Translations under genes and position numbers: made by a program
Assembly: GCA_001804805.1 (NCBI GenBank)
Contig: MHBH01000063.1
Span: forward strand, 1-64,000
From: Lentisphaerae bacterium GWF2_49_21
GTDB taxonomy: Bacteria; Verrucomicrobiota; Lentisphaeria; Victivallales; GWF2-50-93
Direction of reading: 5' to 3'
DNA: 64,000 bases
The notes under the pieces: model-generated
The model's input: the letters and a program-made list of their open reading frames with translations, nothing else
What the model was told of the DNA's origin: nothing
Database searches by the model: none
Shown here: positions 1 through 64,000 of the stretch, piece by piece
How positions within the stretch are numbered: the first letter of the stretch is position 1
How the letters are laid out: every line of letters begins with the position of its first letter

Positions 1-57
1 TGTTCTAATCAAAGTAATTTTAATTTAAAGTGTCAAATCGAAATCAGGACTTGACAT

Positions 58-83
58 ACACAGGCAAGATGCCTGTGCTACTT
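58..83. repeat. short hairpin repeat, CACAGGCAAGATGCCTGTG type
   Basis: A 9-bp stem (CACAGGCA with TGCCTGTG) lies just beyond the stop of the helicase gene. The same sequence, with one base changed after the hairpin, recurs inverted near 6319-6341, and an interrupted copy lies at 53101-53146. It is a dispersed REP-like unit. Confidence 0.7.
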
Positions 84-3000
84 TCATCTGCTCAGCAGGA
101 ACTCGATGTCCTCGTTGCTGAGATGTCCGAGCGTGGACGGTACGGAGTCGACAAGGTTGGTGAACAAGGTCTGTTTCTTGCGCTGGAGCGAAAGCATCTT
201 CTCCTCGATGGAATCCTTTATCACTAGCTTCATGCTGCATACGCTCTTGACCTGCCCGATCCTATGGGTCCTGTCCGTCGCCTGCATCTCCACGGCCGGA
301 TTCCACCATGGATCGTAGATGATCACCCTGTCCGCCGAAGTCAGGTTCAGACCGCTGCCGCCGGCCTTGAGGCTCAGCAGGAAGACCGGTATGTCCGGAC
401 TGGAATTGAAGTTGATCACCCTCTCCATACGGTTCTCGGTGCTGCCGTCGAGATATTCATATTTGATCGATTCCTCTTCAAGCCAGGCCCTGACAATCTT
501 CAGCAGCGATACGAACTGGCTGAAGAAAAGCAGGCGGTGTCCGCTGTCGATCGATTCGAAGAGAAGCTCCTGCACGAGTTCCATCTTTGCGGATTTCGCA
601 TTTTTCACCCCGAAATTCTCGGGCAGCAGCGCGGGATGGCAGCAGAACTGCCTCAGCCTCAGGATACTTGTAAGAATGTCGAATTTAGTGATCCTCCCCT
701 TGAGGAAGTCAGAGCATTCGTCCCGACCCTTCTCGAGCAGTTCGGAATAGAATCTCCTCTGTTCATCCTCCATCTCGCAGTATATGACCTGTTCGAGTTT
801 TTCCGGAAGTTCCGCGGCGACAGTCTTCTTCTTCCTGCGGAGGATGAAAGGCGCTACCCTGGCGGCAAGCTCCAGCTGCTTGTCCTCGCTGTCCCTTATT
901 CCAGCGTACCTGAACCTGAAGCCCCTATATGAACCGAGCATCCCCGGATGGAGGAAATCGAAGATGGACCAGAGCTCCTCGGCGGAATTTTCCAGCGGAG
1001 TGCCGGTCAACACCAGCTTGTGTTCCGCGGATATCGACTTGCAAGCCTTCGCATTCGCGGTACTTGGATTCTTTATGTGCTGCGCCTCGTCGAGGATGAG
1101 ATATCCGAAATTGAACCTGCTGTAGATCTCGACATCCCTTTTGACAAGTGCGTAGGAGCTGATCACGATGTCCGAGCTGTTGATTTCATCGACATGTTCG
1201 GCGCGATCAGGTCCTTTCAGCACCAGGATTTTCAGCGAAGGTACGAACTTCTCCGCCTCCATTTCCCAGTTTTCAACAAGACTGCTCGGGCACAGCACCA
1301 GAGAGGGAAGGTGATGTGAAATATGTTTTTTCCTGTAGCAGGAGAGTACGACAAGCGCCTGTATCGTCTTTCCAAGACCCATTTCATCGGCGAGAATGGT
1401 GTTAAGGCCGTTTTCAGCCATCCTCTGAATCCATACAAGTCCGTCCTTCTGATAGTTCCTGAGGACTCCAACGAAATCCTCAGGATCGGAATCATCCACG
1501 GATGTCTTCTCCAGATTGTTCTTGAGATCTATGAATTCCGAAGGCACCTCCCCGAGAAGCTTCTTTGCAGTATCTGTCCAGAAAAGGGCCGAAGCACGGG
1601 AGATCATTATTACGTCCTCGTGTTCGGGATCGATCTGCACGAAATCGGAGACCGTCCTGACGAATTTTCCCAGCTTGTCGCTGATCCTTCCAACGTTTCC
1701 GCCACGGATCTCGATGAAGGTCCTTCCATTTTTCACGGCATCCGTGAGAAGCTTCCAGCTGATTTCTCCCCTTGAAGTGCTGATCTGGCATCTGATCCTG
1801 AAGAATCCATTGTCCTCGCTGACTGTCTTGAACCGCATGACAAACTCCTCAAGGTCGCCCTTCTTGATGAACGAAGAGCACTCGGGAGAAATGTATACTT
1901 CCCGTTTTTCGTCGATCCACCGGTTCAATACTTTTTCGAAGAAAAGACCATAGGCCTCGGTGTCTGCCAAGGTATAAATCCCTTCGCCACCTGGCTTCTT
2001 CCGGAAGCCGCAGAGGAGTATCTCGTTCTCAAACTCCCTTTCACGCTCAAGATTCCTTTTCCAGTAGGTTCCGGAGGATTCAGCGAGGCGTTTGTCCGCA
2101 GGATGGACTATCGTGCCGGCATAATCAAAGCATAGTTTAAGATGGAAGGCCTTGTCCTTTGCGAATTTCGCATGATATATCGGGATGAAGTCGCGGTAAC
2201 GGAGGTTCTGTCCCCGGATGCCGGCGGTCTTCACGGAATACTTCGAGAAATTGGATATTATCTGATGTGCTTTCTCCCTGAAGCAGAGCTGTTCCTTCGC
2301 ATGCAGGAAGTTCCTGAGCCAGACCAGGTCCATGGATGCGGGGATCCACCAGTAGTCGCCGGCGAGACCGACCCAGCATCCGGATCTCCCCATGATTATA
2401 CGCGGATCCTTGAGGGGGATCAATCCCTTTTCAGTTTCAATTCCAGGCCTCAGGATGTATCCTTCTCCGCTTGGAATTGTAGATAGGAACGGCTTTGCTG
2501 GATCCCTGTGGACGGTTATCTTTTCCTTGCCGCAGCGGAAGTTTTCGAAGCCAGAAAGGGAATGGAAGAATTCGGCGGCCAGTTCGGAACTCAGGCTCAG
2601 TTTGAATCCGTCCGCCTCGGCGTTTGTCGCGAGGAACCTGATGATCTGCCTGTCCTGGGGAGGGAAATGCGAAATCCGCATGCTTCCACCGAGGATGTCC
2701 TTGAAATGTATCTGGCGGAGATTGCCGAGAGAGCCTTTATACTCGCGTTTTTCAAACATGATGTTGGCTTCGAACACGCAGTTGGCCCATCTGCTCGGGC
2801 TGTGAGGCATTTCACTCGCAAGCTCAAGAGATACCCTCGCCTTGTATTCCTCAGGACTGTCGGCGAAATCGTCGATCCCTTTCTGCGTAAGACCTGAAAA
2901 TTCAGGCTTGCTCTCTACAGCCTTGCTCTTGGGAGGGAGGTGGGAGTATTTGTCATAGTGCAGTATGCTCGCGGCGCCATGGATGCAGATTCCTTCATCC

Positions 3001-3242
3001 TGGCAGCTTCCGCATTTTGAAACCGCCACGGTCTCCTTGAAAGAAACCTCGACATTGAAGATGGATTTGGAACTGTCCTTGAAGGTCGAGCGGAGCCTGC
3101 CGTCCTTGTCCATTGAGCAGAAAACAAGCGTTCCAGTCCTCAGAAAATCACGAGCCCTTTTCTGAGCTTCCTTTTCAAGGTATGAATCAGGATTTATTAA
3201 GGCATTTTGAATCATATGTTCCATAACCCCCGTTAAACACAT
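84..3242 (-). CDS. SNF2-family helicase with N-terminal SWIM zinc finger
   Basis: This is a large Swi2/Snf2-type ATPase that should translocate on DNA or remodel nucleoprotein; its cellular substrate cannot be told from sequence. Near residues 80-105 is a SWIM zinc finger (CGSCQDEG then CIHGAAS). The C-terminal half carries Walker A in LADEMGLGKT, a DEAQ Walker B in ILDEAQHIKNP, motif III LTGTPLEN, and the second helicase lobe with GSGLNLT and the final QATDRTHRIGQ signature. The length of about 1050 residues is usual for bacterial SWIM-SNF2 proteins. The start is uncertain: three in-frame ATGs lie at 3242, 3224 and 3215, and none has a well-spaced Shine-Dalgarno sequence. The gene carries two copies of the iterated TGCGAANTTCGCA palindrome (588 and 2160). 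It stands alone, with no neighbouring restriction or defence genes in view. Confidence 0.93.
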   Translation of the reverse strand: MCLTGVMEHMIQNALINPDSYLEKEAQKRARDFLRTGTLVFCSMDKDGRLRSTFKDSSKSIFNVEVSFKETVAVSKCGSCQDEGICIHGAASILHYDKYSHLPPKSKAVESKPEFSGLTQKGIDDFADSPEEYKARVSLELASEMPHSPSRWANCVFEANIMFEKREYKGSLGNLRQIHFKDILGGSMRISHFPPQDRQIIRFLATNAEADGFKLSLSSELAAEFFHSLSGFENFRCGKEKITVHRDPAKPFLSTIPSGEGYILRPGIETEKGLIPLKDPRIIMGRSGCWVGLAGDYWWIPASMDLVWLRNFLHAKEQLCFREKAHQIISNFSKYSVKTAGIRGQNLRYRDFIPIYHAKFAKDKAFHLKLCFDYAGTIVHPADKRLAESSGTYWKRNLEREREFENEILLCGFRKKPGGEGIYTLADTEAYGLFFEKVLNRWIDEKREVYISPECSSFIKKGDLEEFVMRFKTVSEDNGFFRIRCQISTSRGEISWKLLTDAVKNGRTFIEIRGGNVGRISDKLGKFVRTVSDFVQIDPEHEDVIMISRASALFWTDTAKKLLGEVPSEFIDLKNNLEKTSVDDSDPEDFVGVLRNYQKDGLVWIQRMAENGLNTILADEMGLGKTIQALVVLSCYRKKHISHHLPSLVLCPSSLVENWEMEAEKFVPSLKILVLKGPDRAEHVDEINSSDIVISSYALVKRDVEIYSRFNFGYLILDEAQHIKNPSTANAKACKSISAEHKLVLTGTPLENSAEELWSIFDFLHPGMLGSYRGFRFRYAGIRDSEDKQLELAARVAPFILRRKKKTVAAELPEKLEQVIYCEMEDEQRRFYSELLEKGRDECSDFLKGRITKFDILTSILRLRQFCCHPALLPENFGVKNAKSAKMELVQELLFESIDSGHRLLFFSQFVSLLKIVRAWLEEESIKYEYLDGSTENRMERVINFNSSPDIPVFLLSLKAGGSGLNLTSADRVIIYDPWWNPAVEMQATDRTHRIGQVKSVCSMKLVIKDSIEEKMLSLQRKKQTLFTNLVDSVPSTLGHLSNEDIEFLLSR
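2160..2172. repeat. iterated palindrome TGCGAANTTCGCA, perfect copy
   Basis: Inside the helicase gene; on the coding strand it reads Ala-Lys-Phe-Ala. Confidence 0.8.
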
Positions 3243-3559
3243 AACTCCAACCTATAATTGTATCATAAAATGGCAATATTTAAACCCCTTCTGTGAACAA
3301 AGTGGCTATTATTCAGAAACGACTTGTGCAGGTGGTGTTTCACAGGTATATAGCTGAACAAAGGGGATTGGACGGTCGGATGATTGGATTATTGGATGAA
3401 TGGTTTTTTAAGAGGATATCAAAGTCACATGAAGACATGAAAACAGTGGAAATATCACTTTATAAAATTCCATTTTTCTTTATTGGGTATTCGCAACCAT
3501 CCATCAATCCATTCATCCAATCATCCATACAACAATATTGAAAACCAAGGGGTGTGGGA
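3243..3559. other. 317-bp spacer with an imperfect long inverted repeat
   Basis: No convincing gene. The block GGATGATTGGAT followed by GGATGAATGG (about 3378-3402) is mirrored by CCATTCATCC and ATCCAATCATCC at about 3509-3526, so the spacer can fold into a long, imperfect stem. It separates the divergent helicase and zinc-ribbon genes, so promoters for both should lie here; I could not define them. Confidence 0.5.
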
Positions 3560-4540
3560 ATGTCTATAAGAGTCAAGTGCGGGAAATGCGGGCAGGAGTA
3601 TGAGCTTGAAGATTCAGATGCTGGCCAGAAGGCTGAATGCCAGTGCGGAGCTGAGATGATAGTTCCAATTCCGGAAATACCGCAGTCCGTGCCAGATTCA
3701 ATACCTCTCAAGTCCAAGCCGCTGTCAATCAAGAGGCAGCAGCCGGTAGAACCTCCTCCTCCTACTGCCATGGAGCAAGGTTCCGTCGGAGATGCCGCAG
3801 GGATGTGCCCCAAGTGCAAAAATCCCGTCAAGTCAGATGCCGTAATATGCATCAATTGCGGCCACAACCTAAAACTTGGTGTCAATGTCAAGACCATTGC
3901 AAAGGCGAAAGTTGCAGGTTCGTTCGGGCTGGCAGTTGGTGTCTGCGCGGCTGCGGCCCTTCTCTCCGGCCTCGTCTGGGCTGGCATAGCCATATATATG
4001 AATCTTGAGATCGGATGGATAGCGATCGGCGTCGGAGCTCTTACCGGATTCGCGGCGACTATCTTCACGGATGAACGCAGTGCCCGGCTCGCGCTTGCCG
4101 CAGCCCTGCTTGCAGTTGTCGGCCTTCTCACGGGAAAGCTTATTACGGCCAATTACTTCTTCAAGGAGTTTATTGTGAAAAATATCAGCAGTAATCCAGC
4201 TTTCCTCAGGAGCCATGTCTACCAGGAGGCTGAGGCCAAAAAAGAAATACCGGCGGAACTGGCTGATTGGCTCTCTAAGAATGATGATGATGAAGTCGAG
4301 GTTCCAGCCAACCTCAAGGAATCATACGAAAAAATGTATAAGATGATCGATTCCCGGGTGGCAGCAATGAGCAAGGAAGGTAGGGACAAGGCGTACAAGG
4401 ACGAGGCTGGAAAATTGCTGGGGGATGTCAGCCTTTTAACAAGGATCAAGGCCATGCTCAGGGCCTGGGACCTCCTTTGGTTTGGTCTTGCGATCATGGC
4501 CGCCTGGAAAATCGGGAGCGGATCTTCCCAGGAAGGATAA
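3560..4540 (+). CDS. zinc-ribbon membrane protein, unknown function
   Basis: I do not recognise a specific family. Two cysteine clusters are visible: an N-terminal ribbon (CGKCGQEYE followed by CQCG) and a second one near residue 85 (CPKCKNP followed by CINCGHN). They are followed by three hydrophobic segments at about residues 115-140, 150-170 and 175-195, a charged helical stretch, and a last hydrophobic segment at the C terminus. The topology suggests cytoplasmic zinc ribbons attached to an inner-membrane anchor. The ATG at 3560 is preferred over the upstream GTG at 3554 because AAGGGG sits 7 nt before it. A protein of similar design (ribbon, then membrane helix) is encoded at 55321-56547. 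This layout is common in PVC bacteria, but its role is unknown. Confidence 0.85.
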   Translation: MSIRVKCGKCGQEYELEDSDAGQKAECQCGAEMIVPIPEIPQSVPDSIPLKSKPLSIKRQQPVEPPPPTAMEQGSVGDAAGMCPKCKNPVKSDAVICINCGHNLKLGVNVKTIAKAKVAGSFGLAVGVCAAAALLSGLVWAGIAIYMNLEIGWIAIGVGALTGFAATIFTDERSARLALAAALLAVVGLLTGKLITANYFFKEFIVKNISSNPAFLRSHVYQEAEAKKEIPAELADWLSKNDDDEVEVPANLKESYEKMYKMIDSRVAAMSKEGRDKAYKDEAGKLLGDVSLLTRIKAMLRAWDLLWFGLAIMAAWKIGSGSSQEG

Positions 4541-4627
4541 TATTTATTGCTTCACTTGAAAGTTGGATTTAAGCTTTATCCGGACTATCTTACCGCTTCA
4601 GGATGAACAAAAATTTAAGGTGTGTAT

Positions 4628-5668
4628 ATGAAAAAACTTCTCGTTACAGGCAGCAGCGGCCTCATCGGTTCAGAATGCGTCACCTATTTTGATTCCAAGG
4701 GCTGGAAGGTCTACGGCATCGACAACAACATGCGCAAGGACTTTTTCGGACCGGACGGTGACACCTCGTGGAACCTGAAAAGGATCCAGTCATGCACTAA
4801 GAATTTCAAGCATCATGCCCTGGATATCCGAGACAGGCAGGCCATCCTGAAGTTCTTCGAGGAGTTCAAGCCGGACTTTATAATCCATTGTGCCGCCCAA
4901 CCAAGTCATGACCTCGCGGCATCACGCCCCTTCGATGATTTTGATGTGAACGTCGTCGGGACCATGAACATGCTCGAAGCGACACGCCGCTTTGCCATCG
5001 AATCCCCTTTCTGCTATATGAGCACGAACAAAGTATATGGAGACACCCCGAACCGGCTTAAATTGAAAGAACTCAAGACGCGCTGGGATTATGCCGACAA
5101 GAAGTACAAGGATGGGATAGACGAGACAATGAGCGTCGACCAGTGTCTGCACAGCATTTTTGGTGCGAGCAAGGTGGCGGCTGATGTCATGGTCCAGGAA
5201 TACGGCAAATATTTCCAGATGAAGACCTCCTGCTACCGTGGAGGATGCCTTACCGGCCCCTCTCATTCCGCTGCCGAATTGCACGGATTCCTCGCATATC
5301 TCATCAAATGCGTCAAGGAAAAGCGCCACTACAGGATCTTCGGATACAAAGGCAAGCAGGTCCGTGACAACATACATTCATTCGACGTCTGCAGGGTCTT
5401 TGAGGAGTTCTACCTCCATCCACGCTGCGGAGAAGTCTACAACCTCGGCGGGGGCAGGGGTAACAGCATATCGATGCTTGAGTCGATAAAGCTCGCTGAA
5501 GACATCGTCGGGAAGAAACTCGACTACGAGTATCTCGACCAGAACCGCAAAGGCGACCACATCTGCTACATATCGGATCTCGCAAAGCTCAAAAAGCATT
5601 TCCCTGACTGGGGCATCACGAAGTCCCTCGACGACATCTTCAACGAGATCGCGGATGCCATGAAATAA
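4628..5668 (+). CDS. NAD-dependent sugar-nucleotide epimerase (extended SDR, CDP-paratose 2-epimerase-like)
   Basis: Extended short-chain dehydrogenase/reductase of about 346 residues, probably acting on a nucleotide sugar for surface glycan synthesis. The N terminus has the Rossmann glycine motif in [10 protein letters not shown], then the NAD-binding Asp in GIDNN. The STNKVYGD segment corresponds to the active-site Ser/Thr region. The YxxxK catalytic pair reads FGASK here, so the usual tyrosine is phenylalanine. The C-terminal half has RGGCLTGP and the [10 protein letters not shown] substrate-binding region. The closest described activity I can suggest is the CDP-paratose/tyvelose 2-epimerase group. 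The start is at 4628, with AAGG 7 nt upstream, rather than the GTG at 4622. The gene ends inside a palindrome shared with the convergent next gene. Confidence 0.85.
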
Positions 5669-5692
5669 AATTCTGCCTGGCAGAATTTTATT
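5664..5692. terminator. palindromic bidirectional terminator spanning a stop codon
   Basis: A perfect 14-bp inverted repeat with a one-base loop (AATAAAATTCTGCC, T, then the complement) contains the TAA of the epimerase gene in one arm and reaches the TAA of the convergent gene in the other. It probably terminates both transcripts. Confidence 0.7.
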
Positions 5693-6311
5693 ACTCCACT
5701 CCCGCGATTGCAGTGACGGACTTCTCCGGGACGATCATGAAGCTTTCCATCAGCGAGAATCCGGACTTCTTTAGTTCCAGCGTTTTGAAGAACTGCTTCT
5801 GGTTTTCGACGCCGAGGTCGCCGTAGCCCGGGCTGAACCTCATCTTCGTTAGCTTCATGCCGTCTTTTTTTGCGATGTTCGCACAGAACAGGTTTATCTG
5901 GTTCATCACCTCGTCGGCAATTTCAGAGGCGGCGGCATCGACGATCACGGCTTCCGATGCGCGCCCTTTTGCGATAAGGGAGTTTGTCTCATCGGTTATT
6001 TCCTTCCCGACAGTTGAGGCCATCATGACAACTTTTGAGCTGTTCCTGAGGAGTTTTGCGAGACTCGCACTTTCAAAGGCAGTTCCATCGGAAAGAACAA
6101 TTTTCTTGTCGGTTATTTTCTTTATGTCGAGAAACCTGTAGACGCCTTTGCATTCGCAGACAGACACTGCTAGGCTGAGAGTTTTCTCGAAGAGATCAAG
6201 TGTTTTCCTGTCGAGCTTGGTCTTATGGAAATTGAATTTCAGCCTGGCGAGTATGTCCCTGCGCGGGGCTTCCACGTGGATGTTTTCGATTTTGTGTATC
6301 TTTGTGTCCAT
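5691..6311 (-). CDS. B12-dependent methionine synthase activation-domain protein
   Basis: A stand-alone protein of about 206 residues resembling the C-terminal reactivation domain of MetH, which binds S-adenosylmethionine and helps to remethylate inactive cobalamin. The diagnostic segment is RFSPGYGDLGVENQKQFF near residues 165-182, matching the RxSPGYGD motif of that family, with a typical EKSVTAIAGV end. MetH itself is not in the window, so a split methionine synthase or a related corrinoid enzyme elsewhere is implied. An upstream ATG at 6329 is possible, but it lies inside a dispersed hairpin repeat; the ATG at 6311 fits the conserved domain better, though neither start has a clear Shine-Dalgarno. 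It fits the B12 theme of cobU, cobT and the B12 riboswitch in this window. Confidence 0.82.
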   Translation of the reverse strand: MDTKIHKIENIHVEAPRRDILARLKFNFHKTKLDRKTLDLFEKTLSLAVSVCECKGVYRFLDIKKITDKKIVLSDGTAFESASLAKLLRNSSKVVMMASTVGKEITDETNSLIAKGRASEAVIVDAAASEIADEVMNQINLFCANIAKKDGMKLTKMRFSPGYGDLGVENQKQFFKTLELKKSGFSLMESFMIVPEKSVTAIAGVE

Positions 6312-6318
6312 AAAATGT

Positions 6319-6341
6319 AACACAGGCATCTTGCCTGTGTC
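6319..6341. repeat. short hairpin repeat, CACAGGCAAGATGCCTGTG type (inverted copy)
   Basis: Almost identical, on the other strand, to the unit at 58-83. It lies over the upstream alternative start of the MetH-activation protein and is followed by a run of T. Confidence 0.7.
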
Positions 6342-6378
6342 TTTTTTTTAAGCCAATTGTAAAATTGGCGAATCAAAA

Positions 6379-6474
6379 GTAGGGACGGCCTTTCTTGTCC
6401 GCCGTAGCTTCTTTGCGAAGGCGGAAGGATGTCCCATGAATTCAAGAATGGTACACCCTGAAGGGCGTACCTAC
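6379..6474. repeat. GTAGGGAC...GTACCTAC intergenic element, copy 1
   Basis: A 96-bp element that begins GTAGGGAC and ends GTACCTAC, with internal inverted repeats. Copies lie at 34507-34574 and 36010-36110. Its right edge contributes to the TAG stop of the methyltransferase gene on the minus strand. Confidence 0.65.
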
Positions 6475-7241
6475 TACTTAACTGCGAATATCGCAAAATG
6501 TGTATGGAAACTTTTCAGGGGCAATATTTTCACTGCGATCCTGAGGATGCCGAGAATCAGGTTTCCGAAAAACCCCATGTTTCTGTTGTCCGTAATCCTG
6601 TATGTGACTTCTACTTTCTTAAATCCGATTTCGAGCAGGAGCTTCCTGAGTTTTTCCGGATCTATTCCGGGAGAATAAACGTTGTGATATTCGGCGAGAT
6701 CTTCTGTTGAGGATGAGAAGCCATGCCTGCCGGAGAACCTGATCTTGTAATAGACATGATAGAACCTGTTGAAATAATAATTCGGATCGTGATCGGTATA
6801 GAGTGTCCCGTCCTTACCGAGTATCCTGTGGCATTCCCTGAAGAGTTTTTCGTGATCAAGCAGATGGTGGAGCAGGGCATAGCATGAGACGCAGTTGAAG
6901 GTCGAATCAGGAAATGGAAGGCTTTCAGCGTCGCTTGCTGCGAGGCTGGCCGAGGGGAAGTCATTTGCGATCTTCGCAAGAAGGTTCTCGCTTATGTCGC
7001 AGGCGGCGCAGAATTTGAATTTGTTGCATGCCAGCCTGAGAAGATTTCCAGTGCCAGTCCCGATGTCGAGATATCGTCCATCACCGGAAGTCCCGATGGC
7101 CTTCAAAAGCATGAGTTCGCAGGCCTTCCTACGGTCCTCGTTGAAGATGCTTTCGTTGAGGTTGTATTTCTCCGGGGATATCGAGTTGTAGACCTCCCTG
7201 TTGGCCTTCTTGATCTCAGAAGATAGAGAATGCTTGTCCAT
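6474..7241 (-). CDS. class I SAM-dependent methyltransferase
   Basis: A 255-residue Rossmann-fold methyltransferase. Motif I is LDIGTGTGNLL (near residue 58), the acidic residue after beta-2 is in ACDISE, and motif II/III lies around AESLPFPDSTFNCVSC. The HHLLDHEKLFRECHRIL segment is typical of the Methyltransf_11 (UbiE/BioC-like) group. The substrate is not evident; the aromatic-rich C-terminal half (YYFNRFYHVYYKIRF) might bind a lipid or bulky acceptor. It is followed on the minus strand by a dispersed repeat that overlaps its stop codon, and it contains two one-mismatch copies of the iterated palindrome (6483 and 6966). Confidence 0.85.
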   Translation of the reverse strand: MDKHSLSSEIKKANREVYNSISPEKYNLNESIFNEDRRKACELMLLKAIGTSGDGRYLDIGTGTGNLLRLACNKFKFCAACDISENLLAKIANDFPSASLAASDAESLPFPDSTFNCVSCYALLHHLLDHEKLFRECHRILGKDGTLYTDHDPNYYFNRFYHVYYKIRFSGRHGFSSSTEDLAEYHNVYSPGIDPEKLRKLLLEIGFKKVEVTYRITDNRNMGFFGNLILGILRIAVKILPLKSFHTHFAIFAVK

Positions 7242-7286
7242 GAATTCCTTCCGACAGAATAAAAACTTCGGAATTATATTGAAAAA

Positions 7287-8039
7287 TTATTTTTTTGGAG
7301 TGAATCTTCTGATGTCGGCCATGCTGAGGCCTGCGGCGTCGATTATTTCAATATGGTACCTGAAATCTCCGATCTCGCTGATTGCATGGGAGTCGGAACC
7401 GATTGCGACCGGTACGCCAATCTCGACGCATTCCTGTAGCATATCGATGTCAGTCGGGACCACATGGTGTCCGTTGAGTTCGAGGGCGACGCCGGCCTCT
7501 TTGGCGTCCTTCACGATTTCATGGACTATTTTCCTTGTCACCGGCATCTGGTTGCTTATCCAGCGGAACGGATGGCCGAGGATGCTTATTCCAGTGTTCA
7601 GAAGGGCCTTTGTGTGGTTTTTCCATTCCTTGAGGATTATTTTCTTGTCCTCTTCAATGTCGAGATGCAGGTAATGGACGCTCCCTATGAGTATTTCGAC
7701 CTTGTCCCTGAAAGGATCGTCTATTGTGAGGCGGCCGTCATGCATCATTTCAACTTCCAGGCCGGGATGGACGCCATCGTTCTTGAATTTTGCGATGTTC
7801 GCAAGATGGGCCTCGAGCCTGGCATTTCCCCAGTCCTTCTGCTTGTCGAATATCCGGCTGTCCGCCATATAAGTCCAGCTCCATGCTGTTTCTGAGGGGA
7901 AGTAGACGGCCATTCCGTGGTCTGTGATGTATACGGCATCGACTTCAGGATTGGTCTTGACAAGGTTGGCGTAGACTTCCGGGGTCAGGGTCGCCTCGGC
8001 GCAGTAGCTCATGTTCGTATGTGCATGAAAATCAATCAT
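7287..8039 (-). CDS. PHP-domain metal-dependent phosphoesterase
   Basis: A 250-residue PHP (polymerase and histidinol phosphatase) domain protein. Metal ligands are visible in order: HAHTNMS at the N terminus, DHGM near residue 40, a central Glu (GLEVEM), VHYLH, GHPF and a C-terminal GSDSHA. This is the complete metal-site set of YcdX/HisK-like phosphoesterases, so it probably hydrolyses a small phosphorylated metabolite; histidinol phosphate or a nucleotide are possible. It follows the rpsT terminator on the same strand and so is probably expressed from its own promoter. It carries one copy of the iterated palindrome with one mismatch (7791). Confidence 0.82.
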   Translation of the reverse strand: MIDFHAHTNMSYCAEATLTPEVYANLVKTNPEVDAVYITDHGMAVYFPSETAWSWTYMADSRIFDKQKDWGNARLEAHLANIAKFKNDGVHPGLEVEMMHDGRLTIDDPFRDKVEILIGSVHYLHLDIEEDKKIILKEWKNHTKALLNTGISILGHPFRWISNQMPVTRKIVHEIVKDAKEAGVALELNGHHVVPTDIDMLQECVEIGVPVAIGSDSHAISEIGDFRYHIEIIDAAGLSMADIRRFTPKK

Positions 8040-8052
8040 AATAAAAGGAATC

Positions 8053-8095
8053 TAAAAAAAAGTTCCGCCTTTTGGAGAATTCCAGAAGGCGGAAC
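8053..8095 (-). terminator. intrinsic terminator of rpsT
   Basis: On the minus strand the stem GTTCCGCCTTCTGG pairs across a short loop with CCAAAAGGCGGAAC (one mismatch) and is followed by eight T. It lies directly after rpsT. Confidence 0.88.
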
Positions 8096-8118
8096 ATCGT
8101 TAACAGATCGAAAAAACA

Positions 8119-8385
8119 TCATTTCTTCAATTTTGCTGCGAGAAGCTTGGCCAGCTGGGATTTCTTCCTGTCGGCCTTGTTCCTGTGGAGCGAGCCGTAT
8201 TTGACGGCCTTGTCGAGCATTGAAGCAAGGGCTGAGTAGAGTTTCTTCACGTCTTTCTGTTCGGTTGAGCTCAGGGCCGCCCTGTATTGTTTTTCGGCCG
8301 TGCCGAAGGAGCGCCTGATGGACTTGTGCTTGATCCGCGCTGCTTCGCTGGTCTTCAATCTTTTTGCTGCTGACTTGGTGTGCAT
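8119..8385 (-). CDS. rpsT: 30S ribosomal protein S20
   Basis: An 88-residue, strongly basic helical protein that binds 16S rRNA in the small subunit. The sequence shows the S20 pattern: HTKSAAKRLKTSEAARIKHKS at the start, with the central LDKAVKYGSLHRNKADRKKSQ block and a basic C terminus. An in-frame extension upstream to 8478 exists, but the ATG at 8385 is preceded by AAAGG at good spacing and gives the normal S20 length. It is divergent from nusA and ends at a strong intrinsic terminator. Confidence 0.95.
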   Translation of the reverse strand: MHTKSAAKRLKTSEAARIKHKSIRRSFGTAEKQYRAALSSTEQKDVKKLYSALASMLDKAVKYGSLHRNKADRKKSQLAKLLAAKLKK

Positions 8386-8498
8386 TGATCTGCCTTTCTG
8401 CAATTCATGATTTCGTGACAAAACACGCAGTTTTCCGCGTGACGGGCAGTAAAATGACATGTTAAAAGGAAAAATCAAGCAGGATTTAGGGGTTACCT

Positions 8499-8534
8499 TA
8501 AGGAGTCGTGCAGAAATTTCTGTACTGCTCCTTA
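8499..8534. other. 36-bp interrupted inverted repeat between rpsT and nusA
   Basis: TAAGGAG-TCG-TGCAGAAA is mirrored by TTTCTGTA-CTG-CTCCTTA. It lies immediately upstream of the nusA -35 hexamer and within the divergent rpsT/nusA control region, so it could be a regulator-binding site. No regulator is identified. Confidence 0.45.
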
Positions 8535-8535
8535 T

Positions 8536-8564
8536 TTGAAATATGCGATAGGTTGTGTTATATT
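8536..8564 (+). promoter_or_regulatory. sigma70-type promoter of the nusA operon
   Basis: TTGAAA at 8536-8541 and TATATT at 8559-8564 are separated by exactly 17 nt; transcription would start near 8571, giving a leader of about 78 nt before nusA. Confidence 0.72.
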
Positions 8565-8591
8565 GGGCGTTTACAAGTGCAGGATTGTGTC

Positions 8592-8620
8592 AAAGTGGGT
8601 GCATGCCCACTTTTATTTTG
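8592..8620 (+). promoter_or_regulatory. terminator-like hairpin in the nusA leader
   Basis: AAAGTGGG (8592-8599) pairs with CCCACTTT (8606-8613) across a 6-nt loop and runs into a T-rich tract. It lies between the promoter and the nusA Shine-Dalgarno, so it could attenuate the operon, possibly by NusA-dependent feedback. Confidence 0.55.
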
Positions 8621-8648
8621 TATGGATAATAATAAGGAGTTTTTTTAA

Positions 8649-9914
8649 ATGATTATGAATAATGAACTTCTGTCCACCCTGGACTATATAGAACAGGAAC
8701 GGGGCATAAGCAGGGAGGTGCTCATTGAGGCCATAGAAAAGGCCATCCTTTCTGCCTCTAAAAAGAGTATACATCCCGCCAGCGAGCTTGATGTCAAGAT
8801 TGACCGTACTTCCGGCCAGATCAAGGCATGGGCGAAGCTTCAGGCCGTCGAATCCAAGCCGACTTGCGACCAGATACTGCTCAGTGTCGCCAGGGAGCGC
8901 TACCCCAACGCCAAGGTCGGGGAAATAGTGAAATGGGAGGTTACACCGAAAAATTTCGGAAGGATAGCCGCCCAGTACGCTAAAAATACGATAATGAACC
9001 AGCTGCGCAAGGCTGAAAAGGAGATCGTCTTTGAGGAATTCAAGGACAGGATAGGCCAGGTCGTCAGCGGAGTTGTCAGACGCTTCGAGGCGGGCAGCAT
9101 CATCATCGACATGCAGAAGGCGGAAGGAGTTCTCTCCCCCAAGGACAAGATCCCGGGAGAAACCTATATGCAGGGCGACCGCATCAACGCCATCCTGAAG
9201 AAGATAGATCCTTCAGGTTCCGGCCCGAGCCTCCTGCTCAGCAGGGTTTCCGATGATTTTATAAAGAAGCTTTTCGAAAGGGAAGTTTCAGAGATACATG
9301 ACGGTATCGTCCAGATAAAGGCCATCGCCCGTGAACCGGGTTCAAGGACGAAGATTGCCGTGCAAAGCACGGATGCCCACGTTGATCCGGTCGGGGCATG
9401 CGTAGGAATGCGCGGAATGAGGGTCAAGAACATAACCACCGAGCTTGGTGGCGAGAAGATAGACATCGTGCCGTTTGACGAGGACATCAAAGTCTTTGCC
9501 TCAAAGGCGCTCCAGCCTGCCGCCCTGAAACTGATCGAGGTGGACGAGGCCGCGAAAACCTTGAATATCAAGGTCGCCACGGACCAGCTCTCGCTCGCTA
9601 TTGGCAAGCGCGGGCAGAATGTAAGACTCACATCAAAACTTCTCGGCTGGAAGATAAATATCAATGCCGAAGAGGTCGTAGTGGAGACAACGTTCGAGGA
9701 GAAGCTCGGCCAGACCATAGAGTCGTTGTCCGAAACATTGAAGATAGACAAGGAAATCGCACAAAAACTTGTCAGCGGGGGATTCCTTTCAGTCGAAGGC
9801 CTGAAGGCAGTCGATGCCGCCGACATTTCAAAGATACAGGGGCTTGACGAGGACGAAGCAAAGAAGGTCCTCCAGTCTCTGAAAAAACTTGATAAGCCTG
9901 ATAAGAAAGATTGA
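8649..9914 (+). CDS. nusA: transcription termination/antitermination factor NusA
   Basis: A 421-residue RNA polymerase-binding protein that modulates pausing, termination and antitermination. In order: the N-terminal RNAP-binding domain (IEKAILSASKKS, YPNAKVGEIVKW), an S1 domain (IGQVVSGVVRRFEAGSIIIDM), two KH domains (with VGACVGMRGMRVKNI and AIGKRGQNVRLTSKLLGW) and one C-terminal helix-hairpin-helix region rich in acidic residues. The length is typical of NusA without the second acidic repeat of enterobacteria. The start is ATG 8649, with AAGGAG 9 nt upstream. rimP, often upstream of nusA, is absent here. infB and rbfA follow, forming the classical operon. Confidence 0.97.
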   Translation: MIMNNELLSTLDYIEQERGISREVLIEAIEKAILSASKKSIHPASELDVKIDRTSGQIKAWAKLQAVESKPTCDQILLSVARERYPNAKVGEIVKWEVTPKNFGRIAAQYAKNTIMNQLRKAEKEIVFEEFKDRIGQVVSGVVRRFEAGSIIIDMQKAEGVLSPKDKIPGETYMQGDRINAILKKIDPSGSGPSLLLSRVSDDFIKKLFEREVSEIHDGIVQIKAIAREPGSRTKIAVQSTDAHVDPVGACVGMRGMRVKNITTELGGEKIDIVPFDEDIKVFASKALQPAALKLIEVDEAAKTLNIKVATDQLSLAIGKRGQNVRLTSKLLGWKININAEEVVVETTFEEKLGQTIESLSETLKIDKEIAQKLVSGGFLSVEGLKAVDAADISKIQGLDEDEAKKVLQSLKKLDKPDKKD

Positions 9915-9944
9915 ATTTTTAACAGCAGGAAATGGTGGAACTAA

Positions 9945-11954
9945 ATGGGCGGCAAAGTAAAAATAAAAGTCAAGGATGTTGTTAAGAAATACAATATTCC
10001 CCTGACCAGGGTGATCAAGGAGCTCAAGGAGCTTGGACTTGATGTAAGTACCGGTTCAAGTGAAATTGACAGCGACCTCATCGACCTTGTCGACGACCAT
10101 TTCCTTGAGATCAACAAGAAGGGGAAGGCGGTCGAGAAGGAAGCAGAACTGACGAACGAGGTCCACATCAAGACCCCTATCGTGGTCAAGACCCTCTCCG
10201 AGGTGCTTGGAAAGAAGCCCAATGAGATCATAAGCTCCCTTCTGACCATGAATGTCCTTGCTAGTGTAAACCAGACCATAGAGCCTGAGATTGCAAAGAA
10301 ACTCTGCAGGAAGTTCAGCATATCGCTGATCGTGGACCGCCGTGAAAAGGATGGGCATCTGGTCAAACATGATGACAACAAGCCTTCTCCGGAAGATGCG
10401 CTTGACCAGGAAAAGGACAAGCCGGGGGATCTGGTTGATCGGCCGCCGGTCGTGACTTTTCTCGGCCATGTCGACCATGGCAAGACATCCTTGCAGGACG
10501 CTATCAGGAAAACCAACGTGGCCGCCGGCGAAGCCGGAGGGATCACCCAGCATATTGGAGCATCAGTCGTTAATGTCCGCGGCAAGACCATCACTTTCAT
10601 AGACACCCCCGGCCATGAGGCTTTCACTGCCATGAGGGCCCGTGGGGCGAAGGCTACAGACATAGCAATACTTGTCGTGGCAGCCGACGACGGTTTCATG
10701 CCCCAGACAATAGAGGCCCTTAACCACGCCAAAGCCGCCAAGGTGCCGGTCATTGTCGCCATGAATAAAATGGATCTGCCTTCGGCCGATCCCGACAAGA
10801 TCGTCCGCCAGATGCAGCAATATGAACTTTCAAGCGAAGAGTGGGGAGGAGAAGTCGGAACTGTCAGGGTTTCAGCCGTCAAAGGGACGGGAATAGACAA
10901 GCTTCTTGATAGAATCCTGCTCGAGGCGGAAATGCTCCAGCTCAAGGCCAATCCAAAACGGCGCGCCCGCGGAGTCGTCCTCGAAGCACAGCTGGAACAG
11001 GGACACGGCCCCACGGCCAGCATTTTAGTCCAGACGGGAACTTTAAAAATAGGCGACTGCGTCCTATGCGGAAAATATTTCGGCAAGGTCAAGACCATGG
11101 TGAACGTACTGGGCGAAAAAGTCAGCAGCGCCAGCCCGAGCACTCCAGTCAAGCTTGTCGGACTTTCGGGAGTTCCTGAAGCCGGAGCTACATTTGTAGT
11201 CTGCAGCGAGAAGGAGGCGAGGAAAATCGCCGATGAAAGGGAGATCCAGATCAGGATGACCGGACTCGAATCCGTAAATCCATCCGCCGCCGAAGGCGCG
11301 AACCTCGAAGAACTGATGAAACGCCTCCAGCAGGACCAGAAGAAGATGCTGCACCTGATCGTCAAGGCCGACGTGCAGGGTTCTGTCGAAGCCATAGCTG
11401 AATCACTGAAGAAATTTCCGTCGGATAAGATTCAGATCGACATCCTCCATTCCGGAATTGGCGCCATCACTGAGAACGATGTCCTGCTGGCGTCCGCTTC
11501 CGAGGCGATTGTCGTGGGATTCCATGTCCGCGTAAACACCGGCGTCAACACTCTCGCTAAGAAGAATAATGTCGAAATACGCCTCTACAGCATAATCTAT
11601 GAGCTCATCGAAGATCTCATGGACGCCCTTGCCGGAAAACTTGCGCCGGAACAGCGCGAGAAGGATGTCGGCACAGCGAAAATACTCAAGATATTTGAAA
11701 TTTCAAAAGGTCCGAAGGTCTGCGGCTGTCTTGTTGAAAAAGGAGCCGTGCGCGTCGGAGCAAAGGCCAGGGTCTACAGGAACAGCGAGCTTATTTTCAA
11801 CGGATCCGTACATTCTCTGCGCCGTTTCCAGGACGATGTCAGGGAGGTCAAGCAGGGCCTTGAATGCGGTATCCGCCTCGACAACTTCCTCGATTTCCAG
11901 GAAAATGACATTATCCAGATCTACGAAGTCGAATTCAAAAAAGCCACATTATGA
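9945..11954 (+). CDS. infB: translation initiation factor IF-2
   Basis: A GTPase that delivers initiator tRNA to the ribosome. The 669-residue form has a short N-terminal region: an IF2_N module at the start ([20 protein letters not shown]), a second module near residue 75, then the G domain with GHVDHGKTS (G1), DTPGHEAF (G3) and NKMD (G4), followed by domains II to IV. The long, repetitive linker found in many bacteria is missing, so this is a compact IF-2. It begins 30 nt after nusA, and its stop overlaps the rbfA start by ATGA, so rbfA is probably translationally coupled. No copy of the iterated palindrome occurs in this operon. Confidence 0.97.
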
Positions 11955-12310
11955 AGAACTACACCCGTCTCGACAGGATAAACGAGCTTCTCAAAAGGGA
12001 AATAGCCGACATGATGGAACGGCTTGACTTCCAGCTCGAAAACTGCCTGGTCACAGTCAGCCAAGTCGAAGCCTCCCCGGATCTCCGCCATGCAAAAGTC
12101 TATATCAGCATCCTCGGGAAGAAACAGGAGTCCATGAAGGGCAAGATCCTCCATTTCCTCAGCAGGAACAAGCATCATCTCCAGACGAAAATCGCAAAGG
12201 ACATCGTCCTCAAAAATACTCCGGTCCTAGAATTCATTGTAGACGAAAGAATTGAAGAGGGCGACCGCGTCCTGCAGATCATTTCCGATTTGGAGAATAA
12301 GGGAAAGTAG
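11951..12310 (+). CDS. rbfA: ribosome-binding factor A
   Basis: A 119-residue KH-fold protein needed for 16S rRNA maturation and late 30S assembly. The conserved pattern is present: RINELLKREIADMM near the N terminus, VSQVEASPDLRHAKVYISIL in the middle, and the ending FIVDERIEEGDRVLQII. Its ATG overlaps the infB stop codon (ATGA), which indicates coupling within the nusA-infB-rbfA operon. An AT-rich spacer of about 100 bp follows, with no obvious strong terminator. Confidence 0.93.
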   Translation: MKNYTRLDRINELLKREIADMMERLDFQLENCLVTVSQVEASPDLRHAKVYISILGKKQESMKGKILHFLSRNKHHLQTKIAKDIVLKNTPVLEFIVDERIEEGDRVLQIISDLENKGK

Positions 12311-12411
12311 AATTTAGATTTTTTAAAATTCTTCTTTGATAACTGGAATCTGTTTGTGATTTGGATTTTGGAACGTGGAGCTTGCAATTGAAAATTGATT
12401 AGGGGGGTATT

Positions 12412-12924
12412 ATGCAGAGGCATGCTGAAATTGAAAAGGCGATAGAACGGAAATATCCGGAACAGGTGGTCCTTGTGACAACCCGCGGCAAGGACGGCAA
12501 GGCGAATGTAATGGCCTGTGGCTGGACTTGTACCATTTCAGGTGAACCTCTGATGTTCATCCTCGGCATCGATGATGATTCCCACACTTTCGAACTGATC
12601 AGGGAGACAAAGGAATTTGTCGTGGCCTATCCCCATGAGTTCATGAAGGAGGAAACCCTTATCGCTGGAAGCTGCCACGGGGACGAGGTAGACAAGATCG
12701 AAAAGGCTGGACTTAATACACAGAACGCAAAAAAGGTCAAGGCTCCTCTTATTTCTGACGCCGTCGCAAACTTCGAATGCGAACTGGTCGACATCATAAA
12801 ACCCGGCGACTGCACTCTTGTCCTAGGGAAAGTGATAGAGGCGCATGTGAATACGGATTCCTCCCTCAAACGTCTCTGCACAGTCGACAAAGGACACGCC
12901 CTCTCAGGCGTAAGGCCGATCTGA
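12412..12924 (+). CDS. flavin reductase-like FMN-binding split-barrel protein
   Basis: A 170-residue protein of the flavin reductase family (FMN-binding split barrel). The core signature is visible: VVLVTTRGKDGKANVMACGWTC near the N terminus, then FILGIDDDSHTFELIRETKEFVV and the NFECELVDIIKPGDCTLVLGKV strand region. Such proteins bind FMN and reduce flavins or transfer electrons to partners such as oxygenases, rubredoxins or rubrerythrin. A partner is not encoded next to it; rubrerythrin is 42 kb away. The ATG at 12412 follows a G-rich Shine-Dalgarno (AGGGGGG). Confidence 0.82.
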   Translation: MQRHAEIEKAIERKYPEQVVLVTTRGKDGKANVMACGWTCTISGEPLMFILGIDDDSHTFELIRETKEFVVAYPHEFMKEETLIAGSCHGDEVDKIEKAGLNTQNAKKVKAPLISDAVANFECELVDIIKPGDCTLVLGKVIEAHVNTDSSLKRLCTVDKGHALSGVRPI

Positions 12925-12979
12925 TTCCCATTTTCTCCTTATGGCAAAATATTGGCGTTATCGTATTAGGAGCAAGAAA

Positions 12980-14752
12980 ATGAACGTCAACAGGTTAGTT
13001 GTCATTATTGTCTGTATTGTCTCATTTTGTCTCCCGGCCTTTTCCAATTCCACCGATGAGATTCAAATTCCCAAGTGTCACATGCAGGAATCTCTATTAT
13101 ACCTTGCAAAACATTTGGGAATGAATATTATTAATACAAATGTCGATTTGATGTCGAAAAGTTTTTCCTCCAATGCCACGGACACAAAGGAAATAATAGA
13201 GCAATTTAAGAAGGAAAACAAGGATACCATAGATATTTGGTACGATCATGAGCATAAAACGTTGATTTGCTCGGATAAGAGGCTAAGCAATCGTTTCCAA
13301 CAATTTCTAGAATCAAAAATACTGCTGGACAAGAAGGATGACAATCTTTATGTATTGCTTGGGCAGAAGAAGAAAAAGCTTGAAATAAATGGAATTTCCT
13401 TCCGACCTCTACAAGGGGTTGAAGCGCAGGCAGGTGTTATCTTCGTGGACACCGATAAGATCTTTTCAAGAGATATTACTGTCAAACAATTTATTTTCGG
13501 CCTGAACGCCGGCAAAAATAATCTCAGAGCCTGCAAGGTGCCTTTTATAATAGGAATGACCGAAAGCCAGAAAGCAGATGAAAGGAGAATAGCTGGTGAG
13601 TTGAAACAGAGGATAGAAGCGATCGAAGGAGGGGCGGACAAGGCTGATGCAGAAGAGCTAAATAATCTCAAAAGCACGCTCGCTAATTCACTTGCCGACA
13701 TTAAAGATTTTCCGGAACGCGAGCCTGAGTCTTATAACATATATGTTTCCTGCCAGAAACCGGATGATTGGAAGGCCCCCACATATGAGCAGATCGCGCA
13801 GCTCCTGAACGCCCCGGGAAAGACACCGGGTGGCCACCCATTTGAACATGTTGAGTTTTTCTACCATAAGGCCATTGAGTATGATACAGATAATTTCATC
13901 TCTGCTCTTTTTAAATATAAGGTCTTTGACAATGATCCGGTTTGCGGGTGTCTTTCCTCAGGTGTTATATTTCTCATGAGCGGAGAAATCCCAGACCTAA
14001 TAGCCGAGTCGAATAATTATGATAACATCCAGTATTTGCTCAAGAACATTGGAAAAATGAAATCCCGTAAATTTCAGGAACATATAATTAGTGTGTTCCG
14101 TGACATTGATAAAGACCGTCTGGACAAGGAAAGTTTGGACATATTCCTGTCATTGGCCAAAGAATTTAAAATCGAAAGCATTTATGTTGATACTTCGAAA
14201 TGGATCGGCGATGAATTGCCTGGCGATTATGACCGCTGGAAGAATTTCAATGTCCCTGAAACCAAACTTGTCCTCGAGGAGGATAAGCCTATCGGGAAAT
14301 CAAAATATCACCTTAAATTCTTTAAATACATATCGCCTGTCAAAATTGGCGGTATTCCTTTGAAAACGTTTGAGCAGGCTGATTTCTCCACTCCGGAAAG
14401 AGCTTTTTTCTCAGCTACTTCAGCAAGAAATTACGAATGGGAGAAAGCATCACATTATGGTGAATTCCGGAAGGAATACTATTCTCCGCTTAGAAATTGG
14501 AAACCCTGGCATTCCGGTTTAGATCATTTTACGGAAATCCTGTATAAGGTTGAAGTCGAAGATGGCAGGGCGAAGGCAGTAGGACTTCCGCATTTGTTTC
14601 TTGTATTGAAACTTCTTGATGATAACAATAAAATAGTCGCATCACCAATGACATTGGATAAGACAAACTGGAAGTTCATTCTTAGCCGGACAGTTCACAT
14701 GGATATTCTGAGCGACTTCATAGAAGAAAAGATCTGCGGCTTGAAGAATTGA
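12980..14752 (+). CDS. secreted protein of unknown function
   Basis: Not recognised. The ATG at 12980 has AGGAG 7 nt upstream and starts a classical signal peptide (NRLVVIIVCIVSFCLPAFS), so the product is exported. The first 100 mature residues (HMQESLLYLAKHLGMNII) loosely resemble the short STN/secretin-type N-terminal fold, but this is weak. A charged helical segment lies at residues 195-240 (KQRIEAIEGGADKADAEEL). The remainder is mixed alpha/beta without known motifs. Base composition is more AT-rich than the flanking operons, which fits an accessory gene. Confidence 0.75.
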   Translation: MNVNRLVVIIVCIVSFCLPAFSNSTDEIQIPKCHMQESLLYLAKHLGMNIINTNVDLMSKSFSSNATDTKEIIEQFKKENKDTIDIWYDHEHKTLICSDKRLSNRFQQFLESKILLDKKDDNLYVLLGQKKKKLEINGISFRPLQGVEAQAGVIFVDTDKIFSRDITVKQFIFGLNAGKNNLRACKVPFIIGMTESQKADERRIAGELKQRIEAIEGGADKADAEELNNLKSTLANSLADIKDFPEREPESYNIYVSCQKPDDWKAPTYEQIAQLLNAPGKTPGGHPFEHVEFFYHKAIEYDTDNFISALFKYKVFDNDPVCGCLSSGVIFLMSGEIPDLIAESNNYDNIQYLLKNIGKMKSRKFQEHIISVFRDIDKDRLDKESLDIFLSLAKEFKIESIYVDTSKWIGDELPGDYDRWKNFNVPETKLVLEEDKPIGKSKYHLKFFKYISPVKIGGIPLKTFEQADFSTPERAFFSATSARNYEWEKASHYGEFRKEYYSPLRNWKPWHSGLDHFTEILYKVEVEDGRAKAVGLPHLFLVLKLLDDNNKIVASPMTLDKTNWKFILSRTVHMDILSDFIEEKICGLKN

Positions 14753-14786
14753 AATGACCGAAGAAACATCCTGTCGTTTGGAGTCA

Positions 14787-15761
14787 TTAGCTCTTATCAT
14801 GTTTCATCTTCCTCCCACATTCATCCCATCTCCACACATTCTTTTCCCTGAGATGGACTCCACCGAGCCATTTGTCTATTCCTTTCAGTTCTATCCAGTC
14901 GGCCTTGCTCTGCAGGACTTGGATTCCGGTTTTTGTGATCAGAATCTTCTGGCTATTGAAATCGTTGATGTTTGCGAATTTCGCAGGAGGATGGAACTTT
15001 TTGCAGTTTTTCAATTTGAGCAGGGGATACCTGCAGTTGATAAGATTTTCCAGATAGATCCAGAACACCGCATCGCCCATGAATTTAGGTTCTTCGAGTT
15101 TCTGGCACTTTTTGAAGATACTACTTGGAGAATAAGCTCCGGAGTCAACAGCTTCCAGAATCTGTTTTTCAGTCCTGTTGAGCCCGTTCTCGCATGAAGG
15201 AAACTGCTGGAGGTGCCTGATCAATGAACTTCCGAGGAATGGAAGGCTAGAAGTATCTCTGGAAATGATTTTTAGAATATTCCGTGGATCTGGGGAGCAG
15301 AATGCAGACCAGGCGGATTTCGCAAGATTTAACTGTTCAGAGGAGACTTTCTTCCTGGCGCGGAAATATTTATTAAGATGGATGCCCTCACTGATATATT
15401 CGCCGGTGATGACTATGCTGAGTCTTGAAGTTCCCTTCTTCCTGCCATGAAACCAGTCGAGTATCTGGATCAGCTGGAGCTGGTCGTAGAGGTCATGTTC
15501 AAACCAGAGTATCGTCTCATTGTATTTCCTGAAGGATGCAAGCAGCCTGTCTCTTTTAGCAAAACCTTTGTCTACGCTTTTGATATGGGGCCATAGCTGC
15601 ATGATGAAACGGGCGCGTATTTTGGACATCTGCCCCAGTGTTTTTCCCGCGGGGACCGGCCCTTCGTGCAGGAGATCCCGCCATGGGAGGATTTCACCCT
15701 CCATTCCGGCCTTTTTCAAGGCGTCCACTGCGCAGTCTCCGTTTGTGATATGGAGGATCAT
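14787..15761 (-). CDS. DUF1835-domain protein
   Basis: About 324 residues. The N terminus (MILHITNGDCAVDALKKAG, then GEILPWRDLLHEGPVP) is the hallmark of the DUF1835 domain, and EHDLYDQLQLIQIL is also typical; the biochemical role of this family is not established. The ATG at 15761, preceded by ACAGGTG, is chosen over a longer in-frame extension to 15857 because the extension overlaps tspO and lacks homology-like sequence. It follows tspO by 2 nt, so the two are probably co-transcribed. The gene has one perfect copy of the iterated palindrome (14973) and a two-mismatch copy at 15312. Confidence 0.85.
   Translation of the reverse strand: MILHITNGDCAVDALKKAGMEGEILPWRDLLHEGPVPAGKTLGQMSKIRARFIMQLWPHIKSVDKGFAKRDRLLASFRKYNETILWFEHDLYDQLQLIQILDWFHGRKKGTSRLSIVITGEYISEGIHLNKYFRARKKVSSEQLNLAKSAWSAFCSPDPRNILKIISRDTSSLPFLGSSLIRHLQQFPSCENGLNRTEKQILEAVDSGAYSPSSIFKKCQKLEEPKFMGDAVFWIYLENLINCRYPLLKLKNCKKFHPPAKFANINDFNSQKILITKTGIQVLQSKADWIELKGIDKWLGGVHLREKNVWRWDECGRKMKHDKS
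14973..14985. repeat. iterated palindrome TGCGAANTTCGCA, perfect copy
   Basis: Inside the DUF1835 gene; codes for Ala-Lys-Phe-Ala. Confidence 0.8.
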
Positions 15762-15763
15762 TT

Positions 15764-16228
15764 TCACCTGTTCAATATAAGAAGGAAAAGATTTAGATAG
15801 GATGCGAAAAGCACCCAGCCAAGATATGGGAGGAGGAGGATTGCAGACAATCTGCATGACTTATGAAATGTCACAATGGTGAGGATTATGAAGATCTGCA
15901 TCAGTATGATAACCGCCAGTGCTCCGGAAATGGAATGGAAATAGAAGAAGAGGGGAGTCCATGAGAAGTTAAGGACATGCTGGACTGTGAAGAATATTAA
16001 TCCCTTCTTCCTTTCAGGCTTTCCGGAACTGTTAACGATGAAATTGAAAAGCGAAATCCCTATCAGCAGGTAGAGAAGCGTCCAGGCCGGACCGAACACC
16101 CAGGCAGGAGGATTCAATGGCGGTTTGTTCAAGGCATTGTACCATTCACCGACTTTGACAAAGAAAGCCGACAACGAAGGCAGGTATCCAATAAGGACAC
16201 ATATGATTAAAAGAAAGATTTTGTTCAT
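15764..16228 (-). CDS. tspO: TspO/MBR family tryptophan-rich sensory protein
   Basis: About 154 residues with five hydrophobic helices, the TspO/translocator protein fold that binds porphyrins and cholesterol-like ligands in the membrane. Visible family marks are the NKPPLNPPAWVFGPAWTLLYLLIG loop-helix and LNFSWTPLFFYFHS. The ATG at 16228 is used; the TTG two codons upstream is less likely. The downstream DUF1835 gene starts 2 nt after the stop. In bacteria TspO links tetrapyrrole levels to stress responses, which is compatible with the B12-related genes nearby, but no direct link is shown. Confidence 0.9.
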   Translation of the reverse strand: MNKIFLLIICVLIGYLPSLSAFFVKVGEWYNALNKPPLNPPAWVFGPAWTLLYLLIGISLFNFIVNSSGKPERKKGLIFFTVQHVLNFSWTPLFFYFHSISGALAVIILMQIFIILTIVTFHKSCRLSAILLLPYLGWVLFASYLNLFLLILNR

Positions 16229-16284
16229 GAGCAAATTATAAATCCCGGAAGTGAAAAGTCCAATTGCAATGTTATTTTAAACGC

Positions 16285-17289
16285 ATGACAAAAAACATTT
16301 CAGATGAGCTTGGCGGTTTTATTAGGGGAAATGACAATTTCCTCCTGTTGACTCATGAGAAGCCGGACGGCGACGCCATCGGCTCGATTTTCGGCCTGTT
16401 CAAGATTCTCCGCGACAACGGGAAAAAGGCCGATGCGTTTCTGCCTGAAAAACTGCCGGCGAGATATGCCTCTTTCGTCCCGGAAGACGTCATTATCGGA
16501 AAAATGCCGGAGCTGGAGAAGTATTCATGGATTATATGCCTTGACACTTCTACTCCTGACAGGATAGGCGTTGACAAGGATCAGAGGGCCAAGATTCTGT
16601 CGCTTCAACTGGTCAATGTCGACCACCATCCGGACAACAAGCTCTTTGGAAAGAAGAATTTCATTTCTCCTGAATCCGCGGCCACGGCCGAGATCATCTT
16701 CAAAGCGCTCAAGGATTCGGGCAGTCTGCGGATTTCGCAGGAAGCGGCGACATGCCTGCTAATTGGAATCATCATGGACACCGGAGGATTCAGGTTCGAC
16801 AATACAAAGGCTTTGACTTTGAAGGCGGCATCCGAGCTTCTGGTCGCCGGAGCAGATTATCCACGGGTGATAAATGCCATGTTCTTTTCACAACCTTTGA
16901 ATTTCGTAAAGATGGAGGCTGAGCTCGTTTCCAAGCACATGAAAACGGCGTTTTCCGGAAAATATGCCTGGGCATATCTCAGCGATGAACTCCTCACGGA
17001 GCATGGAATTGAAAAAAAGGACACTGAGACACTCATAGATCTGCTTCGCCAGATACAAGGGGTGGAGATTGCGGCCGTTTTCTACAGGAAAGACGACGGA
17101 TTCAAGATTTCCCTGAGATCAAAAAATAAGAAATATCCAGTTGCGAAGATCGCAAGAACTCTTGGTGGCGGTGGACATGAACTCGCCGCAGGGGCGTTCA
17201 TAAAGGCCGCTGAGATTTCTGAGGCGGAAAAGATCCTGCAGGACCGGGTAGGCGAAATGCTTGGAGAGAAGGATGGAAATCCCCTGTAA
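16285..17289 (+). CDS. DHH/DHHA1 phosphoesterase, NrnA-like oligoribonuclease/pAp phosphatase
   Basis: About 334 residues. The DHH domain shows LLLTHEKPDGDAIGS (metal-binding Asp), CLDTSTPDRIG and the eponymous VDHHPDN; the DHHA1 domain ends with the LGGGGHELAAGAF substrate loop. The arrangement is that of NrnA-type enzymes that degrade nanoRNAs and 3'-phosphoadenosine 5'-phosphate, or of RecJ-like cyclic dinucleotide phosphodiesterases without a GGDEF domain. The first ATG (16285) is used; an in-frame TTG lies 21 nt upstream. It contains two one-mismatch copies of the iterated palindrome (16727 and 17142). The first encodes Leu-Arg-Ile-Ser-Gln, an unusual frame for this motif. Confidence 0.88.
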   Translation: MTKNISDELGGFIRGNDNFLLLTHEKPDGDAIGSIFGLFKILRDNGKKADAFLPEKLPARYASFVPEDVIIGKMPELEKYSWIICLDTSTPDRIGVDKDQRAKILSLQLVNVDHHPDNKLFGKKNFISPESAATAEIIFKALKDSGSLRISQEAATCLLIGIIMDTGGFRFDNTKALTLKAASELLVAGADYPRVINAMFFSQPLNFVKMEAELVSKHMKTAFSGKYAWAYLSDELLTEHGIEKKDTETLIDLLRQIQGVEIAAVFYRKDDGFKISLRSKNKKYPVAKIARTLGGGGHELAAGAFIKAAEISEAEKILQDRVGEMLGEKDGNPL

Positions 17290-17301
17290 CAGAAATATTT
17301 C

Positions 17302-17329
17302 TTGACAACTCCATCTGCAATGATATTTT
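17302..17329 (+). promoter_or_regulatory. promoter of the B12 riboswitch transcript
   Basis: TTGACA (17302-17307) and TATTTT (17324-17329) are separated by 16 nt, immediately upstream of the cobalamin riboswitch. Confidence 0.6.
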
Positions 17330-17336
17330 ACTGGAT

Positions 17337-17500
17337 TGTTTTCAGAATAACGGAAGACGGTGAGAATCCGTCGCGGTCCCGCCGCTGTAACCGGGGATCT
17401 CCAGGACATAAGGCCGAAAGGCCGGTCACTGAAAGTTAATAACTTTTCGGGAAGACTGTCCAGGAGTGATGATCCGGAAGCCAGAAGACGAACTGGAAAT
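17337..17500 (+). ncRNA. cobalamin (adenosylcobalamin-type) riboswitch
   Basis: The conserved core is clear: GACGGTGAGAATCCGTCGC and GGTCCCGCCGCTGTAACCGG near 17357-17394, then the GGCCGGTCACTG segment near 17420, and the B12 box GGAAGCCAGAAGAC at about 17476-17489. An intrinsic terminator lies 20 nt downstream as the expression platform. B12 would therefore repress, by premature termination, the short peptide gene and radical SAM gene that follow. The exact 5' and 3' ends are approximate. Confidence 0.93.
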
Positions 17501-17520
17501 AATACTGGAATCTAATGGTA

Positions 17521-17562
17521 AAGGGTTCCGGCAGACGCAAAACGTCTGTCGGAACCCTTTTT
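17521..17562 (+). terminator. intrinsic terminator, riboswitch expression platform
   Basis: A 17-bp stem (AAGGGTTCCGGCAGACG and its near-perfect complement) with a CAAAA loop, followed by TTTTTTATTTTT. It lies between the aptamer and the short peptide gene. Confidence 0.92.
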
Positions 17563-17612
17563 TATTTTTGGCAATTCGGTAACGTTTAAAATTTTAAAGA
17601 AGGAGAACGGAA

Positions 17613-17711
17613 ATGAAGAGAAAAGCAACGAAGAAAGCAATCGCCCACAGGAAAAGTTGCAGCACAACCGGAACAGGCCTTTCCCACTACATCCTGATCA
17701 AGGAGAAATAA
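17613..17711 (+). CDS. cbpA: 32-residue peptide, probable CbpA-type precursor of a modified peptide
   Basis: A short gene with an excellent ribosome-binding site (AAGGAG, 7 nt before the ATG) encoding 32 residues: a basic leader of about 14 residues (KRKATKKAIAHRK) and a core SCSTTGTGLSHYIL, ending IKEK. It lies between a B12 riboswitch/terminator and a SPASM radical SAM enzyme. That is the layout I recall for the CbpA/CbpB pair of riboswitch-associated peptide and maturase, so the name is given on context plus the single-Cys Thr/Gly-rich core. The core Cys, Thr and Tyr are candidate modification sites. The mature product is unknown. The TAA stop lies inside one arm of a 15-bp inverted repeat whose other arm includes the next gene's ATG. 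Confidence 0.8.
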   Translation: MKRKATKKAIAHRKSCSTTGTGLSHYILIKEK

Positions 17712-17796
17712 AATTTTTGCCTGTGTGACCTATCGGCCGCTGGCGGCTTTCCTCTGGCGGTCGTTGGTCTGCGCAGGTGAAAGGCAAAAATTTTAT
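17708..17796 (+). promoter_or_regulatory. intercistronic 15-bp inverted repeat joining cbpA stop and cbpB start
   Basis: ATAAAATTTTTGCCT (17708-17722) is perfectly complementary to AGGCAAAAATTTTAT (17782-17796), with a 59-nt GC-rich loop. The cbpA stop is in the left arm and the cbpB ATG in the right arm, so folding would occlude the cbpB start and set the peptide:enzyme ratio. Confidence 0.6.
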
Positions 17797-19171
17797 GACT
17801 AAAGAATATCTCAATACCGGATACGGTCCGAACTTTCTTGTCATCGACATCGGACACAAGGACTTCACAGCTCTTATCAACCCCAAAACCGCCTTCTGGA
17901 CACTTGTCCGCAAGGATCATCTTGGTTCAATAATTTCCGACGGCAAATTCATCTCGTCTTTCAAGAAGAAGGAGGACGAATTCCTCAAGGAGATGGAGAC
18001 GCTCCGATTTGGTCTTAAGCCGTCCGCCGTCTATTTCAATCCGACAGACCGCTGCAATTTCAACTGTACTTATTGCTATATCCCGGAGAAGATGAGGAAG
18101 CATGGTGCAAACATGTCGGAGGAGAAGCTCATCGAGGGGCTTTCCATCCTTAAGAAATATTTCAAGACGACTGTTCCCAAGGGGCGCAATCCCCAGATAA
18201 TCTTCCATGGTGCGGAACCTCTCACCAACAAGGAAGCGGTTTTCGCGGGGATAGAGAAGTTCTCCGGAGACTTTGATTTCGGCATCCAGACCAATGCCAC
18301 GCTGCTTGACGATGAGGCGATTGATTTTGTCCTCAAGCACAAGGTTGGTATTGGAATTTCCATTGATGGGCCGGACGCGAAGACTTCGGACAAGCTGCGC
18401 CGCGACTGGAAAGGCGAAGGATATTTCAACCAGATCATAAAGGTGATAGACAGTCTCAAGGATCATCCGGGATTCAATGTGATCTGCACCATAACGACCG
18501 AAAACATGGGCAGGCTTTCGGAGACTGTCGACTTCTTCCATAAGTCTGGAGTGAAGGTCTGCATGCTCAACATCATCCGCTGCACCCAGGAGAAATCGCG
18601 CACCGTCAAGCCCGATGATGCTGAAGCCGCAAAACATTACATCAAAGCCCTCGAACGGAGCTGGGAGCTATACAAGAAGACCGGACGCAAACTTATAATT
18701 GCGAATTTCGCAAATATCATTCTTGGAATAACAGCTCCTTCGGCAAGGAAGCTCATGTGCGACATCTCGCCGTGCGGAGGAGGGCGCTGCTTCTTTGCAG
18801 TCGCCGCCAATGGCGACATGTTCCCGTGCAGCGAGTTCGTCGGTGTCAAGGAGTTCAAAGGCGGTAATCTCTTCAAGGACAGCATTCCGAAGGTGCTTGA
18901 AACAAACGTGTTCCGCAAAGTCTCAGAACGCCAGACCGAGCAGATAAATTCCTGCATGAACTGCGCGATCCAGCATTTCTGCGGCGCACCGTGTCCGGCC
19001 GAGGCCTACACGATGAACAAGAAGGACATCACGAACCGCGGAGCATTCTGCGAATTCTATGAGGAGCAGGTGCGATACGCCTTCAGACTCATCGCCGAAG
19101 AAAGGGAACAGGATTTCCTCTGGAAAGGCTGGGACAAGGGAATGAAGCAGAACTTCGAGTATCTGGCATAA
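17795..19171 (+). CDS. cbpB: radical SAM/SPASM peptide-modifying enzyme (CbpB-like)
   Basis: About 458 residues. The radical SAM [4Fe-4S] motif is CNFNCTYC near residue 88, followed by the GGE-type segment FHGAEPL and a TIM-barrel core (GIGISIDGPDAKTSDKLRRD). The C terminus holds the SPASM auxiliary-cluster cysteines: CDISPCGGGRC, FPCSEF, CMNCAIQHFCGAPCP and a last CEFYEEQ. Such enzymes install thioether, C-C or similar crosslinks in a peptide substrate; the 32-residue peptide encoded just upstream is the expected target. The ATG at 17795 is preferred to a GTG at 17777. Expression depends on the upstream B12 riboswitch. One perfect iterated palindrome lies at 18700. Confidence 0.9.
   Translation: MTKEYLNTGYGPNFLVIDIGHKDFTALINPKTAFWTLVRKDHLGSIISDGKFISSFKKKEDEFLKEMETLRFGLKPSAVYFNPTDRCNFNCTYCYIPEKMRKHGANMSEEKLIEGLSILKKYFKTTVPKGRNPQIIFHGAEPLTNKEAVFAGIEKFSGDFDFGIQTNATLLDDEAIDFVLKHKVGIGISIDGPDAKTSDKLRRDWKGEGYFNQIIKVIDSLKDHPGFNVICTITTENMGRLSETVDFFHKSGVKVCMLNIIRCTQEKSRTVKPDDAEAAKHYIKALERSWELYKKTGRKLIIANFANIILGITAPSARKLMCDISPCGGGRCFFAVAANGDMFPCSEFVGVKEFKGGNLFKDSIPKVLETNVFRKVSERQTEQINSCMNCAIQHFCGAPCPAEAYTMNKKDITNRGAFCEFYEEQVRYAFRLIAEEREQDFLWKGWDKGMKQNFEYLA
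18700..18712. repeat. iterated palindrome TGCGAANTTCGCA, perfect copy
   Basis: Inside the radical SAM gene; codes for Ala-Asn-Phe-Ala. Confidence 0.8.
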
Positions 19172-19264
19172 TAAAATCCGGAGAAGATTAGCCACGGACT
19201 TTTACAGGCGGGAATTTTGTTATAGTTAATCCGCCTAAGCGGATGTTCTTTCTCTTCAACATTA

Positions 19265-19335
19265 CAGCCAATAATGGCTTGACTACAAGCAAAGAATGAC
19301 AGAAGAAGCTGCTAGCTGGTTGCTTTGTAGTTAAT
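19265..19335. repeat. partial GTAGTTAA-type inverted-repeat element
   Basis: CAGCCAATAATGGCTTGACTAC (split as CAGCCAATAATGGCTT plus GACTAC) at 19265-19286 and GTAGTTAA at 19327-19334 match the ends of the elements at 37093-37153 and 43918-43981. This copy looks rearranged. The whole 19172-19455 spacer holds no other feature I can support. Confidence 0.5.
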
Positions 19336-19455
19336 AGAGAGAGTCTTACCCGATTATTCTGACATTTCGACGCATTACCAAATATTCTCTTTTCCATATC
19401 TCTTCACATTGACATGTAATGTGCATAAGGTAAAATATAACCTTACAGTTGTTTC

Positions 19456-19587
19456 ATGGTCAACAAGGGGGGGGTATCATGTTTTCTCGTCGCGCTATGT
19501 CCGTTTGTTCTTACTTTCGTCCTCATCTCCTTCGCCAGTATATACATCGCTCCGCCTATTGCCTGCTTATACTTGGGAGAAGCTTAA
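19456..19587 (+). CDS. possible 43-residue single-pass membrane peptide
   Basis: The frame runs from ATG 19456 through a run of eight G (read as Lys-Gly-Gly-Val) and encodes a hydrophobic stretch (FVLTFVLISFASIYIAPPI) typical of a membrane helix. No Shine-Dalgarno is evident. The G-run makes an in vivo or assembly frameshift plausible. A frameshift near the stop would join it to the acidic reading frame at 19598-19690, giving a membrane helix with a cytoplasmic tail. It may be a real small protein, a broken gene, or chance. Confidence 0.35.
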   Translation: MVNKGGVSCFLVALCPFVLTFVLISFASIYIAPPIACLYLGEA

Positions 19588-19597
19588 TGCAACTTTC

Positions 19598-19690
19598 ATG
19601 GGGATTGACAATGATGATGAATATATGCAAGACAAGGACGACTGGATTGAGTTTTTCGATCATTTATTCAGGCATGGAGGTAATCCCTAG
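19598..19690 (+). CDS. possible 30-residue acidic peptide or 3' part of a broken gene
   Basis: The frame encodes MGIDNDDEYMQDKD followed by DWIEFFDHLFRHGG, a protein-like acidic/aromatic sequence. It follows the hydrophobic small frame at 19456-19587 in another frame. I interpret the pair as a possible frameshifted membrane protein gene of about 75 codons. No ribosome-binding site supports independent translation. Confidence 0.25.
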   Translation: MGIDNDDEYMQDKDDWIEFFDHLFRHGGNP

Positions 19691-19733
19691 TCGCAACAAC
19701 AAGAAATACAATAAAATAAGTGGGGTTTATGCT

Positions 19734-20660
19734 ATGAATAGAAGAATAATTATAATTGCCTTTTTAATTTGTCTGCCTGTAATATCAGGTATATCCATTG
19801 AGCCTAAATTTAAATTGGTCGCGAAAGTAGATGGAAAAGATGTGAAAGTTCCCGAGCCCGGTCTACTAACTTTAGATATTGCAACAGCGGGCTTCAATGC
19901 CAAGTGTGGTCGCCTTCCATCTGAAAAAGAGAAAAAAGAATTGAAGGAACTGGTTTACAAGTTAAACGAATCAGCTATTGCAATAATGATCAACGCCAAA
20001 GTTGAAGAAAATGTTCACGACGAGTTGTTTCCGATATTGTGTCCAAAAGAGAAGCTTGAAGAGGCGTATAAAAAGTCGTTTGACAGGAAACAGGTCGAAG
20101 AAAAAAAGCAGATGCTGGAAAGCAAAAAGGCAGCATTTGATTACATTGATGAAAATCCTGATAAAGTGGAAGAAGCATACACGAAGTATGAAATATCTGG
20201 AAGTTTGAAGCAATGGTTGAGAAATGCAAAGTCTCAGGAATATCGCAAGTCCATTACGGAACAACTTGATGAAGCAAATCGCCAATTATCAGGTGAAATT
20301 GTTATAACTAAATACATTAAAGCCAAAGTATACATGGATGAACTTGCAAAGTATATGAGAAAAGAAATAGCGAAGCAGAATCCGGATGTAGCGAAGTATC
20401 TGAAATCTGGGGAAATAGATCTAAATTCAGAAATAGAAGGGCAAATATATGAACAATGGGTGATAAAGAAGATAAAGGAAGCAAAGATTGAAATTCTTGA
20501 TCCACAATATAACGACATTACTAACCTATTAATGCAAGGACCTTTTAAATACCAACAAGGTTATAAAATGTACGAAGACTACTTCAAAGCAAAGATACAA
20601 GAAGACAAAGAGAAAACCGGTGCCAGTCTGGCTGAGCCTAATCCGGTAAAGGACAAGTGA
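19734..20660 (+). CDS. exported helical protein, weakly SurA/PpiC-N-like
   Basis: 308 residues beginning with a signal peptide (NRRIIIIAFLICLPVISG). The mature N terminus (KLVAKVDGKDVKVPEP) and the following charged helices (EKEKKELKELVYKLNESAIAI) recall the N-terminal chaperone region of SurA-type periplasmic foldases, but no rotamase domain can be seen, so this is only a resemblance. The rest is Lys/Glu-rich helix. The ATG at 19734 is preceded by GTGGGG; the frame stays open upstream to 19449 but lacks signal-peptide character there. Its AT-rich codon use differs from the neighbouring radical SAM gene. Confidence 0.72.
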   Translation: MNRRIIIIAFLICLPVISGISIEPKFKLVAKVDGKDVKVPEPGLLTLDIATAGFNAKCGRLPSEKEKKELKELVYKLNESAIAIMINAKVEENVHDELFPILCPKEKLEEAYKKSFDRKQVEEKKQMLESKKAAFDYIDENPDKVEEAYTKYEISGSLKQWLRNAKSQEYRKSITEQLDEANRQLSGEIVITKYIKAKVYMDELAKYMRKEIAKQNPDVAKYLKSGEIDLNSEIEGQIYEQWVIKKIKEAKIEILDPQYNDITNLLMQGPFKYQQGYKMYEDYFKAKIQEDKEKTGASLAEPNPVKDK

Positions 20661-20757
20661 TTGACGGTCAGAATGATATGGTGGAAGAGATGCCATAAAA
20701 TGGCCTTAGGATGGTAAAAAGAGGCGATTATTTGATTTTAAGATATTCAAAACTACG

Positions 20758-20809
20758 GACGCGGTACGCGCGTCCCTCCATTATTTACGTCCGTTTCTGG
20801 CGTGGAGGG
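20758..20809. repeat. hairpin cluster in the convergent spacer
   Basis: GGACGCGGTACGCGCGTCC forms one hairpin, and TCCCTCCA with TGGAGGGA forms an overlapping outer one. It lies in the 229-bp spacer between convergent genes and belongs to the same style of composite REP found elsewhere in the window. Confidence 0.55.
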
Positions 20810-20889
20810 ACATGTTTGACATGACCGATTCTCGAGTTTTAAAATTACCTCAATATCTTTAAACAAGCTACAGACAATTGACGACAGTT

Positions 20890-22218
20890 TCACTGCTTCT
20901 TCTCAAACGCTCCGATGTCTACTGCTGTGCCTTGCGGGCGTTGGACGCCGAGGAAATCCCTTGTGGCCCTGAGCGAACTTGTTCCGGCCTCTAGAGCAGG
21001 ACTTTTTTGCTGGAGAGTGAAATCAAATTTAGCCTCGTCTGTGAAGAGGGGATTCTTGTCGATGATGTTATGTTCCTGGCTGCCTGTGAATTTGCCATTG
21101 AAGACGAGATTATAGTCAAAGACAGTTCCATTCGCATCATGGATGGAATTTGCCGGCCTGCCCTTGGACGCATACATGATGTTGTTGAACACCTTGATGT
21201 CGGCCGCCTTAACCACGCTTATTTCACCCTCCGTGATCTTGGGATGCTGTGAATTCATGTAGACCGTGTTGTTGACAATGTCCACCCCGTCGCTGCAATA
21301 GACATGTATGCCGCGTCCGCCGTTGCCGTAGACGATGTTGTTTTCGATCAGTGTGCGGCCTTTATACTGACCGAGCTTGGAATTGTTCTGTGTATTTCGC
21401 AGGTCATCGATGATGATGCCGTTGCCGTCGGTGATGTCCCCTACGGCGAAGAACGGCACGAGATTCTGGTTGTGGTGGCTTATGTTGCGGCGGATGATCA
21501 TCTTGCAGGCGGTGCTGGCGTCGGAATTCCAGTTCTGATATGTTGAGATCCCGCTGTTGCCGTATGGCGCATAGAACGCGTTCTCATATACGAGATTGTC
21601 CTCTATGGTTACATAGTCGGCATGGCTTGTAGCTATGCCTCCGCCGCAGAACTTGTAGATCTTGCAGTGGGATACAGTGATGTGGTGCGGTTTCTGTTCG
21701 CCTTTCTGGCAGATGTAAATTCCATTTCCGGAGGTTGCAGGATTGTTCTTGTTGTCTTTCTGCGCTAGGGCATAATCAAGTTTGATGTTGTCGGCGTTCC
21801 CTTCCAGTTCAAGGCCGTCAATTACTATATAGGAGGCTCCTTCGACCTTTATGGCGTTCCAGTTTTTAGATTTGAGCCTGGGAGAATGTCCTGGAAGGGC
21901 CTGGAATGTTATCCAGGCATCTTCTTTTCCGGAGCGGTCAATGGTGAGAATATTAGCAGTAGGCTCATCTTTGGTATAGACACCGTTCATGATATAGACA
22001 ATGTCGCCCGGCTTGGTCATGTCAGCCGCCCTCTGGATACTGCGGAAGGGCTTTTCCTGGGTCAGTCCGGTGTTGGAGTCATGTCCGGCTTCAGAAACAT
22101 AGTATTTCATGCTTGCCTTGACTACGACTGGTGCAGCCTCCGGCAATGTTGCAGCCGAGGTGCTGAAGAAAGCCGAACTGCATATTATTGAGACAAAAGC
22201 TGATTTGATGATATTCAT
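20890..22218 (-). CDS. secreted right-handed parallel beta-helix protein (possible polysaccharide lyase)
   Basis: 442 residues with a signal peptide (KSAFVSIICSSAFFSTSAA). The mature N terminus has YYVSEAGHDSNTGLTQEKPFRSIQRAA (quoted here as YYVSEAGHDSNTG then KPFRSIQRAA), the DUF1565 entry motif of beta-helix proteins. Repeated N-rich rungs follow (IVIDGLELEGN, HITVSHCKIYKFCGGG, TLIENNIVYGNGGRGIHVY, VDIVNNTVYMNSQ). The fold is shared by pectate lyases, alginate epimerases and sugar-binding proteins; catalytic residues cannot be assigned by eye. It suits the carbohydrate-degrading profile of the window. Confidence 0.85.
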   Translation of the reverse strand: MNIIKSAFVSIICSSAFFSTSAATLPEAAPVVVKASMKYYVSEAGHDSNTGLTQEKPFRSIQRAADMTKPGDIVYIMNGVYTKDEPTANILTIDRSGKEDAWITFQALPGHSPRLKSKNWNAIKVEGASYIVIDGLELEGNADNIKLDYALAQKDNKNNPATSGNGIYICQKGEQKPHHITVSHCKIYKFCGGGIATSHADYVTIEDNLVYENAFYAPYGNSGISTYQNWNSDASTACKMIIRRNISHHNQNLVPFFAVGDITDGNGIIIDDLRNTQNNSKLGQYKGRTLIENNIVYGNGGRGIHVYCSDGVDIVNNTVYMNSQHPKITEGEISVVKAADIKVFNNIMYASKGRPANSIHDANGTVFDYNLVFNGKFTGSQEHNIIDKNPLFTDEAKFDFTLQQKSPALEAGTSSLRATRDFLGVQRPQGTAVDIGAFEKKQ

Positions 22219-22257
22219 GATATTTCCCTTGTGATATAAACTGTTTACTGGCGCCTG

Positions 22258-22572
22258 CTATTTGAGATACGAACAGCAGTAGTCGGTGATGTTCTTCACC
22301 TTCAGGCTGAATTTTGCCTTGGCAGGAACTTCAAAGGAATCTCCGCCTTTGAACTGCTTCCAGTCTTTCGAGCCGGGCAGAAGGACGTCCAGGTCGCCGG
22401 AGAGTATTTCCATGAGTTCCCTGCAGTCGGTTCCAAATTCATAATCACCGGGAAGCATTATCCCCAGAGTCTTCTTCGAGCCGTCCGGGAAAAGCACCGT
22501 CCTGCTCGTTACTTTGCCATTGTGATAGACATTTGCCTTCTTTACTACAGTTACATTCTTGAATTCCGACAT
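22258..22572 (-). CDS. ppnP: pyrimidine/purine nucleoside phosphorylase
   Basis: 104 residues of the PpnP (formerly DUF1255, YaiE) family, a small cupin that cleaves nucleosides phosphorolytically. Visible family features are [18 protein letters not shown] near the N terminus, [13 protein letters not shown], and the [13 protein letters not shown] strand near the C terminus. It fits with the dUTPase and deoxyribosyltransferase-like genes elsewhere as part of nucleoside salvage, although it is not co-transcribed with them. Confidence 0.9.
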
Positions 22573-22673
22573 TGTTTTCTCCTAAAAATTATAAAATATC
22601 AAAATTATTCAGACAGGATTACGGGATTTTCATGATTTATTCTATCCTGTCAATCCTGTTATCCAGTCTACCA

Positions 22674-23291
22674 TTATTCCACTTTCTTCACAATCATGTC
22701 CAGCGGCCGTTTCGCGGGACCGGATGACTGGCGTGCAGAATAGCCGACAGGCACAACGGCCATGAACTCCCCTTTTTCATCAAGGAGCTGCAGGACTTCG
22801 TCCTTGATCAGGAAAAGGATGCCAAGCCATACCGTGGAAAGCCCGAGTGATGTGGCGGCGATAAGCATGTTTTCGACGGCGGCTGCCGAACTCTGTATCT
22901 CCATGGTCCTGAAAAAGTCATAGGCGATGTCCTTGTCGACCTCGAAAAGCTCCGTGCCATGCCTGATCAGTTCGCCTGTGTTGATGACGGCGATAGTGAC
23001 CGGGGCGCTGGCGATGCTTCTCGATGCCATGCGGAGCAGGGCGGAGGAAGGGCGGGGGAAATCTCCGGCGCGCTTTGAGATCAGATTGACCAGCTCCTCC
23101 TTCTTTCTTCCTTTGACGATAACAAATCTCCATGACTGGTTGTTGTGCGCGGACGGGGCCTGGTTCGCGGCGGAGAGGATTGTCAGGATGTCCTCGTCGG
23201 ACACGTCCTTATTCAAGTACATCCTCACGCTCCGCCTTGACATGATGTTTGTCAATGTCTCGTTATATTTAATGTCATTCATAAATCTCAT
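22674..23291 (-). CDS. nitroreductase family FMN oxidoreductase
   Basis: About 205 residues. The N-terminal SRRSVRMYLNKDVSDEDI and APSAHNNQSWRFVIV are the canonical FMN-binding motifs of the nitroreductase fold; the C-terminal part (LGLSTVWLGIL, VVPVGYS) closes the flavin site. These enzymes use NAD(P)H to reduce flavins, quinones or nitro compounds. The start is at 23291 or the ATG at 23282; the difference is three residues. It is followed on the minus strand by ppnP and preceded, 14 nt away, by a small membrane protein, so the three may be one transcript. Confidence 0.88.
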   Translation of the reverse strand: MRFMNDIKYNETLTNIMSRRSVRMYLNKDVSDEDILTILSAANQAPSAHNNQSWRFVIVKGRKKEELVNLISKRAGDFPRPSSALLRMASRSIASAPVTIAVINTGELIRHGTELFEVDKDIAYDFFRTMEIQSSAAAVENMLIAATSLGLSTVWLGILFLIKDEVLQLLDEKGEFMAVVPVGYSARQSSGPAKRPLDMIVKKVE

Positions 23292-23305
23292 TCCACTCGT
23301 TCATC

Positions 23306-23821
23306 TTAAGCCCTGGTAACGGCAAGATGATTCCTAAATAGAATTATAAGTATTCCAACAACCAGAAGAATTATGCCTGCGGATATGCCCATTACATTAC
23401 GCTTATGTATTCCAGGTTCAAGAACTGCAATCTTTGGATCTTTCGGATTGTAGTAAGCAATAGTTTCTGAGCCTGCAGGATACTTTTTTATGAAACTTTC
23501 CACAAAGGGCAGATCCCCTGTCCCTATAGCGGCGAACCTGATGCTAGTTCCTTCATAATCAACGCCATCTGCCTTATAGGAATATTTAACTTCCGCATTA
23601 TATATAAATCTGACCCGATCATCATTCTTGTCAGTGTTCTTGAGTTCCTCTTTTTGAACGCGTGAATCCAAAATTCTGGCTGAGGCATGAGGCCAAGAGG
23701 AACTGGCAATCGCATAATAGGCATCTATTAGAGTCATAAGCAGGACAAGCAGTCCAAATAATATGGAAAATAATCCACCTAAAGGGACAAGAATCTTTGA
23801 TTTCATGTCATTGGATTCCAT
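23306..23821 (-). CDS. DUF3592 membrane protein
   Basis: About 171 residues with an N-terminal membrane helix (GLFSILFGLLVLLMTLIDAYYA), an extracytoplasmic domain, and a C-terminal helix (GISAGIILLVVGILIILF). The middle domain matches DUF3592 (SWPHASARILDSRV ... YSYKADGVDYEGTSI ... YYNPKDPKIAVLEPG). Its function is unknown. An alternative ATG at 23806 has a slightly better upstream GGA. It is probably co-transcribed with the nitroreductase gene. Confidence 0.8.
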   Translation of the reverse strand: MESNDMKSKILVPLGGLFSILFGLLVLLMTLIDAYYAIASSSWPHASARILDSRVQKEELKNTDKNDDRVRFIYNAEVKYSYKADGVDYEGTSIRFAAIGTGDLPFVESFIKKYPAGSETIAYYNPKDPKIAVLEPGIHKRNVMGISAGIILLVVGILIILFRNHLAVTRA

Positions 23822-23845
23822 AAAGCTTGTTTAGAACTTCCTTTC

Positions 23846-24796
23846 CTAAAGATGGAACATGTAGAACAAGTTAGGCAGCTGGTTCTGGATTGGTATATCG
23901 AACTTGAATTCCACCGGGGTCACCTTGCATCCGGCCTTTTCGAAAAGGGAAATAACTCCTTCGTCCCCGATAAGATGTCCGGCGCCGACGGCTATGAAGC
24001 AGTTTCTGCTCTTTATGTCCGGAAGAGTCCTTTCAAAGAACAGCTTGTTACGTTCCTTGAGGAGGACATTGATGAACTTATCCCTGAACTGGGGTGTGAA
24101 ACTTGTCTTTCTGGAAAAGAAGTCCTTGCCCATTCCTTTCATGTCCTGTGCGAGATATTTCTCAAGCAATGAGTTCAGCATGGTATAACCGCCTTCGGCC
24201 TCTTCCATGGCTTCTTCGAGAAGCTGGACCTGTTCAGGTTCGGTGAATGCGTCAAGTGGTCCGAGCTGTTCTTCAGGCGTCTCTATTCCCTTGGTTTCGC
24301 AGCCGTTGAGCTTCGCCTTCTGATAAAGCAGGATGTCGATCGGAACAGGATCCGTTGACTTCCTAGGCCAGGCTATGATAAGGGAAGCCGCCCATATCTT
24401 GTTCTTGTTGAGGAATGAAGAGGAGATAGGGGGGATGAATTTATCAGCAATGTCTTTCAGCCGGGTGAATCTTGTCCTCCCAATCTTCGTCTCAAGGGTT
24501 TCTGTCTCAGGCAGCAGCATTCCCTGCATGACTTTCACCTGGTTCTTCTCATCGGACTCTATTTCAGAGAAGAACAACCGGCTTTCGGCCAGAGCGGTCT
24601 TTACTGGTTCGGGAATTTTGCTGAATGCCGGATTAGGAGCGTGCATCGTACCGAAAACCCAGGAGGTCTTCCCTTCATATTCGATTTTCCAGAAAACGGA
24701 TCCGTGGACGGCACTGTCTTTTCTTTCATCGCAGCTCAATCCGATGAATGTGAACATTATTAAAAGTATTCCAGTTTTTTTAATGCAAATCCGCAT
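23846..24796 (-). CDS. TraB/GumN-family lipoprotein
   Basis: About 316 residues. The N terminus has a signal peptide ending in a lipobox-like FIGLSC, so the product is probably a lipoprotein. The TraB/GumN (TIKI-like) fold is supported by the first GxxH motif GTMHAP after the VFWKIEYEGKTSWVF strand, and by the second in VGAGHLIGDEGVISLFEKAG close to the C terminus. Family members such as TIKI are metalloproteases; bacterial ones are mostly uncharacterised. The start is set at the ATG 24796, the second in-frame ATG after 24808. Confidence 0.83.
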   Translation of the reverse strand: MRICIKKTGILLIMFTFIGLSCDERKDSAVHGSVFWKIEYEGKTSWVFGTMHAPNPAFSKIPEPVKTALAESRLFFSEIESDEKNQVKVMQGMLLPETETLETKIGRTRFTRLKDIADKFIPPISSSFLNKNKIWAASLIIAWPRKSTDPVPIDILLYQKAKLNGCETKGIETPEEQLGPLDAFTEPEQVQLLEEAMEEAEGGYTMLNSLLEKYLAQDMKGMGKDFFSRKTSFTPQFRDKFINVLLKERNKLFFERTLPDIKSRNCFIAVGAGHLIGDEGVISLFEKAGCKVTPVEFKFDIPIQNQLPNLFYMFHL

Positions 24797-24969
24797 GATT
24801 GTTACCATAAATCCGCTTTTGTGCGCATTAATTGATTGCGGAATTTGCGAATTTCCAATTCCAAATGGCAGATTTTGTACTTTTGCGCCTGCATAGGAGT
24901 GGCAGACCTTGATTTGTCATGTCCCGGAAAGTATCTTAACCAAATTATACAATAGGCAATAAGGACGGC

Positions 24970-26088
24970 ATGGAAAGTTCCGGCGTAAGGAAATTTTTTG
25001 AAAGACACTGGGAAAAGATGATCCTCTGGACCATCCTGATCGGCCTTTTCTACCTCCTGAGACCTTTTTTTGCGGTGATATTCGGGACCTTCCTGATTGC
25101 CTATGTGGCCCGCAACGTCGTACAATGGCTCGTTAAAACGCTCAATCTGAACTACAGGCTCGCTACGGTCCTGTTCTTTATTTCCTTTCTGGCTGTTGTA
25201 ATCGCCGCCGGCATCTGGATAGGCCCGAAGCTGGTCATGGAATCAAACAAGATCTTTTCCGAGTTTGCCGATGACAACACCGGGCAGACCAATGAGAAAA
25301 TCAACAGGTTCGCTGAAAACATCGTCAAGCAGATCATCGGCGAGGAGAAGGGCAAAATCTTCATAGGTTCGGAAGAATATACGAATATGCTCGAAAGCCT
25401 GAAGGCCGAATCCTCCAAGACGCTGAAGTCATGGATGCCACATGTCTTCAGCTCCCTCCTGACAGTCATCAAGCTCGGCTGGACGATAACGGTGGTGCTC
25501 CTACTTTCAACACTTTTCTCATTCATGATCGTCATGGACTGGCAGAAGATCGCAGGGAAGATGAAGGAACTGGAGAACAGCAGGATACGGACATTCTACC
25601 TCGGGGCCGCTCCGCATCTCCAGGCCTTCGCAAGGGTTTTCGGAAAGGCCCTCCAGGCCCAGGCGATCATTGCAATATGCAATACGATCCTCACAGCCAT
25701 AGGCCTCTGGTATTTCCAGGTCCCCAACATAGCACTTCTTTCGACAATAGTGCTGATATGCGGATTCATACCGATCCTTGGTACCTTCATGAGTTCCATC
25801 CCCATACTAATTTTCGGCATCCAGGATGGCGGGCTTGATCTTGTCCTGAAGCTGATAGTGTTTGTTGCGGCAATACATGCCTTCGAAGCCTATGTGCTGA
25901 ATCCCAGGATCACTGGAGAAGCCCTGCGCGCCCACCCCCTCCTTATCCTGGTGCTCCTACTGGTCTGCGAACGATTCTTCGGCATCTGGGGCATGATCGT
26001 GGGCGTCCCGCTGGGATTCTACCTCATAAGCGTCCTTTCCACCAAAGACGAGGAACATCAGCCGGAACCGGTGCATAAGAAGCCATAG
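24970..26088 (+). CDS. AI-2E family transporter (PerM/YdiK-type)
   Basis: 372 residues with about eight membrane helices typical of the AI-2E/PerM family: paired helices at the N terminus (MILWTILIGLFYLLRPFFAVIFG as MILWTILIGLFY plus RPFFAVIFG), a soluble amphipathic region at residues 75-160, and the conserved C-terminal helices (LLSTIVLICGFIPILGTFMSSIPI, quoted as VLICGFIPILGTF) followed by LNPRITGEALRAHPLLIL. Members transport small molecules; autoinducer-2 export is reported for one, Na+/H+ exchange for others. The substrate here is unknown. Confidence 0.88.
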   Translation: MESSGVRKFFERHWEKMILWTILIGLFYLLRPFFAVIFGTFLIAYVARNVVQWLVKTLNLNYRLATVLFFISFLAVVIAAGIWIGPKLVMESNKIFSEFADDNTGQTNEKINRFAENIVKQIIGEEKGKIFIGSEEYTNMLESLKAESSKTLKSWMPHVFSSLLTVIKLGWTITVVLLLSTLFSFMIVMDWQKIAGKMKELENSRIRTFYLGAAPHLQAFARVFGKALQAQAIIAICNTILTAIGLWYFQVPNIALLSTIVLICGFIPILGTFMSSIPILIFGIQDGGLDLVLKLIVFVAAIHAFEAYVLNPRITGEALRAHPLLILVLLLVCERFFGIWGMIVGVPLGFYLISVLSTKDEEHQPEPVHKKP

Positions 26089-26166
26089 GCTGCGATTTTC
26101 AATTAATCTTCTAATAACCATACCTTAAATCATGCTACGCCGTTCCTCCTTTTCTTGGATATAAGC

Positions 26167-26194
26167 TTGTTTTCCCTCCGGATTATGATATATT
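26167..26194 (+). promoter_or_regulatory. candidate promoter of argD-argF
   Basis: TTGTTT (26167-26172) and TATATT (26189-26194) with 16-nt spacing lie 40 nt upstream of argD. No ArgR-type operator was recognised. Confidence 0.4.
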
Positions 26195-26233
26195 AATAGT
26201 TTTCACAAAACATGAATAATAAGGCTCTGACAA

Positions 26234-27448
26234 ATGGCTGAAGACAAGAAAAACTACAAGGAAATCCTTGAGTACCAGGACAAATATGTCATGCACACAT
26301 ATTCGCCCGAGATCCTGCTTGTCAAGGGCAAAGGTTCCTATGTCTGGGACAGCGCGAACAAGAAATACCTCGATTTCAGTACCGGGATAAGCGTATGCAG
26401 TCTCGGTCACTGCCATCCGGCCGTCACCAGGGCCATCAAGGAACAGGCTGGAAAACTGGTACACGTGTCCAACCTCTATATGAATGAAAAACAACCCCAG
26501 CTCGCGGCCAAGCTTGCCGAGAAGGGATTTGACGGATATGCCTTTTTCGCGAACAGCGGCGCCGAGGCCAATGAAGGCATGATCAAGCTTGCCAGAAAAT
26601 GGGGTTCCTCAAAAGGCAAGTTTGAAATAATCGTGATGGAGGAATCCTTCCATGGCAGGACGCTCGCGACTCTTGCCGCCACCGGAAGAAGCAAATACAG
26701 GGTCGGATTCGCCCCGGACATGCCGGGCTTTGTCCATGTCCCATTCAACGATGTTTCCGCAATAGAGAAAAAGATCAGCGATAAGACCTGCGCAGTATTG
26801 CTCGAACCCGTCCAGGGGGAGGGTGGAATCATCCCTTCACGGCAGGATTACCTTGAAAAAGTCAGGGAGCTCTGCGACAAACATGGAATTCTCCTTATGT
26901 TTGACGAAGTCCAGTGCGGGATGGGCAGGACAGGTACATTTTTCGCCTGGCAGGGCTACGGCGTCCAGCCTGACGCCCTTTCCATGGCCAAGGCTCTTGG
27001 AAACGGATTTCCGATAGGTGCGTTCATGGTCAGGCGGGAACTTGGAACCGTTCTTGGTGCGGGAACCCATGCCAGCACTTTCGGAGGAACTCCTCTCGCC
27101 TGTGCCGCCGCATTGGCGGTGGTTGACGCGTTCGACAGCGAAAACATATTGGACAACTGCAACAAACAAAGCGAACTGCTGATGTCGGGACTTGCGAAAC
27201 TCGCAAAAAAATACAAATGCGTCAAGGAAGTCCGGGGCAGAGGGCTTCTCATCGGCGTCGTCCTTGACAGGCCGGCAAACGACCTCAGGAAGATGGCTTC
27301 ATCAAAAGGACTTCTCGTCCTTACTGCAGGCGAGACCGTACTGCGGCTTCTGCCTCCGCTGAATGTATCCAGAAAGGAAGTTGAGGAGGCCTTGCAAATT
27401 CTCGAAGAGTCTTTAAAACAACTACAGGAATCCCAAAATGCAAAATGA
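26234..27448 (+). CDS. argD: acetylornithine aminotransferase
   Basis: 404 residues, class III PLP aminotransferase converting N-acetylglutamate semialdehyde to N-acetylornithine in arginine synthesis. Visible are FANSGAEANEGMIKLAR, the HGRTLATLAATG segment, the MFDEVQCGMGRTG metal/cofactor Asp region, the PLP lysine in SMAKALGNGFP, and the GTHASTFGGTPLACAAALAV stretch (seen as THASTFGGTPLACAAA). The length is normal. The stop codon lies 11 nt inside argF, so the two are translationally coupled. The family also contains ornithine and GABA aminotransferases, but the pairing with argF supports ArgD. It has a one-mismatch iterated palindrome at 27193. Confidence 0.93.
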   Translation: MAEDKKNYKEILEYQDKYVMHTYSPEILLVKGKGSYVWDSANKKYLDFSTGISVCSLGHCHPAVTRAIKEQAGKLVHVSNLYMNEKQPQLAAKLAEKGFDGYAFFANSGAEANEGMIKLARKWGSSKGKFEIIVMEESFHGRTLATLAATGRSKYRVGFAPDMPGFVHVPFNDVSAIEKKISDKTCAVLLEPVQGEGGIIPSRQDYLEKVRELCDKHGILLMFDEVQCGMGRTGTFFAWQGYGVQPDALSMAKALGNGFPIGAFMVRRELGTVLGAGTHASTFGGTPLACAAALAVVDAFDSENILDNCNKQSELLMSGLAKLAKKYKCVKEVRGRGLLIGVVLDRPANDLRKMASSKGLLVLTAGETVLRLLPPLNVSRKEVEEALQILEESLKQLQESQNAK

Positions 27449-28352
27449 TCTTCTTACAGTTGAGGAAATCACCCTCGGAGATCTCAAGGAGATTTTCAGG
27501 CTTTCCGCGAAAATGAAGAAGGAACGCGGTATTGCAATGGACAAGCCTCTTGCAGGCAAGAGCGTCGGCATGATCTTTTCAAAGTCCTCCACGAGGACAA
27601 GGGTCTCCTTCGAAGTCGGGATCAGGGAGCTCGGAGGGTTCTCAATCTTCCTGGACCAGAACGATCTCCAGCTCGGAAGAGGGGAGTCCATCCCGGACAC
27701 TGCACGCGTGCTGAGCCGCTACCTCCATGCCGTGGTGATAAGGACTTTCAAGCATGAGGACGTAGTCGAATTTGCGAAATTCGCAAACATACCGATAATC
27801 AACGCTTTGACCGATTTATATCATCCGTGCCAGATCCTCACGGATCTTTTCACAATCTACGAATACAGCGAACGGCTTGAAGGCATAAAGATTGCATATA
27901 TCGGCGACTGCGCCTGCAATACGGCCAACTCTTTGATCCTCGCGGCCAAGCTCTCAGGCATGAACCTGGTACTTTCCTCCCCGAAAAAATACCGCCCCAG
28001 CAAGGATCTCATGGAAAACCACAATATCGGCAAAGGTACCGTGACGTGGGAGGAGGATCCCTATAAGGCGGTCAAGAAGGCAGATTATATTTATACCGAT
28101 GTCTGGGTCAGCATGGGCTTTGAAGAAGAGGCGAAGAAGCGCAAAAGGGCGCTAAAGCCTTATTCTGTCACTCAGGATCTTGTCAACGAGGCGCCGTCCA
28201 GCGTAAAGATCATGCACTGCCTGCCTGCGCACCGCGGCGAGGAGATCACGGATGAAGTGATGGACAGCCATGCCTCGATCGTATTCGACCAGGCCGAAAA
28301 CCGCCTCCATGTCCAGAAGGCCATCCTTTCAATGCTGCTGAAGGACGAGTAG
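27438..28352 (+). CDS. argF: ornithine carbamoyltransferase
   Basis: 304 residues, transfers the carbamoyl group to ornithine to give citrulline. Catalytic signatures are present: SKSSTRTRVSFEVG (carbamoyl-phosphate binding), the DLYHPCQILTDL motif, DVWVSMGFEEE in the ornithine site, and the HCLPAHRGEEIT loop. Overlaps argD by 11 nt. The TAG stop starts a near-perfect palindrome that also reaches the stop of the convergent gene. One perfect iterated palindrome lies at 27773. Confidence 0.95.
   Translation: MQNDLLTVEEITLGDLKEIFRLSAKMKKERGIAMDKPLAGKSVGMIFSKSSTRTRVSFEVGIRELGGFSIFLDQNDLQLGRGESIPDTARVLSRYLHAVVIRTFKHEDVVEFAKFANIPIINALTDLYHPCQILTDLFTIYEYSERLEGIKIAYIGDCACNTANSLILAAKLSGMNLVLSSPKKYRPSKDLMENHNIGKGTVTWEEDPYKAVKKADYIYTDVWVSMGFEEEAKKRKRALKPYSVTQDLVNEAPSSVKIMHCLPAHRGEEITDEVMDSHASIVFDQAENRLHVQKAILSMLLKDE
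27773..27785. repeat. iterated palindrome TGCGAANTTCGCA, perfect copy
   Basis: Inside argF; codes for Ala-Lys-Phe-Ala. Confidence 0.8.
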
Positions 28353-28379
28353 TAAGTATTCGCCTGGCGAATATTTACT
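28351..28379. terminator. palindromic bidirectional terminator spanning stop codons
   Basis: AGTAAGTATTCGCC, one T, then GGCGAATATTTACT: 14 pairs with one G-T. It overlaps the TAG of argF and abuts the stop of the convergent TerB-like gene. Same design as 5664-5692. Confidence 0.7.
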
Positions 28380-29047
28380 CAGTTGATATGCACGGATTTA
28401 CCGAGCCATTTCACGCCTTTCCATCCGAAAAGCCCGAGCATGATGAGAGGTCCGACGCCGGTGAGCATCCCAAGTCCGAAACCAAGGACCTTTAGCATTT
28501 CCTTCATTTCGTTGTTCTGGTAGTATGGAAGACTTTCAAAAGCGAAAAGCACTGATTCAATTGGTATGTCTACGGCCTTCAATTTATCTCCGATCTCCTT
28601 GGCGACCGCCTTTGGATCATGCATGCCCTTGTTTTTGATTACGGAGTTCGCCTTGTCGACGTAGAAGCGTATTGCATGTATCTGGTCCCCCTTCACATCG
28701 AGGGCTTTGGCTATACGGAGAATTTCCTTCTCCTCCTCGCACGCAACACAGCCGTCGGCGCAGGCCATGAATATGCAGTCGGTCATTATGGAGAACCTCA
28801 GGGTGGAAGTCCTGAGCATCTCAAGCTTGGCCATTGTCGTGTCAGCGGCTTTTCCAGTGGCCGCATCGACGACCTTCTGGAGCGATTCATCGCTCAGTCC
28901 GGCGATCCTGCAGAACTCCTTGAGCTTCTCAAGTTCGGACGGCTCGATCCTGCCGTCGGCACTCGCCATTGAAGCGAGCAATGTAAGATAGCTGGTCCTG
29001 ATCTCCTCAGGATGCTGCTGGAGCGGATGTTTGATCTCTTTTTCCAT
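28379..29047 (-). CDS. TerB-like helical domain protein with C-terminal membrane segment
   Basis: 222 residues. The N-terminal two-thirds resembles TerB/DjlA-type helical domains: repeated TLLASMASADGRIEPSELEKLKEF and MACADGCVACEEEKEILRIA units (seen as ASADGRIEPSEL and CADGCVACEEE), which carry acidic, metal-binding-like loops. The C terminus has a hydrophobic stretch (GFGLGMLTGVGPLIMLGLFGW as GLGMLTGVGPLIMLGLF) suggesting membrane association. The TerB family is associated with tellurite and phage resistance and membrane stress, but no other ter gene is present, so no function is assigned. Confidence 0.75.
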   Translation of the reverse strand: MEKEIKHPLQQHPEEIRTSYLTLLASMASADGRIEPSELEKLKEFCRIAGLSDESLQKVVDAATGKAADTTMAKLEMLRTSTLRFSIMTDCIFMACADGCVACEEEKEILRIAKALDVKGDQIHAIRFYVDKANSVIKNKGMHDPKAVAKEIGDKLKAVDIPIESVLFAFESLPYYQNNEMKEMLKVLGFGLGMLTGVGPLIMLGLFGWKGVKWLGKSVHIN

Positions 29048-29227
29048 GGTGCCTCCGGTTAAAGCTTGGACAGGCTGCTTCTCCGCACGAATTTGATCAG
29101 GAGGGCAGGCGTTTCCCCTATAAGTAACAGGCTTATATTTCCTTTGTCAAGATTGAAAAAAATAACTTAGCAACAATATTGATTGGTTCAGGAAATCAAG
29201 GCTTTAATCACTCTACGGAGACACCAG

Positions 29228-31681
29228 ATGAAATCAAAATCCGATAAGAAGGGAAGGGTCACGAAGGAATCCATACAGGAAGCCTTTATGCATCATCTTA
29301 CCCGTTCGCTTGCCAAGCACCCGGAGGTGGCGTCAAACCATGACAGGTATTTTGCCCTTGCGCTTACAATCCGGGATCTGCTCGTGGATAAATGGATCGA
29401 GACGCGCCGTGAATTCGACAAGAGGAAGCCCAAATGCGTCTGCTATCTGTCGCTCGAATACCTTATGGGGCGAGCGCTTGGCAACGCAATGATCAACCTT
29501 GAGATCTACGATGTCGCAAAAGAGGCGATGGAGGATCTCGGTTTTGACATTGAAAAGATCGAGGATGAAGAGATAGACGCCGGACTCGGGAACGGCGGTC
29601 TCGGCAGGCTTGCGGCATGTTTCCTGGATTCCATGGCGACATTGCAGTACCCCGCCTTCGGCTACGGTATCCGGTACAACTACGGGATTTTCAAGCAGAT
29701 CATACAGGATGGGGGACAGGTTGAAGAGCCCGACCACTGGCTGCGCCAGGGAAATGCATGGGAGATCAGAAGGCCTGAAAGGATGCGCAAGGTCAGATTC
29801 TACGGCCGCACTGAAAAATCACGGACCGGCAACAAGTTCAGGAAGGAATGGGTGGACACGCAGGACGTCCTTGCGATGCCTTATGACATGCCGATACCCG
29901 GATACAAGACGGCGCACGTGAACAATCTCCGCCTCTGGGCTGCGCGTTCCCTCTACGGATTCAACCTCACCAGCTTCAACAGCGGCGACTATATCAACGC
30001 CAATCTCGAGGCGTCCCTAACTGAAAATATCACAAAAGTCCTTTATCCCAACGACAACAACTACGAGGGCAAGGAACTCCGCCTGAAACAGCAGTATTTC
30101 CTGGTTGCCGCGACCTTGCAGGACATTGTTTTCAGGTACAAGGGGCTTGGTGGAGACATCAGGAAGCTCGATGAGAAGATTGCGATTCAGCTCAATGACA
30201 CCCATCCTGCCATGGCCATCCCCGAAATGATGAGGATTCTTGTCGATGAGGAAGATATTGAATGGGATGAGGCCTGGGGCATCTGCGTCAAGACCTTTTC
30301 CTATACGAACCATACTCTGATGAGCGAAGCCCTCGAGAAATGGCCGCTCTCGATGATCGAAAAACTCCTGCCGCGCCATCTGGAGATAATCTATGAGTTG
30401 AACGACAGGTTCCTGCGCCGTATCGCCAACAAATACCCCGGAGACGTCGGCCGCCTGAACCGCATGTCGTTCATAGAGGAAAACCATGAGAAGCTGGTGA
30501 GGATGGCTTATATCGCCGTCGCCGGAAGCAGCAGGATAAACGGAGTAGCTGCCCTGCACACCGAACTTCTCAAGCACGGGCTCTTCAAGGATTTCTACGA
30601 ATATTATCCCTATAAGTTCGTCAACAAGACAAACGGAATAACGCCACGCCGCTGGCTCCTCAAGGCGAATCCTGGACTTTCCAAGCTGATTGAAGACAAG
30701 ATCGGCGAAAGCTGGTTCACCAACATCGACGACCTTAAGAAGCTTGAAAAGCATGTCAACGACAAGGCTTTCATTGCCGAAGCGGCGGCCATCAAGCGCA
30801 AGAACAAGGAAGTACTGGCCAGATATATCAAGGACCATTATGGAATCAAGGTCAATCTCGATTCCATATTCGACGTCCAGGTCAAGCGTTTCCACGAATA
30901 TAAGCGGCAGCTTCTCAAGATTCTCCACGCCATAACACTGTATCTGGAAATAAAGGACAATCCCAAAGGACATTTCGTCCCCAGGACAATTATTTTCGGT
31001 GGAAAGTCCGCGCCAGGATATTTCATGGCGAAACTCATCATCAAATTCATCAATTCCGTGGCGGCCGTCATAAACAGCGACGAAGACGTTAACGACAAGC
31101 TTAAAGTCATCTTCCTTGCCAATTACGGCGTTTCGCTGGCTGAGAAGATCATGCCTGCGGCCGATTTGTCGGAACAGATCTCCCTCGCGGGAACTGAGGC
31201 CTCAGGAACTGGAAACATGAAATTCGCCCTTAATGGAGCACTCACGATCGGTACGCTTGACGGCGCGAACATCGAGATCAAGGATGCCGTCGGCGAGGAC
31301 AATATCTTCATCTTCGGGATGAAGGTGGACGAAGTCGAGACGCTCAGGAAGAAAGGATACAATCCGGAGGACTTCCTCAAGGACCAGCCCCGCCTTCGCC
31401 AGCTCATGGAACTTATAAAATGCGGTTTCTTCTCGACGAAGAATCCGCATGTCTTTGATCCGCTCCTCGACAACATCAGGGTGGATTACTACATGTCCAT
31501 CGCCGACTTCGAATCCTATAATACTGTCCAGGAGAAGATCAGCAAGACCTATCTTGACCAGTATGAATGGCATAAGAAGGCGATGCTGAATGTCGCGAAC
31601 ATGGGAAGATTCTCCAGCGACAGGACGATCAAGGAGTATGCCGAGGAGATCTGGAACATAAAACCGATGCTTCTGGAGTAA
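29228..31681 (+). CDS. glgP: glycogen/starch phosphorylase
   Basis: About 817 residues, GT35 family, releasing glucose 1-phosphate from alpha-1,4-glucans. The sequence is complete: N-terminal CYLSLEYLMGRALGN, the GLGNGGLGRLAACFLDSM segment, ITPRRWL, the VQVKRFHEYKRQLL stretch, and the PLP lysine in EASGTGNMKFALNGALTIGT (20 residues). The start at ATG 29228 is chosen because GGAG lies 7 nt upstream; the frame remains open to a TTG at 29183. The stop TAA is part of a short stem-loop. Confidence 0.95.
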   Translation: MKSKSDKKGRVTKESIQEAFMHHLTRSLAKHPEVASNHDRYFALALTIRDLLVDKWIETRREFDKRKPKCVCYLSLEYLMGRALGNAMINLEIYDVAKEAMEDLGFDIEKIEDEEIDAGLGNGGLGRLAACFLDSMATLQYPAFGYGIRYNYGIFKQIIQDGGQVEEPDHWLRQGNAWEIRRPERMRKVRFYGRTEKSRTGNKFRKEWVDTQDVLAMPYDMPIPGYKTAHVNNLRLWAARSLYGFNLTSFNSGDYINANLEASLTENITKVLYPNDNNYEGKELRLKQQYFLVAATLQDIVFRYKGLGGDIRKLDEKIAIQLNDTHPAMAIPEMMRILVDEEDIEWDEAWGICVKTFSYTNHTLMSEALEKWPLSMIEKLLPRHLEIIYELNDRFLRRIANKYPGDVGRLNRMSFIEENHEKLVRMAYIAVAGSSRINGVAALHTELLKHGLFKDFYEYYPYKFVNKTNGITPRRWLLKANPGLSKLIEDKIGESWFTNIDDLKKLEKHVNDKAFIAEAAAIKRKNKEVLARYIKDHYGIKVNLDSIFDVQVKRFHEYKRQLLKILHAITLYLEIKDNPKGHFVPRTIIFGGKSAPGYFMAKLIIKFINSVAAVINSDEDVNDKLKVIFLANYGVSLAEKIMPAADLSEQISLAGTEASGTGNMKFALNGALTIGTLDGANIEIKDAVGEDNIFIFGMKVDEVETLRKKGYNPEDFLKDQPRLRQLMELIKCGFFSTKNPHVFDPLLDNIRVDYYMSIADFESYNTVQEKISKTYLDQYEWHKKAMLNVANMGRFSSDRTIKEYAEEIWNIKPMLLE

Positions 31682-31705
31682 TAAATTTTCGTTCCAAAAA
31701 TTTAT
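31681..31705 (+). terminator. AT-rich stem-loop at the glgP stop
   Basis: ATAAATTTT and AAAATTTAT pair across a 7-nt loop; the left arm starts on the last base of the glgP stop TAA. The stem is weak and may act on mRNA stability rather than as a true terminator. Confidence 0.4.
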
Positions 31706-31722
31706 AACATTTGGAAATAATC

Positions 31723-32136
31723 ATGAAAGACAGTAAAATCAAGACCATCTACCTCAGCGGTCCAATCATGGATGAACACGAGGGAGTCGCCCGCGAATGG
31801 CGCGAACAGGCCAAGAAGCTCCTTGGGAAAAAATTCCGTCTTCTTGATCCGATGCGCAGGGCGTTCCGTGACAGGGAAGTCGACAGTGCAAACGAGATAG
31901 TCGAATTTGATCTACAGGATGCCCGCGATGCCGACATCATACTCGTGAACTATTCCAAGCCGAGTATCGGCACCAGCATGGAAGTCTTCTATGCCGCACA
32001 CGACCTCGGCAAGTTCGTCGTGGGATTCTCGCCGTTCTCGTTCAAGGACTGTTCCCCGTGGATGGTAAAGTACTGCACGAAGATACTCCCCGACCTCGAA
32101 GAGGCATGCAGGTATATCGAAACGCATTTCGGATAA
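31723..32136 (+). CDS. nucleoside 2-deoxyribosyltransferase-like protein
   Basis: About 137 residues. The N-terminal [20 protein letters not shown] and the later [20 protein letters not shown] are the two hallmark segments of the nucleoside 2-deoxyribosyltransferase-like Rossmann fold (catalytic Glu in SMEV; the Asp of DADIILVN). The enzyme would exchange or hydrolyse the base of (deoxy)nucleosides. It lies directly upstream of dut, which supports a role in nucleotide pool sanitation. The ATG at 31723 is preferred over a TTG at 31711. Confidence 0.82.
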
Positions 32137-32160
32137 TTTTTTCCATACGGAAAAAATTAT
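32133..32160 (+). terminator. palindromic stem-loop on the stop codon of the deoxyribosyltransferase-like gene
   Basis: ATAATTTTTTCC, loop ATAC, GGAAAAAATTAT: a perfect 12-bp stem whose left arm contains the TAA stop. Confidence 0.5.
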
Positions 32161-32189
32161 ATCATCAATCAAAAATGAGAGACCATCAA

Positions 32190-32636
32190 ATGGAAACAAA
32201 GATTGTAGTTAAGATCAAGATGCTCGAAGGCTGCGAAGACATCAAGCCCCTGAAGGCGCATCACGACGATGCGGCCTTCGACCTTAAATCCAGAGTTGAA
32301 ATGGAGCTCAAGCCCGGCGAACCGCATCTAGTACCTACCGGAGTGTTCATGGAAATTCCGATCGGTTATGAAGCGCAGGTGCGCCCAAGGAGCGGACTCG
32401 CCCTAAAGCATGCCCTGACAGTCCTCAACAGCCCTGGGACGATAGATGCCGGCTACCGCGGGGAAGTCTGCGTGATCATACTCAATGCCGGGAAAAATAC
32501 ATACAGCGTCAAACGCGCCGACCGTATCGCCCAGATGGTGATCAGCAAGCTTCCTGATGTCGAGATAGAATACGTCTCCGAACTAGCTGACAGCAAACGC
32601 GGCGCAGGCGGTTTCGGCAGCACCGGTAAAAATTAA
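32190..32636 (+). CDS. dut: dUTP diphosphatase (dUTPase)
   Basis: About 148 residues, a trimeric dUTPase that hydrolyses dUTP to dUMP and keeps uracil out of DNA. All five motifs are recognisable: [41 protein letters not shown] and the C-terminal [10 protein letters not shown] arm. The start is ATG 32190 with GAGAG upstream; an in-frame ATG at 32175 would add five residues. It is the second gene of a pair with the deoxyribosyltransferase-like protein and ends in a palindrome that includes its TAA. Confidence 0.95.
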
Positions 32637-32656
32637 GGCGGACGCCTTAATTTTTA
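32627..32656 (+). terminator. palindromic stem-loop on the dut stop codon
   Basis: TAAAAATTAAGGCG, two-base loop, CGCCTTAATTTTTA: a perfect 14-bp stem containing the dut TAA and followed by an AT-rich tail. Confidence 0.6.
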
Positions 32657-32797
32657 CAACCTTGAATATTATGATGCAAAGCATCTTTGGACTGTGGTGG
32701 TTTGACACCGCTTTGGAATATTCTAATTTGTTGGAGTTCACTGCTTTAGCGTGTGTATTCGTATTGTTTGGAATTTGTCATTTGGAGCTTGGAATTT

Positions 32798-33313
32798 ATG
32801 AGTTCTTATCTCATCACCGGTGGATCTAGAAGCGGCAAGAGCCGTTACGCCCTCGAACTTGCGAAATCCGCAAAAAAACCTTTCTACATCGCGACCGGCT
32901 GGGCCGGCGATGAGGAAATGGACGAACGCATCCAGAAACACCGCAAGGAACGCGGAAAACACTGGACTACGATTGAAACAAAGACCGATATCGCTTCTGC
33001 AATCGCAAAGGCCGAAAGAAAAGGGGCCGACTTCATAATCGTAGACTGTCTCACCCTCTGGATCTCCAATATGATGTTTGAAAAGACAAACATTGAAAAG
33101 GAAACAAGGAAAGTTATTGATGTCATCAAGTCCGCAAGAAAAGCTAATCTGATTTTCGTCACAAATGAAGTCGGTTCTGGAATTGTCCCATTAGACAAGG
33201 AATCCCGCGAATTCCGCGACGTGGCCGGACTCGCCAACCAGAAGATCGCCGCCGCAGTGGACAATGTCGTCCTGACAGTCTGTGGCCAGCCTCTATACAT
33301 CAAAGGCAAATAA
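32798..33313 (+). CDS. cobU: adenosylcobinamide kinase / adenosylcobinamide-phosphate guanylyltransferase
   Basis: 171 residues. The bifunctional CobU/CobP enzyme phosphorylates adenosylcobinamide and attaches GMP in the nucleotide-loop assembly of B12. Visible are the P-loop GGSRSGKSRYALELA, YIATGWAGDEEMDERIQKH, the DCLTLWISNMM segment and FVTNEVGSGIVP. The ATG at 32798 starts at the P-loop domain; the open frame upstream (CLEFVIWSLEF) is a translated dispersed spacer sequence, not part of the protein. cobT follows after a repeat-filled spacer. Confidence 0.94.
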   Translation: MSSYLITGGSRSGKSRYALELAKSAKKPFYIATGWAGDEEMDERIQKHRKERGKHWTTIETKTDIASAIAKAERKGADFIIVDCLTLWISNMMFEKTNIEKETRKVIDVIKSARKANLIFVTNEVGSGIVPLDKESREFRDVAGLANQKIAAAVDNVVLTVCGQPLYIKGK

Positions 33314-33325
33314 TATTTCACCACG

Positions 33326-33441
33326 AAGAACACGAAGTTCACGAAGGGTGCTTATTATATTTAAATTCATTAAATCCTTTGCGTCTCTGCATCTTTGCGG
33401 TAAATTTTAACTACTGTATTCTTCGTGTGCTTCGTGGTGAA
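33326..33441. repeat. CACGAAGAACACGAAG-type inverted-repeat element between cobU and cobT
   Basis: TTCACCACGAAGAACACGAAG at the left is mirrored by CTTCGTGTGCTTCGTGGTGAA at the right, around a TTTGCGTCTCTGCATCTTTGCGG core. A related, larger copy occupies 47738-48060. This kind of spacer repeat occurs in many environmental bacteria; its origin is unclear. Confidence 0.6.
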
Positions 33442-33460
33442 AATAAACTTAGGAGTTTTT

Positions 33461-34510
33461 ATGCTTTTTGAAGAAACAATTGCCAAGATAGCGCCTGCCG
33501 ATGCGAACATCGCCGAACAGGCCCAGAAAAGACTCAACTCCCTTACGAAACCTCTTGGAAGTCTCGGACTTCTCGAGGACTGCGCAAGGAAATATGCTGC
33601 TGCACGCGGAGATGTCTTTGCGAAGATCGCAAAACCCACAATCCTGACTTTCGCCGGAGATCACGGGATAGTCGACGAGGGTGTCAGTGCTTATCCTAAG
33701 GAAGTAACGCCCCAGATGGTTGCGAATATCGCAAGCGGTGGTGCGGCAATAAGCGTTCTGACACGACATGGCAAGATCAAGCTCAAGGTGATTGACATCG
33801 GAGTCGCCACAGACTGCCAGTTCAAGGGAGTCATAAGGAAGAAAGTCGCTCCCGGCACTGCGAACTTCGCAAAAGGGCCGGCAATGACGCTCAAACAGGC
33901 AAAAAAAGCTGTTGAGATCGGAATCAAGCTTGCAGAAAAGGAAATTAAAAAAGGCTGCACTCTTCTTGGAACGGGCGATATGGGAATCGCGAACACAACT
34001 CCATCCTCCGCTCTTTATTCTGTGTTTCTCGGGCTTGATCCGGAAAAGACCGCCGGAAAAGGAACTGGGATTACGGATGATAAGCTTCAGAACAAGATAA
34101 ATATCCTCAGGAAAGCGATTGAATTACATAAGCCGAATCTCAAGGATCCCCTTTCAACTCTCGCCGCAGTCGGAGGATATGAGATTGCCGGAATATGCGG
34201 TGTCGTGCTTGCCGCGGCCGCCAATAAGATTCCAGTTGTTGTTGATGGATTCATCTCCGGGGCAGGGGCATTGACTGCGATCCAGATGAACAAGGATGTG
34301 AAGGACTACTGTTTCTTCAGCCATCTTTCGGCGGAGGCGGGACATGTCAACGCGATGAACGCACTCGGTGTCAGGCCTCTTCTCAACCTTGATCTGAGGC
34401 TTGGTGAAGGAACAGGGGCTGCTCTTGCAATGTATCTGATAGAGGCCGGTGTCAAGATCATGCACGAGATGGCGACTTTCGAAAGCGCCGGGGTGTCGAA
34501 GTCAAAGTAG
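33461..34510 (+). CDS. cobT: nicotinate-nucleotide--dimethylbenzimidazole phosphoribosyltransferase
   Basis: About 349 residues, forms alpha-ribazole phosphate for the lower ligand of cobalamin. Typical segments: LNSLTKPLGSLGLLEDCA near residue 30, TFAGDHGIVDEGVSAYP, the GTGDMGIANTTPSSAL segment, GFISGAGAL and the catalytic-Glu region RLGEGTGAALAM near the C terminus. The ATG at 33461 has AGGAG upstream. With cobU it gives half of the nucleotide-loop pathway; cobS and cobC are not in view. The gene has the densest set of iterated palindromes (33619, 33721, 33859), and its TAG stop begins a dispersed repeat element. Confidence 0.95.
   Translation: MLFEETIAKIAPADANIAEQAQKRLNSLTKPLGSLGLLEDCARKYAAARGDVFAKIAKPTILTFAGDHGIVDEGVSAYPKEVTPQMVANIASGGAAISVLTRHGKIKLKVIDIGVATDCQFKGVIRKKVAPGTANFAKGPAMTLKQAKKAVEIGIKLAEKEIKKGCTLLGTGDMGIANTTPSSALYSVFLGLDPEKTAGKGTGITDDKLQNKINILRKAIELHKPNLKDPLSTLAAVGGYEIAGICGVVLAAAANKIPVVVDGFISGAGALTAIQMNKDVKDYCFFSHLSAEAGHVNAMNALGVRPLLNLDLRLGEGTGAALAMYLIEAGVKIMHEMATFESAGVSKSK
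33859..33871. repeat. iterated palindrome TGCGAANTTCGCA, perfect copy
   Basis: Inside cobT; codes for Ala-Asn-Phe-Ala. One-mismatch copies lie at 33619 and 33721. Confidence 0.8.
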
Positions 34511-34574
34511 GGACTGGCTTTAGCCTGTCCCATTCTTAAATGCAAAGATGGTACATGCTGAAGCACGTACCTAC
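34507..34574. repeat. GTAGGGAC...GTACCTAC intergenic element, copy 2
   Basis: A 68-bp element beginning GTAGGGAC exactly over the TAG stop of cobT and ending GTACCTAC. It shares the GATGGTACATGCTGAAGCAC block with copy 3 (one base differs). Confidence 0.75.
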
Positions 34575-34648
34575 TTGAATAACGCAACAACTATATGTTT
34601 TAAATTTGTAGGAGTTAAGAACTTTAGTTGTGTCTTAACGAAAAGAGC

Positions 34649-36013
34649 ATGAATAAACAATCATCAAAATTCCCCTCCCAGCGTCCTGCGCCGGGCAAAC
34701 GCTGTTTTACCAGCAAGGCTGTTGAATATGCAATAGATGAAATCAAAGCAACCATCGCCGACAAGGAGCTTAGGTGGCTTTTCGAGAACTGCTTTCCGAA
34801 CACACTCGATACCACCGTCCATTACTACGAGAAAAAGGGCAGGCCCTTTACCTATGTGATCACCGGCGACATCGATGCGATGTGGCTGAGGGATTCGACC
34901 GCACAGGTCTGGCCTTATCTACCATTCGCCCCAAAGGACGAAAAACTTAAGAAGTTACTCAAGGGAGTCGTCAACAAACAGACAGAATTCGTATTGCTGG
35001 ATCCTTATGCGAACGCATTCTATGACGATCCGAAGAAGAAGAGCCATTGGTCCGGAGATCTGACCGAAATGAAACCCGGCGTCCATGAACGCAAATGGGA
35101 GCTTGATTCGCTGTGCTACGTGGTACGTCTAGCCCATGGATACTGGAAAAACACCGGAGATGTTTCAATTTTCGACAGCAGTTGGCGCAAGGCAATGAAG
35201 CTGATCGTGAAAACTTTAAAGGAACAGCAGCGCAAAGACAGCAACGGCCCCTATAAGTTCGAGAGGCGTACTGTCAATCCTACTGATACCCAGTGCGGAC
35301 GGGGATACGGGAATCCGACGCGCAAGGTCGGGCTGATACATTCGATGTTCCGTCCTTCTGACGATGGAACTATCTATCCGTTCCTGATCTCGTCAAACAT
35401 GTTCGCGGTGGTTTCCTTGAGGCAGCTGAATTATATTTTTTCAAAGCTCTTGGGAGATGAGCGGTTTGCCAGGGAATGTGAAAGGCTTGCCAAAGAGATT
35501 GATCAAGCTTTGAAAAAATATGCCATCGGAAGCCACTGCGTGGCCGGAAAAATTTACGCTCTTGAAGTCGATGGCTTCGGCAATAACTTGTTCATGGACG
35601 ATGCCAACGTGCCAAATCTTCTTTCTATCCCTTATCTGGGATACTGCAGGCTTGGTGATCCGCTTTACAGGAACACGAGGCGGTTTTCCCTGAGCAGATG
35701 CAATCCATGGTTCAACGAAGGGAAATTCGCAAAAGGCATAGGAGGTCCGCATGTCGGCCAAAAGAAGATCTGGCCGTTGGGACTGGTCATGCAGGCGCTT
35801 ACGAGTACCGATGACAGGGAGATCCTGTACTGCCTGAAAACTCTGAAGAACACTCATGCCGGCACAGGATTCATCCACGAATCGTTCCATGTGGACAACC
35901 CAAAAGATTTCTCCAGGAAATGGTTCGCCTGGGCGAATACGATCTTTGGGGAACTGATCGTGAAGCTGTATGAGAACAAGCCGAACCTGCTTAAGAAAAA
36001 GCTTTCTAAGTAG
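34649..36013 (+). CDS. GH125 exo-alpha-1,6-mannosidase (metal-independent alpha-mannosidase)
   Basis: About 454 residues, an (alpha/alpha)6 glycosidase of family GH125 that removes terminal alpha-1,6-mannose. The general-acid region GDIDAMWLRDST near residue 80 and the catalytic Glu in GTGFIHESFHVDNP near residue 410 are intact, as is the MFRPSDDGTIYPFLISSNMF segment. No signal peptide is present, so action on imported oligosaccharides is likely. The ATG at 34649 follows AAAGAG. The TAG stop is the first part of a dispersed repeat that also supplies the stop of birA on the other strand. Confidence 0.92.
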   Translation: MNKQSSKFPSQRPAPGKRCFTSKAVEYAIDEIKATIADKELRWLFENCFPNTLDTTVHYYEKKGRPFTYVITGDIDAMWLRDSTAQVWPYLPFAPKDEKLKKLLKGVVNKQTEFVLLDPYANAFYDDPKKKSHWSGDLTEMKPGVHERKWELDSLCYVVRLAHGYWKNTGDVSIFDSSWRKAMKLIVKTLKEQQRKDSNGPYKFERRTVNPTDTQCGRGYGNPTRKVGLIHSMFRPSDDGTIYPFLISSNMFAVVSLRQLNYIFSKLLGDERFARECERLAKEIDQALKKYAIGSHCVAGKIYALEVDGFGNNLFMDDANVPNLLSIPYLGYCRLGDPLYRNTRRFSLSRCNPWFNEGKFAKGIGGPHVGQKKIWPLGLVMQALTSTDDREILYCLKTLKNTHAGTGFIHESFHVDNPKDFSRKWFAWANTIFGELIVKLYENKPNLLKKKLSK

Positions 36014-36110
36014 GGACGGGCTTTCTGTGTCCGGCGTAGCCATTGAGCGAAGTCGGAAGCCTGTTCCTTTCTTAAAGCTGAAGATGGTACATGCTAAAGC
36101 ACGTACCTAC
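36010..36110. repeat. GTAGGGAC...GTACCTAC intergenic element, copy 3
   Basis: A 101-bp element that fills the convergent spacer between the mannosidase and birA genes. Its left GTAG gives the TAG stop of the mannosidase; its right CTAC gives, on the minus strand, the TAG stop of birA. Confidence 0.75.
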
Positions 36111-36844
36111 TTGAACTTCACCGACACATCACCACTGTAGAGCTTGCGGGTGTGGCCGTCGGGGAGAGTCAGGATAAGTGAACCGTCTTTTCCTATGTCC
36201 TTGAATACTCCGCTCACCTGGAATCCGGATTCAGGAATTATGTCAATGTTTTTCCCGATGAGGATGTTTTCCTTCTTCCAAGTCTTGAAAAGGAGATCTG
36301 GGGAATTGACAGCTATCCCATAGTTCCTGATCAGTTCCGAGTGAAGAGATATTGCGAATTTCAGGATGTCCGCTTCCTTTCCGGTTTCCGCGTAGACCGA
36401 TGTCGCCTTCAGCCTGTTGGTCTCAAAATAGTCCCTGCCGATGTTGAGATTCACACCTATACCGACGACGGCGCCGTCGGACTTGTTGTAGTTCTCTGGG
36501 CAGTGCCTTTCGGAGAGGATGCCTGCGATCTTCAGCGTCTTTGTGAAGACGTCGTTCGGCCATTTGATCCAGAAAGGGATCCCGGGAGCGAACTTCCTGA
36601 TCGTCTCTATGGCGGAAACTGCGCCGATATAGGTGTTCTGAGCCGGATGCAGGGGCTTCTTTATGACGAAACTCGCGTAGATGTTTCCAATAGGGGAGAG
36701 CCATTTCCTTCCACGACGGCCTTTTCCTTCGCTCTGTTCCTTTGCAAGCACCAGCGTCGAGTCCGCCAGCTCTGCGAACTTCGCAAGCGCGTACCTGTTC
36801 GTCGAATCGGTCTTCTCAAGCATTATTATCTGCGATTTTTCCAT
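36107..36844 (-). CDS. birA: biotin--[acetyl-CoA-carboxylase] ligase, catalytic form without DNA-binding domain
   Basis: About 245 residues. The biotin-binding glycine-rich loop reads EGKGRRGRKWLSP, followed by FWIKWPNDVF and VGIGVNLN, all diagnostic of the BPL/LplA catalytic domain. The N terminus begins directly with IIMLEKTDSTNRYA, so the helix-turn-helix repressor domain of E. coli BirA is absent and this enzyme should not regulate biotin synthesis. The C-terminal SH3-like domain is present. The ATG at 36844 is chosen; the frame extends to 36859. One perfect iterated palindrome lies at 36773. Confidence 0.93.
   Translation of the reverse strand: MEKSQIIMLEKTDSTNRYALAKFAELADSTLVLAKEQSEGKGRRGRKWLSPIGNIYASFVIKKPLHPAQNTYIGAVSAIETIRKFAPGIPFWIKWPNDVFTKTLKIAGILSERHCPENYNKSDGAVVGIGVNLNIGRDYFETNRLKATSVYAETGKEADILKFAISLHSELIRNYGIAVNSPDLLFKTWKKENILIGKNIDIIPESGFQVSGVFKDIGKDGSLILTLPDGHTRKLYSGDVSVKFK
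36773..36785. repeat. iterated palindrome TGCGAANTTCGCA, perfect copy
   Basis: Inside birA; codes for Ala-Lys-Phe-Ala on the minus strand. Confidence 0.8.
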
Positions 36845-37092
36845 AAGAATAAGTTCCAACCTTGGTTGTTATGTCGCCACCCTGCGGGGGCTTTCATTTA
36901 TATTCTACATTTCTTTTCCACAGGCTTGCGCCATGTGGCTATATTATGTCACCCTCTGCGAGGGCTAGATTTGCAATCCAAAACTATATTAAGCCTCCGC
37001 AAGAGGTGAAATATCAGGTATGCCAAGTCTCTCCGAGACTGGCTTCCAGAAAGAAGTCGCTTTCGGAAAAAACTGGTTTAATTCTCTTGTTC
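36845..37092. other. gene-free spacer, first part
   Basis: No gene. It holds short imperfect repeats, including two versions of TTATGTC followed by CCACCCTGCGGGGGCT or ACCCTCTGCGAGGGCT (around 36868 and 36945), each able to form a GC hairpin. Confidence 0.4.
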
Positions 37093-37153
37093 GTAGTTAA
37101 GCCATTTTTGGCTGTGTTCTGACTCAAGGAACACGCAAAATTGAGTTAACTAC
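37093..37153. repeat. GTAGTTAA-type inverted-repeat element
   Basis: A 61-bp unit beginning GTAGTTAA and ending TTAACTAC, with an internal AGCCATTTTTGGCT hairpin and AAGGAACACGCAA. The unit at 43918-43981 is the same element in opposite orientation. Confidence 0.7.
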
Positions 37154-37180
37154 AAACAAATTCAGTAAAAGGAAAATGCA

Positions 37181-40712
<3,532 letters not shown>

Positions 40713-42668
40713 ATGGGAACAATCAGGATGATGATCTGCATTTCCGGAATAATCTCATTTTTGCTCGCAGGCTGTGCGAAGAAGATCGACGACAATACGC
40801 TCGTAAAGAATACCTACGACAAATATATGTCCACATTGTCATCCGGCAACCTCGAGGAGCTCAAGAAGCTGGTTGCAAAGGACAAGGCCACTGAACTCTC
40901 CAGCCCGCAGGCTCCCGCAATGCTTGAGATGATCAAGGCCATGATGCCCAAAAAATACACGGTCGGCAAGGTTACTGTCACCGGAAATGATGCCGAGATC
41001 GAGGTCGCCGGCGAGAATGAAGGACAGAAGATGACGGGAAACGTCAAGCTTGCGAAGGAATCTGGACAGTGGAAGATAGTGAAGGACAGCTGGAACGTTA
41101 CAATAGATCTGAATGCGGAAATGGATAAGCCTGCAGTTTCAAAGCCGGTACAAGGTACTGGCAAGACTGGCATCCCCGCGATCCATCAGACCTTGTCCGG
41201 ACATCAGGGAGATGTCAGCGGCATGATTTTCCTGCCATATGGAGAAAAACTTGTTTCTATCAGCTATGGCGATTATTCCGTCAGGACATGGGATATTACA
41301 AGCGGAAAGGAGACTGCCAGTCAGAAAATGGAGAATCGTCCTACATGTGTAATCCTCAAGCCGGACGGCAAATCCCTGCTTGTCGCCGATGTATATAAGG
41401 TCATCACGGAAATACCTATTAATGAAAAGGGTGAATTTGGAAGCTTGAAACCATTCATCGCTGAAGGCGGAACCTTTATGGCGTTGTCGAAGGACGGTAA
41501 AAAACTGGCGGTCGCAGACTTTCAGAAGCCTGTAAGGATTTTTGATGCCGCCACAGGAGCATTGCTGACGACCGTCAGCGGCAGTGACAAGATCCGCTGT
41601 CTTGTGTTCAGCCCTGACAATGAATTCCTGGTCGGTGGCGGTCAGGGAAACAGATACAAGGTCTGGAGCACCAAGGACTGGACCGAGAAGAGCTATGACA
41701 TAAAGAAAGTCTCCGCCGACTGTGAGATTACGGCTGTGGCTGTCAGCGCGGACGGGAAATATATGGCGACCGGGCACAACGACAGCAGTATCGTGATATA
41801 CGATTTCAAGCAGAGGAAGGAGATCAAGAACTACTACGTGCAGGATGCGTCCACTGCGGCCGTGGCTTTTTCTGCTGACGGCAAATGGCTTGTGACTGCG
41901 AACAGGAATATCGCTTACGTCTGGGATTCCGCGACTGGCAGGAAGCTGCACGAACTGAAAGGGCATTCCGAAGATGTCATGTCATTGGCGGCATGCATGG
42001 ATCCCTTTTCCATCGCGACAGGTGGAAAAGACAGGAAGATACTTATCTGGCGTGACGGACCGCCTCCTGCAGGAGCGGTTCAGCCTGCGCCAGCGGCGGA
42101 AGCTCCAAAGATTGCCGCCGGCCCATTGCTCGAGATAAGCGGATATAAGAACATGGTGCAGAATGCCGGAGCCAACGACGGCATGAGTTCCTGGAGGAGG
42201 GAGGGGGATGTTTCTATTGAGGCCGGCAAACCGGGCAATCCGTGTTTTGTGATGAAATACGGGGGCGAGTTCATGCAGAAGGTAGATCTGCCTGCTGATG
42301 CCGGGGGCAAGTATGCACTTTTCATTGCACGCGCCTCAAGCGACAGGGTTGAAGAGGGTGACCAGACGGGGCTTCCATATCTCTGGGGGCAGTGGGTAAA
42401 CAGGGCGGATCAGAACAGGTTTGACGGATATCTTAATGCCGACACGATGAAGCTTTCAAATGTAAAGCCGGGCGAATGGGGCGTGATATACGGGATATTC
42501 CAAGTTCCTGCGGTATCTGGAAAAGTCCTTCTAATAGTGAACCAGGCTGACGGTTCTACCCCGCAGAACGGATCTGCCGCGAAGGTGGACGATATCTGGA
42601 TGCTGGTTCTGGCCTCGGAAGCCGATGCCAGGAAAATGGTGGAGACTTACAAAAGGCTTGGCAAGTGA
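40713..42668 (+). CDS. WD40-repeat lipoprotein
   Basis: About 651 residues. The signal peptide ends in the lipobox LLAGC, so the protein is lipid-anchored and exported. After the lipobox comes an NTF2/DUF4878-like domain (KNTYDKYMSTLSSGNLEEL ... MKVTGNVKL-type strands, residues 20-130). Next is a seven-bladed WD40 propeller (blades such as LSGHQGDVSGMIFLP, FSPDNEFLVGGG, VSADGKYMATGHNDSSI and LKGHSEDVMSLAACM). A final unassigned beta domain follows. WD40 propellers mediate protein contacts. The ATG at 40713 has GGGAGG 6 nt upstream. It heads a run of secreted proteins (42735-45557). Confidence 0.85.
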   Translation: MGTIRMMICISGIISFLLAGCAKKIDDNTLVKNTYDKYMSTLSSGNLEELKKLVAKDKATELSSPQAPAMLEMIKAMMPKKYTVGKVTVTGNDAEIEVAGENEGQKMTGNVKLAKESGQWKIVKDSWNVTIDLNAEMDKPAVSKPVQGTGKTGIPAIHQTLSGHQGDVSGMIFLPYGEKLVSISYGDYSVRTWDITSGKETASQKMENRPTCVILKPDGKSLLVADVYKVITEIPINEKGEFGSLKPFIAEGGTFMALSKDGKKLAVADFQKPVRIFDAATGALLTTVSGSDKIRCLVFSPDNEFLVGGGQGNRYKVWSTKDWTEKSYDIKKVSADCEITAVAVSADGKYMATGHNDSSIVIYDFKQRKEIKNYYVQDASTAAVAFSADGKWLVTANRNIAYVWDSATGRKLHELKGHSEDVMSLAACMDPFSIATGGKDRKILIWRDGPPPAGAVQPAPAAEAPKIAAGPLLEISGYKNMVQNAGANDGMSSWRREGDVSIEAGKPGNPCFVMKYGGEFMQKVDLPADAGGKYALFIARASSDRVEEGDQTGLPYLWGQWVNRADQNRFDGYLNADTMKLSNVKPGEWGVIYGIFQVPAVSGKVLLIVNQADGSTPQNGSAAKVDDIWMLVLASEADARKMVETYKRLGK

Positions 42669-42734
42669 TTGCTTTGCGGATTTAACCGTCTCTTTCTTGC
42701 TAGTCTGTCCTTTCAGGGATAGATTGCTCGGATT

Positions 42735-43217
42735 ATGAAGATCAAAATCTATTTTATTCTAGCATTTCTTGCAGTGGTGGCTGGAGTTCTGCATGCTCTG
42801 CCGGGAACAGGGGGCGGGGCCAACTCCGGCATCGTGAATGCAAACCAGGATGTTGTCAATGTGGCCGTGGATAATTCCAAGGCCAATTCCGGCATTAAGA
42901 TGGGCGGTGCGGAATTCACGAACAGCCAGCTGATTCTCAACTACAACATCAAAGTGGACAATCTGGCGCTGAACAACTCGAAGATAAACTCAGGGATAGA
43001 TGCCGAACTGGCCGAGTTGAAGGACGCTGAAATCACGAACATCAATTCCAATGTCAGGAACCTGGCGATCGACGGCTCGAAAATCAATTCCGGGATATCT
43101 GCAAAAGGCGCAGTTATAGAGAAATCAAAGATAATCAACGAAAATTCCAATGTAGACAATACGGCGATCAAGAAGTCGAAGATCAACTCCGGTGTAAATC
43201 TTGGAGAGCAGGAATAG
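42735..43217 (+). CDS. small secreted repeat protein (SKINSGI repeats)
   Basis: 160 residues with a signal peptide (IYFILAFLAVVAGVLHA). The mature part is almost entirely four tandem repeats of about 33 residues, each with a core like NLALNNSKINSGI or NLAIDGSKINSGI followed by a variable acidic or basic stretch and a Ile-x-Asn-x-Asn joint. The alternating Asn/Ser/Ile pattern resembles beta-solenoid or curlin-like polymers. No known family is recognised. The next gene's ATG begins 2 nt after its stop, with the Shine-Dalgarno inside this gene, so the two are coupled. Confidence 0.8.
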   Translation: MKIKIYFILAFLAVVAGVLHALPGTGGGANSGIVNANQDVVNVAVDNSKANSGIKMGGAEFTNSQLILNYNIKVDNLALNNSKINSGIDAELAELKDAEITNINSNVRNLAIDGSKINSGISAKGAVIEKSKIINENSNVDNTAIKKSKINSGVNLGEQE

Positions 43218-43218
43218 C

Positions 43219-43770
43219 ATGGGAAAAGCCAATACATTTAAAATGATGTCCGCCATGTTCCTCCTTACGGTGTCGGTCGCCTTTTCCAATGGAGGCGAGG
43301 CTGATACGAAGTCTTATGTGGAGTTGGACCAGGGGATCGTAAAGGCCTATAATAACAATCCCAGGAATACAGCTGAAGTCTATGCCAATGCCATGCTGAT
43401 TCTCGAGAAGGCTTTGAAGGAGGAAGGCGGCAACGGTGAGGCCTGGCAGCTGAAGGCCCGGAAACTGATAACCGTATCCTGCTATTATGAGTGCACACAG
43501 TCCATTGATAAGAAACTTTACCGGCAGGCATATGTCTGGGCGAAGCGGGGCGAGAAGAACGGCACGTCTTTAGGGAAGGTCGGCGAAGTGCCGGTCAAGA
43601 ACCTTTATGACTATATGGCATTTGCAATGAATGAACTGAAGGAAATTCCGGTGGTCAAGAACAGCAAGCCGGAGGAACTGTCAATGCAGAATAAAAATGA
43701 ACAACAGAGCAAGAAATTGTATTTTTCTGATTGCGCATCAATCTTTGGATTTCACAGGAACCAAGATTGA
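43219..43770 (+). CDS. secreted helical (TPR-like) protein
   Basis: 183 residues with a signal-peptide-like N terminus (FKMMSAMFLLTVSVAFSNGG). The mature part is helical with alanine-rich repeats (NTAEVYANAMLILEKALKEEG, YRQAYVWAKRGEKNG) suggesting two or three TPR-like units. Function unknown. It follows the SKINSGI repeat protein almost directly, so both are probably made together, perhaps as a secreted polymer and its accessory protein. The last 20 residues (LYFSDCASIFGFHRNQD) do not fit the preceding helical pattern and may result from a 3' change. Confidence 0.68.
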   Translation: MGKANTFKMMSAMFLLTVSVAFSNGGEADTKSYVELDQGIVKAYNNNPRNTAEVYANAMLILEKALKEEGGNGEAWQLKARKLITVSCYYECTQSIDKKLYRQAYVWAKRGEKNGTSLGKVGEVPVKNLYDYMAFAMNELKEIPVVKNSKPEELSMQNKNEQQSKKLYFSDCASIFGFHRNQD

Positions 43771-43917
43771 CTCTGCATTTCAGTAAAACAAAGCGGCTAC
43801 GTATTCAGTAAACCATGTCGATGTCGTTTACTTAATCCGTAGTAAAAATAAAATGCAAAATCGCCTGATAAAATACAAGTTCCAGCGAAACCGGTCAAGT
43901 TCAGATTTGATTTGTTG

Positions 43918-43981
43918 GTAGTCAACGCATTATTGCGTGTTCCTTAACTGCAAAGCACACAGCCAATAATGGCTTAACTAC
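43918..43981. repeat. GTAGTTAA-type inverted-repeat element
   Basis: A 64-bp unit, reverse-oriented copy of 37093-37153, with GTAGTCAA/TTAACTAC ends and internal ACGCATTATTGCGT and AGCCAATAATGGCT hairpins. It ends 25 bp before the downstream start codon. Confidence 0.75.
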
Positions 43982-44006
43982 AAACAATTTCATCTGGAGA
44001 TAAAAA

Positions 44007-45557
44007 ATGGGTAAACATGCGGTAACTTTCATCGCTATATGCATTCCGTTCATGTTATTGACCCAGGGCTGTTCTTCCGTCGGTTCATACCAGTCCAAGG
44101 AAGTGACAGACAAATCCATCCGTAACGATATTCTCCAGCAGTGCTCCAGATATGAAGGGCCGATGCGCAATCCTGTCATCGTCATACATGGCTTCCTCGG
44201 CTCGAAACTGCGCAACAAAGGTACAGGGGAGGAGCTCTGGGGCTCGTTCAGCTTTATGGATTCTATTTTCGGACCCGGAGACCGGCAGATCCGCGATCTG
44301 GCATGCAGGATGTCAAAAGGAAGCAGCCTGACAGAACTGGACAAGACCGTGGAAGCGTACGCATTCCTGGAGATGGTCAAGGTCCAGATACTCGGAATTC
44401 CGTTCGATGTCAACGCCTATGAGGACATGCTGTCCATACTGCGGAATTCGGGATACACCCAGTATGAAAAGCCGTTGCCCGAAGGCAAGCACTTCTATTC
44501 GCTTTTCCCGTACTACTACGATTGGCGCCGTGATCTGCCGTATAACGCGGCCAGGCTGCACGAATACATCCTTGAGAAAAGGGCGTATCTGCAGAAGGAA
44601 TATGAGAGTCTTTACGGCATTAAGAATTATGATGTCCAGTTTGACATTGTCGCGCATTCGATGGGAGGGCTGCTGACCGGATATTATCTGAGATACGGAG
44701 ACGCGGATCTGCCTGCAGACGGTTCGCTGCCTGAGCTTACCTGGAAAGGCAGCCAATATATCGACAAAATTCTGATCGTCGGCACTCCCAATGCCGGATT
44801 TCTGGACACATGCAGTGAGTTGATCAACGGCTTGCAGGTTGCTTCCGGCACTCCGACTTATCCATCGGCGATGCTTGGAACATTCGCCACGTATTACCAG
44901 ATGATGCCGGTCTACGGCTTCCGCTCTGTGCTTTATGAAGACGACCCCAACGGTGCGGAAGTGGATATCTTCGATCCGGAGGTGTGGATTCAGATGAAAT
45001 GGGGGCTGGCCGATCCGGCTCAGGACAAATATCTGCAGGTAATCCTGCCCGAGGTCAAAGCTCCTTCTGAAAGAAGGGCCATTGCATTGGATCATCTTTC
45101 AAAATGCCTGAAACGAGCCAAGCAGTTTTCCAAGGCGATGGAGGTGAAGGCGAGACCGCCTGATGATGTTGCCATGTTCCTTTTTGCCGGCGACGCGATA
45201 CAGACCAGCCGTACCGCCATGGTGAACCGGAAGACCGGAGAATTCAAAGTCGTCGAATACGCCCCGGGCGACGGCAAGATCCTGATCTCCAGCGCGCTTT
45301 ACGATTTGCGCGAGGACGGCTACTGGACACCGTATATACGTTCGCCGATCACTTGGCAGGGAACCTTCTTCCTGAACGCCGCGCACATGGGGATAACCAA
45401 AAGCAGCGTCTTCAACAGCAATGCCTCCTTCTGCCTGCTTGTCACTCCGAGCCAGAAACAGGACAAGAGGGACAAGAAAACCCTTGAAAAACGACTGGAA
45501 CTGCCCAAGACGATACAGTACAAGGGCGACGGAATGTTCGACGAAAAGGACAAATGA
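44007..45557 (+). CDS. lipoprotein alpha/beta hydrolase, LCAT/PDAT-type acyltransferase or lipase
   Basis: 516 residues. The signal peptide ends in a lipobox-like LLTQGC. The alpha/beta hydrolase core shows the oxyanion strand PVIVIHGFLGSKL and the nucleophile elbow AHSMGG in DIVAHSMGGLLTGYYLRYG; GTPNAGFLD follows as in LCAT-family enzymes. The catalytic Asp and His lie further on but cannot be placed by eye. It should act on lipids in the envelope or outside. The ATG at 44007 has GGAG 7 nt upstream. A candidate terminator lies 35 bp after the stop. Confidence 0.87.
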   Translation: MGKHAVTFIAICIPFMLLTQGCSSVGSYQSKEVTDKSIRNDILQQCSRYEGPMRNPVIVIHGFLGSKLRNKGTGEELWGSFSFMDSIFGPGDRQIRDLACRMSKGSSLTELDKTVEAYAFLEMVKVQILGIPFDVNAYEDMLSILRNSGYTQYEKPLPEGKHFYSLFPYYYDWRRDLPYNAARLHEYILEKRAYLQKEYESLYGIKNYDVQFDIVAHSMGGLLTGYYLRYGDADLPADGSLPELTWKGSQYIDKILIVGTPNAGFLDTCSELINGLQVASGTPTYPSAMLGTFATYYQMMPVYGFRSVLYEDDPNGAEVDIFDPEVWIQMKWGLADPAQDKYLQVILPEVKAPSERRAIALDHLSKCLKRAKQFSKAMEVKARPPDDVAMFLFAGDAIQTSRTAMVNRKTGEFKVVEYAPGDGKILISSALYDLREDGYWTPYIRSPITWQGTFFLNAAHMGITKSSVFNSNASFCLLVTPSQKQDKRDKKTLEKRLELPKTIQYKGDGMFDEKDK

Positions 45558-45591
45558 AATATGATAAAATGCCTTGACATGGCAGAATATC

Positions 45592-45628
45592 ATGATAATC
45601 CGCCATCAGTGGGCAGATTATCATTTTT
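45592..45628 (+). terminator. candidate intrinsic terminator after the lipase gene
   Basis: ATGATAATCCGCC pairs, with G-T and one mismatch, to GGGCAGATTATCAT across a 6-nt loop and is followed by five T. Confidence 0.55.
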
Positions 45629-45689
45629 AAAATGATTGAAAATCTATAACAAATAAGTATTTTATTGGGTTAAATGGAAAGAGCCGCCT

Positions 45690-45920
45690 ATGACAGCTGT
45701 TGCTGAAAAAATCTATGAGGAAGTGCTTGATCTCCCTGCGGAAGAGAGGCTTCATCTCATTGACAAGCTTCTTCAAAGCGTTACTCCCATTGATAAATCC
45801 ATAGAAAAGGCCTGGATAGACGAAGCAGAGAGACGGTATAAGGAATACAAGGCAGGTAAGGTCAAGGCCATTCCCGGAGATGAAGTTTTCAGGAAAATCC
45901 AGCGTCGGCTAAAGAAATGA
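45690..45920 (+). CDS. addiction-module antitoxin, TIGR02574-like
   Basis: 76 residues. The sequence pattern (EEVLDLPAEERLHLIDKLLQS, then IEKAWIDEAERRYKEYKAGK and the IPGDEVFRKIQ ending) is that of the short addiction-module proteins encoded upstream of RelE/ParE-type toxins. It would neutralise the toxin and autoregulate the operon. The next gene overlaps by 4 nt (ATGA), the usual arrangement, but that toxin gene is not intact. Confidence 0.85.
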   Translation: MTAVAEKIYEEVLDLPAEERLHLIDKLLQSVTPIDKSIEKAWIDEAERRYKEYKAGKVKAIPGDEVFRKIQRRLKK

Positions 45921-46279
45921 AATATAGATTCCTCCCTGCCGCAGAAACTGACCTTATTGAGTCCATCGACTATTACGAGCAATGCCAGAATGGGCTTGGA
46001 ACAGATTTTTCCATTGCCAACTTCTTGAATTTTGTCGCTGCGTTCGATTACAAAAAATCCAAGTATGAGCGGTTTGAAGACGATTTCCCGAATCCAAATG
46101 TAAGGGGAAAGTTAAGCATGATTGATAAATATGCCTTGCATAGGGAAAAGCTTGTTGGTTTAGATGTTATCAGGCTGAAGGATTATAAGCGTAGATTTTT
46201 CGTTTCGGAAAAAGTGAAGAAGCTTTTCGAGGAGTATAAGTTTACAGGATATTCTTTCATCGAAGTCGAATTGACCTGA
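45917..46279 (+). pseudogene. truncated RelE/ParE toxin fused to the C-terminal part of a DUF1629/imm11-like protein
   Basis: The 120-codon frame begins as a RelE/ParE toxin (KYRFLPAAETDLIESIDYYE, the typical first strand and helices) but stops resembling it at about residue 31 (near base 46009). The rest (DVIRLKDYKRRFFVSEKVKKLFEEYKFTGYSF, seen as RRFFVSEKVKKLFEEYKFTG) matches the C-terminal half of DUF1629/imm11-type proteins. The likely cause is a deletion that joined two genes in frame. The catalytic part of the toxin is missing, so toxicity is improbable. Confidence 0.65.
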
Positions 46280-46310
46280 AGCAGTCGGAGTTTAAATTAA
46301 GAAGTTTTAC

Positions 46311-46437
46311 GATTCGTCCTTTTTGAGGACGAATCCGTTGGAGTGCGCAGATATAATCTGCGCTTTTGATAATATATATGCAAAGGGAAGCGGTGACTCT
46401 GTCACGCGCCCTTCGACATGCTCAGGGCTCGCACTCC
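46311..46437. repeat. hairpin cluster with GGAGTGC/GCACTCC ends
   Basis: GATTCGTCCT and AGGACGAATC (46311-46335) form a terminator-like hairpin. GGAGTGCGC (46340) and GCACTCC (ending 46437) bound a unit that contains GCGCAGAT-ATA-ATCTGCGC and CCCTTCGACATGCTCAGGG. The ends are the same as those of the cloverleaf element at 57716-57825. Confidence 0.6.
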
Positions 46438-46483
46438 GGCGGTCAGTCCAAAGAGACTGACGTAATACAGAAAGAGAAAATTT

Positions 46484-47737
46484 ATGCAATCAATAAAAGA
46501 AATCTTCAAGATCGGAAACGGGCCCTCTTCGAGCCATACTATGGGGCCGAAATTCGCCGCCGAACGGTTCAAGAGGGAGAATCCAGGAGCTGAGAAGTTC
46601 AGGGTGACGCTCTACGGAAGCCTTGCAGCCACTGGCCGGGGACATCTTACCGACAAGGCGATAATTGACGTTCTCAAGCCTGCGTCCGTAGAGTTCGTGT
46701 GGAAACCAAAGGTTGCCCGCGAATCCCATACTAACCCATTGGTGTTCGATGTCCTGTCACCGGACGGATCGCCAATAGCAAGCAAGCGCTTTTACAGCGT
46801 TGGCGGGGGAACAATTATTGCCGATGGCGAAAAGGTAGATGCCAAGCCGGTTTACAAGCAGAAAAACATGAACGAGATCCTCAAATGGTGTCATGAGAAC
46901 GGGCAGCCTGTATGGAAATATGTGGTTGATGTGGAAGGCGAGGATGTTTTCAAGCATCTCGGTGAAGTCTGGAAGGCCATGAAGGAGTCACTGGCGAGAG
47001 GCCTGGACACCGAAGGCGTACTTCCGGGAGGGATCAAGCTTGAGAGGAAGGCCCGTTCATATTATTACAAGGCGAAACGGAATGATCAGGCGTCGCAGAA
47101 GACCGGACTTCTTTCAGCGTATGCGCTTGCCGTCTCCGAGGAAAACGCGTCCGGAGGAATTGTGGTTACCGCCCCAACATGCGGTTCCTGCGGTGTCATT
47201 CCTTCAGTCCTGAAGATCCTGCAGGAGACATATAATTTTTCCGATGACGACATCCTGAAGGCGCTCGCTACTGCAGGGCATTTTGGAAATGTCATCAAGG
47301 CCAATGCCTCCATATCCGGAGCGGAAGTCGGATGCCAGGGTGAAATCGGCTCCGCCTGTTCCATGGCTGCCGCAGCGGCAGCCCAGCTCCTCGGAGGAAC
47401 AGTCTACCAGGTCGAATACGCGGCTGAAATGGCCATGGAGCATCATCTCGGACTGACATGCGATCCTGTGATGGGACTGGTTCAGATCCCATGCATTGAG
47501 AGGAATGTGTTCGCCGCAGCGAGGGCGCTGACCTGCGCCGAATATGCGCTGTTTTCGGATGGACGGCACAGGATATCCTTTGACGAAGTCATTGAAACTA
47601 TGCGTCTTACCGGACATGACCTGAAAAGCTCCTACCGTGAAACAGCGCAGGGAGGACTGGCGAAACTGGGAGAATTCAACCACACGCCAAGGATTCGGCA
47701 CTGCGGGCAGAACGCACAGAAGAATAAAAGAGTGTAA
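46484..47737 (+). CDS. sdaA: L-serine ammonia-lyase (iron-sulfur-dependent, single chain)
   Basis: 417 residues. The beta domain starts KEIFKIGNGPSSSHTMGP, and the alpha domain follows with TAPTCGSCGVIPSVLKIL, the GCQGEIGSACSMAAAAAAQL stretch (20 residues) and CDPVMGLVQIPCIERN. The cysteines of the [4Fe-4S] site are present. It deaminates serine to pyruvate, common in anaerobes. The start has an AGAGA-like ribosome-binding site. The final 20 residues beyond FNHTPRI are basic and may be extra to the family. Confidence 0.92.
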   Translation: MQSIKEIFKIGNGPSSSHTMGPKFAAERFKRENPGAEKFRVTLYGSLAATGRGHLTDKAIIDVLKPASVEFVWKPKVARESHTNPLVFDVLSPDGSPIASKRFYSVGGGTIIADGEKVDAKPVYKQKNMNEILKWCHENGQPVWKYVVDVEGEDVFKHLGEVWKAMKESLARGLDTEGVLPGGIKLERKARSYYYKAKRNDQASQKTGLLSAYALAVSEENASGGIVVTAPTCGSCGVIPSVLKILQETYNFSDDDILKALATAGHFGNVIKANASISGAEVGCQGEIGSACSMAAAAAAQLLGGTVYQVEYAAEMAMEHHLGLTCDPVMGLVQIPCIERNVFAAARALTCAEYALFSDGRHRISFDEVIETMRLTGHDLKSSYRETAQGGLAKLGEFNHTPRIRHCGQNAQKNKRV

Positions 47738-48096
47738 ACCACGAAACACTCTAAACACACGAAATATTTCCTCGCACAAAGGCACAGAGGCACAGAGCTG
47801 AAATAATATATTTCCAGATCCTGGATAAATTTGCATGCCGTCCTGAATAACGACGGCATGTGGCAGATGAAAGATGGACAAGTCAAAGCTGAGGTTTTGC
47901 CTTGTCCATTTTCATTCTGCCGCTGCGAACTGAAAAGTTCACAGCAAAATTTTATTGATTTCTTCTTTGGGTCTCTGTGCCTTGAGTGTAGCGGGTGCGA
48001 GAATATTGATTTATTTTGTGTAATTCGTGTGATTCGTGGTCTATATTTTATCCTTTTATATCTGTGTCATCTGTGGGCAATGAATAAAGGAGTTTT
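47738..48096. other. 359-bp spacer with a CACGAA-type inverted-repeat element
   Basis: No gene. ACCACGAAACACTCTAAACA near 47738 faces AATTCGTGTGATTCGTGGT near 48020, and CACAAAGGCACAGAGGCACAGAG near 47780 (seen as AGGCACAGAGGCACAGAG) faces GTCTCTGTGCCTTGAG near 47971. These nested arms form a long inverted repeat of the type also found at 33326-33441. Confidence 0.55.
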
Positions 48097-50223
48097 ATGA
48101 TCAATCTTGGTCCGCAATATTACCGTCCGCCGTTCCCTGTTTCCAAATATTGGAAGGATGATGTCAGGAAGATGAAGGATTCCGGCTTCAACTGCCTCCA
48201 GCTCTGGGTCATGTGGTCATGGGTGGAGGCGAATCCCGGGAAGTTCAATTATGACGACTATGACAGGATCGTAGATTTCGCGGAAGAAAACGGTCTCAAC
48301 GTCGTGCTCAGTACGATCGCCGAAATCCATCCATACTGGATCCACAGGGTCGTTCCCGATTGCGAACTTGTCACCAACAGGGGACAGAAGGTCGTTTCCG
48401 AAAACCGCAACGAGTGCCACAATGGATTGACGCCCGGAGGCTGCTTCGACCATCCCGAGTTGTGGAAGAGAATGGCAGGTTTCATCCACGAGACTGCCGT
48501 CCATTACAAGAACAGGAAGAACATCGCCGGATGGGACGCCTGGAACGAACTCCGCTGGAATGTCCAGGCCGACGGTCCGGTATGCTACTGCAAGCACACA
48601 GTTAAGAAATACCGCGAATGGCTCGAGGAGAAGTTTGGAAGCCTTGACGGTCTCAACAAGGAATGGATCAGGCGCTACGATTCCTGGGAGGATGTGCTTC
48701 CCGGGAAGACCACATCCAGGCCCTACACGTCCACGATGTCCTTCGCGCACTTCCTGACATGCCGTTCCAGCAAGCATGCCGAGGACAGATACAAGATAAT
48801 CAAGGAGGTCCATCCGGACAAAGTTGTGACAGCGCACGGCCCGAGTCCCTGCTTGATGCAGGTAGCGTGGGAGGGAGGCATTGAGCAGGCTTTGAACAGA
48901 GGCAATGACTGGGCGATAGCTGACAGGCTGGACGGGATAGGTTGTTCCAATTTTCCGTCTTGGTGGAGCATGCTGAACACTGATTATACCATGAGCATGG
49001 AGATGATCCATTCCGCGGCAAGAGGCAAGAAGTTCTGGGTCAGCGAACTCCAGGGAGGAAGATCCAACATCGGATTCAATGTCCACAACCCGGTGAGGGG
49101 AGTAGACCAGCAGAGATGGATCTGGAACAGCATTGCCTGCGGAGCCGACACTGTTCTTCTCTGGTGCTGGCGGGATGAGGTCTTCGGACAGGAATCGAAC
49201 GGATTCGGATTCATAGGCAACGACGGGTTTGCCCCGGAACGCATCGCCGCGATGCAGCACACCGGAGATATCCTGAAGAAATATTCCGGCGTTCTTGAGG
49301 GATATAAGCCCGCAAATGCGGAAGTCGCGATAATGTTCAGTCCGCAGACCTATTACCTCTATTGGGCGCAGGAAGGGTCTGCCCAGAAAGTTCTGCTCTC
49401 GATACGCGGATTCTGCAAGGCGCTTATCCGCAATTCCGTTCCCTTCAAGATCGTCGAGGAGGAGCATCTGGAGGAGCTTGAAGGCGTGAAGATCCTTTTC
49501 CTGCCGAGGATGACCGCCATTGACGATGCAACTGCTGGAAAGCTCAAGAAGTTTGTGATGAACGGTGGCACTCTTTACTGCGAGGCTGAGAACGGCGCCT
49601 TTGACTCGGTCGGGATCTACAGGTATCCTGAGGAAAGATTCCCCGGGACGTTTTCAGGTGTCAGTGAAATCGGGAGGCGTGCGGTGCCGGAGAATCCGGT
49701 GTTTTCTGCGAAGTTCGCAGGAAAAACCTACAAGCTGAAGTCTTTCCACATGCTTTCGCCGTGGAAGACGTCAAAAGGCGAAATATTTGCGAAATTCGCA
49801 GAAGAGAATGCGGCTATGCTGTCACAGGTGAAGATTGGCAAGGGCAGGCTGATCCTTTGCGGGACATATCTCGGAGACGAATATGACAAGGACTGCAATC
49901 CTGACTTTGAAAGACTAATCCTTAAGTTCATAGGAGATGCCGGAGCTGACACTGGGCAAATAGGGATTTCCGCCAAGACGAAGGAAGATTTCAATTCGTA
50001 TGTCTATGTCCGTTACGGAAAAAGCAGCGGCAGGGATATTGCTTTTGTGTTTTTCCCGTCTGGCTGCAAGTCTGCGACACTGAGCTTCCCCGGAAAAATA
50101 TTCAATGTGGACAAGGTCAAGGACATTTTCTCCGGCGAGGAACTGAAGCTGGAGAAATCCGGAGGAGCAAGGAAGCTCAAGCTTGTGGCTGGCAAGTCCA
50201 GGATTGCGATTCTGACGGAATGA
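48097..50223 (+). CDS. GH42 beta-galactosidase
   Basis: 708 residues. N-terminal barrel motifs: FPVSKYWKDDVRKMKDSGFN, LQLWVMWSWVEANPGKFNYD, the acid/base Glu in GWDAWNELRWN, and the nucleophile Glu in VSELQGGRSN. The middle trimerisation domain (residues 400-610, AEVAIMFSPQTYYLYWA) and a small C-terminal beta domain complete the GH42 architecture. It releases terminal galactose from oligosaccharides, acting in the cytoplasm as there is no signal peptide. It complements the GH2 and GH125 enzymes of this region. Two perfect iterated palindromes lie 68 bp apart (49707, 49788). Confidence 0.92.
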   Translation: MINLGPQYYRPPFPVSKYWKDDVRKMKDSGFNCLQLWVMWSWVEANPGKFNYDDYDRIVDFAEENGLNVVLSTIAEIHPYWIHRVVPDCELVTNRGQKVVSENRNECHNGLTPGGCFDHPELWKRMAGFIHETAVHYKNRKNIAGWDAWNELRWNVQADGPVCYCKHTVKKYREWLEEKFGSLDGLNKEWIRRYDSWEDVLPGKTTSRPYTSTMSFAHFLTCRSSKHAEDRYKIIKEVHPDKVVTAHGPSPCLMQVAWEGGIEQALNRGNDWAIADRLDGIGCSNFPSWWSMLNTDYTMSMEMIHSAARGKKFWVSELQGGRSNIGFNVHNPVRGVDQQRWIWNSIACGADTVLLWCWRDEVFGQESNGFGFIGNDGFAPERIAAMQHTGDILKKYSGVLEGYKPANAEVAIMFSPQTYYLYWAQEGSAQKVLLSIRGFCKALIRNSVPFKIVEEEHLEELEGVKILFLPRMTAIDDATAGKLKKFVMNGGTLYCEAENGAFDSVGIYRYPEERFPGTFSGVSEIGRRAVPENPVFSAKFAGKTYKLKSFHMLSPWKTSKGEIFAKFAEENAAMLSQVKIGKGRLILCGTYLGDEYDKDCNPDFERLILKFIGDAGADTGQIGISAKTKEDFNSYVYVRYGKSSGRDIAFVFFPSGCKSATLSFPGKIFNVDKVKDIFSGEELKLEKSGGARKLKLVAGKSRIAILTE
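49707..49719. repeat. iterated palindrome TGCGAANTTCGCA, perfect copy
   Basis: Inside the GH42 gene; codes for Ala-Lys-Phe-Ala. Confidence 0.8.
49788..49800. repeat. iterated palindrome TGCGAANTTCGCA, perfect copy
   Basis: Second copy inside the GH42 gene, again Ala-Lys-Phe-Ala. Confidence 0.8.
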
Positions 50224-50364
50224 TAATGCCATATGGATCCCCCGCCATATGACATCCTGTCAAGAATTGTTTCTAAACTGTAAGAACTTGATAATTTACA
50301 CTTCGATATTATTTTATCGCCGTTAAAATTTAGCAGTATGGTCTTATATAAAGGAGAAATAGAT

Positions 50365-50682
50365 ATGAAGCGTCTTATTGCAATGTGTCTTATGGCGGGA
50401 TTCATCGTTGCGGCGGCTTTGACGGCGTCCGCTGAGGCGAAGGTCAAGAAGTACCAGGTTACAGGTCCTATCGTGGAACTGACCGACACCAGGATCGTCA
50501 TCGAGACCAAGGATGATGGAAACTGGGAAATCACCCGCGACGCAACAACCAAGATCACAGGCGAACTCAAAGTCGGAGCGAAAGTGACCGTTGAATACCG
50601 CATGACGGCTATTACTGTTGAAGTGAAGGCTGACAAAGCGGATGCGAAGGCCGACAAGGCCGAGAAGAAAGCAGGCAAGTAG
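50365..50682 (+). CDS. small secreted protein with SH3-like/OB-like domain and Lys/Ala-rich tail
   Basis: 105 residues with a signal peptide (KRLIAMCLMAGFIVAAALTASAEA, seen as LMAGFIVAAALTASA). The mature core (YQVTGPIVELTDTRIVIET ... GELKVGAKVTVEYRM) is a small beta-barrel of the DUF5666 type. The tail is ADKADAKADKAEKKAGK, a low-complexity charged run. Function unknown; perhaps an envelope-associated binding protein. The ATG at 50365 has AGGAG upstream, and a strong terminator follows the stop, so it is a single-gene unit. Confidence 0.8.
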   Translation: MKRLIAMCLMAGFIVAAALTASAEAKVKKYQVTGPIVELTDTRIVIETKDDGNWEITRDATTKITGELKVGAKVTVEYRMTAITVEVKADKADAKADKAEKKAGK

Positions 50683-50717
50683 GAAATTGATTCGGGAAAC
50701 ATTCCCGTCCAGTCTTA

Positions 50718-50755
50718 ATAAATGCCGACCATCCAGGTCGGCATTTATATTTTTA
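50718..50755 (+). terminator. intrinsic terminator
   Basis: ATAAATGCCGACC and GGTCGGCATTTAT form a perfect 13-bp stem with a 5-nt loop, followed by ATTTTTAT. Confidence 0.9.
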
Positions 50756-50943
50756 TCTCAAAAGCATATCCATCCCTTAAATTTCATATAATACTGTTTG
50801 ACTTTGATAGCTATAATAAATTCATTACTCTCTGTATTGGTATTAACATCCATAAGTTCGGTGTTTTTATACATTGATGGAAGCGTGGCCATGAATTAGA
50901 GTATCGGGTGTTTTTTAAGAATAAATAAAATCATGAGGTAAAA

Positions 50944-52992
50944 ATGAATATCCATAAAGTGCCAAAAAGCCCGATCAAGTCTTCGGCCGCAGACCTTGTT
51001 GCTTCAAGGTTCCGCCAGATCCATCTCGACTTCCATACTTCCGAGCATATTCCGGACGTCGGCGCCAAGTTTGATCCCGATGTGTTCGCAGGCAGGCTTG
51101 CCGATGCGAAGGTCAACTGGGTGACTCTTTTTGCAAAGTGCCATCACGGACTCAGCTATTATCCGACAAAGGTTGGAACTGTCCATCCCTCGCTCAAATT
51201 TGATCTTCTCGGTGAGCAGGTCGAGGCGTGCCGTAGGAAAGGGATCGTGACGCCTGCCTATATCAGCGTCAGGGTCGACGAGAACAATGCCCGTATCCAT
51301 CCGGAGTGGATCGGCAGGATGAAGGACAACAAGTTCTGGAAATGGGGAGATGCTTTGGCCGCAGGCTGGTTCAACCACTGCATGAACAATACGGAATATG
51401 TCGACGAACTTATTGCCCAGGCTGAAGAAGTCATCAAATGGTATGACGTCGAAGGGATATTCTACGACATGTGCTACAATCCCGATCCCGGTTGTTACTG
51501 TCCGCGCTGCTATGATTCCATGAAGAAGCTCGGGCTTGATTTCACAAGCGACGACGACCATAGGAAATTCGAGTTCGTCATGACCAGGGACTACACCAAA
51601 AGAATCGCCAAGGCCGTACGCGGCTTCAAGAAAAACGCGACTATTTTCTTCAATGGAAGGATGAGGCCTGGCATCTGCGAGGAGCTCGATGTCTTCAGCC
51701 ATCTTGAAATTGAAGCCCTCCCGACCGGAGGCTGGGGTTATGCCTTCTTCCCGATACATGCGAGATACGCAAGGACATTGGGGATGCCGGTACAGGGGAT
51801 GACAGGACGATTCCACAAGAGCTGGGCGGACTTCGGAGGACTGAAGACCGAAGACCAGTTCATTTATGAAACTGGCTCCATACTTGCCGCCAACTGCGTG
51901 ATGAATGTCGGAGACCAGTGCCATCCGCGTGGTATTCTCGACAAGGGGGCATACCAGATGATCGGAAAAGCCTTTAGCCATGTCGAAAAGTGCGAGCCTT
52001 GGTGCGTGAAGGCGGAACATGTGTCAGAGATCGGCGTCGTGATGCTGCCAGTCTCTGCAAATGATACGAATTCCTCGCCTGCAGGAACAAGCAAAGGAAT
52101 GCAGAAAAGCCCGGATGGCGCGGGCAGGATGCTCCTTGAACTCAAACAGCAGTTCGATCTGGTTTATCCTGAACATGATCTTTCGAAGTACAAGGTGCTC
52201 GTACTTCCCGACAGCGGATATGTTTCGCCTGAATTCAGGAAAAAACTATCCTCTTATATCAGCAAGGGCATTGCGGTGATCGCCTCATACAAGACCGGAC
52301 TTGAAGACGGGAAATTTGGAATTCCAGGACTTCCTGTCAAGTATGTAAAGGACAACGAGTACAAGCCTTCCTACCTGAAACTTGGTGCGGAACTCGGGAA
52401 AAATCTCCCTGAGAGCGAATTTGTGTTCTACGAGGACAGCGTGCTTGTCGAACCGGCAAAGGGGACGGAGTCATTCGGAAATCTCTGCACAAGTTATTTC
52501 AACAGGAAGTTCGACAGGTTCTGCTCGCACAACCAGACGCCGTTCGACAAGGTCCTGAAGAATCCCATAGCCGTGGTCAAAGGGAATATTGCTTACATTG
52601 CGCCAAACATTTTCCTGGCATACAGGGAACACGCTTTCCCTCTCTACAAATCCATATTCAGCTTCATTCTGGACAAATTGCTGGCGGAACCCCTCGTGAA
52701 GGCGAAGGCGCCTTCCGCGATGGAGATATCCCTTAATAAACAGAAAAATCCAGCACGCATTGTCGCGCACATGGTCAACTTCCAGCCGCAGCGCAGGCAT
52801 ACCAACGTGGAATGGATAGAGGAACTTTATCCTGTGAAGGACATCGCGCTCGGAGTACGGACAGGATTCACTCCTGCCAGAGTATATCTCGCACCGGAGA
52901 AGAAGGGCATTCCGTTCAAGATGTCAGGAGGATATTGCCAGGTGGCAGTGCCCGAAGTCAAGGCGCACCAGATGGTGGTGTTTGAGAAGTAA
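50944..52992 (+). CDS. glycoside hydrolase-like protein (GHL6 barrel plus beta-galactosidase-type trimerisation domain)
   Basis: 682 residues. The N-terminal barrel begins RQIHLDFHTSEHIPDVGAKF and continues with NWVTLFAKCHHGLSYYPTKVG, the pattern of the hypothetical glycosyl hydrolase 6 (GHL6) group; VEGIFYDMCYNPDPGCYCPRC may hold catalytic or metal-ligand Asp and Cys residues. Residues 370-580 resemble the GH42 trimerisation domain (DLSKYKVLVLPDSGYVSP), and a C-terminal beta domain ends the protein. The substrate is unknown; alpha-L-fucosidase- or galactosidase-like activity is a guess. No signal peptide. An AT-rich 190-bp leader precedes it. Confidence 0.8.
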   Translation: MNIHKVPKSPIKSSAADLVASRFRQIHLDFHTSEHIPDVGAKFDPDVFAGRLADAKVNWVTLFAKCHHGLSYYPTKVGTVHPSLKFDLLGEQVEACRRKGIVTPAYISVRVDENNARIHPEWIGRMKDNKFWKWGDALAAGWFNHCMNNTEYVDELIAQAEEVIKWYDVEGIFYDMCYNPDPGCYCPRCYDSMKKLGLDFTSDDDHRKFEFVMTRDYTKRIAKAVRGFKKNATIFFNGRMRPGICEELDVFSHLEIEALPTGGWGYAFFPIHARYARTLGMPVQGMTGRFHKSWADFGGLKTEDQFIYETGSILAANCVMNVGDQCHPRGILDKGAYQMIGKAFSHVEKCEPWCVKAEHVSEIGVVMLPVSANDTNSSPAGTSKGMQKSPDGAGRMLLELKQQFDLVYPEHDLSKYKVLVLPDSGYVSPEFRKKLSSYISKGIAVIASYKTGLEDGKFGIPGLPVKYVKDNEYKPSYLKLGAELGKNLPESEFVFYEDSVLVEPAKGTESFGNLCTSYFNRKFDRFCSHNQTPFDKVLKNPIAVVKGNIAYIAPNIFLAYREHAFPLYKSIFSFILDKLLAEPLVKAKAPSAMEISLNKQKNPARIVAHMVNFQPQRRHTNVEWIEELYPVKDIALGVRTGFTPARVYLAPEKKGIPFKMSGGYCQVAVPEVKAHQMVVFEK

Positions 52993-53294
52993 GAATCAAG
53001 GAGCGCCGGCATCTTGCCGGCAATTTCTTGAAATTCGAACATCCAACTTTCAACTTTGAATGAAGAGTGTGGTACAGGCGTCCCGCCTGTAATTAAGAAT
53101 CACAGGCAAGACCTGTACTGAGCTTGTCGAAGTATGCCTGTGTTACATTAATTTAGATTGCCGAATTAGGGTAGGGACGCCTCGCCGAGGCGTCCGTTCT
53201 TAGTCGGCGGTTTCGGCGAAACCGCCCTACCTTCGGTAAGTTAACAATTACATAGATTTAAATTACCCTGTTCGGACTTGTTGCTCTTTCCCCT
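52993..53294. other. spacer packed with REP-like hairpins
   Basis: Five units are visible: GCCGGCA-TCT-TGCCGGC (about 53005-53021), TACAGGCG-TCC-CGCCTGTA (53073-53091), the interrupted CACAGGCAAGA...ATGCCTGTG unit (53101-53146), and two adjoining hairpins of the GGTAGGG...CCCTACC dumbbell (53170-53231). No gene. Confidence 0.6.
53170..53231. repeat. GGTAGGG...CCCTACC dumbbell repeat
   Basis: Outer GGTAGGG/CCCTACC ends enclose hairpins GGACGCC-TCGCC-GAGGCGTCC-like and GGCGGTTTC-GGC-GAAACCGCC. Related units lie at 60929-60982 and 63248-63311. Confidence 0.7.
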
Positions 53295-53505
53295 TTGAAA
53301 ATGGTCAAGCATTCAGGTTCAAGAAGGAGAGGACCGTCCCATTCTCCACCGCCTTTGGCCATCCATTTCAGGTACCTTCCAAGTACATGCGCTATGTCCG
53401 GCGAAAGGAATGTCAATTGTCCTCGACAAGGGACTTCTGAAGCTCAAAGACCTGAAGAAAGGATCACTGATGGTCGACAAGATCGAATTGAAAGTCGCCC
53501 CTTGA
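53295..53505 (+). pseudogene. possible gene remnant (3' end of an unknown protein)
   Basis: Around 53410-53505 one frame gives MSIVLDKGLLKLKDLKKGSL and ends KIELKVAP-stop, a protein-like tail without an obvious start or upstream extension; the preceding 110 bp (with PPLAIHFRYLPS in another frame) also look coding but are out of frame. I read this as a decayed fragment. The parent family is not recognised. Confidence 0.3.
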
Positions 53506-53570
53506 ATTGATGTTTTTAGGAACGCGAGCCTCTCCTGGCGGTGGAACGCTGTCAGGGCGATAGTTAAATG

Positions 53571-54044
53571 TTAATCTGCTTTTCTAAGTAACTCATTACA
53601 TACTGTGCCGATTGATGAACTTGGACCACTGGAGCCAGTGAATATTATTCTTGTATCATTTTTATATTTCTCTAGAATATCTTTTATGGAGGCTCCTCGT
53701 TGACGTAACTCTTCTACTAACAATTTGTTTCCATCTCGAGCAACATAATAATCAACTCCTTCATACGATAAGCCCAACTTAAATAGGTTAAATAATTCTT
53801 CTGTTGGAGTATTCTTAATATCGTTTTTCATCACATTGAGATAGGCCGTTGCTTCTTTTTGACGTCGCTCAATTAAAGACTTGTTGTATTTCCCAGACTT
53901 AGGACTTGTTTCATAAACATCATTTGGTTGAGGAGTCGAATCAATATCTGGAATATGCTCTTGTTGCCATGTTTTAATGGATTGATTATGGCATCCGCAA
54001 TAGAGCAGAATGAGAATACTTGTTGATATTATTATTTTATTCAT
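53571..54044 (-). CDS. small lipoprotein of unknown function
   Basis: 157 residues with a lipobox (ILILLYCGC) after a short signal peptide, so lipid-anchored. The mature part has a Pro/Asn-rich linker (IPDIDSTPQPNDVYETSPKSG) then helices (LIERRQKEATAYLNVMKND, EELFNLFKLGLSYEG). No family recognised. It is markedly AT-rich with many A/T-ending codons compared with its neighbours, which suggests recent acquisition, and it lies between repeat-filled spacers. Confidence 0.7.
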   Translation of the reverse strand: MNKIIISTSILILLYCGCHNQSIKTWQQEHIPDIDSTPQPNDVYETSPKSGKYNKSLIERRQKEATAYLNVMKNDIKNTPTEELFNLFKLGLSYEGVDYYVARDGNKLLVEELRQRGASIKDILEKYKNDTRIIFTGSSGPSSSIGTVCNELLRKAD

Positions 54045-54580
54045 TTAACTGTTATTATGTGGACATTCTGTTTTGTATAAATTAGCACTTTTTACGAAGC
54101 AATACAATACGCAAGAGTGCGGGTGGAATCCGGGATTGGATTAAAAAATGTGGAACAGGCCCTTGTCGCCTTTAGCGCCGCAATAGGCGAGTGTTGTACT
54201 TAAGGTTATTCGCTTGTAGTAGCGCATGTTTGCGCGTCATTGATTTAAAGGAACGCCAGACTCCGCGCTGGCGTATTTAAGAGCCTGTGCAGCCTGCTTC
54301 GCTGAGACTTCTCAGCGAAGGGGTGAGGCCCGGCGATCCACAAAGACAAGAACGCGCAAACATGCGCTACTACGAGCTAAATTGGTATATTTGGACTTGT
54401 TTCTTCCATAGACAGGTAAACATTTTGCCTGGGGGAAAGAAATGCAAATTACAGGCGAGACCACAGTCATTCGGCGTGGCTAACGCCTGTATCACATTAT
54501 TTTACCGGCCAGACGCCAGCGATCCAAAACTTCCGAACTTTCGCACTTCCGAACTCTCGAACTTCCCCCAAGTCTCCCTG
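54045..54580. other. 536-bp spacer with a mobile-element-like inverted repeat
   Basis: No gene. GTAGTAGCGCATGTTTGCGC (54216-54235) is exactly complementary to the segment at 54354-54373, making 20-bp perfect terminal inverted repeats 158 bp apart, a MITE-like unit without coding capacity. A degenerate relative lies nested inside 59588-59656. Confidence 0.65.
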
Positions 54581-55117
54581 TCAATAGTTGCTGGGGACGA
54601 TCTCGAAATATGCCTTCGGATGCTGGCAGATGGGGCATTTCTCGACGGACTTTTCACCTTCGTGGGTGAAACCGCAGTTGCGGCAACGCCATCTGACCTT
54701 CTGACTCTTCTTGAACACAGTGCCTTCTTCGACATTCTTCAGGAGGGCCTTGTAGCGTTCCTGATGCTCCTTTTCAATCTTGCCTATGCCTTCAAGGATT
54801 CTGGCGATCTCTTCGAAGCCTTCGGCGCGTGCATCCTTCGCCATCGACGGATACATATCCGTCCATTCATGTCCTTCTCCTGCAGCGGCGGCCTTGAGGT
54901 TTGCGATCGTGTCGCCGATTCCGCCCAGGTTCCTGAAGTGGAGCTTGGCGTGTTCTTTTTCCTGTTCCGCAGTTTCAAGGAAGAACGCAGCGATCTGCTC
55001 ATAGCCTTCCTTTTTGGCGACTGATGCAAAATAGGTGTATTTGTTCCGTGCCTGTGACTCGCCTGCAAATGCCGCCTGCAGGTTCTTCTCCGTCTTGCTG
55101 CCCTTTAATTCCGCCAT
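54581..55117 (-). CDS. rbr: rubrerythrin
   Basis: 178 residues, a peroxide-reducing non-heme iron protein of anaerobes. The ferritin-like diiron domain shows NLQAAFAGESQARNKYTYFA, ETAEQEKEHAKLHF and IARILEGIGKIEKEHQERY (Glu and His ligands). The rubredoxin-like domain ends the chain with CRNCGFTHEGEKSVEKCPIC. The frame stays open upstream to 55249, but the ATG at 55117 follows a GAGGAGG ribosome-binding site. It indicates life under low oxygen. Single gene. Confidence 0.95.
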   Translation of the reverse strand: MAELKGSKTEKNLQAAFAGESQARNKYTYFASVAKKEGYEQIAAFFLETAEQEKEHAKLHFRNLGGIGDTIANLKAAAAGEGHEWTDMYPSMAKDARAEGFEEIARILEGIGKIEKEHQERYKALLKNVEEGTVFKKSQKVRWRCRNCGFTHEGEKSVEKCPICQHPKAYFEIVPSNY

Positions 55118-55320
55118 GGTGCATCCTCCTCTTGTTTCAAAAATTAATGTTTTTCTTTCATGTTTCACGTAAAAATAGAAGATAATGTAGGTTTCACATA
55201 TTTTCAATGATCTGCTTTTTTTGCATGGCATATGCAATATTTCTTGCATGTTTGATTTTATGCTTCAAGAAAAGGGTATAGATTAAGCAGGTTAGAGTTT
55301 CCCTTAGAAAAAGGTCTGGT

Positions 55321-56547
55321 ATGAGCGATGAAAAAATAAACTTCACATGTGAACACTGCGGGGCGGATATTTCCGCGGGCAGGGGGCTGCATGGCATTCC
55401 AGTGCCCTGTCCTGAATGCGGAGAATCAAATAAAGTTCCGTTTGTACCTGACAAGGAAATGCTTACAGACAAGGAAAACAGGGAAACCCAGACTAACATC
55501 CTTACTGCCTTTATCCGCAGCACGGAAGCTCAGAGGAAAATTGAGGAGCAGGAGCAAGAGCCCGCAGTTCATATACCAACTAAAAAACACGTCTTTGTTG
55601 CTCCGCCAAGGCACCCAGTCCTGCCTGTGCCACCAGTTCCTCCACCTGAAGATGACGGCGATATTGGAGGGATTCTAAGGTATAAGAAAGCTATAATCTT
55701 TGTTTCAGTTGTAACTCTTCTTATCGTGATAACATCCACAATAGCGGTGTTGACAGTATCTAAGAAGACGGCCGATTCCAATTTGCCTGAAACTCCCGCT
55801 GTTGTGGAAAATCCTACCCAGGCGGTCATCCCAAATGCCAATTTAAAGCCTGAACCGCAGGTTGAAGGTCAGAAGGAAGTAGTTGCATCTCCAGTAAATC
55901 CTGAAAAGGGGAAAACTGTAACTGAAACAACTGTCAAGCCGAAAGAGACCGTGAAACCAGTACCGGCGCCGACGACGAAACAGCCGAAGACAGTGGCCAA
56001 GGAAGCCCAACCAAAAGCAGTACAAAATCCAAGGGAAATCCAGAAGATTATTGATACAGCTGGGGATGATATTGTCAAGGCCGACTTCAAATCAGCAGCT
56101 GAAAAGCTCAATACCCTCAAGGACAAAAGTAAATTCACGAATGAGATCCATGCCTGTGAGGTTGCGGCCGATCCCAATAAATATGTCCTTCAGTCTTTCA
56201 GCGACGACAAGGATAAAGGCAAGGAAATAAAGATGAGGCTTGGAGACCGAAAGGCAACAGTAAAAATATTGGAAGTCACAGGCGAGGACATCAAAAGCCT
56301 TGAAAAGACTGACAAGGGAATGATTCAATTCAATTTCGCTTTGAAGGATATTACCAAAGAGGAGAAGATCGCTAGGATTAACAGACAGAGCAAGGCTTCC
56401 CTCACGCTTATCGCAATTGGCGAGATGGTCCAGAAAAAAGACTATGCAAAGGCATCTTCTCTTGCCGTTGAAACAGGCCAGCTCTCCGATTCTATTTTAA
56501 AATCCTTGGACAAGCTGACCGCAAAGGATAAGAAGGGTAAGAAGTAG
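55321..56547 (+). CDS. zinc-ribbon membrane protein with disordered linker
   Basis: 408 residues, family not recognised. The N terminus has a ribbon (FTCEHCGADISAGRG ... VPCPECGESNKVP) like that of the 3560-4540 protein. A proline-rich stretch (PPRHPVLPVPPVPPPEDD) precedes a single membrane helix (AIIFVSVVTLLIVITSTIAVL), followed by a Pro/Lys/Val-rich low-complexity linker and a soluble C-terminal domain of about 170 residues. Topology suggests a cytoplasmic sensor with an outer domain. The end overlaps, convergently, the last 51 bp of the glycosyltransferase gene, which is unusual. Confidence 0.8.
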   Translation: MSDEKINFTCEHCGADISAGRGLHGIPVPCPECGESNKVPFVPDKEMLTDKENRETQTNILTAFIRSTEAQRKIEEQEQEPAVHIPTKKHVFVAPPRHPVLPVPPVPPPEDDGDIGGILRYKKAIIFVSVVTLLIVITSTIAVLTVSKKTADSNLPETPAVVENPTQAVIPNANLKPEPQVEGQKEVVASPVNPEKGKTVTETTVKPKETVKPVPAPTTKQPKTVAKEAQPKAVQNPREIQKIIDTAGDDIVKADFKSAAEKLNTLKDKSKFTNEIHACEVAADPNKYVLQSFSDDKDKGKEIKMRLGDRKATVKILEVTGEDIKSLEKTDKGMIQFNFALKDITKEEKIARINRQSKASLTLIAIGEMVQKKDYAKASSLAVETGQLSDSILKSLDKLTAKDKKGKK

Positions 56548-57669
56548 TTTTATCAGCTGTTCAAACTCTATGACTGTTCGTTGAATTGCGAAGTTCTGCG
56601 TAACTCGCAATTTCCCCTTTTCACCCATGCTTCTGGCAAGTTCCTTGTCCTTAAGTAGTCCGCATACAGCTTCCGCCATCAACTTGCAGTCGCCGGGCTC
56701 TACCAGACAGCCCGACACTCCATCCTCAATTATCTCCGGTATGGCTCCGCTCTTGACGGACACGACAGGTTTGCCTGCGGCCATCGCCTCGATGACGATT
56801 CTCCCAAAGGGTTCATGAGCGGACGGAAGGACGACACAATCTGCGTTTTGCAGAAGATACGGCATGTCTTCTACGAATTCGGTCCAGACAAAGTTATCCT
56901 TAAGCCCTTTTTCAGCAATTGATGCTTCGAGTTCACGGATATACTTTTGTTGATCGGGCCTGTTCTTGTCTCCGGCAAAGATGAAGACGGCATCGGGAAT
57001 ATTTTCTTTTACAAGGAAAGCCATAGTTATGAAATCAGTGTGTCCCTTCCAGCGAACGAACTGTGCGGCCATAAGAACTGTCTGTTTTCCTGCAGGCAGT
57101 CCGGGAAATACAGGAGTACCTGCATGATTGAAGAATTCAACGTCAATGCCATTATAGATTACTTGGATCTTTTTACTGTCCCCAATCTGAGCTTTCAGAT
57201 TTTCAGCTACCACATTGGATATCGCTATGATGCGTTTTGCGAATTTCGCAATTAACGGTGTCAGGAATGAATGTCTATTCAGGTCCCGTTCATGCCATAC
57301 CATTGGAATCCGGCACAAGAACGAGACCGGGGCGGCATAAATACCGGCTGTCAGGCTGTTGGCATGGATAACTCCTATCTTTTCCTTATGGCATATCCCA
57401 ATCAGCTTGAACGTGACCCTCAGGCAGTTTATGCCTGTCGCCAGCCAATATATTGGATTCGGAGATTTGACTATCGGACGCATTGGCACGATGACAACAG
57501 GAATTTTGCGGGAAGCCAAAGTTTGAGTCAATTGACCGTCTGGAACTGCGCAGACCGGAGAAATATCAGAGGAAAGTTTGCTCACCAGGTCGGCAAAGGA
57601 AAGTTCCGCCCCGCCGAGTACGGATGCATGGTGGATAAATAAAATTGTTATTTGTTTGGAATTATCCAA
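56497..57669 (-). CDS. GT4-family glycosyltransferase
   Basis: 390 residues, GT-B fold. The N-terminal domain starts ITILFIHHASVLGGAELSFADL; the C-terminal domain has NGIDVEFF, LMAAQFVRWKGHTDFI, and the nucleotide-sugar site around ADCVVLPSAHEPFGRIVIEAMAAGKPV (seen as LPSAHEPFGRIVIEAMAAG) with the EX7E-like glutamates. It transfers a sugar, probably to an envelope glycan or glycolipid. It is the last gene of the minus-strand cluster 57880-64000, separated from the hydrolases by a cloverleaf repeat. One perfect iterated palindrome lies at 57238. Confidence 0.9.
   Translation of the reverse strand: MDNSKQITILFIHHASVLGGAELSFADLVSKLSSDISPVCAVPDGQLTQTLASRKIPVVIVPMRPIVKSPNPIYWLATGINCLRVTFKLIGICHKEKIGVIHANSLTAGIYAAPVSFLCRIPMVWHERDLNRHSFLTPLIAKFAKRIIAISNVVAENLKAQIGDSKKIQVIYNGIDVEFFNHAGTPVFPGLPAGKQTVLMAAQFVRWKGHTDFITMAFLVKENIPDAVFIFAGDKNRPDQQKYIRELEASIAEKGLKDNFVWTEFVEDMPYLLQNADCVVLPSAHEPFGRIVIEAMAAGKPVVSVKSGAIPEIIEDGVSGCLVEPGDCKLMAEAVCGLLKDKELARSMGEKGKLRVTQNFAIQRTVIEFEQLIKLLLTLLILCGQLVQGF
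57238..57250. repeat. iterated palindrome TGCGAANTTCGCA, perfect copy
   Basis: Inside the GT4 gene; codes for Ala-Lys-Phe-Ala on the minus strand. Confidence 0.8.
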
Positions 57670-57693
57670 TTAAGACCCCTGTATTTTATTTAC

Positions 57694-57825
57694 GTCAGGC
57701 TTAGAGCCTGACCTTGGAGTGCGGCAATTCATTGCCGCCTTAAATGACGGAATTTATTCCGTCCAATAAATAAAAGCCGCGAAATAAATTTCGCGAAGAA
57801 AGGCGGAAACAAGTTACCGCACTCC
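57694..57825. repeat. cloverleaf repeat with GGAGTGCGG/CCGCACTCC ends
   Basis: A hairpin GTCAGGC-TTAGA-GCCTGAC (57694-57712) is followed by a unit of 110 bp (57716-57825) whose ends GGAGTGCGG and CCGCACTCC pair. Inside are three stems: GCGGCAATTCATTGCCGC, GACGGAATTTATTCCGTC and CGCGAAATAAATTTCGCG. Such elements are typical of verrucomicrobial genomes in my experience. Confidence 0.75.
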
Positions 57826-57879
57826 ATGTGATTCGCTCTGCTCATCAGTAATTCACTCGAATTCTATTCTTAACAAACA

Positions 57880-58716
57880 TCAGCTAAAATATGCATTCAA
57901 CCATTCGGAAATATTTCCTGTCAGCTCCTGCTTCCAGGCGACGGAATAAAAATTATGATTGGCTTCCGGGATTGTCTTAAAGATGGTTTTTGCATTCTTT
58001 GCACAGATTCCACGATAAGCATTTTCAGAATGGACGGCTTCCGGATCTTTTTCACCATAGATAAAGAGACAGGCACCCTTAAAGTTCTTAAAATCTTCAA
58101 GAAGTCCGGCTTCCTTCATCGTTTTGCCGTTATGCTTGTGCTGGCAATGGCCGAACAAGATCTTGAATATGGCCCGGTAATTGACACGGAGACTGAATAT
58201 CTTTTTCCATGTCTCACCTAGGAAAAGCTTCTGCCAGTAGCTTTTTGCGAAATTCGCAGTCTGCCGGACATCATCACTTGTCTTAGCCTGTCTACCGAGC
58301 AGGGGAGTCGACAGCAGGACGAGTCCATTGACATTTGAATCGGAAGCGGCGGCTCCGACTGCCACTTCCCCGCCTGAACACAGGCCGAGAAGGACAATCT
58401 GCGATATCCCCTGCTGTTTCTGCATCTCCTTGACAGCCTGTTTTGCATCATCGATCATGTCCAGCAATGTTGTTCCAGCGACGTCTCCTTCGCTTTCGCC
58501 GCGTCCGCGGAAATCAAACCTAAGACAGGGGAAACCAGTTGAAGCAAATGCTCTGGCAACTTCTACAAAGAGGCGGTGCGGCCCGATCCTGTATGTCCCC
58601 CATCCGTGCAGGAAGATCACCGCCGTCTGTTTTTGACCGCATTCGGGCTGATGCAGTATGCCAAACAGTTTCTGCTGCTTGTTCTCAAAGATAAATGGTT
58701 TTTCACGTATATTCAT
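57880..58716 (-). CDS. alpha/beta hydrolase, exosortase-cluster hydrolase 1 type
   Basis: About 278 residues. Oxyanion strand VIFLHGWGTYRIG, then CLRFDFRGRGESEG, and the nucleophile elbow LGLCSGGE: the elbow is G-x-C-x-G, with Cys where most hydrolases have Ser. A lid region and a late GEKDPEAVHSENAY (catalytic Asp) with PEANHNFY (His) follow. It resembles the hydrolase paired with a second one in exosortase/PEP-CTERM loci (TIGR03100-like). The ATG overlaps the stop of the upstream hydrolase gene (TAATG). One perfect iterated palindrome lies at 58246. Confidence 0.8.
   Translation of the reverse strand: MNIREKPFIFENKQQKLFGILHQPECGQKQTAVIFLHGWGTYRIGPHRLFVEVARAFASTGFPCLRFDFRGRGESEGDVAGTTLLDMIDDAKQAVKEMQKQQGISQIVLLGLCSGGEVAVGAAASDSNVNGLVLLSTPLLGRQAKTSDDVRQTANFAKSYWQKLFLGETWKKIFSLRVNYRAIFKILFGHCQHKHNGKTMKEAGLLEDFKNFKGACLFIYGEKDPEAVHSENAYRGICAKNAKTIFKTIPEANHNFYSVAWKQELTGNISEWLNAYFS
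58246..58258. repeat. iterated palindrome TGCGAANTTCGCA, perfect copy
   Basis: Inside the hydrolase gene; codes for Ala-Asn-Phe-Ala on the minus strand. Confidence 0.8.
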
Positions 58717-59525
58717 TATTGACACCATGGCAGGATGGAGTTGCAAACTGTATCATAATCAGCCATGTCAACAGCCTTCCAGAACGGCGGAATTGTCAAC
58801 AATGAAATATCCAGACTGACATTTCCCTCCTGGCATTTTTGCTGGAATCCTTCATAGGTGGGAAGCAGGCTTTTCCTTGGTGATTGCTGGATCAGAAGAA
58901 TGCGCTTCAATGATGAAAGATCCTCTTTGCGCAGATCAATTTCCTTGACGGCATTGAAAAAATCAGAGGAGATCATTATTCCATCTAGATCAAGCTTCCC
59001 ATTTTTCTCAAGGTCTGCGAACATCGCAGGAACATCTGTTCGAGCCTCCCCAAAGGTCATCATTTCACGGATGCACTTCTGCTGGAAAATCTCGTCGAGA
59101 TAATCCTTTCCTATGATTACCGGATCAATGAGGATCAGATCTTCAATGACATTCTCCTTGAGAGTGAACTGGACAGCGAGGGTTGCGCCAAAACGTATTC
59201 CGAGAAGAGTTATCCGTGGTTTTCCAAAGCGTTTCTGCAGCCAGTTGATTCCAGAATGCATGTCATTCAACCAGTTTGCGGGAGTGAAGTCTCGGACATC
59301 GCCTCCGCTGTCGCCGCAGGCCCGGAGATCCAGCATGAGCGATGCATGGCCTATTCCGGCTAATTTGCGGGCGAGTTCGACCAGTACGCGATGGGAGGCT
59401 TTTTTCTCCTCGAAAAGGGGATGGCAGAACAGGAAGACCTTGTTTGAAAAGCCTTCCTCAGGCATAAAAAGCACGCTGTAAAGCTGCGCGTTCCCACCAT
59501 CGATGAAAAAAGGCTCCTGAATCAT
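58716..59525 (-). CDS. alpha/beta hydrolase-like protein, exosortase-cluster hydrolase 2 type
   Basis: About 269 residues. The N terminus reads EPFFIDGGNAQLYSVLFMPEE, then CHPLFEEKKASHRVLVELAR and LDLRACGDSGGDVRDF, the pattern of the second hydrolase of exosortase clusters (TIGR03101-like). The nucleophile elbow region reads LLGIRFGATLA, so the usual Ser is Arg and the protein may be non-catalytic or use an altered mechanism. The start at 59525 has AAGGG at good spacing; the frame continues to 59564. It is translationally linked to the partner hydrolase by a TAATG overlap. No exosortase gene or PEP-CTERM substrate is visible in this window. Confidence 0.78.
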   Translation of the reverse strand: MIQEPFFIDGGNAQLYSVLFMPEEGFSNKVFLFCHPLFEEKKASHRVLVELARKLAGIGHASLMLDLRACGDSGGDVRDFTPANWLNDMHSGINWLQKRFGKPRITLLGIRFGATLAVQFTLKENVIEDLILIDPVIIGKDYLDEIFQQKCIREMMTFGEARTDVPAMFADLEKNGKLDLDGIMISSDFFNAVKEIDLRKEDLSSLKRILLIQQSPRKSLLPTYEGFQQKCQEGNVSLDISLLTIPPFWKAVDMADYDTVCNSILPWCQ

Positions 59526-59552
59526 AAAAACCCTTTTGAGTTGACTGTTCTC

Positions 59553-59684
59553 GTTGGAGTACAAGCTTTAGCTTGCGTATCTTGTTTGTAGTAGGCAAAT
59601 TTATACGCCGTTATTCTTTTTCAAGAACGCACAATTTGCGCTGCTACCAACGAATTCAAGACAAACTAAAGTTTGTACTCCAAC
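59553..59684. repeat. MITE-like element with GTTGGAGTACAA terminal inverted repeats
   Basis: Left end GTTGGAGTACAAGCTTTAG and right end CTAAAGTTTGTACTCCAAC form 23-bp inverted repeats with two mismatches. The inner part contains a degenerate GTAGTAG...CTGCTAC unit related to 54216-54373. It splits the acp and hydrolase genes of the cluster. Confidence 0.7.
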
Positions 59685-59725
59685 AGGTACTGCCTCCACG
59701 ACAAACTTTTTGCAATCATCTCATT

Positions 59726-59977
59726 CTATTTCTTCTTTGATCTTACGAATTCGGCGATGCTGCCTACGGTCTTGAAGTAGGACAGCTTGAATTCTCCGGG
59801 CTTGAAGGTTATCCCATATAGTTCTTCAAGTCCAACGACGATCTCCATGATGCTGAACGAGTCAATCCCATAGACATCAATCAGCCCCTTGTCATTTTCC
59901 ATCTCTTCCGGGGTGATTTTCAGGAAAAGACGTTCGACGATCATCTTTTTTATTTCCTGTTCGATATTATCATCCAT
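59726..59977 (-). CDS. acyl carrier protein
   Basis: 83 residues with the phosphopantetheine serine in YGIDSFSIMEI (DSx motif) near residue 40 and the four-helix ACP pattern (VERLFLKITPEEMENDKG before it, KTVGSIAEFV after). It is not next to fab genes; it sits among a GT2, two exosortase-type hydrolases and the TPP-dependent E1 genes, so it is a dedicated carrier for this cluster. An AAAGGAA ribosome-binding site precedes the ATG. Confidence 0.92.
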   Translation of the reverse strand: MDDNIEQEIKKMIVERLFLKITPEEMENDKGLIDVYGIDSFSIMEIVVGLEELYGITFKPGEFKLSYFKTVGSIAEFVRSKKK

Positions 59978-60042
59978 GGTTGATTCCTTTCATAAGTATG
60001 TTGGGCTTTAGCCCGACGATTGTTGACGGGTTTAAACCCGTC

Positions 60043-60909
60043 CTACTTAACTTCCAATTCCCCGATATCCGCCAGTCTTCTTTTTGGAAGATGGCGCCAT
60101 CTTGCAGCCTTCTCTGGCGGACCTTGTTCCTTTTCAAACATACTCTTCCAACGCTCTTTAAATATCAGGCTGTGTTTTACGATCAAATACGTATTCGGCA
60201 GGCTTTCCGTCCCTTCCGTCGTGACATTTTCAAAGTGATACATCTCGACTGCGGGCTCGTAGAGGATTTTAAAGCCTTGCGAACGGATGCGGTAGCACAG
60301 ATCAATATCCTCGTATTCCACAGGATTGAAGATCTCATCAAAACCGCCCAGCTTGTCGAGAATGGATTTCTTAGTCATGCAGCAGGCGCTTATCAGGCAC
60401 TGCACTTCCTTGCGGACATTATAAAGCAGATCATTTCTTTTTTCACCGCGTCCGATGAACTGAATTCTTCCGGACTTGGTGACTGCTGCGCCGGCGCATT
60501 GAATGTCATAAGGTTCAAAAGGATAAATTAATTTTGGGCCGACCATGCCTATGTCTGAGGCCTGCAAATCTTCAGCCATCACTTTCAGCCAGCTGCGGTT
60601 CCGCAGGGCGATGTCATTGTCGCAAAAAGCTATCAGTTCGCCGGTGGAGGCTTTAATTCCCTGGTTCCTCGCGGTAGAACAGCCGATGTTTCCTGAATTG
60701 AATATCAACTGGACATGGACATTGTGGTTTTCAGCTTCTTCCTGGAATTCTTTCAGCCATTCCGCAGTGCCGTCCGTTGAACCATTATCAATTATTACAA
60801 GTTCCCAGTCTGGATAGTCTGTCGACAGCAGGCTGTGGATGCACGTCCGGGTATAATCAATCTTGTTGTGCGAAAGGATCACCACGGATATTTTCGGCAT
60901 CGCAGGCAT
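60043..60909 (-). CDS. GT2-family glycosyltransferase
   Basis: 288 residues, GT-A fold. N-terminal ISVVILSHNKIDYTRTCIHSLL, the IIDNGSTDGTAEWL segment, the ARNQGIKASTGELIAFCDNDI metal-binding DxD-like motif, and the central CCMTKKSILDKLGGFDE stretch are typical of family 2, close to rhamnosyl/glucosyl transferases. The start ATG at 60909 has GGGG at 7-8 nt. It lies between the E1 beta and acp genes and may modify an acyl- or polymer product of the cluster. Confidence 0.9.
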   Translation of the reverse strand: MPAMPKISVVILSHNKIDYTRTCIHSLLSTDYPDWELVIIDNGSTDGTAEWLKEFQEEAENHNVHVQLIFNSGNIGCSTARNQGIKASTGELIAFCDNDIALRNRSWLKVMAEDLQASDIGMVGPKLIYPFEPYDIQCAGAAVTKSGRIQFIGRGEKRNDLLYNVRKEVQCLISACCMTKKSILDKLGGFDEIFNPVEYEDIDLCYRIRSQGFKILYEPAVEMYHFENVTTEGTESLPNTYLIVKHSLIFKERWKSMFEKEQGPPEKAARWRHLPKRRLADIGELEVK

Positions 60910-60928
60910 TCAGTACCCCTTCTTTATA

Positions 60929-60982
60929 GGTAGGGCGCTCTCGCCGAGAGCGCCGCGGACGGCTCGGAGATCCGTCCCTACC
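60929..60982. repeat. GGTAGGG...CCCTACC dumbbell repeat
   Basis: Ends GGTAGGG and CCCTACC enclose hairpins GGCGCTCTC-GCC-GAGAGCGCC and GGACGGCTC/GATCCGTCC-like arms. It fills the spacer between the GT2 and E1 beta genes. Confidence 0.7.
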
Positions 60983-61016
60983 ATAATGTCAATATCAATA
61001 TGAGAGTTTTAATAAC

Positions 61017-61994
61017 TTACTTCGAACATAGTTCGTGAACGGCCCTTACAATTGCCGCGCGATCCGGCATGGCGGCTTTTTCCAGCGAAGGGCTTGCCGA
61101 TATCGGCACGTCCGGCAGAGTCAGCCTGTGGACAGGTGCATCAATATAGTCATAGACCTGTTCAAAGATCCTGGAGGAAATTTCTGCGGAAATACCGCAT
61201 GAGCGCGGTTCTTCGGCGACGATCAGGACTTTCCCTGTATTCTTCACCGACTCCAGGATAATAGTTTCGTCCAACGGATGAAGAGTCCTCAAGTCGATCA
61301 GATCAACTGAAATCCCCTGCTTCTGCAGGATTTGGACTGCCGCCCGGGCTTCATAGGTCATATACGAATAGGAAACTATGGTTATGTCTCCACCTTTTTG
61401 CAGGCGTTTTGATCCTGCCAGCTTGGTTTTTCCAGGTTTTAAAATACAATCCTCTTTTATAGGATATAGCAATTTATGCTCGAGGAATATGACAGGATTG
61501 TCATCGTAGATCGCCTCCTGCATCATGGTGTAGGCGTCTTCCACCGAAGAAGGGGCGACGACTTTCAGTCCAGGGGTGTGGCAGAACCATGCTTCCAGAT
61601 TCTGAGAATGTGTAGGCCCATAATTCCGTCCTGCTCCACCGACTGCGCGGATGACCAGCGGGCATCTTGCCTGCTTGCCATACACGTAGTGGAGCTTTGC
61701 CGCCTGGTTGACAAGCTGGTCAACGGCCAGCGTGATGAAATCCATGAACATGATTTCGACGATCGGCCGTCCACCAGTGAGGGCCGCGCCAATTGCCATT
61801 CCCACAAAACTTCCTTCGGACAACGGAGTATTGATTACTCGTTCCGGCCCGAACTGGGCCAGCATTCCACGGCTTACTCCGAACGCACCGCCATAGACTC
61901 CGATGTCCTCGCCCATCAGGAACACATCCGGATCCTGCTTCATGCAGTCTGTCATCGCCTGGCGTATGGCCTCGCTGTAGCTTACCATTGTCAT
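61017..61994 (-). CDS. TPP-dependent 2-oxoacid dehydrogenase E1 component, beta subunit
   Basis: 325 residues of the pyruvate/acetoin/branched-chain dehydrogenase E1 beta type. Typical segments: VFLMGEDIGVYGGAFGVSRG, RVINTPLSEGSFVGMAIGAAL (seen as NTPLSEGSFVGMAIGAAL), the HSQNLEAWFCHTPGLKVV loop, and the C-terminal transketolase-type PDVPISASPSLEKAA. Overlaps the alpha gene by ATGA. E2 and E3 are not encoded nearby, which is unusual for a complete complex and suggests that the acyl group is passed to another acceptor, such as the ACP. Confidence 0.9.
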   Translation of the reverse strand: MTMVSYSEAIRQAMTDCMKQDPDVFLMGEDIGVYGGAFGVSRGMLAQFGPERVINTPLSEGSFVGMAIGAALTGGRPIVEIMFMDFITLAVDQLVNQAAKLHYVYGKQARCPLVIRAVGGAGRNYGPTHSQNLEAWFCHTPGLKVVAPSSVEDAYTMMQEAIYDDNPVIFLEHKLLYPIKEDCILKPGKTKLAGSKRLQKGGDITIVSYSYMTYEARAAVQILQKQGISVDLIDLRTLHPLDETIILESVKNTGKVLIVAEEPRSCGISAEISSRIFEQVYDYIDAPVHRLTLPDVPISASPSLEKAAMPDRAAIVRAVHELCSK

Positions 61995-62950
61995 GCGTAG
62001 ACTCCTTCTAGCAGTGTTTCCTTGTCGGGATAGGGGCTTGCTTTGGAAAACTTGACAGCTTCCTGGACTTTTTTCCTGACTGAGATTTTAATTTTACGGT
62101 CATCATCCTCGGTTATGACGTCGTTCTGGATCAGATACTTCTTCATACGGAGCAAAGGCCCCTTTTTCTTCCAGGTATTTTCCTCCTCGCGGGTCCGGTA
62201 AAGTCGTTGATCACCGCGGGAATGTCCAGAGAACCGATAAGTCTTGAATTCAATGAATGCCGGACCTTCTCCGCTTCTTGCAAGTCCAGCATATCCTCTG
62301 ATAGTTTCCTTGACAGTAAAAAAATCATTTCCATCGACGCTGACACCCGGCATCCCATAACTGGCAGCCCTTACTGCGAAATCCGTATTTGCATTTCCTT
62401 CGGCAACCGGAGTGGACATTGCATAAAGATTGTTTTCACATAGGAAGAGAACCGGCAGCTTCCAAAGGGCAGCCATGTTCAAGGTCTCGTGGAAAGTTCC
62501 CTGGTTCACAGAGCCGTCACCGATAAAACAGGCGGCGATATTGGATTTCTTCTGCTGTTTGAACCGTAGCGCCATTCCGGCCGCCAGCGGTATGCTTCCG
62601 CCAACAATTCCATTTCCGCCCATGAAACCCAGCTTGTAGTCAGCCATCAGCTGGCTGCCGCCACGGCCTCCGGAATAACCATCGGCCTTTCCGAACATTT
62701 CCGCCATCATCCGTCTGATGTCGCCGCCTTTGGCGATAAAATGCCCATGCCCGCGGTGGTTGCTGGTGACGACATCGGTTTTTTGAAGGGCGCTGGATGC
62801 GCCGACTGCTACAGCTTCCTGTCCGACGCATGTATGGACTGTTCCGGCAACCACGCCGGTGGTGAACAGCTCGTCGACCGTCTCCTCGAAACAACGGATC
62901 AACAGCATCGTGGTGTAGTCATCAATCAACTTGTCATTAATTTCTTTCAA
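61991..62950 (-). CDS. TPP-dependent 2-oxoacid dehydrogenase E1 component, alpha subunit
   Basis: 319 residues. The TPP motif starts GDGSVNQGTFHETLNMAALW and ends CENN (GDG-x-NN). Upstream is HRGHGHFIAKGGDIRRMMAE and GGSQLMADYKLGFMGGNGIVG (seen as LMADYKLGFMGGNG). Later RFSGHSRGDQRLYRTREE carries the phosphorylation-loop region. It forms the alpha2beta2 E1 with the next gene. Its acid substrate (pyruvate, acetoin or branched 2-oxoacid) cannot be told from sequence. A 376-bp repeat-rich spacer separates it from the ketosynthase gene. Confidence 0.9.
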   Translation of the reverse strand: MKEINDKLIDDYTTMLLIRCFEETVDELFTTGVVAGTVHTCVGQEAVAVGASSALQKTDVVTSNHRGHGHFIAKGGDIRRMMAEMFGKADGYSGGRGGSQLMADYKLGFMGGNGIVGGSIPLAAGMALRFKQQKKSNIAACFIGDGSVNQGTFHETLNMAALWKLPVLFLCENNLYAMSTPVAEGNANTDFAVRAASYGMPGVSVDGNDFFTVKETIRGYAGLARSGEGPAFIEFKTYRFSGHSRGDQRLYRTREEENTWKKKGPLLRMKKYLIQNDVITEDDDRKIKISVRKKVQEAVKFSKASPYPDKETLLEGVYA

Positions 62951-63326
62951 AACTCAACTCTCTTTCTTCATCCTGAAGGGATGGAGTATTAAAGCCTGTG
63001 GTTTCAACCACAGGTAAATCACATAGAAATGTTTCGTCTTGAAGAGACGGAGTAATTCTCGAATATAATTCGTACCGTTTTGCCATCATTTACTTCCTTA
63101 CTCCGTCCCTTCAGGACGGAATCACTTCGGTCATAATACCTATGGTTGAAACCATAGGCTACATCACTATACGCTTTCAGCGTTAAATTCACCATCCAAT
63201 TTAGAAATTACTGGTTCCAATATAATAAGTCTGTCTATATTTAAAAAGGTAGGGACGCCTCTCCGAGGTGTCCGTTCTTGAAGCGGCGCGTTACGGAGAA
63301 CGCGCCCTACCTTTATCGGGATACCG
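62951..63326. other. 376-bp spacer with stacked REP-like hairpins
   Basis: No gene. Hairpins include CCTGTGGTT-TC-AACCACAGG (62995-63014), CGTCTT/GAGACG, CCGTCC-CTTCA-GGACGG (about 63103-63119) and CCTATGGTT-GA-AACCATAGG (63139-63158), ending with the GGTAGGG dumbbell at 63248-63311. Hairpins of this kind are known from REP/RAYT-type systems, but no transposase gene lies near. Confidence 0.6.
63248..63311. repeat. GGTAGGG...CCCTACC dumbbell repeat
   Basis: Ends GGTAGGG and CCCTACC with internal GGACGCCTC/GAGGTGTCC and GCGCGTTAC/GGAGAACGCGC-like arms; closely similar to 53170-53231. Confidence 0.7.
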
Positions 63327-64000
63327 CTAAAATCTCCTTACCACCAGGCTGACGGCATTGCCGTTCGGATCCAGATTGTTCAGCAGGACAGTTTTTATGT
63401 TTTTCGAATATCCTTCAGCAGGAATATGCAGTTTTTCAGCTTCAGGAATTCTTGATGTGGTCTTGACTCCGGGGACAAACTGCTTTTCCAAGATGCTTAA
63501 CGCCGCGTGCAGCTGCAGGATTCCACCGGTTCCGAAAGTTTCTCCAATCAGAGGTTTTACCGTGGTCGTCAACTTATTGTCTCCGAAGACATTTCCTATG
63601 GCGACCGCTTCGGCATTGTCCATATCCGGCATTCCGTTCGCGCTGGCAAGCACGAATTCCACATCGCAAGGATTAAGCTTAGAATTATCGATAGCAGTTG
63701 TCATGGCTTCTTCGACTGCCATCGATTTCAGTCCTCCGGGAGATCCAGCCAAACCGGCACCGGAAATTTCACCAAGGATATGCGCTCCGCGTTTCAATGC
63801 GGAATCCAGATCTTCCAGCACGAGCATTCCGGCACCTTCTCCCATTACTGTTCCTCCTGCAGTGCTGTCAAACGGCACGCAGGCGTTTTCCTTGGAAGAT
63901 GATGAGAGAATATTTCGCGAACAGCAGAAGCGAAATATTGTCTCATTGAAAGATTCAGCTCCGCCGACGAATGCGACTGGAACACGGCCTGAGGCAATCA
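63327..64000 (-). CDS. degenerate beta-ketoacyl synthase (chain-length-factor-like), 5' end outside the window
   Basis: The open frame runs off the right edge, so about 224 C-terminal codons are seen; a GTG start at 63878 is not needed because the frame continues. The thiolase-like fold is clear: PVAFVGGAESFNETI, then FDSTAGGTVMGEGAGMLVLE. At the first catalytic His (NAHGT in FabF) the sequence is ASANGMPDMD, and at the second (KSMTGH) it is KPLIGETFG, so His becomes Asn and Glu. The protein is thus a KS-beta/chain-length-factor-like partner and cannot do decarboxylative condensation by itself. An active ketosynthase probably lies beyond the edge. Confidence 0.78.
   Translation of the reverse strand, partial: IASGRVPVAFVGGAESFNETIFRFCCSRNILSSSSKENACVPFDSTAGGTVMGEGAGMLVLEDLDSALKRGAHILGEISGAGLAGSPGGLKSMAVEEAMTTAIDNSKLNPCDVEFVLASANGMPDMDNAEAVAIGNVFGDNKLTTTVKPLIGETFGTGGILQLHAALSILEKQFVPGVKTTSRIPEAEKLHIPAEGYSKNIKTVLLNNLDPNGNAVSLVVRRF

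Follow-up and report, generated by a model that had tools for sequence, protein, structure and literature searches.

The window (the whole stretch of 64,000 nucleotides analysed here, from contig MHBH01000063.1 of Lentisphaerae bacterium GWF2_49_21) rather likely holds a satellite unit of a surface-fibre system of Lentisphaeria, similar to curli in the way it works, with an exported solenoid protein as its subunit. The unit comprises three genes: REP, for a secreted repeat protein; HEL, for a helical secreted partner; and a gene for an LCAT-like lipoprotein. The repeat family is undescribed in the literature searched, and REP probably serves as a subunit from which a novel type of surface fibre is built. 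Homologues of REP co-occur, and usually cluster, with a pair of lipoproteins predicted to fold like CsgG.

REP lies on the forward strand at 42735..43217 and encodes 160 aa; the call is backed by its open frame, homologues, an excess of differences at third codon positions, and a beta-solenoid model. The product begins with a probable signal peptide (residues 1-21, 42735..42797, judged by eye from the sequence) and a short LPGTGGG stretch. The remainder is divided by NSG[IV] motifs spaced 21, 34, 33, and 33 residues apart into a partial repeat of 21 residues with NSGI at its end (42834..42896), repeat 1 of 34 residues (42897..42998), and repeats 2 and 3 of 33 residues each (42999..43097 and 43098..43196), all on the forward strand. 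Repeat 3 leads into the family's usual NLG tail, here NLGEQE. The original prediction counted four repeats, of which three are full and the fourth is the partial one. Its description of a protein made almost entirely of repeats of about 33 residues holds up well: self-identity of the mature protein is greatest (0.34) at a lag of 33, and none of 5000 shuffles reached that value when all lags between 5 and 74 were considered (best shuffle 0.268). The three full units share just 39-52% identity with one another.

The same period runs through the family. Among 128 NSG-to-NSG spacings in twenty-six homologous proteins, 99 are of 33 residues, 11 of 34, and 8 of 32. The 99 units of this family pattern (97 distinct) conserve A2, A5, I7, S10, I12, N14, N16, V19, N21, A23, S27, I29, N30, S31, G32, and I33. 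The last four positions are no evidence in themselves, because units were picked by NSG[IVL] and this selection fixes N30-S31-G32-I33. At the conserved inner positions of the 97 distinct units 0-1% of residues are charged, and charges sit at the positions between. Near the C-terminus, 20/26 REP proteins carry the motif [NST][ST]G[IV][NDK][LFI]G. An [ACG][LM]P step occurs within the first 65 residues of 19/26 REP proteins and of 12/18 proteins of a weaker repeat type, REPH, compared with 4/145 other cluster proteins and 6/185 unassigned ORFs. This suggests that REP and REPH form one class of cargo, though the shared step could equally be explained by shared descent.

As the original prediction had it, the sequences look unrelated to known families: neither the REP nor the HEL product has a match over the cut-off in Pfam or NCBIfam, and a PDB sequence profile search with the repeat-family alignment gave no matches. 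Within the wider repeat family we set aside a DUF4472 match in one member (L032; 29.1 bits against a cut-off of 26.6), as well as matches to OST_P1 (down to 1.1e-15 in one member) and to a hexapeptide model. In those members that were checked singly no stretch passes alone, and we read these matches as sums over low-complexity repeats.

The AlphaFold2 (AF2) model of REP is a beta-solenoid, in agreement with the fold guessed originally, with pLDDT of at least 90 for 111 of the 160 residues and below 50 for residues 1-29. Mapped onto the unit pattern, the model has strands at positions 6-8, 11-17, 20-24, and 28-30. AF2 over-predicts solenoids: given perfect repeats, it produces confident false ones in which charges are stacked in the interior (PMC11795689). 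That worry is eased, not removed, by the modest identity of the window's units and the almost uncharged inner positions. Foldseek with the REP model returned no match at E<=0.001; its rows are generic solenoids (SV2 luminal domains, pentapeptide repeats, pectate lyases), with FapC (9u4u_A) at rank 11 and not significant (E 0.026). The VIA list is topped by the E. coli CsgA fibril (Z 6.5, 88 residues), which is no proof given an rmsd of 8.6 over those residues. Its generic neighbours are pectate lyases, tailspikes, and surface adhesins.

HEL (43219..43770, forward strand, 183 aa) is of a short type, identified by the family alignment and genome matches. Its ATG at 43219 stands one base past the REP stop codon ending at 43217, just as the original prediction of coupled genes with a second start 2 nt on had stated. 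That pair proves to be incomplete: REP and HEL do adjoin, and a third member of the unit, omitted earlier, follows 236 bases downstream of HEL on the same strand. This gene (44007..45557) has copies in relatives and matches the LCAT family PF02450 with 29.3 bits against the Pfam cut-off of 21. Judged by eye, its product looks like a lipoprotein; it differs from LCAT-like lipases in being an apparent lipoprotein linked to a repeat gene. Differences between REP and its homologues pile up at third codon positions, and the coding frame is therefore conserved. Compared with the unit at L053, differences at codon positions 1/2/3 number 29/21/78 for REP, 29/22/74 for HEL, and 54/32/237 for the LCAT-like gene. 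By this measure, taken from sequence comparison, the third-position excess shows all three window genes to be under selection.

Two neighbouring loci deserve mention. A WD40 gene (PF00400) with a lipoprotein-like start, at 40707-42668 on the same strand, ends 66 bases upstream of REP; it does not adjoin the unit in L030, L031, L053, or L055. Downstream, 45690-46279 contains an Unstab_antitox gene (PF09720, 5.8e-18) and, sharing 4 bases with it, an ORF in which residues 28-117 match the C-terminal half only of Imm11 (PF07791, 1.7e-9). The first 27 residues of this ORF are, we presume, RelE/ParE-like, and the ORF is an apparent chimera.

Searches with HEL gave fifteen matches in 12/17 genomes. 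Six are of the short type, 165-209 aa as called; the others are longer (248-288 aa) and, in most families, placed in a main gene cluster described below. Judged by alignment, the window HEL is a short relative of this main-cluster gene. The C-terminus is short in the window-type copies and variable among them. The earlier label 'TPR-like' is weak, as TPR_19 scored below the cut-off (E 0.047) in one of eight family members, and a PDB sequence profile search with the HEL alignment gave no matches. In the genus to which the window belongs, the main cluster showed no HEL, and two of the genomes (G001, G003) lack a HEL match. Five other genomes (G002, G027, G222, G225, G298) have a copy of the LCAT-like gene with 72-87% identity to the one in the window, and they are exactly the five that also carry a short HEL; farther copies (36-57% identity) are placed elsewhere. 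The satellite unit of REP, short HEL, and LCAT-like lipoprotein is thus found in six genomes from several families, and REP is directly upstream in 5/6 of them. In the remaining one, G298, about 10.7 kb of other genes intervene on contig C8 (L054, L074), and several genes in this insert begin with near-identical MKKLMALMSVLVLCVTG-type leaders. The unit is missing from two of the three other genomes in the window's genus, one of which is 77% complete.

The window unit holds no exporter gene; CsgG-like genes are on another contig (C39) of the same genome (G000). Further copies of the repeat are present in this genome: contig C72 has a tandem of two longer REP genes (330 and 299 aa), and on C39 the CsgG-like pair is adjoined by two weaker REPH genes. 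Among sixty genomes (the window's own and fifty-nine relatives), 13/60 have repeat matches at E<=0.1, the window's genome being one of the 13 and three of them being marginal (E 0.03-0.09). The main cluster typically comprises a CsgG-N/FGE-sulfatase gene, REPH, lipoproteins A and B, REP in one or two copies, P140, an LPP20-like gene, and HEL. A further REP is present in some cases, and the cluster also has a DUF2807 'adhesin head' gene, a FlgT_N gene, two small lipoproteins, LP190, and P120. The HMMs behind these family assignments were built in part from proteins so assigned. REP and the A/B lipoproteins share one fetched stretch in 10/15 genomes (L028, L029, L033-L036, L056-L058, L062). In G000, G002, and G015 REPH adjoins the A/B lipoproteins and REP is on a separate contig, and G055 and G330 have REPH-like genes only, one of which adjoins a single lipoprotein.

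Most main-cluster REP proteins have 256-364 aa compared with 160 aa in the window. Five of ten cluster DUF2807 proteins (L028, L035, L056-L058) contain one S[ST]VNSG[IV] motif near the N-terminus; such proteins might act as a cap or tip, going by this single repeat-like motif. The cluster-linked fusion at L028 5300-7168 joins a CsgG-like N-terminal domain (PF03783, 25.5 against 20.8 bits) to an FGE-sulfatase domain (5e-44), and it has homologues in L033, L034, L035, L038, L039, and L058. Between the lipoproteins and REP, G001 and G014 alone carry two large secreted-looking genes of about 1015 and 840 aa (L036 8294-13867, L033 5033-10613). The smaller grouped with the repeat proteins in BLAST clustering, and its L033 copy has no Pfam match.

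The fold of the paired lipoproteins was approached through an AF2 model of one A/B-type protein from C39 (mean pLDDT 65.6). Foldseek gave twenty-five matches at E<=0.001, all of them CsgG chains (best 1.5e-6), with a loose superposition on CsgG (target-normalised TM 0.39-0.55 in the 25 matches). VIA scored CsgG chains at Z 13-15 (top 6l7a_A, Z 15.1, 167 residues, rmsd 4.2 A); the next folds were XCC0632 (10.1), FlgT (10.0), PelC (9.7), and TolB (8.7). The model thus has the core fold common to the CsgG, PelC, FlgT, and TolB-N lipoprotein folds and is nearer to CsgG than to the others, at Z 13-15 compared with about 10. A CsgG-type exporter is therefore predicted by fold and not by sequence. 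The alignment of the CsgG-like family with E. coli CsgG in hhalign is not significant (E 0.092, probability <1%). The eighteen sequences at E<=1 from the PDB sequence search with that alignment (best 0.017) include no CsgG and are for the most part helical proteins, TPR or other, and PF03783 does not match the A/B lipoproteins of L028 or of the window's own genome. Since the sequence link to CsgG is not significant, the exporter reading draws on fold and genomic context.

That context extends across the phylum. A strong CsgG-like match (E<1e-80) is present in 14/387 genomes and a repeat match (E<=1e-5) in 13/387, the window's own included, in a sample of the phylum for which the first look scored only a few candidates per genome. 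All thirteen repeat-bearing genomes are among the fourteen, and all fourteen are within the window's order or class. The sole exception, G021, has a strong CsgG-like gene (L061 9164-10696) and no repeat match. Fisher's test for this co-occurrence gives 2e-23, uncorrected for kinship and assuming that both searches covered the same 387 genomes. Four further genomes, whose CsgG-like matches are weak and partial (E 1.6e-8 at best), were left out of the count; one of these, G333, may be a true distant relative. A scan of 84,980 species genomes, for which only the CsgG-like alignment was used, gave twelve loci; it relied on two short peptide patterns, which cannot pick up distant relatives. The titles of eleven loci read Lentisphaerae, Lentisphaeria, Victivallales, Victivallaceae, or Victivallis, and the twelfth, titled 'bacterium', is inside a contig of G014, which belongs to the same order as the window. 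Seven stretches in viral contigs matched a pattern and none was confirmed, and plasmids gave no match.

By analogy with curli, REP would cross the inner membrane by means of its signal peptide and remain unfolded in the periplasm until exported through an outer-membrane channel of the CsgG-fold lipoproteins encoded on C39. Outside the cell, templated folding could turn the 33-residue repeats into a beta-solenoid, and stacked Asn/Ser rungs would let subunits join end to end. HEL would most likely be a periplasmic or surface accessory of the window REP, and the LCAT-like lipoprotein may be a linked lipase or acyltransferase. Short and equipped with its own accessory gene, the window REP itself would most likely be a subunit of a minor or variant sort. 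The argument for a minor subunit is weakened by the main-cluster REP proteins of G014, which are equally short (161 and 185 aa).

The repeat proteins might instead be exported solenoid surface proteins (an adhesin, a coat, or an ice- or glycan-binding protein) acting as monomers or in a lattice and forming no amyloid-like fibres, with the CsgG-fold lipoproteins still their exporter. We consider this unlikely. It gains from the many non-fibre proteins that have solenoid folds, among them the pectate lyases, tailspikes, and adhesins near REP in the VIA list, and from the 'adhesin head' gene in the cluster. It is countered by the CsgA fibril heading that same list, poor as the superposition is, and by inner Asn residues and open-ended repeats that resemble the curlin rules as given in the available text of PMC10192328. 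We give rather little credence to a reading in which the lipoproteins serve another envelope assembly (PelC-, FlgT-, or LpoB-like) and the repeats form a periplasmic or envelope scaffold. FlgT, PelC, and TolB do have the same core fold, FlgT_N and LPP20-like genes are part of the cluster, and there is no significant sequence link to CsgG; against this, CsgG chains score higher and take all twenty-five best Foldseek places, and the repeats track the lipoproteins in 13/13 genomes.

It is very improbable that the unit is what decay has left of a main cluster and has no present function. The short, variable C-terminus of HEL and the absence of the unit from two of the three other genus genomes, one of them 77% complete, would fit such decay. 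They are outweighed by the third-position excess relative to L053 in all three genes, and by open frames and a satellite unit kept in six genomes of several families. We retain the reading that the unit is a satellite of a fibre system resembling curli. If it is true, unrelated repeats have been put to use in the curli plan of a repeat subunit and a CsgG-type channel, and this in bacteria from which the literature searched holds no report of curli or Fap. It would also offer a differently built CsgG-fold exporter for comparison with the known channel, and a strict-rule 33-residue solenoid repeat usable as a fibre scaffold. With the DUF2807 head proteins that have one repeat-like motif, and with the satellite units, both the mixing of subunits and nucleation would become open to direct tests.

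In curli, CsgA is exported through CsgG, with N22 as the targeting segment (PMC10192328, PMC12822426). A survey with curli HMMs reported Proteobacteria, Bacteroidetes, Firmicutes, and Thermodesulfobacteria (PMC3521004), and a survey of GTDB v226 also reported Desulfobacterota and Nitrospirota among others (PMC12822426); Lentisphaerota are not named among the curli-bearing groups in the available portions of these two papers. The matches listed in our literature search include no report of curli, CsgG, or fibres in Lentisphaerae. Pfam curli models miss the repeat family: over the cut-off, Curlin_rpt (PF07012), CsgE, and CsgF each matched 0/15 genomes, with weak Curlin_rpt matches in three (best E 0.012). 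In each search one control genome was over the cut-off, and E. coli was among the matching controls each time. By definition, then, the system is not curli. The original comparison with a curli-type subunit and accessory pair survives in part, through co-occurrence and clustering with CsgG-fold lipoproteins and a HEL relative in the cluster, and fails as regards sequence kinship.

What the system has in common with curli is a secreted tandem-repeat subunit (a predicted beta-solenoid), several subunit genes per cluster, and a linked CsgG-fold lipoprotein. Curli differs in its curlin repeat of about 23 residues with an N-x5-Q pattern (as described in PMC10192328), compared with 33 residues rich in Asn and Ser here, and in having one CsgG of 277 aa where this system has a pair of CsgG-like lipoproteins, called at about 440-570 aa, whose C-terminal part is helical/TPR. 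Fap subunits are made of imperfect repeats stacked as a solenoid, as predicted for REP, and differ in almost always having three repeats (both as stated in the available text of PMC12822426). It is quite possible, if somewhat less likely than not, that the Lentisphaeria system is a class of functional amyloid in its own right, distinct from curli and Fap and so far found in Lentisphaeria alone, with 33-residue Asn-ladder solenoids as subunits, a paired CsgG-fold exporter that perhaps forms a mixed ring, and portable three-gene units that add variant subunits.
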